Shown here piece after piece: positions 1 to 44,793 of a DNA stretch of 44,793 nucleotides. Positions within the stretch are counted from its first letter, which is position 1; each line of letters starts with the position of its first letter. Made by a program: the position numbers and the translations under genes. Origin of the DNA: a virus. The DNA lies in the IMG/VR virus record IMGVR_UViG_3300020201_000037, positions 1-44,793 of that record; one strand, given 5' to 3'. The notes beneath the pieces are model-generated. The model had not been told where the DNA came from and did no database searches. It saw only the letters and a list, made by a program, of their open reading frames with translations.

Positions 1-260
1 CCCTCGTGCATACCATCCTGCTCCGAAAATCTTACTGCGGCGATGTAGAGGTGCTCGACGTGATATCGCGCCTTGAAAAAATCTTTCAGGGGATTCAGCC
101 ATTCTTCATCCCTGTTTTCTAATGCTGCAAGGCACTTGCCAGTGTTGCATTTTAACACAAGGCACCCAAAATGGAAGCAGAATCCTGCAAATTTTGCGCG
201 TAATTTATGGTCCACTCTTATCGCAAGCTGCAAGGCAGCAACTTTTAGTAAATCTTGCAT
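1..260 (-). CDS. Hypothetical protein, 5' part only (variant of the gene at 44164-44541)
   Basis: The reading frame is open from ATG at 258-260 to the window edge, giving 86 codons. It starts MQDLLKVAALQLAIR and closely matches the complete copy at the other end, differing at a handful of residues, for example VDHK for TPAE. The frame is kept despite many base changes, so both copies look like functional coding sequence. In a circular genome this is the same gene as 44164-44541, upstream of the MoxR-like ATPase. I do not recognise the family. Confidence 0.6.
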   Translation of the reverse strand, partial: MQDLLKVAALQLAIRVDHKLRAKFAGFCFHFGCLVLKCNTGKCLAALENRDEEWLNPLKDFFKARYHVEHLYIAAVRFSEQDGMHE

Positions 261-512
261 AGTTGTAGTTTTTAAGGTTGTGAAAATGTATAAAAAGAGC
301 ACGCGCAGCAGAGTTAATGTTATTTTATGCAGAACTTTCTGTCAGCATAATTTTAAATTAAGTCGAGCGGTGCGCGCTCTTTTCGTCGAGATTAGTTTTA
401 GTTTCGCCTGCTTTTTAGACCATTTTTTCTCGTGCAAAATATCCCTATTTTGCTAAAGCTATATGGAGAACAACTCCTACCATTCCAGATTTGGGTGGCG
501 TGCTACATTCGA
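1..512. repeat. Left copy of diverged terminal direct repeat
   Basis: Bases 1-512 align end to end with 44282-44793. The match is identical over roughly the first 60 and last 110 bases. Divergence is concentrated at about 66-250, inside the minus-strand gene, and many differences there leave the protein similar. Homology reaching exactly to both window ends suggests the two ends of a circular or redundant contig assembled from two variants. A true duplication is possible but would need a coincidental cut. Confidence 0.85.
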
Positions 513-533
513 CGCGTGCAGCACTTTAGCTTT
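434..533 (-). promoter_or_regulatory. Structured leader: stem-loop plus cloverleaf-like fold
   Basis: The stretch 261-769 has no convincing gene. It holds a perfect 8-bp stem-loop (434-441 with 446-453, loop TCCC). Next to it is a branched fold: a closing 7-bp helix (455-461 with 527-533) enclosing three hairpins (465-468/474-477, 480-482/496-498, 500-504/520-524). The last loop contains TTCGA, which makes the outline tRNA-like, but loop sizes do not fit a real tRNA. On the minus strand it would lie in the leader of the gene starting at 260. The part present in both terminal copies is identical while the adjacent gene has diverged. Function unknown. Confidence 0.35.
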
Positions 534-769
534 GTATTGTAATTTCTAATTCGAGCCAATCCCCCATAACTCCAAAAATGCGAGATGGTGGCCGCAATGC
601 GGACTGCAAGAATTTACAGAAATTCCATAAGAAAAAATAATATAAAAAGCCCCTAATTTTTGTGCCAACACACCAAGAAGTCTACTATTTTTAGTGTAGG
701 GAAGACTCTTGTTTGCCGCGTGTCGGCTGATTAGATTTTCATGGTGTATTTTTTTTTGGGGTGTTAAGT

Positions 770-1339
770 TTAATTGTTGCCTGAAAATGTACGCTTGCGG
801 ATGCTATAAAAAGCATCTGGAAACGCAGTGATTTGGTTGTTACTACAGTTTAATTCAATCAACAACTTACATAGAGACTCGCTGAGCTCCGTGATTTTAT
901 TGTTGCTGCAAAGAATTTTTTCTAGGTTTTCAAGCTGCGACAAACTCTCTGGTAGCTCCGTGATTTTATTGTTACTACAGTACAACACTCTTAATGTTGT
1001 AATCTTGCTAATTTCAGTTAAGTCAGTGAGTTGATTGCCGCTCACTGAAATTCTGTCAAGATAGGTTAGTAACCCCAAGCCCTTTGGTAGGGTTTTTAGG
1101 TTTTTGTTAGAAAGGTCTAGTAGCTCCAGTTCTTTCAAAGCAGCGATACCTTCTGCGTTTGCAGGTAGATTTGCGAGCTCTAAGAGTTCGCCGCACGCTT
1201 CATGAAATAATTCTTCAAAATCAAAACCTTGTCCTTCGCAAAGCTGCTCTGCAAGTTCAAGATTCAATGCCTCACCAGTTTCGATGAGTTCAATAATTTT
1301 GTTTCTATTTTCGATTTGCTCTGTTGTGAAGATTTTCAT
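770..1339 (-). CDS. Leucine-rich-repeat protein, phage paralogue 1
   Basis: 189 residues. The N-terminal helical region (about 1-60) carries the motif LIETGEALNLELAEQLCEGQG followed by a GELLEL element; the same region occurs in the LRR proteins at 29537 and 40209. About 5 repeats follow, of the form LxxLxxLxCSNNxITELPESL, a bacterial LRR solenoid likely to bind protein. There is no signal peptide, so it is probably cytoplasmic. It is read from its own Bacteroidetes-type promoter (1385-1416). Role unknown; interaction with a host or superinfecting-phage protein is inference only. Confidence 0.8.
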   Translation of the reverse strand: MKIFTTEQIENRNKIIELIETGEALNLELAEQLCEGQGFDFEELFHEACGELLELANLPANAEGIAALKELELLDLSNKNLKTLPKGLGLLTYLDRISVSGNQLTDLTEISKITTLRVLYCSNNKITELPESLSQLENLEKILCSNNKITELSESLCKLLIELNCSNNQITAFPDAFYSIRKRTFSGNN

Positions 1340-1384
1340 GGTTTTGTTTTTTGAAATTTATAATACTTTCCCTTCTTGTTGTTA

Positions 1385-1445
1385 CAAAGGTACAACATAC
1401 ATTTGAAACCTGCAAACATTTAGCAAAGTATTTTTAAAATACTTT
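1385..1445 (-). promoter_or_regulatory. Promoter with upstream palindrome, copy A
   Basis: Read on the minus strand: a 21-bp near-palindrome (1425-1445, arms AAAGTATTTT / AATACTTT), then TTTG (1413-1416), a 20-base spacer and TACCTTTG (1385-1392). This matches the Bacteroidetes sigma consensus TTTG and TAnnTTTG. Near-identical copies lie at 4342-4402 and 28728-28788. It drives the LRR gene starting at 1339. The palindrome just upstream of the -33 box could be an operator or an UP-like element. Confidence 0.8.
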
Positions 1446-1511
1446 TAAAATAAGTTGTTTTAGGCTGCAGGAGTGGGGGAATATATGATAAAACGCAAGA
1501 CTAAAAGTGTA

Positions 1512-1727
1512 TTACTCTTGCTCGGATTTGTACGCAAAACAGCTTACTGTCTTGCATAGTATTTTCAATTGCCCGTTCTCGGTTCTATTACTCTTGCGTA
1601 CACCGCAATATTGAATAATTCGACCTCCGCACTGGTGGCGTTCGCGGTGCGCGCAGCTGCCGCAGGTCTTTGTGTTTTTTTGCGAATGTTCGTGAGTTTC
1701 AATCATTTGCAGTTCATTTTGTTCCAT
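1512..1727 (-). CDS. Small Cys-rich putative zinc-binding protein
   Basis: 71 residues, with Cys-X2-Cys at 22-25 (CGSC), then CGG, YCG, LCK and SCF, giving enough Cys and His ligands for one or two zinc sites. Basic and polar, no membrane segment. It starts 4 bases after the stop of the methyltransferase gene, so the two are probably co-translated. Small zinc-ribbon proteins of this kind are common in phage accessory regions. No specific function can be assigned. Confidence 0.7.
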   Translation of the reverse strand: MEQNELQMIETHEHSQKNTKTCGSCAHRERHQCGGRIIQYCGVRKSNRTENGQLKILCKTVSCFAYKSEQE

Positions 1728-1731
1728 AAAA

Positions 1732-2571
1732 TTATTTTATAAATGAAAGAATATGTTTTATTATTGGCAAAGTCCAGCCGTCTCCAAGCAGGTTTCCTGC
1801 TTGTGTTGTTGTTAATGTATCACAATAATTATCGCCGAAGCCCTGCAACCTGCACATTTCAATTTTATTGCAAGTCCTAAATTGCCCTTCATCTTCAATT
1901 AGCGTAATCATTCCAGTAGTTTTGTTTCTGTGTATCAAATATCTTTGCGTTCCACTATTTCCGCTTCCAGTGTTTAAACAAGTGTGTTTTTCAGCATCAG
2001 TTTTACCACTTGTTAAAATATTGTTTAATTTTATGCCTAAGTTTTTCGGCTGCGGAATATCTGTAACAACATCGAACATCGTTTCTTTTGTTCTAATGTT
2101 TGTCCAATAATATCGGTCTCTTAATTGCGCAGTAAGCACGCTGCTATTTATGCGCACTGGGTAAACTCCAAGTGCTCTGCTCATAATTCCAACATCATTT
2201 TTAGAAGCACTTCCAACGTTTTCTTGCAGAAAAATAACGTTTGGATTTAGCGTTTTAATGTGATTTAGTATTTCTACAAACACAAAAAACAAACTACTTT
2301 TGCTCCCATTAATTCCTGCGCGCTTACCAGCTGCACTCAAATCTTGACAAGGGCTTCCACTCCCTATAAAATCAATAGTTTGCCAATCCAAATCCCAGTT
2401 TCGCCAATTTAGAATATCTCCAACCTGTATCACATCAGGAAAGTGATGCTGTTGTAGCTTTATGGCAGAAGATTTGATTTCGCAAGAGTAGTATTTTTCT
2501 ACTATTATCCCTAAATCGTGGAACGCCTGGCGTATCGTTCCCATGCCATTGAACAAGCTTACGACGTTCAT
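1732..2571 (-). CDS. DNA cytosine-5 methyltransferase
   Basis: 279 residues, with the ordered C5-methyltransferase motifs: SAM-binding FNGMGTIRQAF (I), GSPCQDLS with catalytic Cys75 (IV), QENVGS at about 116-121 (VI), QLRDRYYW at 149-156 (VIII), CRLQGF (IX) and DGWTLP (X). Spacing and wording around motifs IV-VIII resemble the compact DNMT3-like group. No restriction enzyme is adjacent, so it probably protects phage DNA from host restriction or marks it. The start overlaps the stop of the upstream gene by ATGA, indicating translational coupling in a three-gene operon (3011 to 1512). Confidence 0.93.
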   Translation of the reverse strand: MNVVSLFNGMGTIRQAFHDLGIIVEKYYSCEIKSSAIKLQQHHFPDVIQVGDILNWRNWDLDWQTIDFIGSGSPCQDLSAAGKRAGINGSKSSLFFVFVEILNHIKTLNPNVIFLQENVGSASKNDVGIMSRALGVYPVRINSSVLTAQLRDRYYWTNIRTKETMFDVVTDIPQPKNLGIKLNNILTSGKTDAEKHTCLNTGSGNSGTQRYLIHRNKTTGMITLIEDEGQFRTCNKIEMCRLQGFGDNYCDTLTTTQAGNLLGDGWTLPIIKHILSFIK

Positions 2572-3011
2572 TTTCTATCTATTTTTGCCGAGCCAAACTT
2601 AGCAATATGCGCATTTATTAGCGCATTTATCGCTGGCTTCAAGTAGGCTACATGGCCTGCATTGACGCGAAAGCTCATCGTTTTTGTCGATACTTCTTTT
2701 GGCCTGCCTGCTCCAGTGCGCGCGCCGCCGCGATTCTCTTTTTTGAGTTGTTGAATTTGCTCGTCTATCCAAGCGATGCGCGGCGCGAGTTTGCGTGCAG
2801 GGAATAGAAAGCCGAAATTACTAGATTTGCCCAATATTTTCATCTCGGTTTCTATAATTTCCGAAATAAAATCGTATTGCTTCTCTGTGATTTCGCCGCC
2901 ATCGAACATCTCGAATAATACAGGGCACATGCCATATTCACCCCGCGCGAAGTAATCAGGCAGGCGTTCGCGCAGTAGCTCAAATGCCGCGATTTTTTCT
3001 AATTTTTTCAT
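2568..3011 (-). CDS. PPRIAWC-family protein fused to a basic putative DNA-binding tail
   Basis: 147 residues. Residues 1-90 belong to a family found five times in this genome: IAAFELL near the N-terminus and a terminal signature (here LAPRIAWIDEQIQQLKK). Unlike the other members it has a C-terminal extension with GGARTGAGRPK, a basic Gly/Arg patch seen in phage DNA-binding proteins, then TKTMSFRVN, which resembles a ribbon-helix-helix strand. The conserved leader AAAAACTACAAC precedes the ATG. Coupled to the methyltransferase, so it may control it. Function not known. Confidence 0.7.
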   Translation of the reverse strand: MKKLEKIAAFELLRERLPDYFARGEYGMCPVLFEMFDGGEITEKQYDFISEIIETEMKILGKSSNFGFLFPARKLAPRIAWIDEQIQQLKKENRGGARTGAGRPKEVSTKTMSFRVNAGHVAYLKPAINALINAHIAKFGSAKIDRK

Positions 3012-3039
3012 TGTTGTAGTTTTTTTAAACGTGGAAAAG

Positions 3040-3064
3040 CCCCACAGGCAAAATGCTTGTGGGG
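3040..3064 (-). terminator. Terminator-like hairpin between 3080 and 3011 genes
   Basis: CCCCACA (3040-3046) pairs with TGTGGGG (3058-3064). On the minus strand the stem is followed by CTTTTCC, a short U-rich run. It sits between two same-strand genes, so it could terminate the gene ending at 3080 or tune read-through into the methyltransferase operon. Confidence 0.6.
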
Positions 3065-3079
3065 GTGTGGTTGTGAGCT

Positions 3080-3436
3080 TTAATCGCAGTATTCGCGAAA
3101 GCGTACGAAGTTAAATATTACGGTTTTTTTACCATCTCCTTCGTCTACAACCATTCTTTCGGAGGTACTTGCGATGCAATCTACCTCTTCTTTTTGAAGG
3201 GCTTGCACTAATGCGCAAGTGAAGGTCATTTCGCCCATGAGGTGTACGGCTTGTGGGGCCAGTACGAGTACTTTTTCTTTGTACTCTGCTACTAATGTAG
3301 CGACTTCCTTTGTGCTATACTGCGAGGGGATGTTTGGGAATGGCATGTCAATAACGCTGCCGTATAAGGTTTCGGCAGTTTGTTTTTGATTGATTGACCA
3401 AGCCGAGCTGGGGTGGTTGCTTATATTTAATAACAT
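3080..3436 (-). CDS. Rossmann-like protein resembling a CRISPR-associated (Csx-type) family
   Basis: 118 residues from the ATG at 3436; an earlier in-frame ATG at 3487 would add a Cys/Arg-rich stretch unlike the family. The protein opens with a strand and NISNHPSSAWS, then DMPFPNIP, AVHLMGEMTFT and CIASTSERMV, and ends FVRFREY. This layout matches my memory of small single-domain proteins labelled CRISPR-associated in databases and found mostly outside cas loci. Whether it binds or cleaves cyclic oligoadenylate is unknown. A similar APxAxH...IASTxER pattern occurs in the protein at 40862-41653. Confidence 0.55.
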   Translation of the reverse strand: MLLNISNHPSSAWSINQKQTAETLYGSVIDMPFPNIPSQYSTKEVATLVAEYKEKVLVLAPQAVHLMGEMTFTCALVQALQKEEVDCIASTSERMVVDEGDGKKTVIFNFVRFREYCD

Positions 3437-3538
3437 AATTTTACAGCCCTGAAATCCTTTGCAACAGTTCGGGCGCCGCCGTTGCACTTGTTAGAAAAAT
3501 TTGTTAAATGGGCTGGTTTACGTGCCTACTCTGTTTTG

Positions 3539-3907
3539 TTACCACCAAGGTGTGACCTCTGAGAGGCCGTTTTTAAACATTTTTACAAGTTGGTCAACGT
3601 TGTGGAATTTTTTGCTGCTCGTCGCAGTCATTCTGTTTGTTTTGTTTATTGTAAATTGCGCCAAGCCAACTTCCTGAGACCATGCTTTTTTACAGTCTGT
3701 TACTACTGCAAATTTGGCAATGTATGCAGCCATAGCATCTTTCGATGCAAATGCCGCCTCCACTGTGCAGTGGTCGAATCCAGTGTGCACTTTAAAAAAC
3801 ATTATCTCTTCGCTGCGCGTACCTTGCGCTGCGAGGTTTTTGATTTTAACCGTTGGTGTTTGGTAGCTTTTGTAACTTGGTCTTTTGTAGCTTTTGCAAC
3901 TTTTCAT
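3539..3907 (-). CDS. Hypothetical protein, VGLA-FT paralogue 1
   Basis: 122 residues. Residues from about 36 on align with the protein at 4008-4274: an A-F-S/E-S-K...YI segment, W..EVGLAQFT, then TATSSKKFHNVDQLVKMFKNGL against TGRSLYHTSETIVKIFEAGL. The N-terminal 35 residues are Lys/Tyr/Ser-rich and may be disordered. I kept the long start because the conserved leader (AAACTACACACC) and a hairpin stand directly before it. No known domain recognised. Confidence 0.65.
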   Translation of the reverse strand: MKSCKSYKRPSYKSYQTPTVKIKNLAAQGTRSEEIMFFKVHTGFDHCTVEAAFASKDAMAAYIAKFAVVTDCKKAWSQEVGLAQFTINKTNRMTATSSKKFHNVDQLVKMFKNGLSEVTPWW

Positions 3908-3922
3908 GGTGTGTAGTTTTAT

Positions 3923-3941
3923 AGAGCAGCTACGCTACTCT
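3923..3941 (-). promoter_or_regulatory. Leader hairpin AGAGTAGC / GCTGCTCT
   Basis: On the minus strand AGAGTAGC, loop GTA, GCTGCTCT forms an 8-bp stem with one G-T pair, ending about 15 bases before the ATG at 3907. Near-identical hairpins precede the genes at 4274 and 30228, so this is a repeated leader element. Confidence 0.55.
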
Positions 3942-3957
3942 GTGTTATAAATTTTAG

Positions 3958-3998
3958 TGCGCATTCAGGAATCGAACCTGAATTAAACCGTTTGCGCG
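3958..3998 (-). promoter_or_regulatory. Intergenic stem-loop with T-arm-like hairpin
   Basis: TTCAGG (3964-3969) pairs with CCTGAA (3977-3982) around a 7-base loop that reads TTCGATT on the minus strand. Flanking TGCGC-type sequences can extend the pairing. The hairpin alone looks like a tRNA T-arm, but no acceptor or anticodon arm is present. It lies between two paralogous genes and may stabilise or process their transcript. Confidence 0.4.
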
Positions 3999-4007
3999 GT
4001 GGTGGGC

Positions 4008-4274
4008 TTACAGTTTTAGGCCCGCTTCAAATATTTTTACAATCGTTTCGCTTGTGTGGTACAAGCTTCTGCCTGTGATTTGGCAGCCGCTTTTTGTGAA
4101 GTCGGCAAGCCCGACTTTGTCGTACCAATTTTCTGTATTTTGCATCGGTGAGTGGGCTGTAATGTACTCGTTGCAAGTTTGTTCGCTTTCAAAAACCGCT
4201 ATTACGGTTTCGCCTTTGATTTCAAATCTTAAAATACTTGCGATTGTTGAAGTTTTGATTGTTGAAGTTGTCAT
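4008..4274 (-). CDS. Hypothetical protein, VGLA-FT paralogue 2
   Basis: 88 residues, paralogous to the C-terminal part of the protein at 3539-3907 (shared YI...W..KVGLADFT and a final TIVKIFEAGL). Mixed alpha/beta in appearance, with no signal or membrane segment. First gene after the repeated promoter at 4342-4402, with an A-rich leader and a hairpin at 4290-4311. The tandem paralogues look like a local duplication. No function assigned. Confidence 0.65.
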   Translation of the reverse strand: MTTSTIKTSTIASILRFEIKGETVIAVFESEQTCNEYITAHSPMQNTENWYDKVGLADFTKSGCQITGRSLYHTSETIVKIFEAGLKL

Positions 4275-4289
4275 TGTTTTTGTTTTTGT

Positions 4290-4311
4290 AGAGTAGTGTA
4301 TGTTCTACCCT
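4290..4311 (-). promoter_or_regulatory. Leader hairpin, AGGGTAG / CTACTCT
   Basis: On the minus strand AGGGTAG pairs with CTACTCT around loop AACATACA, upstream of the ATG at 4274. It is the same stem type as at 3923 and 30197, with changes that mostly keep the pairing. Confidence 0.5.
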
Positions 4312-4341
4312 GATTTAAAATATTTTCCCTATTTGTTGTTA

Positions 4342-4402
4342 CAAAGGTACGCAACATATTTGAAACCTGCAAACATTTAGCAAAGTATTTTAAAAATACT
4401 TT
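4342..4402 (-). promoter_or_regulatory. Promoter with upstream palindrome, copy B
   Basis: Read on the minus strand: 21-bp palindrome at 4382-4402, TTTG (4370-4373), 20-base spacer, TACCTTTG (4342-4349). Nearly identical to the copies at 1385-1445 and 28728-28788. It serves the gene at 4274 and probably the one at 3907. Confidence 0.8.
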
Positions 4403-4415
4403 CAAAAATATTTAT

Positions 4416-4679
4416 CTAAGCTTTTAATGCAGCGATTTGCGCCTTGCACCATGCGACGCGCGGCGGAATACTGTATGGTGTAAACAAAAAACCGTCCGTC
4501 CGCTTTTTTAACTTTTTAAGCTCATCTTTTATTACACCTGCGACATAAACAACCGCGTCAGTTTCAATTTTCCCATAAACCCCAAGCGACATTAGTGATT
4601 TGCACATGCCGCTGCATGGAGATTCCTTCATTTTTTCTATTAGCAGCTCGAACGCTGCGATTTTATCATTCGTTGTCAT
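4416..4679 (-). CDS. PPRIAWC-family small protein
   Basis: 87 residues: DKIAAFELLIEKMKESPCSGMCKSL at the N-terminus, a helical middle, and the signature FTPYSIPPRVAWCKAQIAAL at the C-terminus. It is very close to the protein at 39878-40147, sharing the KESPCSGMC segment, even though the two lie far apart. Predicted all-helical and cytoplasmic. The stop lies just upstream of promoter copy B. Family unknown to me; five copies in one phage suggest a dosage or diversification benefit. Confidence 0.7.
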   Translation of the reverse strand: MTTNDKIAAFELLIEKMKESPCSGMCKSLMSLGVYGKIETDAVVYVAGVIKDELKKLKKRTDGFLFTPYSIPPRVAWCKAQIAALKA

Positions 4680-4736
4680 ATTGTTGTTTTTTTAGCAGTT
4701 GTGCGGATGCTGCGCCCCGAAATTTTAATTATAGAA

Positions 4737-4997
4737 CTAGCTTTCGTAATCGCAATCTAAATAACTTTCGTAATCACAAGCTGCTTGCTCTCGCAGCTCG
4801 CGCACCGCGCACGCCTCAATCCGCGATGCAGAACATCGCACACAAAGCAAAGACAGCGCAGTAGCGTCTGTTTCTACCAGACCAGGCAGTAAGTAAGTAA
4901 TGTCACTCACTTCCTCATGCGCGTCAACATGCGCGCTAACGACGACCTCAAATTCTTCCCCGTCTTTACTTTCTAACAAAATGTACGCTGTAGTCAT
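4737..4997 (-). CDS. Hypothetical acidic protein
   Basis: 86 residues. The N-terminal half is acidic and strand-rich (LLESKDGEEFEVVVSAHVD); the C-terminal half has five Cys and a repeated CDYES tail. The short direct repeat at the end (YESYLDCDYES) may reflect local slippage. It is transcribed away from recT from a divergent promoter near 5091-5123. No recognisable family. Confidence 0.5.
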   Translation of the reverse strand: MTTAYILLESKDGEEFEVVVSAHVDAHEEVSDITYLLPGLVETDATALSLLCVRCSASRIEACAVRELREQAACDYESYLDCDYES

Positions 4998-5090
4998 TTT
5001 TTTTATGTTTTTTTAGTTAAAAAATTGCAGTTTCGCTTATTGTAAATTGCAAAATCTGCTTTGCAAGTACAAATAACGTAAATTTTAAAA

Positions 5091-5123
5091 CAAATATATA
5101 GTGTGCTGTATTTTATTTACAAT
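5091..5123 (-). promoter_or_regulatory. Divergent promoter toward 4997
   Basis: On the minus strand ATTG, a 21-base spacer, then TATATTTG (5091-5098). The -7 box is a perfect TAnnTTTG and the -33 box has one mismatch. It lies back to back with the recT promoter in the gene-free stretch 4998-5197. Confidence 0.5.
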
Positions 5124-5137
5124 ATTTATGCAAATAA

Positions 5138-5169
5138 CTTGCAAATACATATTTATACCCTTACTTTTA
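5138..5169 (+). promoter_or_regulatory. Promoter for recT/exonuclease
   Basis: CTTG (5138-5141), 20 bases, TACTTTTA (5162-5169). The context ATAACTTGCAA is shared with the promoter at 37487-37518. The -7 box has one mismatch to TAnnTTTG. Confidence 0.5.
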
Positions 5170-5197
5170 TGTTATCGTAAACAAAAAACAGAAAAAA

Positions 5198-6052
5198 ATG
5201 ACTGAAAAAAACCCGCTCAAATCTTTTTTTAACAGAGAAGATGTTAAGCAAAAATTTGAAGAGCTGTTGGGCAAAAAGACAAACGCGTTCATTGCTGCTC
5301 TACTTCAAATTACAGTAAACAACGAAATGTTGTCAACCTGCGACCCAAAAAGCATCTACGCAGCAGCAATGACAGCGGCCGCGCTCGACCTACCAATTAG
5401 CAAAGAGTTAGGTTTTGCGTGGATTGTACCTTACAGGCAAAAAGGCCTAGTGCAAGCGCAGTTTCAGATTGGCTGGAAGGGCTTTGTGCAGCTCGCGCAC
5501 AGGACTGGCGAGTACGTAAAATTGAACGTTTGTAAAGTACATGCAAATCAGTTCATATCTTTTAATACGCTTACAGAAGAAATCATAATTGATTTTTCAA
5601 AACCAGCTGAAGGTGAAATTGCTGGCTATGCGACTTATTTTAGACTAAAAAACGGCTTTGAAAAAGTCGATTATTGGTCTAAGGCCAGAGTGACAGCGCA
5701 TGCGCAGCGGTTTTCAAAAACCTTCAATAATGGCCCATGGCAGACCGATTTCGATGCAATGGCAATGAAGACGGCGGTGAAGTCTATACTGTCGAAATGG
5801 GGTATCTTGTCTATAGAAATGTCTACTGCGCATCTTGCAGACCAAGCAGTTATTGATGGCGACGAGTATAGCTACGTAGATAACGAAAAGGTCCAGGAGA
5901 GCGCATCGAAGCAGCTCATTTCGGAATCAGAAATCTTGGAGGCTAGGCTCGAAATCGAAGCTGGTAACACTTCTTTGGAAAACATAGAAGACATTTACGA
6001 CTTGTTTCCAGAGCAAGTTGAGTTCCTAAAAACTGGGCAATGGGTGAGTTAA
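5198..6052 (+). CDS. recT: RecT-family single-strand annealing protein
   Basis: 284 residues. It has the RecT layout: N-terminal helices, then CDPKSIYAAAMTAAALDLPI, the core QFQIGWKGFVQLAHRTGEY, and FDAMAMKTAVKSILSKWGI near 190-210, with an acidic C-terminal tail that typically contacts other proteins. It would coat and anneal single-stranded DNA during phage recombination. It overlaps the next gene, a nuclease, by 13 bases, giving the usual RecE/RecT-type pair. The A-rich leader (AAACAGAAAAAA) precedes the ATG. Confidence 0.93.
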   Translation: MTEKNPLKSFFNREDVKQKFEELLGKKTNAFIAALLQITVNNEMLSTCDPKSIYAAAMTAAALDLPISKELGFAWIVPYRQKGLVQAQFQIGWKGFVQLAHRTGEYVKLNVCKVHANQFISFNTLTEEIIIDFSKPAEGEIAGYATYFRLKNGFEKVDYWSKARVTAHAQRFSKTFNNGPWQTDFDAMAMKTAVKSILSKWGILSIEMSTAHLADQAVIDGDEYSYVDNEKVQESASKQLISESEILEARLEIEAGNTSLENIEDIYDLFPEQVEFLKTGQWVS

Positions 6053-6927
6053 AAAAATTCCGCTGCTCTTCTTTTGGCAGGATTATGGTTGGCGCGGTTT
6101 CTATTGCCGCGCCAACTTTGACGGATACGCAAGAAAAGGAATTATTGAAACTCGGGACGTCTGAAAAGCTCACCGAAAAGCAGCAAGCGCGGTGCTTTGA
6201 GCTTGTTGCTAAAAAAAATACGATAGCAACGCCCCAATTATCTAAAGGCGCAAAGTCGTATATTGAAGATGAGTTTATGAAAGACCGCTTCGAGTTTCAA
6301 ACTTCCTTTCAAAATAAGTATACTGAAAAGGGAAACATTTGCGAGCAAAAGAGCATTGAGCAGGTCGGCAAAATGCTTGGATACAAGTTTGCCACAAAAG
6401 CTAAACCTAAGAAATTAGAAAATAGCTTTATTAAAACAAACGGGTACGACTGGAAGGTTCGTAATTTTGTTTTTGACCAAAAAAACGTTTGGCAGCCAAG
6501 CGGATTAAAAATCTTCGATGAAGATAAAGACCTCCCGATTTATGAGTGGCAAATCAGGGGCTATGCGATGTTATTAAACGAACTTGAAGACTGTAAGATA
6601 AACAAAGGTGCAGTTATTAGAGTTTTAATGAACCCGCCTACTTTGATTGTCCAAAAAGAGATAAAAAGGATGTGGGTAGATTTGGGAAATTCTTGGGATA
6701 GTGAAATATCGCCACATTTCGTCAGAAATATTGAAAATATGTTCGACTTTGAGGGTAAATTCCCTGACATTAAAGACAGATGTAGAATCTGTATTGTCGA
6801 TTGCGCTGATGAGCATTTTGAAATGATAAGGACTTATGTAGCACTTGCGCAAGCGTACTATCAAAGCCTTGAAGCAATTGCAGAGTCTGCCAATTTAACT
6901 CAAATAGAGACACTTAAAAATAGATAA
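6040..6927 (+). CDS. YqaJ/RecE-like phage exonuclease
   Basis: 295 residues. It starts with KFRCSSFGRIM, the basic opening typical of YqaJ-type recombinases. An acidic residue in EKGNICEQ (about 107), GYD (about 133) and FDQKN (about 143-147) fit the E...D...(D/E)XK metal site of PD-(D/E)XK nucleases, followed by YEWQIRGYAML. It would resect double-stranded ends for the overlapping RecT. The (D/E)XK assignment is by eye and the enzyme is somewhat diverged. A strong terminator follows immediately. Confidence 0.8.
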   Translation: MGELKKFRCSSFGRIMVGAVSIAAPTLTDTQEKELLKLGTSEKLTEKQQARCFELVAKKNTIATPQLSKGAKSYIEDEFMKDRFEFQTSFQNKYTEKGNICEQKSIEQVGKMLGYKFATKAKPKKLENSFIKTNGYDWKVRNFVFDQKNVWQPSGLKIFDEDKDLPIYEWQIRGYAMLLNELEDCKINKGAVIRVLMNPPTLIVQKEIKRMWVDLGNSWDSEISPHFVRNIENMFDFEGKFPDIKDRCRICIVDCADEHFEMIRTYVALAQAYYQSLEAIAESANLTQIETLKNR

Positions 6928-6958
6928 AAAAAAGCCCTCACAATCGAGGGCTTTTTTT
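6926..6958. terminator. Bidirectional terminator
   Basis: GCCCTC (6934-6939) pairs with GAGGGC, flanked by a run of A on the left and T on the right, so it can stop transcription from both sides. It separates the convergent exonuclease gene and the end of the long virion operon. Confidence 0.9.
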
Positions 6959-6978
6959 ATAGTTGCACTTTTAGCGTG

Positions 6979-7419
6979 CTATAATTTAGAGAATGTGATT
7001 ACCGAAAATGGAACACAAATTATTATCCAAAAAAACGAAAGGCTAAATACAAACAAAACAATAGCCCAAGAAAATATCGCTACCCAAGTGCAAAAACACA
7101 CTGGACATGCACCTAAAGCTTGCCAAATATTTCCCCTTCTTGCTGCCAATACTTTATCGTATTCGCTTTGTGGGGCGCAGTTGTTTTTTGGGAATCTTGC
7201 GGTAACGACATCCATTAGCTTGGATAATCTTTCGCTTTCTCTCTCGTAGGCAGCTGCAAAATTTCGCATAACCCAACGTCCGTAAAACCCAAAAATTCGC
7301 ATAGATTTAATCTCTAAGTTATCATCAGAAAACTTTGGCTCACCAACGCAATAGTGCAAAAACTTTGCAAGGCAACTAATAAAGATTGCCATTAAAGATA
7401 AAAATATTAGGTTTTCCAT
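6979..7419 (-). CDS. Membrane protein with CPVC motif
   Basis: 146 residues. Hydrophobic segment at about 3-22, a soluble region of about 80 residues, then LGACPVCFCTWVAIFSW and a second long hydrophobic stretch to the C-terminus (about 107-140). The Cys-Pro-X-Cys motif lies at the start of the second membrane region. Proteins with an N-terminal helix and a CPxC segment are common at the end of Bacteroidetes phage structural operons; their role is not known to me. Last gene of the virion operon. Confidence 0.6.
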   Translation of the reverse strand: MENLIFLSLMAIFISCLAKFLHYCVGEPKFSDDNLEIKSMRIFGFYGRWVMRNFAAAYERESERLSKLMDVVTARFPKNNCAPQSEYDKVLAARRGNIWQALGACPVCFCTWVAIFSWAIVLFVFSLSFFWIIICVPFSVITFSKL

Positions 7420-7420
7420 T

Positions 7421-7777
7421 TTAATAAATTACAGACGTTGCGAAAAGATTAAGCCCCAATAAAGATTCGGGCTGTGTTTTAAAAGTAAAGCAATCGAATA
7501 AATTGCCTTCTATCTCAAAGATAACGCTTTGTTTGTCTGCATTCAAGATATATGCAGAATATTTATAATACGCATCGAGACATCCAACACTAAAATTAAT
7601 TTCTTGCCCAACTATAAATGTGTTTTTATAGCTGTAGTTTATCCTTGCAAACTTTATAAATAAAGTCCATTCACCCTGCATTCCGATAGGGCAAACCGCG
7701 CCTGTGACAACCTGTATGCCGCAGGGCAATATACATCCAAGTTCTTTAGTATTATCGCAACATTTACAGCAGTCCAT
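7421..7777 (-). CDS. Cys-rich putative virion protein
   Basis: 118 residues. The first 30 contain eight Cys (MDCCKCCDNTKELGC, LPCG, VCPIG); the rest is beta-rich. The Cys cluster could bind metal or form disulfides. It sits one base from the CPVC membrane gene and downstream of the fibre genes, so a tail-appendage or adhesion role is possible but unproven. Confidence 0.5.
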   Translation of the reverse strand: MDCCKCCDNTKELGCILPCGIQVVTGAVCPIGMQGEWTLFIKFARINYSYKNTFIVGQEINFSVGCLDAYYKYSAYILNADKQSVIFEIEGNLFDCFTFKTQPESLLGLNLFATSVIY

Positions 7778-7780
7778 TGA

Positions 7781-7918
7781 TTATTTTTTTTCTTCTTTTA
7801 CGAATACGGAAATCTTTAAATCACTCTCTAAAGATACGAATATTGTTGTAAATATCATCCCATTTAAAAAAAAATGAAGCAGCGAAAATGCGATAAATCG
7901 CTTTGTTTTATTTTTCAT
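7781..7918 (-). CDS. Small membrane protein (45 aa)
   Basis: Short frame of 45 codons starting MKNKTKRFIAFSLL, with a hydrophobic segment at about 9-30 and a charged end VKEEKK. The ATG at 7918 overlaps the end of the preceding gene by 11 bases and its stop is 3 bases before the next start, so it fills the gap as a tightly packed operon gene. Lys-Lys at the N-terminus suggests N-in topology. No function known; a holin-type or virion-accessory role cannot be excluded. Confidence 0.55.
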   Translation of the reverse strand: MKNKTKRFIAFSLLHFFLNGMIFTTIFVSLESDLKISVFVKEEKK

Positions 7919-8084
7919 ATCTTTTCAGTTTTTCTTTTAATTCTTGGTTTTCTTTACTCAATTTTTGGAACTCAATAAACCATCGGTTGGAGTATCTGCT
8001 TTCAATAAAATCGGTTACAATATACCAAGATAAAGCGAAAAACCAAACAAATACAGACACCGCCGTTATTACTACTAATTCCAT
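7908..8084 (-). CDS. Small membrane-anchored coiled-coil protein
   Basis: 58 residues from the ATG at 8084 (MELVVITAVSVFVWFFAL), 2 bases after the upstream stop; an alternative ATG at 8108 would overlap that gene. One N-terminal transmembrane helix is followed by a charged heptad-like segment (FQKLSKENQELKEKLKRY). The layout resembles Rz-like spanins or virion membrane anchors but is too short to decide. Confidence 0.55.
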   Translation of the reverse strand: MELVVITAVSVFVWFFALSWYIVTDFIESRYSNRWFIEFQKLSKENQELKEKLKRYEK

Positions 8085-8086
8085 TT

Positions 8087-8437
8087 TTATGTAATAATTT
8101 GAGAGCAAACAAAGCCTTTTGTGACCACATTGAAAATCGCGTATTGCTGCGGAGCTAAAATAACGTCCGCTCCTGTGAGCATAAAAAATCTATTACCAGC
8201 CGCGCTTGTGGTGTCTTGCTTTAGCGTAATATTTAATCCAGAACCCGAAGCAGCATCATTTTTGAGCCGAAAAACGCAAGCGTGCGAGTCTTCAACTGGT
8301 GCCTGTATTCCAGTTAGTTCAAAACTTGAAGTTGCCGTAATTCGCAAGTAATTAGCTGACACTAATAAGTCGTCTGTATTTGCGCCAATTGACATTTCTT
8401 CTGGCAATACGTAGTAATATTCGTTTGTTGATGGCAT
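8087..8437 (-). CDS. Beta-rich virion protein
   Basis: 116 residues, almost entirely predicted strands with many Ser/Thr/Asn/Ala, without Lys-rich or catalytic motifs. Such composition, with the position directly after the fibre-like gene (1-base overlap), fits a tail-appendage tip or decoration protein. No specific homologue recognised. Confidence 0.5.
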   Translation of the reverse strand: MPSTNEYYYVLPEEMSIGANTDDLLVSANYLRITATSSFELTGIQAPVEDSHACVFRLKNDAASGSGLNITLKQDTTSAAGNRFFMLTGADVILAPQQYAIFNVVTKGFVCSQIIT

Positions 8438-9591
8438 TAGAATGTGTCTGTTATGATTGTTTTTGTAATTGTAATTACTACGCTGTATCTTGTCTTTATC
8501 GCACTCGAATTAGACACTAAGATATTGTAATCTGTTGCAACTATATTATGCCCAAAAGAGGGATTTCCTGTTACGTTTTCAAGAACAACGACGTTTGGAT
8601 TATTAGAATAAAGCGTATTCCCAAAAGCTGACGACCTACTTGCGCCTCCAAAAAAACGAGCACCGCCCGCGCCCAAAAGATTTGTTCTCCTGAAATTTAT
8701 GACAGCCTCGACGCTGTATTGACAATTTGCTTCCATTGCGATAGTTGCCAAAATTTGGTTTGCTGTAACGGTTGCAATGTCTACTTCTATCGAATATCTA
8801 GTAACTTGAACAACGCTACCGACTTCGGGCTGTATTGTCTGTATTTGAGTTTTATAATCCAATAAATGCTGCGCTCCTGAAACCGTATTTCGAGATGAAA
8901 TTACACCAAACCTCCAAATTGTTTGCGAAATTTCTTGGGGCTGCACAATAATATACGATTGAATAGAGCCAGCCGCGTTCCCTGCGCGCAAAAAAGCAGC
9001 CACTTGCTCTGTATTATTGCCTGCAACGCCGACTGTTGCAGCGCTAGCACTCGCATCTTCAACAAACATAGAGCGCACTAGCGAATTTTCAGTCCACCCC
9101 TGCAAAACAAAAGGATTAGCAATCCTAGACCTGTGCGCTGTTGTTACATCCGCTGTTGCAATTGTTTTGGTTCTAACTTGAACGAAATCAAATCCGTTTT
9201 CAACTACAACTGTATCTTCTAATAACGCACCTCCAAGTCTTACATTTCCGCCCGAAACATACAAACCGTTTTCAGCTCCAGCGACCGAGCCCCCGCCGCC
9301 ACCAGTTACCTCAAAAAAAAAATTCACATCAAGAAAATCCTTTAATGCAAAAATATCAGCTGAATTTGGGTCAAATGCGACCTGCGCAGCTGGCAATATT
9401 TGAGTGTATTGGATGTCTTTATGTTTTAAATATTCATGTGCTTGGTTTTGTTGCCTCAATTGTATCGATTTATTGTCTTGCGTAATTACAAGTTTTGCGC
9501 CAGCTTCTACTGTTGTAAAAGACTTTCCATCTTCCGCGTAAAGTCTTACATTTCCATTTTGTAACTTAACTATTCCTATTATATTTTCCAT
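8437..9591 (-). CDS. Tail fibre / appendage protein
   Basis: 384 residues. Residues 1-90 look like a conserved attachment domain (strand-rich, ending DFLDVNFFFEVTGGGGG). After the Gly5 hinge comes AGAENGLYVSGGNVRLGG, typical of Bacteroidetes phage fibre stems, then a beta-rich C-terminal region that would form the host-contacting trimer. Likely a receptor-binding appendage. It overlaps the downstream gene by one base. Confidence 0.6.
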   Translation of the reverse strand: MENIIGIVKLQNGNVRLYAEDGKSFTTVEAGAKLVITQDNKSIQLRQQNQAHEYLKHKDIQYTQILPAAQVAFDPNSADIFALKDFLDVNFFFEVTGGGGGSVAGAENGLYVSGGNVRLGGALLEDTVVVENGFDFVQVRTKTIATADVTTAHRSRIANPFVLQGWTENSLVRSMFVEDASASAATVGVAGNNTEQVAAFLRAGNAAGSIQSYIIVQPQEISQTIWRFGVISSRNTVSGAQHLLDYKTQIQTIQPEVGSVVQVTRYSIEVDIATVTANQILATIAMEANCQYSVEAVINFRRTNLLGAGGARFFGGASRSSAFGNTLYSNNPNVVVLENVTGNPSFGHNIVATDYNILVSNSSAIKTRYSVVITITKTIITDTF

Positions 9592-10149
9592 TTAACAAAG
9601 TTTTATTTGTTTGCAATAGTTATTTTTTTGTTTAAATTTTAGGTCAAAATCTAAGCTACAAACATGAATTGCGCTGCTTAAAAATTGACTTTTATCTAAC
9701 CCAGTTTCTTCTGCAAATACATCAAAAGAAGACATATTAAAAGTCTTAATAGCCACGCGAGGCGATATTGCGCCGCTTGGGTATTGCTTATTTATTTTTA
9801 TAGAATTTACAGCAGAAATCAGCGCATTTGAAACACTTTCGTAGTCATTACACATATCGTTTATAAGTACAATTCTTAACGGAAAGCTGAAAATATTTGA
9901 TGCACACGCTCCAACCGATTCCAAGCCAGACAATGCGACTCTAACAACATTTTGCGCGGTGTATCTAATGTAAAAAAATGAACCGATATTGTCAGTTATG
10001 CCAATGTAATTTTTCTCAACCTGCCCCACAACTATTTTCCCATCTACATCTTTATGGCCAACACCAAAGCCTTTTATTTTCCGACCATAAATATCCGATA
10101 GCTTTATCTCTATTTGGCTTATTATATCTTTGCCTATATCCTCAATCAT
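9592..10149 (-). CDS. Putative tail-completion / head-tail joining protein
   Basis: 185 residues, mixed alpha/beta, starting MIEDIGKDIISQIEIKLSDI. It has no catalytic motif. It sits between the connector-like protein at 10151 and the fibre gene, where tail terminator or neck proteins are usual, and its size fits such a role. Assignment is from position and size. Confidence 0.4.
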   Translation of the reverse strand: MIEDIGKDIISQIEIKLSDIYGRKIKGFGVGHKDVDGKIVVGQVEKNYIGITDNIGSFFYIRYTAQNVVRVALSGLESVGACASNIFSFPLRIVLINDMCNDYESVSNALISAVNSIKINKQYPSGAISPRVAIKTFNMSSFDVFAEETGLDKSQFLSSAIHVCSLDFDLKFKQKNNYCKQIKLC

Positions 10150-10150
10150 A

Positions 10151-10711
10151 TTAAAATTGTTCTATTATGAATAGTAATTCATTTCTTGCTGCATTTATGC
10201 CTAATTCCGACTCGCTTTCCGATGTTTCTTGTATTTCTAATCCAAATCTTTCTTCGTTTTGAGCCATCACGTCAGCACTTTCTTGATTCGTAAAGCCAAC
10301 AACAGCATCATTATTTCTGATGCCAAACTGCAAAGATTGTTGCATGCTACCCGAAAAACTTAAATCAACGTAATCGCTTTGCCTGCCAACCAATTCTCTT
10401 AATTCTTTATACCCAGATGCAAGGTACTTCGTTTTTTTTTGCTTCCCATTTTTGAAAATAGCAAGGCCATTTTTACCCTGCGGTTTTACTCCGCCTTTTG
10501 GCACCCCAAGTAACGAATTTGGATTTTTATAAAAAGAATCTGTCGAATAAGTGCCAATTTTACTGCCATCTGTCGCAAGCCCATCATTAAATATTCTTCT
10601 TTTCATTGCAGATAAAACCGCTATCGATGCCGCAATACTTATTCTTCTTTGCGTTTCTGAGCTTAAAATAGCAGCTTCTAGTAGTCTCAATCTTTCTATT
10701 AAAGCATTCAT
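10151..10711 (-). CDS. Virion morphogenesis (HK97 gp10 / Mu gpG-like) protein
   Basis: 186 residues. An N-terminal helix (MNALIERLRLLEAAILSSET) is followed by a basic segment with the pattern IFNDGLATDGSKIGTYS, characteristic of Mu gpG-like morphogenesis proteins of Bacteroidetes phages, then YKELRELVGRQ and GSMQQSLQFG. It would help join head and tail. It overlaps the upstream gene by one base. Confidence 0.6.
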   Translation of the reverse strand: MNALIERLRLLEAAILSSETQRRISIAASIAVLSAMKRRIFNDGLATDGSKIGTYSTDSFYKNPNSLLGVPKGGVKPQGKNGLAIFKNGKQKKTKYLASGYKELRELVGRQSDYVDLSFSGSMQQSLQFGIRNNDAVVGFTNQESADVMAQNEERFGLEIQETSESESELGINAARNELLFIIEQF

Positions 10712-11724
10712 CAGGAAGGTAATTTTGTGAATGATTTTAGTGTATTATTACATTCGTAACAGTATTTATCTTGCCTAATCATTGAAGCGATATTCTTTGT
10801 TTCCGCTTTAATTAAATCTCCAACAATGGCCAGCCACTCTGTAATTGTTTCGCCTGCCCACTCTTTCCCAGATATTTTAATGATATTTATTCGACTTGAA
10901 GGGCTAAGCCATTCTTTTAAAATCTCTACACCTGTTTGATATAGAATTGCAAGTGCTAACCTGTCTTTAAATCTACAAATAATGTCTTTATCTGTACAAT
11001 CTAAGCGAATACATGCACCAAGATAGCCTGTAAAACTATTCTGCATGCCATCAAATCCCATAATTGAAATCTCTTTTCTGCCAATTATTGCGTCGCCACA
11101 ACAACCAGCAGGGCCATGGCAATTAAATTCGTACAATCCAACATTAGAGGCATCGGCTAAGATGAATATAATTTCAGCCTCAAAGCTTTGGTTTACTTCA
11201 AATTGCATTAAAACGTCTTGCAATAATTGAACAACTTTAGACCACAATACGACTCCGTTTATGTCTTCAATTTTTAACGTTGTTTGGCCTGCTGTTTTAG
11301 ATTTTATCTTTATGTTGCTTACGTAAATTCTTGATTGGGTTGAGTTTATCGCGGCTCTACTTATCCTTATTCCTTTATCTACACCAGCTGCAGGAAGTGA
11401 ATAATTGTTAGAAACACTGCAATACTCTCTATTTGCACCAATCTTATTAAGATTAAGGCCTTCTGCATTTAACATCGAAAGCAACTGTCTTTCAACTAAA
11501 AATGAAGCAAAATAAACAGATTGACTAACTAAATTAGTTGCTGTTTTATTCGCTTCATTTGTAATATCTGATATGTTTTCTACGGTAATCCCATTCAATG
11601 TTTCAAGATAAAACCCGCTTTTTGGCACAGGCGTTTCAATGTGCAATCCAGAAGAATCGCAGTAGCAGCCATCTTTTAATGTTATAAAGTGCTGCAAACA
11701 AAGCGGAGGATTTGATATAAACAT
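10711..11724 (-). CDS. Uncharacterised Cys-rich structural protein
   Basis: 337 residues. The first third has CYCDSSG and a helical stretch; residues 100-200 are beta-rich, followed by CHGPAGCCGD and, near the C-terminus, CYECNNT. The paired Cys are unusual for an intracellular protein and recur across this operon. Position between capsid and connector genes suggests a head-tail joining or head-decoration part. No family recognised. Confidence 0.45.
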   Translation of the reverse strand: MFISNPPLCLQHFITLKDGCYCDSSGLHIETPVPKSGFYLETLNGITVENISDITNEANKTATNLVSQSVYFASFLVERQLLSMLNAEGLNLNKIGANREYCSVSNNYSLPAAGVDKGIRISRAAINSTQSRIYVSNIKIKSKTAGQTTLKIEDINGVVLWSKVVQLLQDVLMQFEVNQSFEAEIIFILADASNVGLYEFNCHGPAGCCGDAIIGRKEISIMGFDGMQNSFTGYLGACIRLDCTDKDIICRFKDRLALAILYQTGVEILKEWLSPSSRINIIKISGKEWAGETITEWLAIVGDLIKAETKNIASMIRQDKYCYECNNTLKSFTKLPS

Positions 11725-11728
11725 ATTT

Positions 11729-12085
11729 TTAACTATATTCGTAATTCATGTAAATTTTGAAATAATCAGCGCCTGGCTTTAAGTCATTTTCGACTATTCT
11801 TGTTCTCTCAATCTTAGTAACAATTACATTTACTGTGAAATTATCCGCAGTATCGAAATGCAAAATCATGTCGTAAAGTACAGTCGTAAGTTCCGCTTGC
11901 AGGGCTACGAGTATGTTTGCAAGCGCGGTTAATTCGCTCGCATTTTCTATGTTCAAACAAGGAAATTGCACATCCCATTGGCCGCGAATTTTTGGTGTAA
12001 TTGTTGGCAGAACTGCTGGGACGTAAGCATTTGGAATGCCTGCATTTGCTGTTTTTAATATCTTTTTATTTGTCGTTATTGCCAT
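11729..12085 (-). CDS. Hypothetical structural protein
   Basis: 118 residues; a flexible N-terminus (MAITTNKKILKTANAGIPNAY) is followed by a helix (ENASELTALANILVALQAEL) and strands. It overlaps the gene upstream by 20 bases and follows the capsid region, so a small head or neck component is likely. No motif identifies it. Confidence 0.45.
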   Translation of the reverse strand: MAITTNKKILKTANAGIPNAYVPAVLPTITPKIRGQWDVQFPCLNIENASELTALANILVALQAELTTVLYDMILHFDTADNFTVNVIVTKIERTRIVENDLKPGADYFKIYMNYEYS

Positions 12086-12398
12086 TGTTTTTTTCTTTTT
12101 TTGTTATTAATTTTAATCCCAAAACGCATTCTTTTAATACTATTTCTTTAGGGAAAGAAGTACAGAGCATTGTTCTGGATATTGCTCTTTTTATTTTTGC
12201 AGAAAAGAAGTCCGAACGACCATTTGAAAGCGCGTTATTGAGTCCAATGTAAACGCCATCAAGATTCTTTAATTTGTCTTTATTACCCTTTAGCCCTGAC
12301 GCTAATTTAATGTCAAGATTTGAGTTTAATTCGACTAAAAGAACGGCAAGTCGAAGCCTGCTGGTTAGTCTATTTGTGAAGTCTTTATTTGTTATCAT
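12066..12398 (-). CDS. Hypothetical protein downstream of capsid
   Basis: 110 residues from the ATG at 12398 (MITNKDFTNRL). An upstream ATG at 12434 would start inside the terminator hairpin, so the later start is preferred. Basic with helical and strand segments and no Cys motifs. It lies directly after the capsid terminator and overlaps the next gene by 20 bases. A head-completion role is inferred only from position. Confidence 0.45.
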   Translation of the reverse strand: MITNKDFTNRLTSRLRLAVLLVELNSNLDIKLASGLKGNKDKLKNLDGVYIGLNNALSNGRSDFFSAKIKRAISRTMLCTSFPKEIVLKECVLGLKLITKKEKNNGNNDK

Positions 12399-12402
12399 AT
12401 TT

Positions 12403-12432
12403 AAAAAAAAGGGGAGCGCATCACCACTCCCC
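12403..12432 (-). terminator. Terminator after capsid gene
   Basis: GGGGAG (12411-12416) pairs with CTCCCC (12427-12432). On the minus strand the stem is followed by eight T. It is a strong intrinsic terminator inside the virion operon, ending the capsid transcript. Confidence 0.85.
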
Positions 12433-12468
12433 ACAAGATTACACTATAAAACAAAAAAAACAAAAGAA

Positions 12469-14580
12469 TTAGATAACTGGGCCAATTGGGACAAGTCCAT
12501 TTGCTGTAAATCCAGAATAAGTTATTGTTCCATTTACCGAAATGTTTATAAATTTAGGCAATGTTGTTGTAATATCTCGGCCAATTGCTGCGCCGAAAGT
12601 CTCGTCAACTGTTACGTTGTACACGCCACTTTCGAGATTAAAGGTAGCAATTCCAGTAACTGCAGCAGTTACAATTTCATCGACAAGCTCAACCTGAACA
12701 ATGCCTTTCCAAAGTTTCAACTTAATGTTTGCCAAGAAAGACTCTCCAACATCTTTAATGTCATTATCATTTGTATCTGCAAATGTATTTAATACAAGGT
12801 CAAATAACAAACCCTCGCAAGGCAATAGAGATGCAGAATATTCATTGGTGCATGCTGTATTGTCTAGTATTGTAAGTGCATAAATTCCGCCCTCGATTGT
12901 AAGCGCGTAGAAGTTGCCCATAACGCCAAAATGACCAGCCTCGTTAATTGAATCCATTGGTAATCCAGAGAATGGAGCGCCAAAAGGAGGCACCCAATTA
13001 AGTGTGTAGCTTGTCGCGTTGCCAGAAGGCGTGGACTGGTCTACAACGTGCTGTAAGTACTGTACTGTTCGAGTAAATACAACTGTTTGTCCTGCATTTC
13101 TTATAACTCCGAAAGTTGCGACAGACGTATCTGTAACTACATGTAATGTAGTTGCGCCAGCTGCAAAGAATCCAGAAACTTGAAGCACAACACCAAATGC
13201 AGAAAGAGCATTTCTGATAGCTAAAACGAGCGCAGCAGAACCAAGTGCAGTAGCTGCATTGTATGTCGCAGGCAGGTTTATAACTAATCCCGAAATATCT
13301 ACAGCATAAACATCTCCAGTAAGCCCAGTTTGAATAAAGAGTGCTTTTTCGGAACAATCAGATATAAATAATGCTCTGCAATTAACCTCGCAAGTTTCGT
13401 AAGCATTACATTCTTCGAGTTCGTTTGGAATGTTAGCAGCAGGGCTGATTCCGTTTTCCATGCCGCACGCGCCTGCATCTGAGCAAATTGCGGTATAACA
13501 GTATACGTCATTAACGCCGTTAAAATCGGCATCTTCGCTCCAGCAATCTGGATAGCCAACCAACGCCCAATTTGTAATAAATTGAATTGTTGTTTCGGTG
13601 CCTTGTTTTTTGCACTTTTTAACATGAATAAAGATGTCATGTTCGATACCATACCATGGGTCGATGACTGTATCTCGGAAATACATTTCATCTGTATCAG
13701 CGAATTCGCCTTTATTGTAGGCTGCTGTTACTAATTTAATGGCACCAGGAACAATTGCGTAAAAGCCATTTGGGTGTGCGGTTTCAAAATTTGTATCGCG
13801 GTAGATAACAAATTCTTGACCAAAAAGAGACACGTCAGTTCCAAGATTTGCGCTCGCTATTTTCATCAAATTGCGATAAGCATTTAATCGAGTTCCGCCG
13901 ATTAATGTAGGCACAATGCCGATTTCGGCCTGCATCATGTCCTCGTCAATTTGGATATTTGCCATTGGAGACGGAACTAAGCCGCCAGAAAGCAACAAAG
14001 GAATATCTTTACATGCAAGGCCTCCGCTTTTTGCGAATTTACCAACATGTTTGCTCTTAAATTCTGCTGCAACTTGTCGCCCAAAAGCATCCAAATGAAG
14101 TCTCAAAAATTGTGCAATTGTATCTGCTTTTACTTTTTCAGAACCTTCTTTTATGCACCGAATGTACTCTTGGTCAATCATCATTTTTTTTGAGATTGTC
14201 TCTTTGTCGATTGTAACCGCATCGACTTTGTATCTAATCTCTTCGCCGCCTTCGCCGCAAAAGTCAAAAATTCCATTTTCGGTTTGCGCCCCAAGTCGCG
14301 GCGTGAAAGTGCGGATAACGACGTGCTTTTTGCCGTCTCCCATATCTAGCCCAAGTTGTATATTACCAACAGCAAATCCTGGCGAAACGACATCCATCGT
14401 GTCTACCAAAAACGAAAGTAGGCCATTATTTGCGCCTGGTCTGCTTCTTTCAGCACCTTCCATGATGTCGATTTGCATCACTTTCCAAGCATCTGCAAGA
14501 CATAATTCGTTTGCTTTTTCTGTATCGTATTTAAACAATTCAGATTTCAATAAAATATAAAATAAATTTAATTTATTCAT
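12469..14580 (-). CDS. Major capsid protein with C-terminal Ig-like domain
   Basis: 703 residues from the ATG at 14580. Residues about 1-370 look like the shell domain (MEGAERSRPGANNG, QEYIRCIKEGSEKV, an internal LGTDVSLFGQEFVIYRDTNF). A Cys-rich linker (about 365-420) and a middle beta region follow. The last ~110 residues match a SdrD/Cna-B-like Ig fold: NTFADTNDNDIKDVGESFL then TGIATFNLESGVYNVTV. Called as capsid from size, the scaffold-like gene upstream, its own promoter and its terminator; the Ig domain probably decorates the outer surface. Confidence 0.72.
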   Translation of the reverse strand: MNKLNLFYILLKSELFKYDTEKANELCLADAWKVMQIDIMEGAERSRPGANNGLLSFLVDTMDVVSPGFAVGNIQLGLDMGDGKKHVVIRTFTPRLGAQTENGIFDFCGEGGEEIRYKVDAVTIDKETISKKMMIDQEYIRCIKEGSEKVKADTIAQFLRLHLDAFGRQVAAEFKSKHVGKFAKSGGLACKDIPLLLSGGLVPSPMANIQIDEDMMQAEIGIVPTLIGGTRLNAYRNLMKIASANLGTDVSLFGQEFVIYRDTNFETAHPNGFYAIVPGAIKLVTAAYNKGEFADTDEMYFRDTVIDPWYGIEHDIFIHVKKCKKQGTETTIQFITNWALVGYPDCWSEDADFNGVNDVYCYTAICSDAGACGMENGISPAANIPNELEECNAYETCEVNCRALFISDCSEKALFIQTGLTGDVYAVDISGLVINLPATYNAATALGSAALVLAIRNALSAFGVVLQVSGFFAAGATTLHVVTDTSVATFGVIRNAGQTVVFTRTVQYLQHVVDQSTPSGNATSYTLNWVPPFGAPFSGLPMDSINEAGHFGVMGNFYALTIEGGIYALTILDNTACTNEYSASLLPCEGLLFDLVLNTFADTNDNDIKDVGESFLANIKLKLWKGIVQVELVDEIVTAAVTGIATFNLESGVYNVTVDETFGAAIGRDITTTLPKFINISVNGTITYSGFTANGLVPIGPVI

Positions 14581-14611
14581 TGCTCTATTTTTTTTGAGTA
14601 AAAAATTATTT

Positions 14612-14628
14612 TGCACGCCCGTCGTGCA
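14612..14628 (-). promoter_or_regulatory. Capsid leader hairpin with ACGGG loop
   Basis: On the minus strand TGCACG, loop ACGGG, CGTGCA, 32 bases before the capsid ATG. A second hairpin with the same loop but a different stem precedes the gene at 19144, suggesting a protein-binding or processing site. Confidence 0.5.
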
Positions 14629-14668
14629 GCAATGAGGGTAAGCTTGCGCTTAGAGAAGTTAAATAAAT

Positions 14669-14688
14669 GGGCACAAAATTAAGTGCCC
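14669..14688 (-). terminator. Hairpin in capsid leader / after scaffold gene
   Basis: GGGCAC (14669-14674) pairs with GTGCCC (14683-14688). On the minus strand it is followed by ATTTATTT, a weak terminator tail. It lies downstream of the capsid promoter, so it may attenuate the scaffold transcript or form part of the capsid leader. Confidence 0.5.
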
Positions 14689-14723
14689 ACTCTCATATAG
14701 ACTTATGTATGAAATTACAGCTA

Positions 14724-14754
14724 CAAATATAACTATTTATTTATTAATTACAAT
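14724..14754 (-). promoter_or_regulatory. Capsid promoter
   Basis: On the minus strand ATTG (14751-14754), a 19-base spacer, then a perfect TATATTTG (14724-14731). It gives the capsid gene its own promoter inside the operon, which fits the high copy number of the product. Confidence 0.55.
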
Positions 14755-14759
14755 GTATT

Positions 14760-15698
14760 TTATGATTTAGGTATAATACCTTTTTTTTCCATCAATTCTA
14801 TCGCCCTAGGGCTAACGCCTTTATGGTCAGTTTTCGCAGCATCTGTTTTTCCTATTACAGTTATAACGCCAGCTGCAACGCCGTTTGACTTTTTCTCAAA
14901 TCCCTGCTCTTCAGATGTTGCAGACAAGAACTCCTCTAAAGTCATATTTTCCGAAACAGATTTTTTTGACTTTAACCTCTTACCTTCTTTGTCTGTAACA
15001 AAAACTCTGCCTTGGTCGTCCTCTGTATCCAATCCAATTTCGGCTTCTCTAATTGCTGATTTAAGTATAATTTCCATGTGTTTTTGCTCTAAAGAAGGGT
15101 TCTTTATTCCTTGCAAAAACTTTGACTGAACTTCTTTTAGTGCAAGTTCATTTTTAAATACTTTAAGCTTTAAGTTCGAGTCTTTTTCTACTTGCTCTGC
15201 CTTTAAAATCGCCGCCGCTTTTTCTGAATTTGCGGAGTCGATTTGTTCCTGATATTTCTTTTCTAAAATCTTTATTTTATCAGAATCCGCACCAGTGAAT
15301 GTGCTTTTCATGTTTTCTAACTTCAAATCGGTTGCTTTTTTCGCATCAGAAAGCATTGTTTTTGTTCTGTCTTTTTCTTCAACAGCAGCGTAATTTTCAT
15401 GTTCAAGTCCAAAAGTTGAACAAATTGTTTTTTCAAATTTTGTATAAACAGACGCGAAAATCTCTTTCGTTTTCACCTTTTCAACATCGGCCTGTATTCG
15501 TTTTGTGATAGCTTGCTCGAACCCAGCTTCGTACTCCTTAGCTGCGTCGTCTACACTTAATTCGCCAGCATCTATCTTTTTAATAACAGAAGCTTTAATG
15601 CCCAGCTTTTCTAATAGTTGCTTTGTTTTGTCGTCGCCTTCTTTTTCAGATGCGATGCCGTTTTTTGTCTTAATCTTAATTAAAATTAATTGTTTCAT
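14760..15698 (-). CDS. Capsid scaffolding protein (predicted)
   Basis: 312 residues, Lys/Glu-rich and mostly helical, with a long coiled-coil stretch (about 60-200, for example KIKILEKKYQEQIDSANSEKAAAILKAEQ broken into heptads) and a C-terminal part ending RAIELMEKKGIIPKS. Composition, length and position directly before the capsid gene are typical of scaffolds. No protease motif is visible in it or next to it. Confidence 0.65.
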   Translation of the reverse strand: MKQLILIKIKTKNGIASEKEGDDKTKQLLEKLGIKASVIKKIDAGELSVDDAAKEYEAGFEQAITKRIQADVEKVKTKEIFASVYTKFEKTICSTFGLEHENYAAVEEKDRTKTMLSDAKKATDLKLENMKSTFTGADSDKIKILEKKYQEQIDSANSEKAAAILKAEQVEKDSNLKLKVFKNELALKEVQSKFLQGIKNPSLEQKHMEIILKSAIREAEIGLDTEDDQGRVFVTDKEGKRLKSKKSVSENMTLEEFLSATSEEQGFEKKSNGVAAGVITVIGKTDAAKTDHKGVSPRAIELMEKKGIIPKS

Positions 15699-15718
15699 AT
15701 TGTAATTTTGTTTTTAAA

Positions 15719-15943
15719 TTATGTGCAACATTTATTCTTAACACTTATTGTTAATTTTTTCGGCTTTTGGGGTTCTACTATTCGTGCTGGATGAATCGAA
15801 GTCGCAATATTAGTAATAGTTTCAACAAGCAGCCATTGGCCTGTTGGTTGCCAATTTTGTAGCCACTGCTCTTCTGTAAATAGCATCTGCAAAGGCTCGC
15901 CGTTTGGCTTTTTTTGCGTTCTGTGTTGTGCTCTTATTTGCAT
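15719..15943 (-). CDS. Small hypothetical virion-operon protein
   Basis: 74 residues, basic N-terminus (MQIRAQHRTQKKPNGEP), Trp-rich middle (EEQWLQNWQPTGQWLL) and a KNKCCT end. It is adjacent by one base to the minor head protein gene. No family recognised; small proteins here often assist head assembly. Confidence 0.45.
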   Translation of the reverse strand: MQIRAQHRTQKKPNGEPLQMLFTEEQWLQNWQPTGQWLLVETITNIATSIHPARIVEPQKPKKLTISVKNKCCT

Positions 15944-16798
15944 TTATTTAGGTTTGTAATTTAATAAACGAACTGGGTATGCTTCATGCCTGCAATTATA
16001 TCCTCCTCTAAATTGATTAAACGTTTCTGGCGTTGTCTCTTTTATGAATCCAGTTCCATTGTCTAGTGCCCAATCTATTTCTTTTTGTAGCTCCGAAAAT
16101 GGAATCAGTCCCTCAATTCCGTATGTTTCATAGTCAACCCATCTTTCGCATTGGGGCCTACTGTCTTTTACTAAAGTGCCAACATACAATATTCCATCAA
16201 GATTATAAACGCTCCTAACCGCCTCGTTTACAACTCCATTGTATTGGCCGAGCGCGTCTCTGCTTACTTGAATTGCATTTTTACGAAGCAACCCAGCGCG
16301 CTCCTCGTTTGTTATAATCATAGCTTCGACCGATGCGATTAAGTCTTTCAGGCTACCGCCTTGATTTACTGTCGTAAAAAGCTGATTTTGCAAAGGTGTA
16401 ACTAAATTAACATCTAGCCCCTGCCCTTCCATGCCTGCAATTACGTTGTTTATTGCCCATTTTTTGTATGGATTTAAGAACTTATCATTTAACTTTATCC
16501 CATTTAATGTTAATTGAAGCTCTTTTTGATTGTCTTGAAGCTCGTCAAAGTTGACAATAAACTTAGATACCATTTCAGAATAGCCAGCTTCAAGTAGAAA
16601 TTTTTTAAGGTTCTTTTGAAACGACAGTAGTCTGTCTTGATTAGTCTTATTGTTTGATATATTACCCCCTGATATGTCGAATTTGTTTATCCAATCAATT
16701 ATTGATTTATTGAAACTAGACTCAACGCCGCCAAGCTTTTTATTAAGCTCTTTTAGTGCCTTTTCTATTATCCGCTGTGCTTTTTTTAAATCTGTCAT
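15944..16798 (-). CDS. Minor head protein (SPP1 gp7 / Mu gpF-like)
   Basis: 284 residues. A helical N-terminus is followed by the signature C-terminal region of this family: SRDALGQYNGVVNEAVR, KDSRPQCERWVDYET, then FRGGYNCRHEAYPVR, where Cys/His residues are conserved. It is an internal head protein thought to assist ejection or early head assembly. The start codon overlaps the portal stop by one base, the normal portal to minor-head order. Confidence 0.8.
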   Translation of the reverse strand: MTDLKKAQRIIEKALKELNKKLGGVESSFNKSIIDWINKFDISGGNISNNKTNQDRLLSFQKNLKKFLLEAGYSEMVSKFIVNFDELQDNQKELQLTLNGIKLNDKFLNPYKKWAINNVIAGMEGQGLDVNLVTPLQNQLFTTVNQGGSLKDLIASVEAMIITNEERAGLLRKNAIQVSRDALGQYNGVVNEAVRSVYNLDGILYVGTLVKDSRPQCERWVDYETYGIEGLIPFSELQKEIDWALDNGTGFIKETTPETFNQFRGGYNCRHEAYPVRLLNYKPK

Positions 16799-18540
16799 TA
16801 AGCTAAACTATTAGGGTCAATTTCTGGTAAAGTTAAATCTATCTTTTGTTCAAATCTATCAAGTAGCATACTGTCTAGTTTTGTAATTATTTCACCAATT
16901 GAATTGTTAATACTATTAGAGTCTTGATTGTACATTAATTGCACGGCGTTGAATCCATAAGTAGCCCTAATTAAGTCATCTTGTTTTAATGTTCCCATTA
17001 AAAACATTTCTTTGCGCTCGATTACAGTATAAAGGTAAGCTGGTGCATAAAGGATGCAGATTTCGCCAATTCTTCTTGTTACGTAATCTGTTGAGAACCT
17101 AGAGTTTACCCACGCGGAAAAAGTCGCTTCTCTTACAAAGTCAGCCGTGCCGCCCGATACTGAAGCTTTGTATTCTTCAAACAATTCGTATTGATTTTTT
17201 ACATCAAAACTCGTTGGCTGAATTACATTTATACCGCTATCTATATCAAGAAAAACAAGCCCTTGAATTACATAAAGAATGTGATTCATTTTCGCGTAAA
17301 CCTCATCCGATATTTTTGCAATATCAATATTTACGCCCTCTTTGTCTATCTCTTTTGCGATTCCAGATTGAGCGTGCTTTACTGCTTTATTGATATCTAA
17401 TGCCTCTTTTGCCTGCTGCATTTTCTCCGCAGCGTATTCCCCAACAACTTTAATTGTGTCTGTTGAAGGTGAAATAAATTCAATTACAGGCTTATTTGAG
17501 ATTGTTTGGTCTGAAATTCCACCCGCTGGTTTCGATATATAAATTCCCTGCAAAGGCGACGTGTACTGCCTTCCGCCTCCATTGCAAGTTCCGCAACTTA
17601 CCAGTCTGTCGGGCTCGTGCGGTGTAGGAGATTGAACGTGGCCTGCACCAAAACAAGACGTGCACTCTATGCCTTCATTGTAAACTGTAATTGGGAAACA
17701 TACGCTATTTACAACAGTTTTATGTTGATTGTCAGATGTTGCGGCATCGTTCATAAATGCAACAGCATCGGAAATATCAGACTCAAAGTAATTAAATTCA
17801 TGGCCATTTATTCCCTTTGTAATTGGCCTTCCACCCAACACGACAAGCGGCATAAAGCCTAAATTGTGCGCATAAATAACCTCAAATATTCTTTTTTGAT
17901 TCTCTACATATATGCGCCCATAAAAATTATCCGTAACGACCAAAAACCGCTCATTTGATTGCGGAATGTATTTATTTTCTGATGGCTCTTTGTAGATAAT
18001 AATATTTAATTCATTATCGTAAAATTCAATCTCTTTTGATGCTATAAAATTAAAATCAAAATCAACCTCTGTAGTTGCGTCGTTTAATCCTTGACCTTTT
18101 ACTGAAACCAAAAGCACCGCATTTGGGTCCAAAACGCGCTTTGATATAAACTTTTTTAAAAAGAATTGAGGGATTAACTCAGAATCAATTTCTTTTATTT
18201 CTTGCACGTAATTCTTCATCCTTTCGGATTCGTAATTGATTGAATACTTTGAAGTTGATAGCATTCTCGAAAGCTTATCAACCGCATCCACAACTAAAGA
18301 TTTCGTCTTTGCTTGGTATGTATTCTTTCTATACGTCCAAACCTCCTCATTTTCGTTGGGGAAAGTGAGCTCTAATGCCTTTGGAATTGTGCCAAAATAA
18401 TGAGGATGTATATCGTTTACAACCTTTGCCCATTCTTTTAGAAATGGATGCTTAGGCAACGATATAACATCATTGCCGAACGATTGCAAGAATAAAAGAA
18501 ACTGTTCTGGTGTCATGTTTTTAATGTAATTGTTTTCCAA
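16798..18540 (-). CDS. Portal protein with inserted DnaJ-type zinc motif
   Basis: 580 residues, in the size range of phage portals. The N-terminal wing (about 1-250) has KSLVVDAVDKLSRML and the crown side ends in acidic residues. Between 293 and 323 are two CxxCxGxG elements (CTSCFGAG and CGTCNGGG), a DnaJ-like zinc-finger pair inserted in the clip/stem-side region. Adjacent minor head gene supports the call. It would form the dodecameric DNA gate; the zinc motif may bind a tail or head partner. Confidence 0.8.
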   Translation of the reverse strand: MENNYIKNMTPEQFLLFLQSFGNDVISLPKHPFLKEWAKVVNDIHPHYFGTIPKALELTFPNENEEVWTYRKNTYQAKTKSLVVDAVDKLSRMLSTSKYSINYESERMKNYVQEIKEIDSELIPQFFLKKFISKRVLDPNAVLLVSVKGQGLNDATTEVDFDFNFIASKEIEFYDNELNIIIYKEPSENKYIPQSNERFLVVTDNFYGRIYVENQKRIFEVIYAHNLGFMPLVVLGGRPITKGINGHEFNYFESDISDAVAFMNDAATSDNQHKTVVNSVCFPITVYNEGIECTSCFGAGHVQSPTPHEPDRLVSCGTCNGGGRQYTSPLQGIYISKPAGGISDQTISNKPVIEFISPSTDTIKVVGEYAAEKMQQAKEALDINKAVKHAQSGIAKEIDKEGVNIDIAKISDEVYAKMNHILYVIQGLVFLDIDSGINVIQPTSFDVKNQYELFEEYKASVSGGTADFVREATFSAWVNSRFSTDYVTRRIGEICILYAPAYLYTVIERKEMFLMGTLKQDDLIRATYGFNAVQLMYNQDSNSINNSIGEIITKLDSMLLDRFEQKIDLTLPEIDPNSLA

Positions 18541-19144
18541 TTAAAAAAGGCAACAATACAGGCTTCGGAACGCCCAATCCAGCCTTCCAAGAGATTATAA
18601 TTTGAAACTCTCTTTGTACGTTATTTGTTTCGCCAATAATTTCATCTGGTTCAACTTGGCCGTTTGAAAAGGGGCCATAAGTTGTGCCATCGCACAAGAT
18701 AAATCCCCACTTCCATTGTTTGCTCTTTCTGTCGACATAGTCGTACAAATCATACTTCGTAAACCCTGCATCGTAGCCAGCGTCAAACAAAGTGGCGGTG
18801 TAATCTTTGCGAATTGTGAGCGAGTTTCCGCACGCGCCAACTTCTAAATTTGTCCTGTCTGGAGCGGGCAGCGCACCTCGAATAAAGTCTCCATCGAACC
18901 TGCCAAAAAGCTCGCCAGCGGCAATTTTTACATCCCACTCTAACTCGTCTGTAATGTCAGTAAATGACTTGTCGCAGCGTAGCGCAAACCATCCAGCAAT
19001 GCCAGATTGAGTTAGTGCGTCGTCGCATCCATCGAGATAAACAGGGTACGCCCAATCGTCTTCATCGCAGGAAGAACAGGCGCCCATTTCGACTCTAAAT
19101 GCAAATGCTAATTGCATTACAAAAAGCTTAATTAAGTCTTTCAT
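18521..19144 (-). CDS. Cys-containing virion protein upstream of portal
   Basis: 207 residues. It opens with a short hydrophobic stretch (LIKLFVMQLAFAFRVEMG) followed by CSSCDEDDWAYPVYLDGCDD, then beta-rich sequence with single Cys residues. It overlaps the portal gene by 20 bases. An ATG at residue 9 is a possible alternative start. No family recognised; likely a tail or neck structural component. Confidence 0.5.
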   Translation of the reverse strand: MKDLIKLFVMQLAFAFRVEMGACSSCDEDDWAYPVYLDGCDDALTQSGIAGWFALRCDKSFTDITDELEWDVKIAAGELFGRFDGDFIRGALPAPDRTNLEVGACGNSLTIRKDYTATLFDAGYDAGFTKYDLYDYVDRKSKQWKWGFILCDGTTYGPFSNGQVEPDEIIGETNNVQREFQIIISWKAGLGVPKPVLLPFLIGKQLH

Positions 19145-19167
19145 TTTTGATAAAATATTTTATATAA

Positions 19168-19182
19168 TACCGCCCGTCGGTA
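19168..19182 (-). promoter_or_regulatory. Leader hairpin with ACGGG loop
   Basis: On the minus strand TACCG, loop ACGGG, CGGTA, 24 bases before the ATG at 19144. The loop is identical to that at 14612-14628 and the stem differs while staying paired. Confidence 0.5.
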
Positions 19183-19190
19183 ATCAATTT

Positions 19191-20144
19191 TCATAACCCA
19201 CAACCTCGATTGTCGACATTGCATTCCTCTTCAAATTGAGGCGTTACAGCCCACATTCTTGAAGCTTCATTGCTTTTATCAAAAGTGAAGTTCATGTACT
19301 TTAAATTATCAACAAAAACATCTTTGCCAGCAAATGCGCGGTCTAACATTTTTGCGTAAAATGGAGCGATTAGAGACGTAGAGATTCGATATACTTTTGT
19401 TAGTCTTTTGCGAATAACTTTATTTCTATCGGTCTGAATTAAAACCTCTTCATTCCTTGCTATAAATTCGACTTCGCCCTCTAATCGAAGGAAATTATAG
19501 TAAGTTTCGTTTGTTCCAACTCCCAATGAGTTTTCTATTACATTGTAATTATTGCTGTAGCAATCAAATGCGCTGTAGCTCGATGTAATGGAAACTGAAT
19601 CACTGCAAATCAACTCTTTATAGTACTCAGTAAATAACACCCTCTCTATTTCTACTAAGGTTGTAAGTTGATTTATCTTCAAATAAGTAATCTTTAATCT
19701 CCAGCATTTTAACGAAATAGGGAATAGGCCTGTGTTGACAAACCAAGTTTGAATCGAGCCAAACATTTGGTCGTAACCCACATAATATGCGCTACAAAAA
19801 ACATTTGCTAAATCAGATACCGTCGTACCTGTGCCATCTTGAAGTTCTATAATAACATACCAATCAGCAGCGGTCAAACTTTTAATTCCTGCATTTAATA
19901 CAGCAGGATTAGCATTGTAGTTATCCGCAAAATTTGTTTGAAAAGGTATTATATCGCCTCTAAGATAAGGAATAAAAAACTCTTGGTCTGCACCGCAAAG
20001 ATTACAATTCCATGTCTCGGATTCCGAAAGTGCGAAAGGCGGCCCGACCGTTGGGCATGCCCTTCTTATCGGCATAGGTGCACGATAAGAATACGTCTTT
20101 GCATTTTCTGGAAATTGCGGAACTTGATAAAGTATCTGAATCAT
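19191..20144 (-). CDS. Virion structural protein with CNLC motif
   Basis: 317 residues from the ATG at 20144 (MIQILYQVPQFPEN); an earlier in-frame ATG at 20171 would add a hydrophobic stretch unlike the rest. It contains WNCNLCGADQEFFIPYLRGD and ends with CNVDNRGCGL. Mostly beta with many Tyr/Asn. Located between tail and portal genes; probably part of the tail or neck. Confidence 0.5.
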   Translation of the reverse strand: MIQILYQVPQFPENAKTYSYRAPMPIRRACPTVGPPFALSESETWNCNLCGADQEFFIPYLRGDIIPFQTNFADNYNANPAVLNAGIKSLTAADWYVIIELQDGTGTTVSDLANVFCSAYYVGYDQMFGSIQTWFVNTGLFPISLKCWRLKITYLKINQLTTLVEIERVLFTEYYKELICSDSVSITSSYSAFDCYSNNYNVIENSLGVGTNETYYNFLRLEGEVEFIARNEEVLIQTDRNKVIRKRLTKVYRISTSLIAPFYAKMLDRAFAGKDVFVDNLKYMNFTFDKSNEASRMWAVTPQFEEECNVDNRGCGL

Positions 20145-20184
20145 AGTACAAATATATACATAAAAAAACATTTAAAATTATTTA

Positions 20185-22665
20185 TTATCCCAAGTCAGCG
20201 CAGCTGTAAGAGTTTGTATCGTAGCTAACTAAAGGCGCATTTACTGCCATTAATGGGATGTCTACATTTAATTCAAAAACAATACTGTGCGCACCACTGC
20301 CAGCGTCAAAAATTGCACCAACTATAAGTTGATAATAAACAACTGGTTGCGGAGGCATAAGTATTGTAATCAGTGTATCATTCGCGATTACCGTTGTCGA
20401 ATTAATCTGAGTAGTCACTAAAATTCCATTCACATCTACGACTCTATGTGTAATTATTGTTACCCCAGAAACGTAGTCTGGGTGCGCTAATATCTCATTA
20501 ACGAAATTAGATGCAGATGCCGAAAGTGCCCAAAAAGGAACTGCCGAAGGTCTGATTGTATAAATCTCAATGTCTTGAACAAGTCCAATTGGGCAATAGC
20601 TAGGCAGTTGCTCGTAAGCGATTCCAGTAATCCAAAACTGCGTTAATTGCGGAATGTTTTGTAAATTTATTCTAAATGCTGCGAAATCGTCAGCACCAAA
20701 ATTTATATCTACATTATCTAGTTTCGGCGAAAAAGATTGAGGTAATATTTGAATAGCTGGTATCCAACTTTCTTCCTCTTCTATGCTCAAAAGTGCTGCG
20801 TCTCCTGTTGCCGTTGCTGGGTAAATGCAAGCTGCGAAGTTTATAGAACCGATAAATGCTGCATCTTTTTCGATTTCGCAAATAATAAAATCCCTGCCAC
20901 ATAAATCAAAAACCTCGAATTTATTTAAAGGATAAGCATCGTTGTCGTAAAACTTTGCAGATAAAAGCTTAGGCAAAAGCTCGTTATTTTCAAACAATCT
21001 TGGCTTAATCTCTTGGTTGAACAATATTTGATAGTCGAGATTTTGCCCAATAACATAAGTCCTAATCCTAAAAGTTATCACCCAATTTACTTGAAATACG
21101 ACACCTGCCAATTCCTCAACAACTCTAAAAAAAGCATCTAAAACAAGTTCCGTAGCTGTATTTGAAACAATTACCATTCCATCTGTAATTATCTGATTGT
21201 TTGCAGGAAGCGCAAGTGTGTTTTTTTGATAGAATCTAATTTGAGGCGTTACGCCAGAAATTAAAGGCAAAGAACAGCGCGCTATTTGGAAAGCATCGTC
21301 AAAATTACCGCCAATTCCAAGCGCAATTATTTGAGAATTAAAAGACGTTTTGCTGATTGTTAATCTGCTTTTAAATCTGCTATGTGGAGCAACAGCAGAA
21401 ACCTCATTCCCTAAATAAACTTTATTGTAAGTGCCAATTTCTCCAGTCATTGTTGGCGTTATTGGCGGAACGAAATTTGCGATAATTTCTGGTGAAATAT
21501 GCGATGTTACAGTGTCGTTTACATTGTCATACATATTTACTATTATTCTATATGAATGCCCAATTGAAAGTAAACTTCCGTCAATCGTGAACGTCAAATC
21601 CGTTGTTTCCGATGCAACATCAACCCACGCGCTGGGATTCCAAAGAGCACCGTCTAATTGTGTTGAAGTTACGTTTAGCGCAGGAATTACAGCATCATTC
21701 AAGAGTAAATCAGTCTCAAAGTCAACTGTATTTGTTAAATTTGATACTCGAATTAGCAAAACTCTTATATCTGTTGTTGTGGGATTTGGCGTAACTAATG
21801 GCAATGCCCTGCCCTCTAAATTTATAGCGACTGTATTTTTTTCACTTACAGACAATTGATTAAAGAGCACATTGAATGCGCTATCTATACTTTGCCCGAG
21901 CGGTTGCGGAGCCGCTGCGGTTGCTTTTGTCAGGAATGTAACGCCCGAAGCAATTTGACTTGGGCTTGTTATTTGAATATTAGACATGTATCTAATATTA
22001 GTAGTTGCGCCAAGAAAATAAGAATTATAAAACCTGCTTTTCCATTTAATTCGTTGCGTTGTAGAACCTGTCGCATTTACAACATTTGAAGAAAAGGAAG
22101 TTGATAAATCAAAAACAAGTGCTTTTATTCCAAGCTCTTTAAGGCTATTATAAACCGAAGGGCCATTATTTACACCAAAGCTACCTGAAATTGAAGACTT
22201 TAAAAACCTCTCTAAGTTTGAATAATTATTAGCGTTCACGTATGCAGCAACATCCATTGTCATGTAAAATTCAATCTCGCAATAACATGTCGTTGAGCTT
22301 GTTTTTTGGAATCTTGCTTTTAGGTTTAATTGAGTTAATGGAAACGAAAAAGGCGATGAACTCCCCACAAAAACTGCATCCGAAAGTACTCCATTTACGT
22401 ATCCATCACTCTCGTAGCCAAGCCCAATTGCAGCTATTCCAGTGCCCTGAAATGGTGAAAAATTCACAATGACTTGCTTGTTTGTAAAGTCATCAAATCC
22501 AGAAGCGACGATAATAAAAGAGACAACTATTCTATTGCCTATTGCTGTATTTTCTATAGTTGTTTCGGGGCTCGCAGGCGGCAAAATTATAGTAGTAGTA
22601 GTGAGCATATCCGCTCCGTTCTTTTGTATATTTCGCATTTGGAAAGCAGAAAAAAGATAAGGCAT
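20185..22665 (-). CDS. Large tail / baseplate-type protein
   Basis: 826 residues, beta-rich throughout, with Ser/Thr/Asn-rich repeats of strand-turn-strand and few charged helices, typical of tail tip or fibre-hub proteins. No catalytic residues or hydrolase motif found by eye. An internal Met at position 20 could be the true start. It follows the distal tail gene at 22705 in the operon, fitting a tail-tip assembly. Confidence 0.55.
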   Translation of the reverse strand: MPYLFSAFQMRNIQKNGADMLTTTTIILPPASPETTIENTAIGNRIVVSFIIVASGFDDFTNKQVIVNFSPFQGTGIAAIGLGYESDGYVNGVLSDAVFVGSSSPFSFPLTQLNLKARFQKTSSTTCYCEIEFYMTMDVAAYVNANNYSNLERFLKSSISGSFGVNNGPSVYNSLKELGIKALVFDLSTSFSSNVVNATGSTTQRIKWKSRFYNSYFLGATTNIRYMSNIQITSPSQIASGVTFLTKATAAAPQPLGQSIDSAFNVLFNQLSVSEKNTVAINLEGRALPLVTPNPTTTDIRVLLIRVSNLTNTVDFETDLLLNDAVIPALNVTSTQLDGALWNPSAWVDVASETTDLTFTIDGSLLSIGHSYRIIVNMYDNVNDTVTSHISPEIIANFVPPITPTMTGEIGTYNKVYLGNEVSAVAPHSRFKSRLTISKTSFNSQIIALGIGGNFDDAFQIARCSLPLISGVTPQIRFYQKNTLALPANNQIITDGMVIVSNTATELVLDAFFRVVEELAGVVFQVNWVITFRIRTYVIGQNLDYQILFNQEIKPRLFENNELLPKLLSAKFYDNDAYPLNKFEVFDLCGRDFIICEIEKDAAFIGSINFAACIYPATATGDAALLSIEEEESWIPAIQILPQSFSPKLDNVDINFGADDFAAFRINLQNIPQLTQFWITGIAYEQLPSYCPIGLVQDIEIYTIRPSAVPFWALSASASNFVNEILAHPDYVSGVTIITHRVVDVNGILVTTQINSTTVIANDTLITILMPPQPVVYYQLIVGAIFDAGSGAHSIVFELNVDIPLMAVNAPLVSYDTNSYSCADLG

Positions 22666-22704
22666 CGTATTTATTTTAAGCTTTTAAAAATAAATTTATA
22701 ATAA

Positions 22705-24444
22705 TTAAACTTTCCCAGTTATTATGAATTGATACGTATTTGAATTGAATTGTATTTCATCAATTGTTGCAGAAACGGACACCCCCATTAGCGGCAACTG
22801 AATTGTTTTGTCTACAGATAACGTTCTTAATAGTTCGCAATTTGCTACAATTTGCAATGTATAATTGCGCGTTTTTATGCCCGATACCCTTGGATTGTCT
22901 ATGTAAAAAAAGCGTTGATAAAGTGTGTCTCTTGCTATTCCGTTGCCATCTTGGTAGTTTTCTTTTACCCAAAAATCTATATTGTAATCAAATGTATTTT
23001 GTAGTTGAGCGGAAGGGTATCGCAATATTCTTGCAGAGTCTTGGTCGCTAATTCCATCCCAAATTAACAATTTTGGAAAATTACAGATTCCTTTTTCTAA
23101 TAATAAAACGTCCTCAGTTTGATTTAAAACAGGATAAATTACTGCATATATTTGCTTGTCCAAAGAGCTTATTTTCAACCTATTGCCATCGTTTCTAAAT
23201 TGAGCTGCACCAAAATATATATTATTAGAAAACAATCCAGACTGTGCAGGATTTGGCGGAACATTCCAATCAAAAACAGGCTCTTGCCAGCCTGGGCGAA
23301 CCTCGTCTCCAGTGTTATCAACGCCGTCTTTTTGGTAATCGTATTCAGCATAGGCTGCAGGCTTTAAGTCTGATATAGAAAAACAAAGACTAATTAAATC
23401 GTCTTTTTCAATATCCGCAACATCAAACCATTGCCCACCGAAATCAAAGTCTCTTCTTTCTATAATTAGTACAGAATTAGAAACTCTCCATTCTATATTA
23501 AATTGCGAAAATTCATCCATGAATTGCACAAAATTAAGATTAGGGGCGTTTTTAAAGAAAGACCCGAGTGGGTCTACCAGCTCGCCAGGCGCAAACTGCG
23601 CGTCTAGTCTCATTGTGTTTTCATAAACGCCCCCGACACCAAAAATTGAACTCTGCAAAGAAAGCCCACAAATAGCGCATCCATTTTGCAAATATGAACT
23701 AATGAATGGCGTTTTATGAGTGTAGCCACATCCAGTTACAAGCTGCTGATATGTAGATACTACACCGATTACTTGGTCGTAAAAATTACCTTGAATTGGC
23801 GGAAAACCAAGCCCTAAAATTAACCCAATTTGCTGAATTAAGAACCCTATTGTTGCGACAACTAAAAGCGCAGGCAATAGGCCTACTAAAAACACAAAGC
23901 CGACTATCATCATCAACTCGTGGAGGTAACTTGGCCTAACTTCGTTACAGTAGGCTGTTGAATTTGCGCGCCTACCTTCATCAAATCCATCTGTAATCAT
24001 AGGATTGCCATTAGGGCCAATAGAGCCATCGAACCTCGCTTTTCTAGCCCAAATAATTGTATTTTTAAGGCATTGAATTGCTTTTGCGTCTTCTGAATTA
24101 CTTATAATAGAAACTGTGCATTCTTGGCAAGGGAATTCACACCACTCAACATCAGAGCCGTCGATTTTGCCGTCAAAAATAACAATTGGCACGCCACTTA
24201 AATCGTTGCAACAATCATCTAAAATTGTTACAATTATTTGAGCTAAAGTAGGAATTGGAGCTAGTAATATATTAGCTTTTACGTACTCATAAGCTGTACC
24301 AGTAAATGTAAGTTCTGGCGAAAAAGAAAACGCGCTTTCGCCATTTTCGTTTTTAGACCTGAATGTAAACGACGCTCCGTTTGTGCCATTTATATCGTCT
24401 AAATCTTGCGCTATTCCATCAAGAAGTATTTTAATATTTTGCAT
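22705..24444 (-). CDS. Distal tail / tail-tip protein with hydrophobic segments
   Basis: 579 residues from the ATG at 24444, one base after the upstream stop. It has CCNDLSG, FPCQEC and CAICG Cys pairs, and two consecutive long hydrophobic stretches at about 180-225 (IVGFVFLVGLLPALLVVATI then IGLILGLGF). Such a hydrophobic hairpin is unusual in a tail protein and could insert into the host membrane during DNA entry. The C-terminal half resembles beta-rich tail-hub sequence. Position after the tape measure region supports a tail-tip role. Confidence 0.55.
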   Translation of the reverse strand: MQNIKILLDGIAQDLDDINGTNGASFTFRSKNENGESAFSFSPELTFTGTAYEYVKANILLAPIPTLAQIIVTILDDCCNDLSGVPIVIFDGKIDGSDVEWCEFPCQECTVSIISNSEDAKAIQCLKNTIIWARKARFDGSIGPNGNPMITDGFDEGRRANSTAYCNEVRPSYLHELMMIVGFVFLVGLLPALLVVATIGFLIQQIGLILGLGFPPIQGNFYDQVIGVVSTYQQLVTGCGYTHKTPFISSYLQNGCAICGLSLQSSIFGVGGVYENTMRLDAQFAPGELVDPLGSFFKNAPNLNFVQFMDEFSQFNIEWRVSNSVLIIERRDFDFGGQWFDVADIEKDDLISLCFSISDLKPAAYAEYDYQKDGVDNTGDEVRPGWQEPVFDWNVPPNPAQSGLFSNNIYFGAAQFRNDGNRLKISSLDKQIYAVIYPVLNQTEDVLLLEKGICNFPKLLIWDGISDQDSARILRYPSAQLQNTFDYNIDFWVKENYQDGNGIARDTLYQRFFYIDNPRVSGIKTRNYTLQIVANCELLRTLSVDKTIQLPLMGVSVSATIDEIQFNSNTYQFIITGKV

Positions 24445-24445
24445 A

Positions 24446-24898
24446 TTATCGAGATAAAGAGCTAACAATAAATCCTAAAGCTATGCCGCCAAAAAGACAC
24501 CCAATGCCAGTTAATGTCTTTTTTCTTCTCCATACCCTTTCGGACTTCCTCAGCTCTTTCGAGAGTACAATAGCGTTTGATTCTAGTACATTTATTTGTC
24601 TTTCTTTACTCTCTATTGTAAAGAATATTTGACTGTATTTTAGTTCACTTAAATCAGATTTTAAAGTAAGTGCTTTTTGTAGCTCCAACGAACTATTATA
24701 AAGCTCTGTATATGTTTTTAATGTTGTTTGCGACTGTGAAAGCATAAGCTTTATCGTTTTTAAGCTATCAAATTTAGCTGCCATTTGTTCAGCAAAAGCT
24801 CTGTCTATTAAAAAAGAACTGTCTATTGCTTCAATTTTCTGCGCGTAAACGCTTGAGCAAAGAATTAGTAGTACTATCGCTATAATTAACTTTTTCAT
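24446..24898 (-). CDS. Secreted coiled-coil protein with C-terminal membrane helix
   Basis: 150 residues. Clear signal peptide (MKKLIIAIVLLILCSSVYAQ, cleavage likely after VYA), a helical coiled-coil region (about 45-125) and a terminal hydrophobic segment (GIGCLFGGIALGFIVSSL). It starts inside the preceding gene (68-base overlap), like nested Rz/Rz1 spanin pairs. There is no proper lipobox, because the Cys is preceded by Leu. It may be a spanin partner or a tail-associated membrane protein. Confidence 0.5.
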   Translation of the reverse strand: MKKLIIAIVLLILCSSVYAQKIEAIDSSFLIDRAFAEQMAAKFDSLKTIKLMLSQSQTTLKTYTELYNSSLELQKALTLKSDLSELKYSQIFFTIESKERQINVLESNAIVLSKELRKSERVWRRKKTLTGIGCLFGGIALGFIVSSLSR

Positions 24899-25202
24899 AC
24901 CTTATGTTTTTTAGTTTTTGTAATTCAATGGAAAGAATTGTGCTGTTTTTAACTTGTTTTAACATCGCATCATCAATGATGATTTGAGCGTCTTTTAACT
25001 TTCTATCAACTTCTTTAATTGCAATCTTTAAGCTATCTTGAAATTGCTTTTCCTTTGCATTTATCAATAACGTTGTCTGTTTTTGAAACTTAATAAAATC
25101 CTTTACCGATAACGATTGCTTGCTGTTAAATTGGACAATCAAATAGATGCAAATACAAGCAGTTGCAATTAAGTTCAATTTATACTTTTCAATTATTTTC
25201 AT
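24831..25202 (-). CDS. Membrane-anchored coiled-coil protein (spanin-like)
   Basis: 123 residues. An N-terminal transmembrane helix (LNLIATACICIYLIVQF) is followed by Lys/Glu-rich heptads (IKEVDRKLKDAQIIIDDAML) to the end, the layout of an inner-membrane Rz-like spanin. It starts 2 bases after the tape measure stop and overlaps the signal-peptide gene. The unusual place among tail genes argues for caution. Confidence 0.5.
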   Translation of the reverse strand: MKIIEKYKLNLIATACICIYLIVQFNSKQSLSVKDFIKFQKQTTLLINAKEKQFQDSLKIAIKEVDRKLKDAQIIIDDAMLKQVKNSTILSIELQKLKNIRYEKVNYSDSTTNSLLKRLRAEN

Positions 25203-25203
25203 A

Positions 25204-27759
25204 TTATTTAGCTCTGTTTTTTCTTATTTCATCTTTATTTGTATACCTTTTTGTACTCATATAAAGCCCGTGACTGTTTACATTAAATGTAGCAACTGGC
25301 ATTCTTTCAGGCAGTCGCTTAACCTCTTCTTTTAGCTCTTCAATATCATTTTGCAGGCCTGTAAAGTTTTGCTCTTTATTTACAAAGAATAGCGCATTTG
25401 TACCAAGTATTGTGGCCATGTTTACATCTTGATTTGACTTTATTTTGCTGAATGAACTAACGCTTTTAATTGCGTTTTTAAGGCCCCCAGAAGCGTAGCC
25501 TTTTGCAAATAAATTGGCCACATTTGCTGGGATTACTTCATTTTGCATTGCAGAATAAGCATCCCAATAGTTCAAATTATTCGCAGTTGGAATAATGCGC
25601 TCACCCTCATGCGCGCGAACGTGAATAGTGTCGCGGCCCTTTGGAGCGTTGCCTCTTTCTAAGTATTCCGTGCCTGTAAAAAAAGCTCCAGATGCTGCAT
25701 TTGCAGCAGCAGCAAAGCCCGCGATTAGTGCAACTATTGTAGTCGCAATCGTGAATGGCGCAGCAACTCCGCCTTCCGCAGCTGCTTTAGATATTGCAAT
25801 AGCAGAGTTTGCAGCAACCTGTATTTGCGCAATTAAAACTTCTCTTAGCGCAGACCTTCTTCTTGCGTTTTCGAGCTGCAATAACCTCTCTTTTTCGAGT
25901 GCTAATTGGTCTGCATTAAAATCTTCTGAATTATTGCGAATGCTATCCAATGCGCTTTTGCTCTTCTGTACTGCTGCGTCTATTTTTTCTGTTAAAAAAG
26001 CTGCTTGCTGGGAAAGTAAATCAAATACAGCATTCCCGACATTGCTAAAACCATCCAGAATTTCTTTACCAAGCCCTTCGATTTTACCCTTTGCATTATC
26101 TGTATCAACGTCAATTTCTACTAATGCAGCGTTTTCGAGCTCCTGTATTCTTAACTTCAAGTCTGCTATTTCTTTTTGCGCTGTGGTCGTATCTAATCCA
26201 AGGCTTGCAGACTTGGCAATAGCATCTTCAAGAACCTTTATTCTATTTCGCGCAATTTCTACAGTTGCAAGTGCTTCGAGCTTAACTCTTTTTCTTGAAA
26301 ACTCTTTATCTATTTCTTCTATCTTTTTAGCTGCATCTTCTTTATCCGCAATCGTTTGTCTTACAATAAGCAATTCTTTATTTCTACTAATCTCTAATGC
26401 TAAAATATCTTCCTGTAATTGCCTTTCGGTAATCCTTTGTGATATTTCGCTAACTTGTTGCCCTGCGTCGTTTGCTGCTTTTACCTCGTCAGCAACACTT
26501 TGGATGTTTACTGTTTTTTTGTAAGCTGCTAGCTCGTCTGCTGTTTTCTTTTCAAAATCTGCTTGCTCTTGTGCTATGCGCGCGTAAAACAAAGCGTCAT
26601 TTTCCGCCGCCTCTCTATCTTTATCTACTAAATCTCTAACTTCTTGTTCTTTTAATTTTCGCTTCTCGGCCTCAATTGCCCTTGCTTTTTCTACTAACTT
26701 TAATTGCTGTTCCAGTTGTATTTGCGCTAACTTCGCATCAGCAATTTTATTACTTGCCTCTATCTCTTTTTCTATCGAATTGATTCGTATCTGCAAATCT
26801 CTTGCAAGGTCAACCTGTCCTTCATCGAGCAGCTTTTGTCTTTGCGTCGCAAGCTCGTTTATTTCTTTTATAAGCGCGTCACTTCTTTTGCCTGTCTCGT
26901 CTCTAAGTTCGCTCGTTTCGAGCCTCGCGGTTGCTCTTGCTGCTTCTGCCGTGTCGCCAAGTAGCTTTATCCTTATCTTTTCAGCATCTCTTAAAAAGCC
27001 TGTAATTCTTTCAATTCGCTCCTGTTCTATTCTTAATATTTCATCAGACGTTTCTTTGTATTTTGCGGTAAGGTCGTCTCTTTGTTTTTTTTCCTCTTCT
27101 GTTAGTGCACCGCGCCTTGACTCTAAGTTATTAAGACTCTCAAGCTCTTGTTCTAAAATCAACTGTCTTTCGTTTAAGGAAAGGCTTGGGTCGTTCAATT
27201 TTTCGAGCCCTGTTTTTGCTTTATCTGTTGCAGTAAAGAATTGTCCAAGTAGCGCAATTCCTAATGTGAGCCCAGTTATTGCAAGTCCAATTGGATTAAA
27301 AGAGCCAAGCAATCTGAACGCTCCAGACACCAATCCAGCGGCCCTTTTTAAGCTGTTTAATTTCTTTGCGCCATCCAGCACAGAGCCCCCAAGACTTTTG
27401 CTATTTTTGGTAGCACTAGCGGTCGCAACAGCAAGATTGTCTTGTGTTTTTACAGTTTCTTTAGTAACAGATGCGAGTGCTTTACTGTCTTTAGATAACA
27501 CTTTTTGAGTTTGAGACAAAACGCGCTGTTTTGAATTCAAATCATCCACACTTTTAACGTCCTTTTTTAGCACAGTATCTAAGTCTCCAAGCGCGCTGGC
27601 AAGACTTTCCTGCGCACCCTCCAGTTGCTCTCCAGAGTTTGATGCATCTTCCATTGCACTTTGCAATTCTTCGACTTTATCTATTGCGCTTTGCAATTGT
27701 GTTTGGAATTGTGCGCTATCGAATTTAAGACTGTAAATGTCCTGTATTATCTCTGCCAT
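25204..27759 (-). CDS. Tail tape measure protein
   Basis: 851 residues. Long alpha-helical coiled coil from about 15 to 620, interrupted by hydrophobic stretches (about 135-180 and 675-710, the latter FTIATTIVALIAGFAAAANAA), then a Gly-rich part typical of Bacteroidetes tape measures (GRDTIHVRAHEGERIIPTAN). Its length would set a tail of roughly 125 nm by the usual 1.5 angstrom per residue. Its start codon overlaps the stop of the frameshift extension by one base, the classic chaperone to tape measure order. Confidence 0.88.
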   Translation of the reverse strand: MAEIIQDIYSLKFDSAQFQTQLQSAIDKVEELQSAMEDASNSGEQLEGAQESLASALGDLDTVLKKDVKSVDDLNSKQRVLSQTQKVLSKDSKALASVTKETVKTQDNLAVATASATKNSKSLGGSVLDGAKKLNSLKRAAGLVSGAFRLLGSFNPIGLAITGLTLGIALLGQFFTATDKAKTGLEKLNDPSLSLNERQLILEQELESLNNLESRRGALTEEEKKQRDDLTAKYKETSDEILRIEQERIERITGFLRDAEKIRIKLLGDTAEAARATARLETSELRDETGKRSDALIKEINELATQRQKLLDEGQVDLARDLQIRINSIEKEIEASNKIADAKLAQIQLEQQLKLVEKARAIEAEKRKLKEQEVRDLVDKDREAAENDALFYARIAQEQADFEKKTADELAAYKKTVNIQSVADEVKAANDAGQQVSEISQRITERQLQEDILALEISRNKELLIVRQTIADKEDAAKKIEEIDKEFSRKRVKLEALATVEIARNRIKVLEDAIAKSASLGLDTTTAQKEIADLKLRIQELENAALVEIDVDTDNAKGKIEGLGKEILDGFSNVGNAVFDLLSQQAAFLTEKIDAAVQKSKSALDSIRNNSEDFNADQLALEKERLLQLENARRRSALREVLIAQIQVAANSAIAISKAAAEGGVAAPFTIATTIVALIAGFAAAANAASGAFFTGTEYLERGNAPKGRDTIHVRAHEGERIIPTANNLNYWDAYSAMQNEVIPANVANLFAKGYASGGLKNAIKSVSSFSKIKSNQDVNMATILGTNALFFVNKEQNFTGLQNDIEELKEEVKRLPERMPVATFNVNSHGLYMSTKRYTNKDEIRKNRAK

Positions 27760-28064
27760 TATTTCTTTATTTTCTTTGTACTTTGTTTTTGTTTTTGAGC
27801 TTCGAGCCTTTCGTTTTCTAACAATATTTGTTCAAAAATTGTGTAGTATTCTATTTGTCTCCAAAACTTCAACCTAGACATCGTTTCTGCATCTCCTTTT
27901 GCAACTATATAGTCATTGCTTCTTTGAGACTCCCTTATTTGCTCAATTCTACGCTGGTAGAAAGATTCTTTTTTTACGCTATGCCCTTTTGCTGTTTTTT
28001 TAAATCGTCTTAATCTGTCTTTTGTGATTCTTTCAACAATACGATTATAGTTGTCAAAAAAAAA
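27759..28064 (-). CDS. Tail assembly chaperone, -1 frameshift extension (gpGT-like)
   Basis: No independent early start; it is open in the -1 frame from the T9 run at 28056-28064 to a TAA overlapping the tape measure ATG, about 100 codons. After a -1 slip the reading continues FDNYNRIVERITKDRLRRF and ends KQKQSTKKIKK. It is basic and helical, with YQRRIEQIRESQ and LKFWRQIEYYTIFEQILLENERL. This matches lambda G/GT arrangements, where the fusion recruits the tape measure. The zero-frame product ends about 16 codons past the slip. Confidence 0.75.
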   Translation of the reverse strand, partial: FFFDNYNRIVERITKDRLRRFKKTAKGHSVKKESFYQRRIEQIRESQRSNDYIVAKGDAETMSRLKFWRQIEYYTIFEQILLENERLEAQKQKQSTKKIKK

Positions 28065-28594
28065 CCTCGCAGCGCGTCGTCTGTAATTGCTATGTCTCTT
28101 TTTCTTTTTTGTGTAAGTTCGTTTAATTTGTAGGGGTCTTCACCTTCAATGTGGAAAATTAAAAGCGCAATTTCAAGAATTACCTTTTCTGTTTTAATAA
28201 ACTCTATTCTGTATATTGCATCTCTTAAAGAAGATGAAGATAAAGCGACAAACTTTTTAACTTTGTCTTTATTACTAAAGTCAAATGGCAGCTCTTCTAC
28301 TGCTGTAAGTATAGCGCGCAAAGTTGTAAGCATTTCTGGGGCAGACATGCCATAATCGAACGCCGCCTGCGCTTCTTCTATCTTTGCTTTGCGCTCCATT
28401 GTGAGCGTGAGCATGTCGGACGGCAGGTAGAAGTTTACACCAGAGTCGGTTGTAAACACTCGCTTTAAATCTATCTGCCCAGTTGCGTAAATTGGTGCAT
28501 GCGCTGCGAGCCATTTTGTATATCGATTATGATTTCTCTTAGCGAGCTTTTCTGTATTTGTGCGCGAAAAATAAGCGAATAACTTAGTAAACAT
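28010..28594 (-). CDS. Tail assembly chaperone (gpG-like)
   Basis: 194 residues, first gene of the virion operon. Helical with a SAPEMLTTLRAILTAVEELPF core and ALRGFFLTTIIVLLKES at the end. Its place directly before the tape measure and its in-frame T9 slippery run identify it as the short chaperone. The ATG at 28594 is preceded by the leader AATATAAAACT and by a late promoter at 28610-28641. Sequence alone is not diagnostic; the frameshift is the main support. Confidence 0.7.
   Translation of the reverse strand: MFTKLFAYFSRTNTEKLAKRNHNRYTKWLAAHAPIYATGQIDLKRVFTTDSGVNFYLPSDMLTLTMERKAKIEEAQAAFDYGMSAPEMLTTLRAILTAVEELPFDFSNKDKVKKFVALSSSSLRDAIYRIEFIKTEKVILEIALLIFHIEGEDPYKLNELTQKRKRDIAITDDALRGFFLTTIIVLLKESQKTD
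28056..28064 (-). promoter_or_regulatory. Slippery site for -1 frameshift
   Basis: Read on the minus strand: CGA GGT TTT TTT TTG. Two tRNAs on TTT TTT can slip back one base and re-pair perfectly (T_TTT_TTT). The run is nine T. The -1 frame stays open for about 100 codons after it. Confidence 0.75.
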
Positions 28595-28609
28595 AGTTTT
28601 ATATTTTTA

Positions 28610-28641
28610 CAAATATACTTTAAATAAGCGTTTTTTACAAG
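28610..28641 (-). promoter_or_regulatory. Late promoter for the virion operon
   Basis: On the minus strand CTTG (28638-28641), a 20-base spacer, TATATTTG (28610-28617). It lies 16 bases before the chaperone ATG. It is back to back with the accessory promoter at 28728-28788 in the gene-free stretch 28595-28837. Confidence 0.65.
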
Positions 28642-28727
28642 TACTATTTGTTTTAACTTTTTACGCAAATTAGTGTGTTGTTTTTTTAAGCAAACTATTA
28701 GCGTGTAGCATAAAACAACTTATTTTG

Positions 28728-28788
28728 AAAGTATTTTAAAAATACTTTGCTAAATGTTTGCAGGTTTCAAATATGTTGCGTACCTTTG
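28728..28788 (+). promoter_or_regulatory. Promoter with upstream palindrome, copy C
   Basis: A 21-bp palindrome (28728-28748), TTTG (28757-28760), 20 bases, TACCTTTG (28781-28788). It is near-identical to copies A and B on the other strand, and identity with copy A continues upstream through AAAACAACTTATTTT. It drives the plus-strand accessory cassette at 28838-30551. Confidence 0.82.
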
Positions 28789-28837
28789 TAACAACAAATA
28801 GAGAAAGTATTATAAATTTCAAAAAAACTATACAACC

Positions 28838-29185
28838 ATGACAAGCCAATTCAGCAACAAGTTAACTGCAAAACAACTTACATTCCTTACTTCGGTTACA
28901 AAACTCAAAAATTCCATTTTCATTGGCACGAGATTTTATACTTCTATTTTTGAATGCACAGCCCTCAAAGGTTGTAATTTTGAAAGCGCAACCTTCGACG
29001 ACTGTTTTTTAGGAACTGTAACCTTTGAAAATTGTAGTTTTACAAGAACAAACTTTGACGGTTGTAATTTTAAAAATTGCGTTTTCAAAAATTGCGTATT
29101 TGATGATTGCGTTGCTTACGATTGTGAAGCGGTCCCTGCTGACCTTCAGTGCATTACACTAAAAGGCAATAGCTATTATTTGTAA
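28838..29185 (+). CDS. Pentapeptide-repeat protein
   Basis: 115 residues. From about 28 to 95 it repeats a five-residue unit with Phe or Leu at the centre (CNFES, ATFDD, CFLGT, VTFEN, CSFTR, TNFDG, CNFKN, CVFKN, CVFDD), forming a right-handed beta helix. Some such proteins mimic DNA and protect gyrase; others are scaffolds. Unusually, many units start with Cys. First gene of the accessory cassette. Confidence 0.85.
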   Translation: MTSQFSNKLTAKQLTFLTSVTKLKNSIFIGTRFYTSIFECTALKGCNFESATFDDCFLGTVTFENCSFTRTNFDGCNFKNCVFKNCVFDDCVAYDCEAVPADLQCITLKGNSYYL

Positions 29186-29200
29186 AATAAATTCATAACC

Positions 29201-29233
29201 GCGCAAACGAATTCGACCGATTCTCGTTTGCGC
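29201..29233 (+). promoter_or_regulatory. Intergenic stem-loop, 10-bp perfect stem
   Basis: GCGCAAACGA (29201-29210) pairs with TCGTTTGCGC (29224-29233) around a 13-base loop, ending 16 bases before the ATG at 29250. There is no U-run, so it is a leader or processing structure rather than a terminator. The core CGCGCAAACG also occurs (other strand) at 3989-3998. Confidence 0.6.
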
Positions 29234-29249
29234 TTTAAAAACTATAAAA

Positions 29250-29540
29250 ATGATAGTATTGACTAACGACCAGAAAGTCGCAGCGTTCCAAAAAATCGTT
29301 GCTTATATTGAAAAAAACCCCGTATGGACGCTACGTGTTCCCATAGAAAACATGGTAGACCGTGGAGAACTCCACTTGGTGGAGTTCTTTTTTTTAGAAG
29401 AGCAAATAGAAGCAGAAATTAAAGCCAAAAACGCCGCCCTGCCAGAAGGGTCTGCGTGGGAGCATTATATGTTTGAGCCGTTCGATGACTTTTCTCACAT
29501 CGCATGGTGCCAACAAAAAATAGAGCAACTCCAAGCATGA
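29250..29540 (+). CDS. PPRIAWC-family protein (diverged)
   Basis: 96 residues, with KVAAFQKIVAYIEKN at the start and the family tail in degenerate form (FEPFDDFSHIAWCQQKIEQL). Acidic helices between. Its stop overlaps the ATG of the LRR gene (ATGA), so the two products are probably made together. Of the copies here this one lacks the PPR part of the signature. Confidence 0.7.
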   Translation: MIVLTNDQKVAAFQKIVAYIEKNPVWTLRVPIENMVDRGELHLVEFFFLEEQIEAEIKAKNAALPEGSAWEHYMFEPFDDFSHIAWCQQKIEQLQA

Positions 29541-30181
29541 CACCAGAGCAAGTCGAGATGCGACAAAAAATAGTCGCGCTCATCGAAACTGGTGAAAAAG
29601 CTAACATTGAACTTGCCCAGCTACTCTGCACTGGGCAAGGCTTGCCGTTCCAGAAGCTGTTTCGCGATGCTTGGGGGGAGCTGCTGTTGGCGTGCGAGTG
29701 CCCTATAAGCGTTAAAGAACTTGCATATCTAATGCAAGTTAGTTGCTTAAGCTTCACTGTGCTCGGCAATGCGCTACCGAAGGGATTGGAAAGGCTGAGG
29801 AACTTGCGGTCGCTCTACGTCTATGGCAAGCTGACCGAGATGCCAGAGGCAATAATGCGACTAACCAACTTGGTAGTCCTTTCCTTGGACAGCTGCGGAC
29901 TCACAGAGTTACCAGCGTGGGTTGGAGAGCTCGTAGAGTTACGCGAGATTTGCTGTAACAATAACCTACTGACCGAGCTACCAGAAAGCTTGGGTAAGCT
30001 TAATAAGCTACAATATCTCTATTGTAGCAAGAATCGGCTTAAAGCCTTGCCAGAAAGTTTGGCGCAGCTGACAAAGTTGAGGATATTGCATTGTAAAAAC
30101 AACTTGCTTGCCGAGCTACCAGCGTGGATTGAGGGTTCGGCAAGTCTAAGAGTATTCGATTTCGAGGGCAATCTTTTTTAA
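29537..30181 (+). CDS. Leucine-rich-repeat protein, phage paralogue 2
   Basis: 214 residues from the ATG at 29537, chosen because it overlaps the upstream stop and gives MTPEQVEMRQKIVALIETGE, the same N-terminus as the LRR protein at 40209. The helical head is followed by about 6 repeats (for example LTELPESLGKLNKLQYLYCS), each with Asn/Cys turns. Cytoplasmic, predicted protein binder. Forms a unit with flanking PPRIAWC-family genes. Confidence 0.8.
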   Translation: MTPEQVEMRQKIVALIETGEKANIELAQLLCTGQGLPFQKLFRDAWGELLLACECPISVKELAYLMQVSCLSFTVLGNALPKGLERLRNLRSLYVYGKLTEMPEAIMRLTNLVVLSLDSCGLTELPAWVGELVELREICCNNNLLTELPESLGKLNKLQYLYCSKNRLKALPESLAQLTKLRILHCKNNLLAELPAWIEGSASLRVFDFEGNLF

Positions 30182-30196
30182 TAGCATTCACCCATC

Positions 30197-30213
30197 AGAG
30201 TAGCGGCTACTCT
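30197..30213 (+). promoter_or_regulatory. Leader hairpin AGAGTAG / CTACTCT
   Basis: Perfect 7-bp stem with loop CGG, 14 bases before the ATG at 30228, followed by A-rich leader AAAAAAATACAACA. Third copy of the hairpin also seen at 3923 and 4290. Confidence 0.6.
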
Positions 30214-30227
30214 AAAAAAATACAACA

Positions 30228-30551
30228 ATGGAAATTACTGAGCTGACAACATCACAAAAAAGTGTCGTAATTGACACATTAGAAAAGCTCGCAATTGAGC
30301 TAAAGGAAAACAATAGAGGGAAGAAATTTGTATTCGGCATGTGCGTGCCGCTTGCATGGCTGCTTTCGTGTGAAATTGTAACAGAAGAGGGCTTTCAGCT
30401 TGTCGATAAAATCATAGACAATGATTTGCGAGCTAAGAACGGAAGCAAGTATTGGTTAGATGAAAGCTTTACATTCTACCTATTTTGTCCACGCGACATT
30501 CCGCCGCGCATAGCGTGGTGTAAAGCTAAAATCGCACAACTAAAATCATAA
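30228..30551 (+). CDS. PPRIAWC-family protein
   Basis: 107 residues. It ends with FCPRDIPPRIAWCKAKIAQLKS, the canonical signature; the N-terminal two-thirds is helical and more diverged than in the 4416 and 39878 copies. It contains MCVPLAW where those have GMCKSL. Last gene of the plus-strand cassette, followed by a terminator. Confidence 0.72.
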   Translation: MEITELTTSQKSVVIDTLEKLAIELKENNRGKKFVFGMCVPLAWLLSCEIVTEEGFQLVDKIIDNDLRAKNGSKYWLDESFTFYLFCPRDIPPRIAWCKAKIAQLKS

Positions 30552-30588
30552 AAAAAAGGCTCGTCGAATCTGATGAGCCTTTTTTTTA
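30551..30588. terminator. Bidirectional terminator
   Basis: An 8-bp stem GGCTCGTC / GATGAGCC (one G-T pair) flanked by A-run and T-run. It ends the accessory cassette and, on the other strand, the terminase operon. Confidence 0.9.
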
Positions 30589-32040
30589 TTTCCTAATATC
30601 TTGGCAAAAGGTATTGAACAAATACCTGTTACAATCTAACAAATCTGCCTGGTGTGCTTCGCCAGCCGACTTCGCGATGCCATGCTTTCCGTCATCTTTT
30701 ATTCTAAGCAAGTCTTTTATTAGCTCTTTGCAGTTATCTAAATCAACTGCAATTTCTGGACATCTACTATAAATTGTATTTAATTGTAGATGGCAATCGG
30801 CGTGCCATGGGTTTGATTTTGGGATGTCGAATGCGGAATCTGGCAACTGTAATTCATCTTTTATTATTTTGTAATAATTAGTTGGGTCTTTTACCATACC
30901 AGAAGTCGCATTCCCTGATGCGTCGCCAGTGACGCGAAACGCGAAAGCGCATTGGTATTTACCTATCACCTCATCCTTTTCGTTGTACCAGATGCCTATT
31001 TTCTTGCCTGTTTGCTCATAAACCCAAACCCGAATCGCTTTGCAGGTGTCGTAAATAGTCGCACTATTGCCCTTTATCCCAACCTTAAATTCTTTTTTTA
31101 GGTGCGGAGCGTATTTGAAATTAGTCTCAATTGTTTGCTTTTGGCTCAAATAGTGCTTTTGCATAAAAATGGCAGTCATGGGCACTTTGTTAAAATCAAA
31201 CGCTAAGAATATCCTCTCCTCCCAATTCATTGGCATTGCTTTTTTAAAAACTTTGCTCTGCAATTGCCTGTCCCTAAATACATAAGCCCAAGATTGACCC
31301 TCAAAGTTTACGAAAACAGAAAAATATTCCTGATGATAACTTTGCTCATCTAAGTCGCGAGCTGCTGCTATAACTTCCAAAGGGTCAATTTTTGGGTTAT
31401 CAGTTGTTATCATTCTAAATGTCATCCAGTCTTGATTGTCGCCAATTTCATCATCAATTACATCTATATCGTACTCTCCGAAGTGGTTAATTTCGCACTT
31501 CCCATTCACGACACCGCGCTGAATGAGCTTATAAAAATGATTCGTTTTACCATTTGCTGTGCCAATAAAAAAGCCGTCGCCCTTGAAATCCGAAAGAGCT
31601 GGCCGAGATACAGTCTTAAAGTGGTGTTCAAAAACTGAATCTGGAATCTTTTGTGTTTCTTCATAAATGACTCTGTGAAACCTGTATCCACGACCATCGT
31701 TTTTGTGCCCCTCGTTTGTTAAAGACCAAAAATACAACACACCGCCGCCGTGAAAATATATAATATGCTTAGAGTTATCTTTTTCTTTTATTAACTCTTT
31801 GTATTTATCTAAAATAACTCTCCAAGTTTGAGAAATGTCTTTAAAAACTGGCGCAAATACAGCTATGTATTCACCATTAAAAACCGCACCAGTGATGAGT
31901 GAATTTTTTATATTAGATATTAGTTCAGTTTTCCCAAACCGCCTGGCGCAAACAATACAGTTAAACCTGCGCTTTTCGTTTAGTATCTTTAATTGCCCAA
32001 AGTGAGCTTTAAATAGCTCTATATCTACTCTTTTTTTCAT
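30586..32040 (-). CDS. terL: Terminase large subunit
   Basis: 484 residues. ATPase part with Walker A-like CARRFGKTE (31-39) and Walker B RVIYEET (123-129); nuclease part starting LAFDFNKVP (Asp282) and ending with an acidic ADLLDCNRYL. It packages DNA into the prohead through the portal. Four-base overlap with terS. The Walker A is of the classic R-GKT terminase type. Confidence 0.92.
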   Translation of the reverse strand: MKKRVDIELFKAHFGQLKILNEKRRFNCIVCARRFGKTELISNIKNSLITGAVFNGEYIAVFAPVFKDISQTWRVILDKYKELIKEKDNSKHIIYFHGGGVLYFWSLTNEGHKNDGRGYRFHRVIYEETQKIPDSVFEHHFKTVSRPALSDFKGDGFFIGTANGKTNHFYKLIQRGVVNGKCEINHFGEYDIDVIDDEIGDNQDWMTFRMITTDNPKIDPLEVIAAARDLDEQSYHQEYFSVFVNFEGQSWAYVFRDRQLQSKVFKKAMPMNWEERIFLAFDFNKVPMTAIFMQKHYLSQKQTIETNFKYAPHLKKEFKVGIKGNSATIYDTCKAIRVWVYEQTGKKIGIWYNEKDEVIGKYQCAFAFRVTGDASGNATSGMVKDPTNYYKIIKDELQLPDSAFDIPKSNPWHADCHLQLNTIYSRCPEIAVDLDNCKELIKDLLRIKDDGKHGIAKSAGEAHQADLLDCNRYLFNTFCQDIRK

Positions 32041-32390
32041 TCTATTTCTCTTATGGTAACCTCTATTTCATCAACTTTATCAGATGCGGCTGGTGCATAA
32101 CCCCTATCTTTGCCCTTTGTTTTTAAATAGAATTTAACCGCATCTAATCGTAGCTTAGCCTCACCTTTTGCTTTTTCTCTAATAAACGTCATTAACACCT
32201 CTTCTGCTGCATCAATGCACTCCTCTTCTATGTCTTTGAGTAATTTTTCATTTTTATGCGCTCTATCACGAACACATTGTCTGGTTATCTCAATTGAATT
32301 ATTTTCTTTGAAATAACGAACCGCTCTCGCAAAAATACCCCCAGAAGCCCTTAGCCCATCCCAAAACTCTTTGTCGCTTAATTTTGCCAT
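32037..32390 (-). CDS. terS: Terminase small subunit
   Basis: 117 residues. N-terminal helix-turn-helix-like half (FWDGLRASGGIFARAVRYFKENNSIEITRQCVRDRA) and a helical oligomerisation half rich in Glu/Lys, ending with a short beta tail. Coupled to terL by a four-base overlap. It recognises packaging sites; a tandem 10-bp repeat lies immediately upstream. Confidence 0.82.
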   Translation of the reverse strand: MAKLSDKEFWDGLRASGGIFARAVRYFKENNSIEITRQCVRDRAHKNEKLLKDIEEECIDAAEEVLMTFIREKAKGEAKLRLDAVKFYLKTKGKDRGYAPAASDKVDEIEVTIREIE

Positions 32391-32397
32391 ATTGCGT

Positions 32398-32417
32398 TTT
32401 TGACACGTTTTGACACG
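32398..32417. repeat. Tandem TTTTGACACG repeat before terS
   Basis: Two exact head-to-tail copies of TTTTGACACG (32398-32407 and 32408-32417), between the methyltransferase stop and the terS start. It could be a terminase recognition site or an operator; one turn spacing (10 bp) suits a protein dimer. Confidence 0.6.
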
Positions 32418-32420
32418 TTT

Positions 32421-33593
32421 TTAATTAGTGGAACTATACGGAACTCCATTTATTTTTACACTCAATAAAGGGTCAAGTTTCACCATTCTATCGATAACAA
32501 CTTGGCAGTATTTCGGGTCTAATTCTATGCCGTAGCACTTGCGCTTTAGCTGGTGGGCTGCTACCATTGTTGAGCCTGAGCCTGAATAGGGGTCGAATAA
32601 AAATAAAGGTGCTTTTATTTTTTCAAATATTTGTTCCAATAATTTCACTGGTTTTTGCGTAGGGTGAAATCTTTTTTTATCACTACTTACAAAACCTTGA
32701 TGTGTTTCTTTTATTATATAGACTGCACCACTTCCATTATACCAAGCAACTTCCGCATCAGCTAAAAAAGCTTCATTATTCTCAAATCTTTTATCCCAAA
32801 CAATCCAGTTCCCTTTTGGTAATTTATCTGAAAAGCAATTTGCGCCAAAGAAAAAGCATTTGTTGCAAATAGCTAAAAAAAATGATGGGTCAAAGTCTTT
32901 TTCATCGTTTTTGATTTTAGGATATTTATTACTTGGCGCCAATCCTCCCTTAAATCTTATGTAATCAGTGTTCCAATCAATCCCATAAGGCGGGTCTGTA
33001 AAAACCATATCCGCTTTCTCCCCATTCATTAACCTTGCAACCGTATCTGAACAAGTTGAATCTCCACACAACAACCGATGCTCTCCAATCTCTATTAAGT
33101 CACCTAAAAATACATCAACTTTTATATTTTCTGGCTCTTCATAGTCGTCTTCTTTTGCCTGTAATTCAGTCTCTAATTCTGTATCCCATTCCGCAGCAGC
33201 AGTAAGCCCCCATTCCGCAAGTGGCAAATCAAACCATTCATTTGCAAGAGCTTCTGTGTCCCATTCCCCAGCAGCGACATTTGAAACGATTGCCTCTTTT
33301 TGTATCTGAGCAACAGTCCAATTTGATGGAATTATTTTGCACGGCACTTCTTTTATATTTAGCTCTTTGCATACCCTCAATCGCATATTGCCAGATATTA
33401 CGACAAACTTTCCGTTCAATTCAAATACCTTTAACTCGTTTGTAAATAAATGAGAATTGTCGTTTTGGATCGACTCTTTAAGTGTCAAATAAGCAACGTC
33501 CTTTATTATTCTTGGGTTCTTGCTAACGCCTTCAATTTGGCCATTATTGCAAACTAACTTTGATGTCTTAATCATCATTGATTCATATATCAT
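32421..33593 (-). CDS. ParB-like / DNA adenine-type methyltransferase fusion
   Basis: 390 residues from the ATG at 33593, whose ATGA overlaps the amidase stop. Residues 1-150 are a ParB/Srx-type nuclease-like domain (ELKVFELNGKFVVISGNMRLRVCKELN). A methyltransferase follows, with LGDLIEIGEHRLLCGDST, catalytic DPPY at about 200-203 and FDPYSGSGST (SAM loop). The order is DPPY before FxGxG, the beta class. Such fusions are frequent in phages and likely modify phage DNA at N6-adenine or N4-cytosine. Confidence 0.9.
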   Translation of the reverse strand: MIYESMMIKTSKLVCNNGQIEGVSKNPRIIKDVAYLTLKESIQNDNSHLFTNELKVFELNGKFVVISGNMRLRVCKELNIKEVPCKIIPSNWTVAQIQKEAIVSNVAAGEWDTEALANEWFDLPLAEWGLTAAAEWDTELETELQAKEDDYEEPENIKVDVFLGDLIEIGEHRLLCGDSTCSDTVARLMNGEKADMVFTDPPYGIDWNTDYIRFKGGLAPSNKYPKIKNDEKDFDPSFFLAICNKCFFFGANCFSDKLPKGNWIVWDKRFENNEAFLADAEVAWYNGSGAVYIIKETHQGFVSSDKKRFHPTQKPVKLLEQIFEKIKAPLFLFDPYSGSGSTMVAAHQLKRKCYGIELDPKYCQVVIDRMVKLDPLLSVKINGVPYSSTN

Positions 33594-34381
33594 ATATCTT
33601 TTAGCATTTTTATAAGGTTTGGAGCTGGGTGAACATCGAGCTTTCTGTCGCCATCGAACGTGCAATGCGAATAAATTCCGCTGTCGATGTTTTTTATGTT
33701 TTTGTAATTTGGGTCAAGTTCAAAGGCTGCATGTGGAAATGAATTTAAAGCATCTCTTGTTTTTTTACCTACAATACCATCCTCAATTAAAAGCGGCATA
33801 GATTTTCTTAATAGCTGCAAATTAAGCATCCTTTGCAATTGCAATCCGTTTTCTAATCGCAAAAGCTTCGGCAATCCACTTGGCTGTATTGCATGCTTTT
33901 TAAGTAAAAACAATAATAGATATTCAAGTGAATCAATCTGTTTGTCGCTAAATTTATGCCAAAATTTATACCCTTTAAATGGGACATCAAGTTCAACTAC
34001 TTGCGATTTTGGCAAAATTGTATTTGCGTAGGTGTAAAAGTTGCCATTCCGAAACGTCAATGGCCCCCAATTACATAGCTCTATTCCAATTGTAGATTGT
34101 TCGATAATTTCAGAACCGCTAAACCACTTGAAGAGGTGGTAATCGTAAAATTCACTATCGAATGCCTGTAATATTTTACCATCCCACGCGCCCCCGCCAT
34201 TCGCTTCTACGCCTCCAATTACAAACGAAGTTCCTTTGCGCTGGCCGTCAGCATTCCAGATATCAATTGTTTGGTATGGACTTGGCCATCCTGCTGTAAA
34301 GTGCAAAACAATAGCTTTTTTGGCTGTTTGTTTTTTAATGTATTCAGTCTCTTTTAATGGGTAATTTATTATTTCTGCCAT
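33590..34381 (-). CDS. N-acetylmuramoyl-L-alanine amidase (endolysin)
   Basis: 263 residues. Amidase_2 features: AIVLHFTAG with zinc ligand His27, TSFVIGG, TIGIELCNWG, and a final SHCTFDGDRKLDVHP carrying the second His. Between them, at about 185-225, is LIEDGIVGKKTRDALNSF, a peptidoglycan-binding type motif inserted in the middle of the catalytic fold rather than at an end. It cleaves cell wall at lysis. No signal peptide, so a holin is needed. Confidence 0.85.
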   Translation of the reverse strand: MAEIINYPLKETEYIKKQTAKKAIVLHFTAGWPSPYQTIDIWNADGQRKGTSFVIGGVEANGGGAWDGKILQAFDSEFYDYHLFKWFSGSEIIEQSTIGIELCNWGPLTFRNGNFYTYANTILPKSQVVELDVPFKGYKFWHKFSDKQIDSLEYLLLFLLKKHAIQPSGLPKLLRLENGLQLQRMLNLQLLRKSMPLLIEDGIVGKKTRDALNSFPHAAFELDPNYKNIKNIDSGIYSHCTFDGDRKLDVHPAPNLIKMLKDI

Positions 34382-34929
34382 ATATCTAAGTCTTTTTTTT
34401 CAACAAATATAGGATACCAAGAGTCTTTAACCGATGACATAATCATAGAAACGCCATAACAATTAAAAGAGTTGAAAAAGTCGCATTGACTCATTGCCCA
34501 AACATTTCCACTGCCTGCCGAATCCATTAATATCAACACACCTGTATTTACTTCATAATAACATGCAATTGTGTGCTTAACACTCTTGCTCATTATGTTA
34601 AAAATAAGCAGACAATAAAGACTCTTGTTTATTAGTAAAATAATTTCTTCATCTTTTATTGATTGAAATGGATAAAGTTGACTAAAATCATCTTCATTTA
34701 TGAATCTACTTGGGTGGTAGCATAAAAGAATCGGAACTGTGTCTTTATCTTCAGTTATAGAATTTACAATTTCGCACATTTCAGAAACAGCGTAACCGCA
34801 CTTTTTTGATGGAAACAACTCCAGTGCATTTGCTGCATTATCGCTCGTGTGTAATAGATTTGCTATTGCATAAACTACACAATGGCCAGCTTCATTGCCA
34901 TAAAATTTTGGCTTTATTTTTAGTTTCAT
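34369..34929 (-). CDS. Papain-like (C39-type) cysteine peptidase or hydrolase
   Basis: 186 residues from the ATG at 34929. The pattern NEAGHCVVYAIANLL (Cys17), KHTIACYY (His119) and LILMDSAG (Asp136) fits a Cys-His-Asp papain-fold triad. It overlaps the amidase by 13 bases, so a lysis or peptide-cleaving role is plausible. There is no secretion signal. A terminator hairpin lies just before its start. Confidence 0.55.
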   Translation of the reverse strand: MKLKIKPKFYGNEAGHCVVYAIANLLHTSDNAANALELFPSKKCGYAVSEMCEIVNSITEDKDTVPILLCYHPSRFINEDDFSQLYPFQSIKDEEIILLINKSLYCLLIFNIMSKSVKHTIACYYEVNTGVLILMDSAGSGNVWAMSQCDFFNSFNCYGVSMIMSSVKDSWYPIFVEKKDLDIWQK

Positions 34930-34936
34930 ATTTATT

Positions 34937-34967
34937 TTAAAAAAGCCGAATGCGATAAACATTCGGC
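34937..34967 (-). terminator. Terminator between 34984 and 34929 genes
   Basis: GCCGAATG (34945-34952) pairs with CATTCGGC (34960-34967). On the minus strand the stem is followed by TTTTTT. A strong intrinsic terminator within a co-directional gene row. Confidence 0.82.
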
Positions 34968-34983
34968 CATGAAATTAAATAAA

Positions 34984-35277
34984 TTAAGTTTCTTTTGCAA
35001 TTTTATCGCTCATCTCTTCAGCATCTTTTTTGCTAATAATATTTAGCCCTGATAAAAGACGCTTCATTTCTTTTATGTGTGTAGCTCTTCTACCTTCATT
35101 ATTTTTAATTTTTGAAAGCCTTGTGTTTATTTGCTTTCTATACCATTTTGCTGAGTCTTTTTCTTCTATCCTTTCGCCAACTTTTGTTTGATATATAGAT
35201 ACAGACTCTTTTAATAGTATTTCCTCAAAGCTTTCAACTCCTGCTTTCTCTCCAAAGCTGTCCCTTGCGAAGGCCAT
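34984..35277 (-). CDS. Hypothetical helical protein
   Basis: 97 residues, highly charged and helical (KESVSIYQTKVGERIEEKDSAKW), ending DAEEMSDKIAKET. No membrane segment or known motif. It lies 11 bases after the preceding gene, which may be co-transcribed with it. Possibly a DNA- or terminase-associated factor, but this is a guess from location. Confidence 0.5.
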   Translation of the reverse strand: MAFARDSFGEKAGVESFEEILLKESVSIYQTKVGERIEEKDSAKWYRKQINTRLSKIKNNEGRRATHIKEMKRLLSGLNIISKKDAEEMSDKIAKET

Positions 35278-35288
35278 AGGAACAGCTA

Positions 35289-36263
35289 TTAGGGGTTTGT
35301 ATATAGCGCGTCTCTCTTTTCGTTACGCTCATTTTCTCCACTTCTTTGGCCAACAACATTGCCATTTCCGACGCCATTTGGATGCTGCTTTACTTCTTTT
35401 GGCAGTTGAATTTGCACCAAATCAGCACACTCGGAAACCACAAGCAGCACGCCAAAAATTAAAGGCAACGTGCCAATTATTGTTAAAAATTTCCAGATTA
35501 TGCTGGTTCTATTTTCGTTTTGGCTTGTCACTTTTACAGATGTATTCTCTGCATCTGCAATTATCTTATCAGCTCTCAAATTCTCTCGTGCCTCTGTTTT
35601 TGATAGCGCATTCTTTGCGGCCTGCAATTCTTTTGCACCTTTTTGAGCCCAAAAAGCAGCTATCTTGTTTGCCTCCACCATGGCCCATTCATTTTTTTGC
35701 TTTACAAGTCTTTTTATTTCTGCTGATGTATTAGCAGATGTATTGGCCAAAATAGAGCCTTCTATTTTTGTTATTTCGTCTCTATGTGGCTGTAAAGCTT
35801 TATTGACTTCTTTTCTCTCTGCACTTGCTACAACATTTAGCATCGGCGCATTAAAAGAGGATGCCATGCCAGCCGCTAAAGCTGAACCGCCCCACGATGT
35901 TACAAAAGATGCAGCCACTCCAAAAAGCCAAACGCAAGCTAATAATACGGCGCCTGTTTTACGTAATATCGACATATTGAATCGGCCTGTGGACCAGGCA
36001 ATCACTTCTGGAATTACCATTTTCCCAAGCCTGATGTTTATTTTAAAATCTATAATGTGCGCAATAACCAAGGCGCATAAAAATGAAATAACGCAAAGAT
36101 ATGGCGCATTTTCTATCGTTGCTTTTGGGTAGACCATGGCAACAAAAACAGCAGCAATACAAATTGCAGTAGTTATTGTAGATATATAAAACAGCGCATT
36201 ATAGATGCTCGTTCTTGCTTTAGATATGCCTTTTGCATTCTCATTTTTAAATTCTTGTTTCAT
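35289..36263 (-). CDS. Multi-pass membrane protein with coiled coil
   Basis: 324 residues from the ATG at 36263. Hydrophobic segments at about 20-45, 50-70, 100-125 and 270-290, with a long Lys/Ala/Glu helical region (about 150-260) between the third and fourth. Large for a holin. It is in the same row as the amidase, so it could affect the membrane at lysis or exclude other phages. No family recognised. Confidence 0.55.
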   Translation of the reverse strand: MKQEFKNENAKGISKARTSIYNALFYISTITTAICIAAVFVAMVYPKATIENAPYLCVISFLCALVIAHIIDFKINIRLGKMVIPEVIAWSTGRFNMSILRKTGAVLLACVWLFGVAASFVTSWGGSALAAGMASSFNAPMLNVVASAERKEVNKALQPHRDEITKIEGSILANTSANTSAEIKRLVKQKNEWAMVEANKIAAFWAQKGAKELQAAKNALSKTEARENLRADKIIADAENTSVKVTSQNENRTSIIWKFLTIIGTLPLIFGVLLVVSECADLVQIQLPKEVKQHPNGVGNGNVVGQRSGENERNEKRDALYTNP

Positions 36264-36297
36264 TGTTTCATTGTTTTGATGTGATGTGAGTAATCTT

Positions 36298-36504
36298 TTA
36301 TGCTTTGTTTTTAACACCCCAAGTTACTGTTTCGGTTTCTTGGTCGTATTCTTTAATTAATGTCTCGAAAGCCCTTTCCTCTTCTGGTAGTTTCTGTGCA
36401 ATAATTTGCTCTTTTTTTTTAATTTCTAAATCAATTTCATGTTTAGATTTATTAAAAAAGTCTAAGACTAAAGACAGGATTAATAATATAATAAAAATAA
36501 TCAT
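36298..36504 (-). CDS. Small membrane protein, possible holin or spanin
   Basis: 68 residues: one N-terminal transmembrane helix (MIIFIILLILSLVLDFF) then a charged helix (HEIDLEIKKKEQIIAQKLPEEE). Single-helix size and lysis-region location fit a class III holin or an inner-membrane spanin. Sequence alone cannot separate these. Confidence 0.5.
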   Translation of the reverse strand: MIIFIILLILSLVLDFFNKSKHEIDLEIKKKEQIIAQKLPEEERAFETLIKEYDQETETVTWGVKNKA

Positions 36505-36508
36505 AAAT

Positions 36509-36922
36509 TTAATCTTTATGCGAAAAGCGCGTTCCTTTTATTTTCTTTCCAGTGCGCGCAGCTTTTACGAAAGTACTGTAATGTATGTTAAAAAAGATTG
36601 CTGCTTCTGAGCAAGAGCCAAAAGTTAAAATCTTGCCATTTTCAAGGATAGCTTCAACTTCTCTTACATTAAAGCCCTTTCTTTTTGACTTTAATTTCAC
36701 AAAAGCTTCTATCTCTTTTATTAAGAAAAAAGCTTTTTTTGACTCCCCTAGCAATTGCACTATTTGCCCATCTTCTACAATTGCAAGTTGTGGGAAAAAC
36801 TCCTCAATATGCCCAGCCCTTACATTGTAATTCATCGAAGACAATACGCAAGTGGTTGTGTACTTGGGATTTATGAGCATTGCGGCCTCTAAACAATCCG
36901 CATATTTTTTATTTTCTTCCAT
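36509..36922 (-). CDS. NUMOD-like DNA-binding protein
   Basis: 137 residues. The C-terminal half (about 85-137) has GKILTFGSCSEAAIFFNIH then YSTFVKAARTGKKIKGTRFSH, the pattern of NUMOD1 helix-turn-helix repeats found next to homing endonucleases. There is no nuclease domain here. Residues 1-80 carry a repeated version (QIVQLLGESKKAFFLIKEIE). It overlaps the resolvase gene by 34 bases. Possibly a free-standing regulator. Confidence 0.55.
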   Translation of the reverse strand: MEENKKYADCLEAAMLINPKYTTTCVLSSMNYNVRAGHIEEFFPQLAIVEDGQIVQLLGESKKAFFLIKEIEAFVKLKSKRKGFNVREVEAILENGKILTFGSCSEAAIFFNIHYSTFVKAARTGKKIKGTRFSHKD

Positions 36923-37389
36923 TTTATTGCTTTGATTGCTAGTAAAAAAGCATCTCTTTCGTCTTGCTCTCCTTTTAGCCCTTTATAATTTAATAATTTA
37001 ATGCGCTCTTGGTGCGCAATGTTTAAGAATATAGAATTGTCTGTTATCTTTTTGCCCTTTTGTAAAGGTGACAACTCTAAGACATTTTCTTTGCCTGCTT
37101 TTTGCATACAAATGTCGACTGTAATTTGACTAATTGCCATGTTTTTTCCAACATCGCGGCTCTTCTTTGCGATAATGGATTTACTGCCAGACATGTCAAA
37201 TGTTTCATTTTGCAGGTTACTGTTTTCTATACAATAAAAAGCGTTATGAGGTGCGTCAATTAGCCAGCAAACAAAGCCATGTACATCTATAAACTTTATA
37301 AAATTTGCTGTTAAATCTTCATCGATAACGCAAATTGCAAACCCATTTTTTCTAAAGGATGGGTCAATCCCTATAAAACATGTTTCCAT
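36889..37389 (-). CDS. RuvC-like Holliday junction resolvase
   Basis: 166 residues. RNase H-fold signature with Asp9 in CFIGIDPSFRKNGFAI, an acidic residue near ENSNLQ (about 55) and DERDAFLLAIKA near the C-terminus (about 143-148), the spacing of RuvC-type resolvases. It would resolve branched DNA before packaging. Preceded by a promoter (37487-37518) and a hairpin. Confidence 0.75.
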   Translation of the reverse strand: METCFIGIDPSFRKNGFAICVIDEDLTANFIKFIDVHGFVCWLIDAPHNAFYCIENSNLQNETFDMSGSKSIIAKKSRDVGKNMAISQITVDICMQKAGKENVLELSPLQKGKKITDNSIFLNIAHQERIKLLNYKGLKGEQDERDAFLLAIKAIKWKKIKNMRIV

Positions 37390-37400
37390 TTTTTTGCTTT

Positions 37401-37433
37401 AAAAAAGGGGGCTGGACTTTAACGCAAGCCCCC
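37401..37433 (-). terminator. Terminator-like hairpin before the resolvase
   Basis: GGGGGCT (37407-37413) pairs with AGCCCCC (37427-37433), followed on the minus strand by six T. It lies downstream of the promoter at 37487 and upstream of the ATG at 37389, so it could either end the replication operon or attenuate the resolvase operon. Confidence 0.75.
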
Positions 37434-37486
37434 TGACTTTGAAAACAACCTTAAAAACCCAAGACAGGTTTTGACTTTAACACACA

Positions 37487-37518
37487 CAAATTTAACTTAG
37501 AAAAAACATAGTTGCAAG
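37487..37518 (-). promoter_or_regulatory. Promoter for the resolvase/terminase row
   Basis: On the minus strand CTTG (37515-37518), 20 bases, TAAATTTG (37487-37494). The surroundings ATAACTTGCAA match the recT promoter. Confidence 0.6.
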
Positions 37519-37536
37519 TTATTTTTAAAATTTATT

Positions 37537-38277
37537 TTATTTTTTAAAGAATTGGAACAAAATAAGTTTAGAATAAATACTTTTCGCTATACTCTTAAAG
37601 TCTTTATTTGCATTAAATTCTCCGACTTCCACTGTTTCCAAGAACATTTGTATATTTCTTGCTAGTATAAATTTTCCTGCATCGCGCGCAAATGCTTGTT
37701 CTGTTAGCTTGCTTTGCTTTGCAAGCTCTAAGCTTTTTTGCCAAATTTCTTTTTTACACTCCGCGCTTGGCTGTATAATGTTTTCTTGTATTGCCAGCTC
37801 TCCCCAGTGCACTGGGATTGATTCCCATGCGCTAAAAACAATGTCTCCTGAAATTGCTTGCTTTATTTTTATACAAATTTCTGCCCTTGCGTTTTTATTT
37901 CTAATTTCTGCTTCGAGAGCTTTACTTTCCTGCAAACGCTCCTCTTTAGCGACTTCTATTTTAGCGACTTCTATTTTCCTAAAATCTTTGTAAGCTCTTA
38001 AAACTTGGCCCAGCAAATCGACTGTCATGATGCCAAAATATGCGCGCAAATGCAAGTCTTTAAATTCGCCAGCTGAGCACATAGAAAATGCTTGTCTTAT
38101 CTCTCCGCTACCCAAAAAAGAAAACTTTTCGTTTACAAATCGAATACATTCTCTAATAACTTCTCTGTCGTTTTTAGACTCTGAGATGCCAAGATAATTT
38201 GCCATGCAATAGATTATTTCACCACTTAACAATTTTTTATTTTCAATTTCTGACATTTTACGAAACGGCAAAATCAT
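37537..38277 (-). CDS. Hypothetical replication-linked protein
   Basis: 246 residues from the ATG at 38277; the frame is open up to 38397 but that would overlap the replication gene by 98 bases, so a start after its stop is preferred (38256 is another option). Helical, with a coiled coil at about 105-135 (FRKIEVAKIEVAKEERLQESKAL, which contains an exact IEVAK duplication). It follows the initiator, where helicase loaders often sit, but no AAA motif is present. Confidence 0.5.
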   Translation of the reverse strand: MILPFRKMSEIENKKLLSGEIIYCMANYLGISESKNDREVIRECIRFVNEKFSFLGSGEIRQAFSMCSAGEFKDLHLRAYFGIMTVDLLGQVLRAYKDFRKIEVAKIEVAKEERLQESKALEAEIRNKNARAEICIKIKQAISGDIVFSAWESIPVHWGELAIQENIIQPSAECKKEIWQKSLELAKQSKLTEQAFARDAGKFILARNIQMFLETVEVGEFNANKDFKSIAKSIYSKLILFQFFKK

Positions 38278-38299
38278 GCCCTCTAAAATTACTTTTATT

Positions 38300-39331
38300 T
38301 TAGAAAGGTGCACTAGGCTCTTCACCTTGTGCAAAATCTCTAAACATTCGCTCGAATCTTGTAGAGCCTGTTGGGTTGTTTTTACTACTATCGACATAAA
38401 GGGGGTTATTTTGGACTATCTCTAGTTGGGTTATATAAAGGTCAAACTTTGGTGAGAAAATCGTTTGTGGGCATACGTAGCGCATCATTCTGGCATCATT
38501 ACCCCATTCTTTGTGTTTAAAAATTAAAACATCTAAGCATTGTTGCAAATTATAGCCCTTTTCGATGGTTTTTTGGATAATTTTAGCATGGTCGTATCTT
38601 TCAAATAATTTTCTTGTTTTAGGAATCTTAAAACTAATGCCGTTTAGCTTTGTGAACAATGCTAATATTTCACACACTTCAAAAAAGTTTTTTGCGGTGT
38701 CTGCATCCTGCTCTTCTTTTTTTGCGCAACTTTTTTCTTTCTTTATTTTTTGTTTTTCTTCTTCTAAAATAAAAATTTCATTTTTTGGTGCGGTCGCTGA
38801 GCTTTGCTCTGCACAAAGCTCTTGTTCTTTATTAATTATATTACTATTAATCTTATTAGTATAATAGTTCGGATCTAGATCCGATGGGGGTACGGATCTA
38901 GATCCGATGGGGTACGGATTCAAATCCGATGGTTCGGATTCTAATCCGATGCTTTTTAGGTGCGAATTATTGCTAATTTCTTGCACGGTTTCAAAATTTA
39001 TACTATCCAATAATGCGGTTTGGCAGTATAGTGTCATACCTATTATTTTGCTATTCGGATGGTATAAAAAGAATCCGTTTTCTGTTAATACTTTCATTCG
39101 CCTGTAAATTGTATCTTTTTTTATGCCTAAAAGCGGCAAATTATCTGATATTAATTTGTGTGAAATCCAAGTGTACGCAATGCCGTCGCATGCAACTTTT
39201 GTTGCCTTAGAATTTGAGAACCAGGCACAGCAAAATTCCAATAGATGCGCATCTATTATATCAAGATTTAGCCCATTTTTTAGGTTCAAATCAATAATTG
39301 CTTTTTGGTTTATTGTTAGTGTAAATTTCAT
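38300..39331 (-). CDS. Phage replication initiator with conserved C-terminal domain
   Basis: 343 residues from the ATG at 39331. The N-terminal third is a winged-helix initiator-like domain (ATKVACDGIAYTWISHKLISDNLP, KKDTIYRRMKVLTENGFF). A low-complexity linker (about 125-205) is encoded by the iteron origin. The C-terminal part (about 230-305) fits the conserved phage C-terminal domain of O-like proteins: IPKTRKLF, NLQQCLDVLIFKHKEW, ARMMRYVCPQTIFSPKF. It would bind the origin and recruit host helicase. Confidence 0.8.
   Translation of the reverse strand: MKFTLTINQKAIIDLNLKNGLNLDIIDAHLLEFCCAWFSNSKATKVACDGIAYTWISHKLISDNLPLLGIKKDTIYRRMKVLTENGFFLYHPNSKIIGMTLYCQTALLDSINFETVQEISNNSHLKSIGLESEPSDLNPYPIGSRSVPPSDLDPNYYTNKINSNIINKEQELCAEQSSATAPKNEIFILEEEKQKIKKEKSCAKKEEQDADTAKNFFEVCEILALFTKLNGISFKIPKTRKLFERYDHAKIIQKTIEKGYNLQQCLDVLIFKHKEWGNDARMMRYVCPQTIFSPKFDLYITQLEIVQNNPLYVDSSKNNPTGSTRFERMFRDFAQGEEPSAPF
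38826..38948. other. Predicted replication origin: four iterons plus AT-rich tract
   Basis: Four palindromic iterons: CGGATCTAGATCCG at 38870 and 38893, CGGATTCAAATCCG at 38915 and CGGATTCTAATCCG at 38935, 20-23 bp apart, each followed by ATGG-type sequence. Next to them (38826-38867) is about 40 bp of nearly pure A/T, a likely melting region. The set lies inside the initiator gene, as in lambda ori within O. Confidence 0.8.
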
Positions 39332-39367
39332 ATTTATAAAATAATAAAGCTCCACAATGCTTCGGCG

Positions 39368-39435
39368 GTAGGACTCGCTTTAGCATAGCAGAGCTATGTT
39401 TTTTGTTTCTTTTAAGTAAAATTATTGAGTCCTAC
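39368..39435 (-). promoter_or_regulatory. Long intergenic stem-loop in initiator leader
   Basis: GTAGGACTC (39368-39376) pairs with GAGTCCTAC (39427-39435), enclosing a perfect small hairpin CATAGC-AGA-GCTATG. It covers most of the gene-free gap 39332-39469. On the minus strand it would be in the leader of the initiator; on the plus strand the inner hairpin is followed by six T. It may control replication-gene expression. Confidence 0.45.
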
Positions 39436-39469
39436 TTCAATTTTTACACTGCAATATAGCTAAGAAAAA

Positions 39470-39712
39470 CTACTCTTGCAAGTGTGAAATTGAATCAGCA
39501 TACTGTTGTAGCTCTTTTAAATCTTTTTCGAGCCCTGTTTTTGTTGTAACAATAACCCGATGGCCGAACTTATTATTAAAATGCAAGCTAAATTTAAAAG
39601 CTGAACTAGAACGCAGTAAACAACATTGCACAATTGTATATATCCCACATCTGTACTTGTACCCATCTTTAACCCATTCTTTGTTTGCCATAGTTTTTTT
39701 CTTTTTCGCCAT
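39470..39712 (-). CDS. Hypothetical basic protein
   Basis: 80 residues (or 73 from the Met at 39691). Lys-rich start (MAKKKKTMANKEW), then strands and a Cys pair (CCLL), with an amphipathic helix near the end (GLEKDLKELQQYADSI). It overlaps the preceding gene by 44 bases with the first start. Small basic protein in the replication row; function unknown. Confidence 0.5.
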   Translation of the reverse strand: MAKKKKTMANKEWVKDGYKYRCGIYTIVQCCLLRSSSAFKFSLHFNNKFGHRVIVTTKTGLEKDLKELQQYADSISHLQE

Positions 39713-39878
39713 TTGCTGGAGGCGCGATGATTGGAATAGATGAATTTACTGTCGTAATTGCGTATAAAAAAGATACCGCATTTATCAAATCAGTTCTCTC
39801 GTTTATGCAAAGAATATTAGCAATGTCGGCAGGGCGCATATACCCTACAGACTGTAAATGATTTATTATTTTCTCCAT
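39669..39878 (-). CDS. Hypothetical winged-helix-like protein
   Basis: 69 residues. INHLQSVGYMRPADIANILCINERTDLINAVSFLY has the helix-turn-helix-wing rhythm of small regulators; the C-terminus is Pro/Lys-rich. The start overlaps the stop of the PPRIAWC gene by one base (TAATG). Possibly an early regulator, but the domain call is weak. Confidence 0.45.
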   Translation of the reverse strand: MEKIINHLQSVGYMRPADIANILCINERTDLINAVSFLYAITTVNSSIPIIAPPANGEKEKNYGKQRMG

Positions 39879-40147
39879 TATTTTAGTTGTTTAATTTTGG
39901 CTTCACACCACTCAATGCGCGGCGGCATTTCGTAAGGTTTGAAAAGATAAACGCTTAGCGTGTGCGAAATGCTGTTTTGCTGCACAAGTTCTGCTTTTAT
40001 GATGCCTAAAATATATAATCTGGCGAAATCGCTAATTTTATTATAAAATTGAAGCGAGATTAGTGCTCTGCACATGCCGCTGCATGGAGATTCCTTCATT
40101 CTTTCTATCAACAGCTCAAACGCTGCGATTTTCTTTGAGGTTGTCAT
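39878..40147 (-). CDS. PPRIAWC-family small protein
   Basis: 89 residues. KIAAFELLIERMKESPCSGMCRAL at the N-terminus and FKPYEMPPRIEWCEAKIKQL at the C-terminus; very close to the protein at 4416-4679. It follows the LRR gene at 40209 and begins after the leader AAAAAAACAACCAC. The same LRR-then-PPRIAWC order occurs at 29537-30551. Confidence 0.75.
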   Translation of the reverse strand: MTTSKKIAAFELLIERMKESPCSGMCRALISLQFYNKISDFARLYILGIIKAELVQQNSISHTLSVYLFKPYEMPPRIEWCEAKIKQLK

Positions 40148-40164
40148 GTGGTTGTTTTTTTTGT

Positions 40165-40211
40165 GATGAAATGAATGAGCCTTTTACGGACTTGCTCAGG
40201 TCGGGATGCTA
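40165..40211 (-). repeat. 47-bp repeat at the LRR stop codon, copy 1
   Basis: Matches 41954-42000 at 41 of 47 positions. It includes the LRR stop codon and reads into the leader of the next gene; TGAGC / GCTCA inside it can form a small hairpin. Two LRR genes ending in the same element suggests duplication of an LRR-plus-tail cassette. Confidence 0.7.
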
Positions 40212-40841
40212 AAAAGGAGTATCTATAATAATCTCTTTACGTAAGCCAGTAGGCAATACAGTAATATTATTATTGTAGTAATACAAGTAATCTAAGTTTG
40301 CAATCTCGCCAATGGACTCTGGCAATGCCGTAAGATGGTTGAAGCTACAATTCAACTCTACCAAGTTTACAAGCTGTCCTATCGACTCTGGTAATACCGT
40401 AAGTCGATTGCGGTCGCAATACAACAATTCCAAGTTGGCAAGTTGCCCAATCGACTCTGGCAATGATGTGAGCTGGTTTTTGTGGCAATCTAAGTATTCC
40501 AAGTTTACCAGCAATCCTATAGACTCTGGTAATACTTTAATATCGTTATAGTAGCAATCTAATCTCTCTAAGTTAGTAAGTAAGCCTATCGACTCTGGTA
40601 ATGCAACTAGGTTTTTTAAACTTAAATTTAAAACTTTTAAGTTAGTCAACCATACTACAGATTCAATACTTATATTATAATATAACAACTTCAATAGTTC
40701 GCCCCATACTTCTTTTAGCAAAACCTCGAAACTAAGTCTTTGTCCTTTAGATAGTTGTTGTGCAAGTTCCAGATTAGACTGCTCTCCTGTTTCGATTAAG
40801 GCAATAATCTGTTTGCGCATTTCTAGTTTCTCTGGTGTCAT
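40209..40841 (-). CDS. Leucine-rich-repeat protein, phage paralogue 3
   Basis: 210 residues. N-terminal region MTPEKLEMRKQIIALIETGE is nearly the same as in paralogue 2, then WGELLKL and about 7 repeats of 23 residues (for example LTSLPESIGQLANLELLYCD). These are the most regular repeats of the four proteins. Protein-binding solenoid, cytoplasmic. Lies between the 40862 gene and a PPRIAWC gene in one row. Confidence 0.82.
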   Translation of the reverse strand: MTPEKLEMRKQIIALIETGEQSNLELAQQLSKGQRLSFEVLLKEVWGELLKLLYYNISIESVVWLTNLKVLNLSLKNLVALPESIGLLTNLERLDCYYNDIKVLPESIGLLVNLEYLDCHKNQLTSLPESIGQLANLELLYCDRNRLTVLPESIGQLVNLVELNCSFNHLTALPESIGEIANLDYLYYYNNNITVLPTGLRKEIIIDTPF

Positions 40842-40861
40842 TGTGCTTCTGTTTTTAGTTC

Positions 40862-41653
40862 TTAAAGTGATTCTTGCTGTTGTATTTTATTTTTCACCAG
40901 TGCCCAGTTCAACCTTTTTGGCTCGACTGAATTTTTTAAAACTAGAAAGTTTATACTCGAATTTTTGCGTGTCGTGTCAACGGTGAAACTAATAATTTCA
41001 CCGCCTTCACCGATGGCCTGAAATTCAACTCTGGCGCCTGGCGCAATAAATATATTGTCATTCAAGACGCGTCTTTTTTGAGATACTACGCAAATTGTTA
41101 GCTCTTGTGCTCTGTACTCAAATTTAACCCCAATTTGGATGTCTTTTTTGGGGTCTAAGACAGACAAATGTTTTGGCGCTTTTTGGGATATTTGCTCGAC
41201 TTTGCGCTCTGGAGTGCTTGCGATGAATCGAGAGCCGTGCGCGTATAGTATTGCATCTATATCTTCATAAATTTGCAATATATGTAAGGCTTCTGGGGCC
41301 TGAATGACGAGCTGCTTAATAGAAAACTTTAAGACTATATAGCCGAAAAACTCAAAACAATTTTTGAGCAATTGAATGTTTTGGCTTGTCTCAAAGTTTA
41401 TAGTAATAACCTCGAAATTTTGATATTTTTCAACGGTGAAAACTTCATCACTTTCACCGTTCACCGATTTTTCCTTGCTGTAGTATTTCCCGTCCTCTTC
41501 AAAAATGAGGCCATTTTCATATAGCTCAAAAATGTATTTCTCTATATTTTTGAGTTTCAACGGTGGCATTATACTGTCGAATATTTCGACTGTAGTCTTG
41601 CGCGATTCGCCGACTGCCTTCAGTATTCTTTCGTGTCTTGGGTAGAGTTTCAT
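40862..41653 (-). CDS. Winged-helix protein with a Csx-like central segment
   Basis: 263 residues. The N-terminus (HERILKAVGESRKTTVEIFDSI) looks like a winged helix. The middle (about 80-165) contains QAPEALHILQIYEDIDAILY and RFIASTPERKVE, resembling the pattern in the 3080 protein (APQAVHLMG, CIASTSERMV). The C-terminal third is beta-rich. It is coupled by ATGA to a 32-residue membrane ORF. If the similarity is real it may be a sensor-regulator; function otherwise unknown. Confidence 0.5.
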   Translation of the reverse strand: MKLYPRHERILKAVGESRKTTVEIFDSIMPPLKLKNIEKYIFELYENGLIFEEDGKYYSKEKSVNGESDEVFTVEKYQNFEVITINFETSQNIQLLKNCFEFFGYIVLKFSIKQLVIQAPEALHILQIYEDIDAILYAHGSRFIASTPERKVEQISQKAPKHLSVLDPKKDIQIGVKFEYRAQELTICVVSQKRRVLNDNIFIAPGARVEFQAIGEGGEIISFTVDTTRKNSSINFLVLKNSVEPKRLNWALVKNKIQQQESL

Positions 41654-41748
41654 TTGTATTTGTATTTATTTTTTTGAATAATAAAATGCTTCGGGCGCAG
41701 CAAAGTGCCCAAAACCATTGCTGCAATAATAATTATCAAGACAATCAT
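41650..41748 (-). CDS. Tiny membrane protein (32 aa)
   Basis: 32 codons, starting MIVLIIIIAAMVLGTLL and ending in a basic tail (QKNKYKYK): a single transmembrane helix with a cytoplasmic-type Lys tail. The start overlaps the stop of the 55-residue ORF by ATGA and its own stop overlaps the ATG of the next gene by ATGA. Such tight coupling at both ends supports a real gene. Confidence 0.55.
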   Translation of the reverse strand: MIVLIIIIAAMVLGTLLRPKHFIIQKNKYKYK

Positions 41749-41912
41749 ATTGCGCTGTTTTGAAAATCATCGACTGGCTCGTTCGGCGGCGGCATTTCCT
41801 CTTCGCACTGCGCCTGTGTGCGAGATTTTGGTAGCTGCTGCAATGTCCAGCTGTGTAAAAATTGACTATGTAACACACTGTTGCGCTGCCAAAACCGACG
41901 CGCTGTGCGCAT
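41745..41912 (-). CDS. Small hypothetical protein (55 aa)
   Basis: 55 codons; basic N-terminus (MRTARRFWQRN) and acidic C-terminus (CEEEMPPPNEPVDDF). In the same frame, 8 codons upstream, a well-placed leader and ATG (41936) give only MIKR before a stop, so either re-initiation occurs or an ancestral start was lost. Coupled to the 32-residue ORF. Confidence 0.45.
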   Translation of the reverse strand: MRTARRFWQRNSVLHSQFLHSWTLQQLPKSRTQAQCEEEMPPPNEPVDDFQNSAI

Positions 41913-41953
41913 TATTTTTTATTACCTTTTTATCATGGTGTTTTTTGTTTTGC

Positions 41954-42000
41954 GATGAAATGAATGAGCCTTTTATGGACGTGCTTAGGTCAGGATATTA
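41954..42000 (-). repeat. 47-bp repeat at the LRR stop codon, copy 2
   Basis: Second copy of the element at 40165-40211 (41 of 47 identical), again spanning an LRR stop codon and the following leader. Confidence 0.7.
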
Positions 42001-42396
42001 GAAGTGATTGCCTCTTGTATATACACAAACCTTTTTACTAAACCCTTTAGGATTTACGGAAAGACGGTTGTCGCCGCAATCTAAGTACACTAAGTTAGTA
42101 AGGTTGCCGAGGCTTTCTGGCAATGCTGTCAGCTTGTTGCAGCTACAATCCAATTCCACTAAGTTTACCAGTAAGCAAATGCTATCTGGTAATGCAGTGA
42201 GCTTGTTCCAAGAGCAATCTAAGTATTCCAAGTTTACCAGCAATCCTATAGACTCTGGCAATACAGAAATCTGGTTGTAGCTTAAATCTAGTTGCTTCAT
42301 CGCCAAAGCAGTTTCTATGCCATAAGTAGCTTTAGGCAAGCCCAAAAACGTGAGCAACTCAGCCCATTCTAATGTAATTTTTTCCGTGTTTTCCAT
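41998..42396 (-). CDS. Leucine-rich-repeat protein, phage paralogue 4 (short)
   Basis: 132 residues. It lacks the LIETGE head of the other three and begins with MENTEKITLEWAELLTFLG, then four repeats (for example SVLPESIGLLVNLEYLDCS). The repeats are closest to paralogue 3. It lies 18 bases after the 42415 gene and after the leader AAAAACTACAATT. Confidence 0.8.
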   Translation of the reverse strand: MENTEKITLEWAELLTFLGLPKATYGIETALAMKQLDLSYNQISVLPESIGLLVNLEYLDCSWNKLTALPDSICLLVNLVELDCSCNKLTALPESLGNLTNLVYLDCGDNRLSVNPKGFSKKVCVYTRGNHF

Positions 42397-42414
42397 AATT
42401 GTAGTTTTTTTTGG

Positions 42415-43389
42415 TTAAAATCTAATAATTCTATCGCAGTCTACACCGCCAACTTTTAGCGTACTGCATCCGCAGTCGCTATTTTTCTTAAAAACAGTTG
42501 CCCAAAATAAATTTGGGTATGCGAGCGTTTCTTTACCCTCAAACGTGCATCCACTCCCGACCATCAAAACTTTTTGCCCAGCTGCTAAGGCTGCTTCGAT
42601 GCGCTCCATGTCGGTGTTGAGCTTGGTGCTCAAAAACGTTTCATAGCCGTTTTCGCAAGCAGCAGCAAACACGCTACTGCAAATGTCGCCATGTTTGTAA
42701 TTTGGGTCAGCGTCCACGACAATCAGCGGTTTAACGACGCGGTCGATGTACGCTTTTGCGCGCGACATCGGTATTGGGTTAGTGGGATTAACCCAAATAT
42801 TTGGAAGAAATTTTGCGTAGTTTTCCTCCTGTACGCTAATTTTTTTTCTGAAAACTACGGACAAACTCTCGAAAACTTCGAGAGCTTTTTGGTAGTATGA
42901 ATCGATTCTTACGCCAAAATCGGCACTTGGGCGGTCGCCTTTGCCGCTTTCGCTTGCTGCTTTCATCGCACCTGCCTGCAATTCTGATTCAAGCTTTTTG
43001 ATGCGCTTTGCTACCAACTTTCCAAGCCCCAAATCCTTACTTGCGACTTGGAGCTTTTTTGCGATGTAGGTTGCGGCGGACTGGAATAGCCGCCTATTTT
43101 TTTTGTACGCGTATTCGAGCGCGCTACAGTTTAGCTCGTAGGCTTTTCCCTCGAACCTGTAAAAAATGTACCCTTTTTTTATTGTCCTGTCGCCCTCTGG
43201 GTTGGCTTGCTCGAACATCACAAGCGCGATGAGCTTGTTGCAAATGTTTGCAACAGGCTTCGGCAAGTCCGCGTTGGACGTATTCCCAAGCGAATCTTTA
43301 ACGTATCTGTCGTTGAGCTCGCTTGGGTTTTCGCGCATGTTTCTAAGCGCATCGAGGGCGAAGCCGATGCGCTGTAAATCAAGATTCAT
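42415..43389 (-). CDS. MoxR-partner protein, possible degenerate VWA domain
   Basis: 324 residues. Residues 1-170 are helical and basic. The last third is alpha/beta: KPLIVVDADPNYKHGD, then ERIEAALAAGQKVLMVGSG, the place and rhythm of a VWA (CoxE-like) domain, but the DxSxS metal motif is absent. MoxR ATPases are usually encoded next to VWA proteins, and here the genes overlap by 11 bases. The domain call is therefore mostly contextual. Confidence 0.45.
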   Translation of the reverse strand: MNLDLQRIGFALDALRNMRENPSELNDRYVKDSLGNTSNADLPKPVANICNKLIALVMFEQANPEGDRTIKKGYIFYRFEGKAYELNCSALEYAYKKNRRLFQSAATYIAKKLQVASKDLGLGKLVAKRIKKLESELQAGAMKAASESGKGDRPSADFGVRIDSYYQKALEVFESLSVVFRKKISVQEENYAKFLPNIWVNPTNPIPMSRAKAYIDRVVKPLIVVDADPNYKHGDICSSVFAAACENGYETFLSTKLNTDMERIEAALAAGQKVLMVGSGCTFEGKETLAYPNLFWATVFKKNSDCGCSTLKVGGVDCDRIIRF

Positions 43390-44185
43390 TGCTGTGCAAT
43401 TTTCCAGCGATGTATTTTAGCCCTTTAGTTTCAAGGATTTTATGGTCCGCCTGGTACGGACTGAATAGTGTTGGGAGCACGTCGGCGAAGTCGGCTTGCG
43501 ACATCGTGCTGCCCATCAACAGGATTCTTACAATTTCGTTTTGCACGAGACTTTTTCGGGGCTTCTGGCTGCGATACCAGTACATGATATGCACGCCAAA
43601 CTTAATTGTTTCGCTTGCGATTTGAGCGTCGCCAAGCATTTTTTTAATAATTTCGAGCATTTGCGTTTCGGTCGGGAAGGGCATAACGCGCTTTACCCAG
43701 CGGCGCCCAAGAGCGTCGTCAAATTCACGTCTGCCGTTTGACGTAATTATGACGACCAAATTTTCGCGCACGCCAAAAACGTCTCCCAACATCGGGTCGA
43801 ATATACGACATGACTGCAAGTAATCCAATAGCAGCGTATCGCACTCGACGCCTGCTTTGTCAAATTCATCCAAAACCAAGACGACGCGCCCTGTTTGGCT
43901 TTTGCGCAAAGCCTGCACAAGGTAACCCTCGCGCACGGCATCCAAGCCTGATGAAGTGCCGCGACTTGACACCGCGTCCACAAGGACTCTCGGGTCGAAA
44001 TCATACAGCAGCGTCCTATCGCTCGTTGCGGTGTGGCACTGCGCAAAGAGTATTTCGGCATTCCAGTATTTCGCGAAGGCGTTCGCGAAGTGGGTTTTGC
44101 CCACTCCTGCTTCGCCCTCCAAGCACATAGCAGCCACCGAAGTGTCTGCCAGTGCCATGTTTTTTAATAAGGTTTCGTATGACAT
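43379..44185 (-). CDS. MoxR/CobS-like AAA+ ATPase
   Basis: 268 residues. Walker A GEAGVGKTH (24-32), Walker B VVLVLDEFDKA (101-111), sensor 1 IITSNGRREFDDALGRRW with an Arg-finger-like RRW, and a helical lid. This is a MoxR/CobS-type chaperone ATPase, which remodels a VWA partner. The partner is probably the overlapping downstream gene. Upstream it overlaps the 44164 gene by 22 bases. Confidence 0.85.
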   Translation of the reverse strand: MSYETLLKNMALADTSVAAMCLEGEAGVGKTHFANAFAKYWNAEILFAQCHTATSDRTLLYDFDPRVLVDAVSSRGTSSGLDAVREGYLVQALRKSQTGRVVLVLDEFDKAGVECDTLLLDYLQSCRIFDPMLGDVFGVRENLVVIITSNGRREFDDALGRRWVKRVMPFPTETQMLEIIKKMLGDAQIASETIKFGVHIMYWYRSQKPRKSLVQNEIVRILLMGSTMSQADFADVLPTLFSPYQADHKILETKGLKYIAGKLHSNES

Positions 44186-44541
44186 AGAAAAGAAAAGGAG
44201 AATTTAAAATCTGTGCGATGTCCATTATCGGAATCGCCAAGCGTGGTTTCGATGAACCCCAAAAAGCGAGCAATTTCTCCACCCTCGTGCATACCATCCT
44301 GCTCCGAAAATCTTACTGCGGCGATGTAGAGGTGCTCGACGTGATAGCGCGCCTTGAAGAAATCTTTTAGGGGGTTTAACCATTCTTCATCCCTGTTTTC
44401 TAATACTGCAAGGCACTTGCCTGTATTACATTTGATAACCAAACATTTAAAGTGGAAGCAGAAACCCGCGAATTTTGCGCGTAATTCCGCAGGTGTTCTT
44501 ATAGCGAGCTGTAAGGCAGCTATTTTTAGTAAATCTTGCAT
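44164..44541 (-). CDS. Hypothetical protein at the start of the MoxR row
   Basis: 125 residues from the ATG at 44541; a longer in-frame start at 44586 lies in the leader and is not present in the other copy. MQDLLKIAALQLAIR, then FHFKCLVIKCNTGKCL and an aromatic segment (HVEHLYIAAVRFSEQDG). Its 5' part is the copy of 1-260. It overlaps the ATPase, so it is probably part of the same unit. Not recognised. Confidence 0.65.
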   Translation of the reverse strand: MQDLLKIAALQLAIRTPAELRAKFAGFCFHFKCLVIKCNTGKCLAVLENRDEEWLNPLKDFFKARYHVEHLYIAAVRFSEQDGMHEGGEIARFLGFIETTLGDSDNGHRTDFKFSFSFLCHTKPY

Positions 44542-44793
44542 TTTTTTTCTGTTTTCTAAGGTTGTGAAAATGTATAAAAAGAGCACGCGCGGCAGAGTTA
44601 ATGTTATTTTATGCAGAACTTTCGGTCAGCATAATTTTAAATTAAGTCGAGCGGTGCGCGCTCTTTCCGTCAAAATTTAGTTTTAGTTTCGCCTGCTTTT
44701 TAGACCATTTTTTCTCGTGCAAAATATCCCTATTTTGCTAAAGCTATATGGAGAACAACTCCTACCATTCCAGATTTGGGTGGCGTGCTACAT
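44282..44793. repeat. Right copy of diverged terminal direct repeat
   Basis: Counterpart of 1-512. The non-coding part (about 44680-44793) is identical to the left copy, while the coding part carries many substitutions. Confidence 0.85.

Follow-up and report, generated by a model that had tools for sequence, protein, structure and literature searches.

LRR proteins are classic recognition modules, and the known members of the SHOC2/Leptospira-like LRR fold are binding proteins. Proteins of this type (PF12799, PF13855; PDB 7txh, 4u08) are built from 23-residue LxxLxLxxNxLxxLPxxIGxL repeats. Phages also encode LRR proteins, among them those of the Leptospira phage LE1 type (KF114878), and a limited literature search found nothing relevant on the role of LRR proteins in phages. 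A second described group with a bearing on the locus considered here is phrog_2510/2176, an uncharacterized family of small proteins of about 90-115 aa that possess a GLC..L motif near helix 2 and an R[IM].W..I motif near the C-terminus. Over 100 phage records contain the family, and multiple copies per record are common; in Phapecoctavirus-like phages, phrog_2510-type proteins are found at up to 4 places per genome. Such proteins are annotated as 'hypothetical'. The third relevant group is the moron, for which the working criteria are an own promoter/terminator, a different G+C content, insertion among phage genes and presence in phages of different kinds (PMC2920897).

The DNA analyzed here, referred to as the window, is a stretch of 44,793 bases corresponding to positions 1 to 44,793 of IMG/VR record IMGVR_UViG_3300020201_000037. 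Genes in the window include those for a terminase large subunit, RecT, an exonuclease, a replication initiator and two DNA methyltransferases; no Rfam family and no tRNA was found in it. The virus most likely infects a Bacteroidota host, since its RecT finds its best matches among phages of Flavobacteriia (Leeuwenhoekiella, Riemerella) and its predicted promoters fit the Bacteroidota -33/-7 consensus, TTTG/TANNTTTG (PMC6847099). A preliminary description of this DNA listed five small proteins, designated P, and four LRR proteins, and all nine ORFs are present. It further suggested that the two families form a candidate two-component module in which, for example, the LRR protein recognizes a target.

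Organization of the cassette and its counterpart in a second phage

The P and LRR genes of main interest belong to a cassette at positions 28728-30590, which lies antisense between late genes and adjoins the terminase gene. Its order is a predicted promoter, a pentapeptide-repeat gene, a hairpin, P1, LRR, P2 and a predicted terminator, where P1 and P2 are the ORFs at 29250 and 30228 of the small helical P family, and all of these parts are on the plus strand. The P-LRR-P arrangement recognized earlier at 29250-30551 is real, but those limits are too narrow, as the promoter element (28728-28822) and the terminator (30550-30590) belong to the unit. The promoter element is of the Bacteroidota -33/-7 type, and its core, TTTG-N20-TACCTTTG at 28757-28788, is an exact match to the consensus. 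Between the promoter and P1 are a gene for a 115-aa pentapeptide-repeat protein (28838-29185; Pfam Pentapeptide, 2e-12), which is a possible DNA mimic, and a strong hairpin, GCGCAAACGA...TCGTTTGCGC (29201-29233; RNA fold -16 kcal/mol), which could possibly serve as an attenuator. P1 (29250-29540; 96 aa) is followed by the gene for the LRR protein (29537-30181; 214 aa; Pfam LRR_4, 5e-21), and the two overlap by ATGA at 29537-29540, as had been reported. P2 (30228-30551; 107 aa) precedes the predicted terminator hairpin, which has a 19-bp stem, A8/T8 flanks and a folding energy of -23.6 kcal/mol and is common to the cassette and the convergent terminase gene.

A protein-motif scan of IMG/VR identified a second carrier, contig IMGVR_UViG_3300020596_000880 (L006). 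Positions 29250-30591 of the window and L006:3705-5045 are 85% identical in DNA over 1344 bp, and this is the sole similarity between the two records, whose terminases are unrelated and which have no other protein in common. L006 keeps the P1-LRR-P2 order, the ATGA overlap of P1 and LRR, the promoter block (L006:3567-3663, 83% identical) and the terminator, and its proteins are 85% (P1, L006:3705-3995), 79% (LRR, L006:3992-4636) and 78% (P2, L006:4681-5004) identical to those of the window. The pentapeptide-repeat gene and the strong hairpin between the promoter and P1 are present in the window only. In L006 the cassette is flanked by two genes of opposite orientation, one tape-measure-like (1121 aa) and the other of 700 aa. 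P1-LRR-P2 is consequently a real unit, as it has stayed linked to its promoter and terminator in a phage with which the window has nothing else in common. The preliminary description had made its proposal depend on the adjacency of P and LRR in related phages, and adjacency held in the single other phage available. Since L006 is the only other known carrier, the apparent conservation of the trio is based on a single pair of phages. IMG/VR scans with the P motif, the promoter and the LRR N-terminal domain returned L006 as the only other carrier, and the promoter element, searched as an exact 26-mer and as a gapped core pattern, occurs elsewhere in IMG/VR only in L006. Single-protein scans with the window terminase and with the LRR protein encoded at 40209 gave no matches, genome-contig scans with P and with the LRR N-terminal domain found no relative, and the P proteins had no tblastn match in phage or plasmid collections; a scan based on a pairwise LRR alignment was uninformative since its patterns were unspecific. 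Neither of the two records holds further copies of P or of the LRR N-terminal domain.

The properties of the cassette correspond closely to those of a moron. It has its own predicted promoter and terminator, its insertion antisense among late genes in two unrelated backgrounds breaks the colinearity of phage genes, its G+C content of 44-46% differs moderately from the 38% and 42% of the two carrier records, and L006, which also carries it, shares no other protein with the window, terminase included. Judged from these sequence features, the cassette is very probably a moron, that is, a self-contained accessory cassette that has passed between unrelated phages infecting Bacteroidota. It differs from known morons in its P1-LRR-P2 content, which was not found described, and would be a genuine mobile accessory element, familiar in kind but unusual in what it carries.

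The P and LRR protein families

The five P proteins are homologous, as the protein encoded at 39878 retrieves the other four (one-genome E-values from 1e-28 to 3e-5), which shows them to be real homologues rather than chance motif matches. The signatures by which the family was originally delineated are less uniform than thought, in that an exact IAAFELL start is present in only 3 of the 5 and the PPRIAWC tail varies (SHIAWC, PPRIAWC, PPRIEWC, PPRVAWC, APRIAWI). Three of the P genes are outside of the cassette, all on the minus strand. One (39878-40147; 89 aa) is directly downstream of the LRR gene at 40209, one (4416-4679; 87 aa) is without an adjacent LRR gene, and one (2568-3011; 147 aa) has an ATGA overlap with the gene at 1732-2571 (minus strand), which encodes a C5-cytosine methyltransferase. 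The last of these P proteins has an extra C-terminal tail of ~55 aa of the GGARTGAGRPK type, which may be a DNA-binding tail and for which neither a Pfam nor a phage match was found. The structure model of P2 (pLDDT 88) consists of four helices. No match for the P proteins was found in Pfam, NCBIfam or PADLOC, and neither P nor the LRR N-terminal domain had a usable PDB sequence match. Fold matches of P in the PDB were dropped as too weak (best Z 4.9).

Several weak similarities link P to phrog_2510/2176. When the P model was compared with viral models using Foldseek, the match at rank 2 was a 112-aa protein of Klebsiella phage KP8 (E 0.14, TM 0.45), chosen after inspection of many weak fold matches; as two KP8 genes share that length, the match was assigned by motif layout, and so by inference, to L021:2087-2425, which belongs to phrog_2510/2176. 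Alignment of P with twelve members of the family by hhalign gave an E-value of 0.0013 but a probability of 19%, with a score of 23.8, whereas the highest score obtained from 100 column shuffles was 18.3. P proteins had no direct match to the phrog_2510/2176 profiles at E up to 1, and a reverse profile search of the window for proteins of this type was empty at E up to 10. The two groups are alike in size, in the placement of the GLC..L and R[IM].W..I motifs and in the occurrence of multiple copies per genome, whereas the N-terminal W and the H.N ahead of R are missing from P. P is probably, though not certainly, a distant branch of this known but uncharacterized family. Membership of the small proteins in a known unrelated family had been named at the outset as telling against a two-component module, and in part this is what was found.

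All four LRR proteins exceed the Pfam curated cut-off (LRR_4, 54-75 bits versus a cut-off of 27), in agreement with the preliminary description, but they are not all alike. Three of the four have a common 53-residue N-terminal helical domain, which in the cassette protein (residues 1-53) precedes the LRR solenoid and for which neither Pfam nor PDB sequences gave a significant match. The second P-linked copy (40209-40841, minus strand; 210 aa) has the same layout in its structure model (pLDDT 94), with the helical domain followed by repeats of the SHOC2/Leptospira type. A third protein (770-1339, minus strand; 189 aa) is encoded downstream of a further copy of the promoter element and has no adjacent P, and the fourth (41998-42396, minus strand; 132 aa) is short and has neither the N-terminal domain nor an adjacent P. 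The modeled LRR protein has the 23-residue repeat of SHOC2-like/Leptospira-type proteins and matches their structures with Z of 23-24 and about 37-42% identity over the repeats; it differs from them in the added 53-aa N-terminal helical domain and in being short. Like the window LRR proteins, those of the Leptospira phage LE1 type are phage-encoded, and they align partially with a window LRR protein (27-37% identity over 51-77% of the query). No signal peptide was evident by eye in the phage LRR protein, searches of Pfam, NCBIfam, PADLOC and PHROGs gave no match to a domain of catalytic, secretion or toxin type, and no PADLOC model of a known anti-phage defense system was matched by any of ten proteins. 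NCBIfam matches of the LRR proteins to XopAC, XopL and InlA were far below the cut-off, reflected common LRR repeats only and provide no evidence for an effector.

The window contains three near-identical promoter elements of ~97-108 bp, each ahead of separate accessory genes. Copies on the minus strand are located upstream of LRR 770 (1351-1447) and upstream of a small gene at 4008-4274 (4320-4402). The latter gene belongs to a third duplicated small-protein family, together with 3539-3907 (both minus strand; 31% identity over 68 aa, E 5e-7), and this pair adjoins P and LRR genes. A 74-nt sequence is present at 40141-40214 and, with 82% identity, at 41930-42003, after the stop codons of LRR 40209 and LRR 41998, and leads into a P gene only after the former. 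Because the same sequence follows both LRR genes and P follows one of them, the two genes must have become either split apart or brought together within this genome.

Divergence between the two cassette copies

Comparison of the window and L006 gave dN/dS values of 0.19 for P1, 0.32 for LRR and 0.49 for P2, and all three cassette genes are under purifying selection. Changes in the LRR protein are concentrated at the concave exposed positions, defined as the four exposed positions of each LRR strand, where 12 of 28 residues differ versus 20 of 120 elsewhere in the solenoid (p = 0.005) and 8 of 46 convex polar positions (p = 0.03). The hydrophobic core is nearly fixed (1 of 21 changed), and conservation extends to the N-terminal domain (dN/dS 0.17). 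Changes in P2 fall mainly in residues 46-87 (dN/dS 0.66), and the changed positions include 56/57, 60/61, 64/65 and 69, which form one face of predicted helix 3. Synonymous divergence in P2 is 0.59 in residues 46-87 versus 0.17 in residues 1-45. Since synonymous divergence, too, varies along the genes, block or mosaic recombination could have produced the clusters of change, as an alternative to adaptive change; moreover, concave LRR residues may vary by drift, being solvent-exposed. No dN/dS above 1 was found in any cassette gene or segment, and for this reason positive selection is not claimed. The clustering of changes on the concave, ligand-binding face is suggestive of a recognition protein in this one comparison with L006, and to that extent supports the earlier view of the LRR protein as a target recognizer.

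Relationship between P and LRR and possible functions of the cassette

Among the 59 genes of the window, the nine P and LRR genes form three P-LRR adjacencies, where 0.68 are expected (permutation P = 0.019). By itself this statistic is modest; the same order is, however, kept in an unrelated phage. The link between P and LRR is real in the cassette but not obligate. P 4416 lacks a neighboring LRR, P 2568 overlaps a methyltransferase gene, and neither LRR 770 nor LRR 41998 is accompanied by P, so that the two-component system proposed earlier is not supported as an obligate one. Nor did the suggestion that the small protein is an effector find support, as searches of Pfam, NCBIfam, PADLOC and PHROGs yielded neither a toxic nor a catalytic domain.

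The explanation that best accommodates these observations, and which as a whole has about an even chance of being correct, combines a moron, a cytoplasmic LRR binder, P accessories and a role in counter-defense or exclusion. The promoter-P1-LRR-P2-terminator cassette would have been inserted antisense among late genes and passed between unrelated phages. Because no catalytic or secretion feature was recognized, the LRR protein is most simply viewed as a cytoplasmic binder, a recognizer whose concave face would bind a protein target in the infected or lysogenized cell. The P proteins would be small helical accessory proteins, and P1 would be made in a fixed ratio with LRR through translational coupling, as suggested by the ATGA overlap. 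The cassette probably acts on something inside the host cell. Pentapeptide-repeat proteins and DNA methyltransferases are both typical of counter-defense and exclusion, and since these are the similarly expressed or coupled neighbors of the P and LRR genes, the likeliest benefit, though at rather less than an even chance, would be counter-defense or exclusion of competing phages, with a target of the host or the competitor.

Alternatively, P and LRR could be independent accessory genes that occupy the same hot spots, use a common promoter and have moved together without being functional partners. P would then be the Bacteroidota-phage branch of the widespread small GLC...RxxW family (phrog_2510/2176), spreading in multiple copies. 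This is a credible possibility, at somewhat less than an even chance. The unpartnered genes that contradict an obligate system speak for it, P resembles phrog_2510-type proteins in the motif layout G[LM]C..L ... R[IM].W..I and more weakly in fold and profile, and no LRR gene is annotated within the examined 50 kb of phage KP8. Against it stand the retention in L006 of the P1-LRR overlap and of the full P1-LRR-P2 order, the second LRR-P pair at 39878-40841, and the above-chance adjacency of the two families.

Two other roles fare less well. A toxin-antitoxin or host-takeover pair, in which LRR inhibits a host protein and P neutralizes or delivers LRR, is improbable, for although small overlapping genes with predicted coupling and their own promoter are a common toxin-antitoxin arrangement and the cassette is horizontally mobile, no toxin or antitoxin family was matched in Pfam, NCBIfam, PADLOC or PHROGs, the LRR protein lacks a catalytic domain, and P1-LRR-P2 is a trio, not a pair. 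A virion-associated or assembly role, for example as an LRR tail or chaperone protein, is highly improbable, since the cassette, despite lying among late genes next to the terminase gene in the window and the tape measure gene in L006, is on the opposite strand with its own promoter, has different flanking genes in the two phages and is absent from the other phages searched.

The preferred explanation of a moron encoding a cytoplasmic binder has a more far-reaching form, which is rather unlikely, wherein P1-LRR-P2 is a phage-spread recognition system, a dedicated LRR-based counter-defense or exclusion module of exchangeable specificity in phages of Bacteroidota. What would diversify between phages in such a system is the concave face of the LRR, together with one face of P2 helix 3, while the rest remained fixed. 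A mobile cassette of an LRR protein and small helical proteins that is kept between unrelated phages offers a compact, testable case, and, if P is indeed a branch of phrog_2510/2176, the P1-LRR-P2 cassette would provide a handle on a widespread, multi-copy and uncharacterized family of small proteins.
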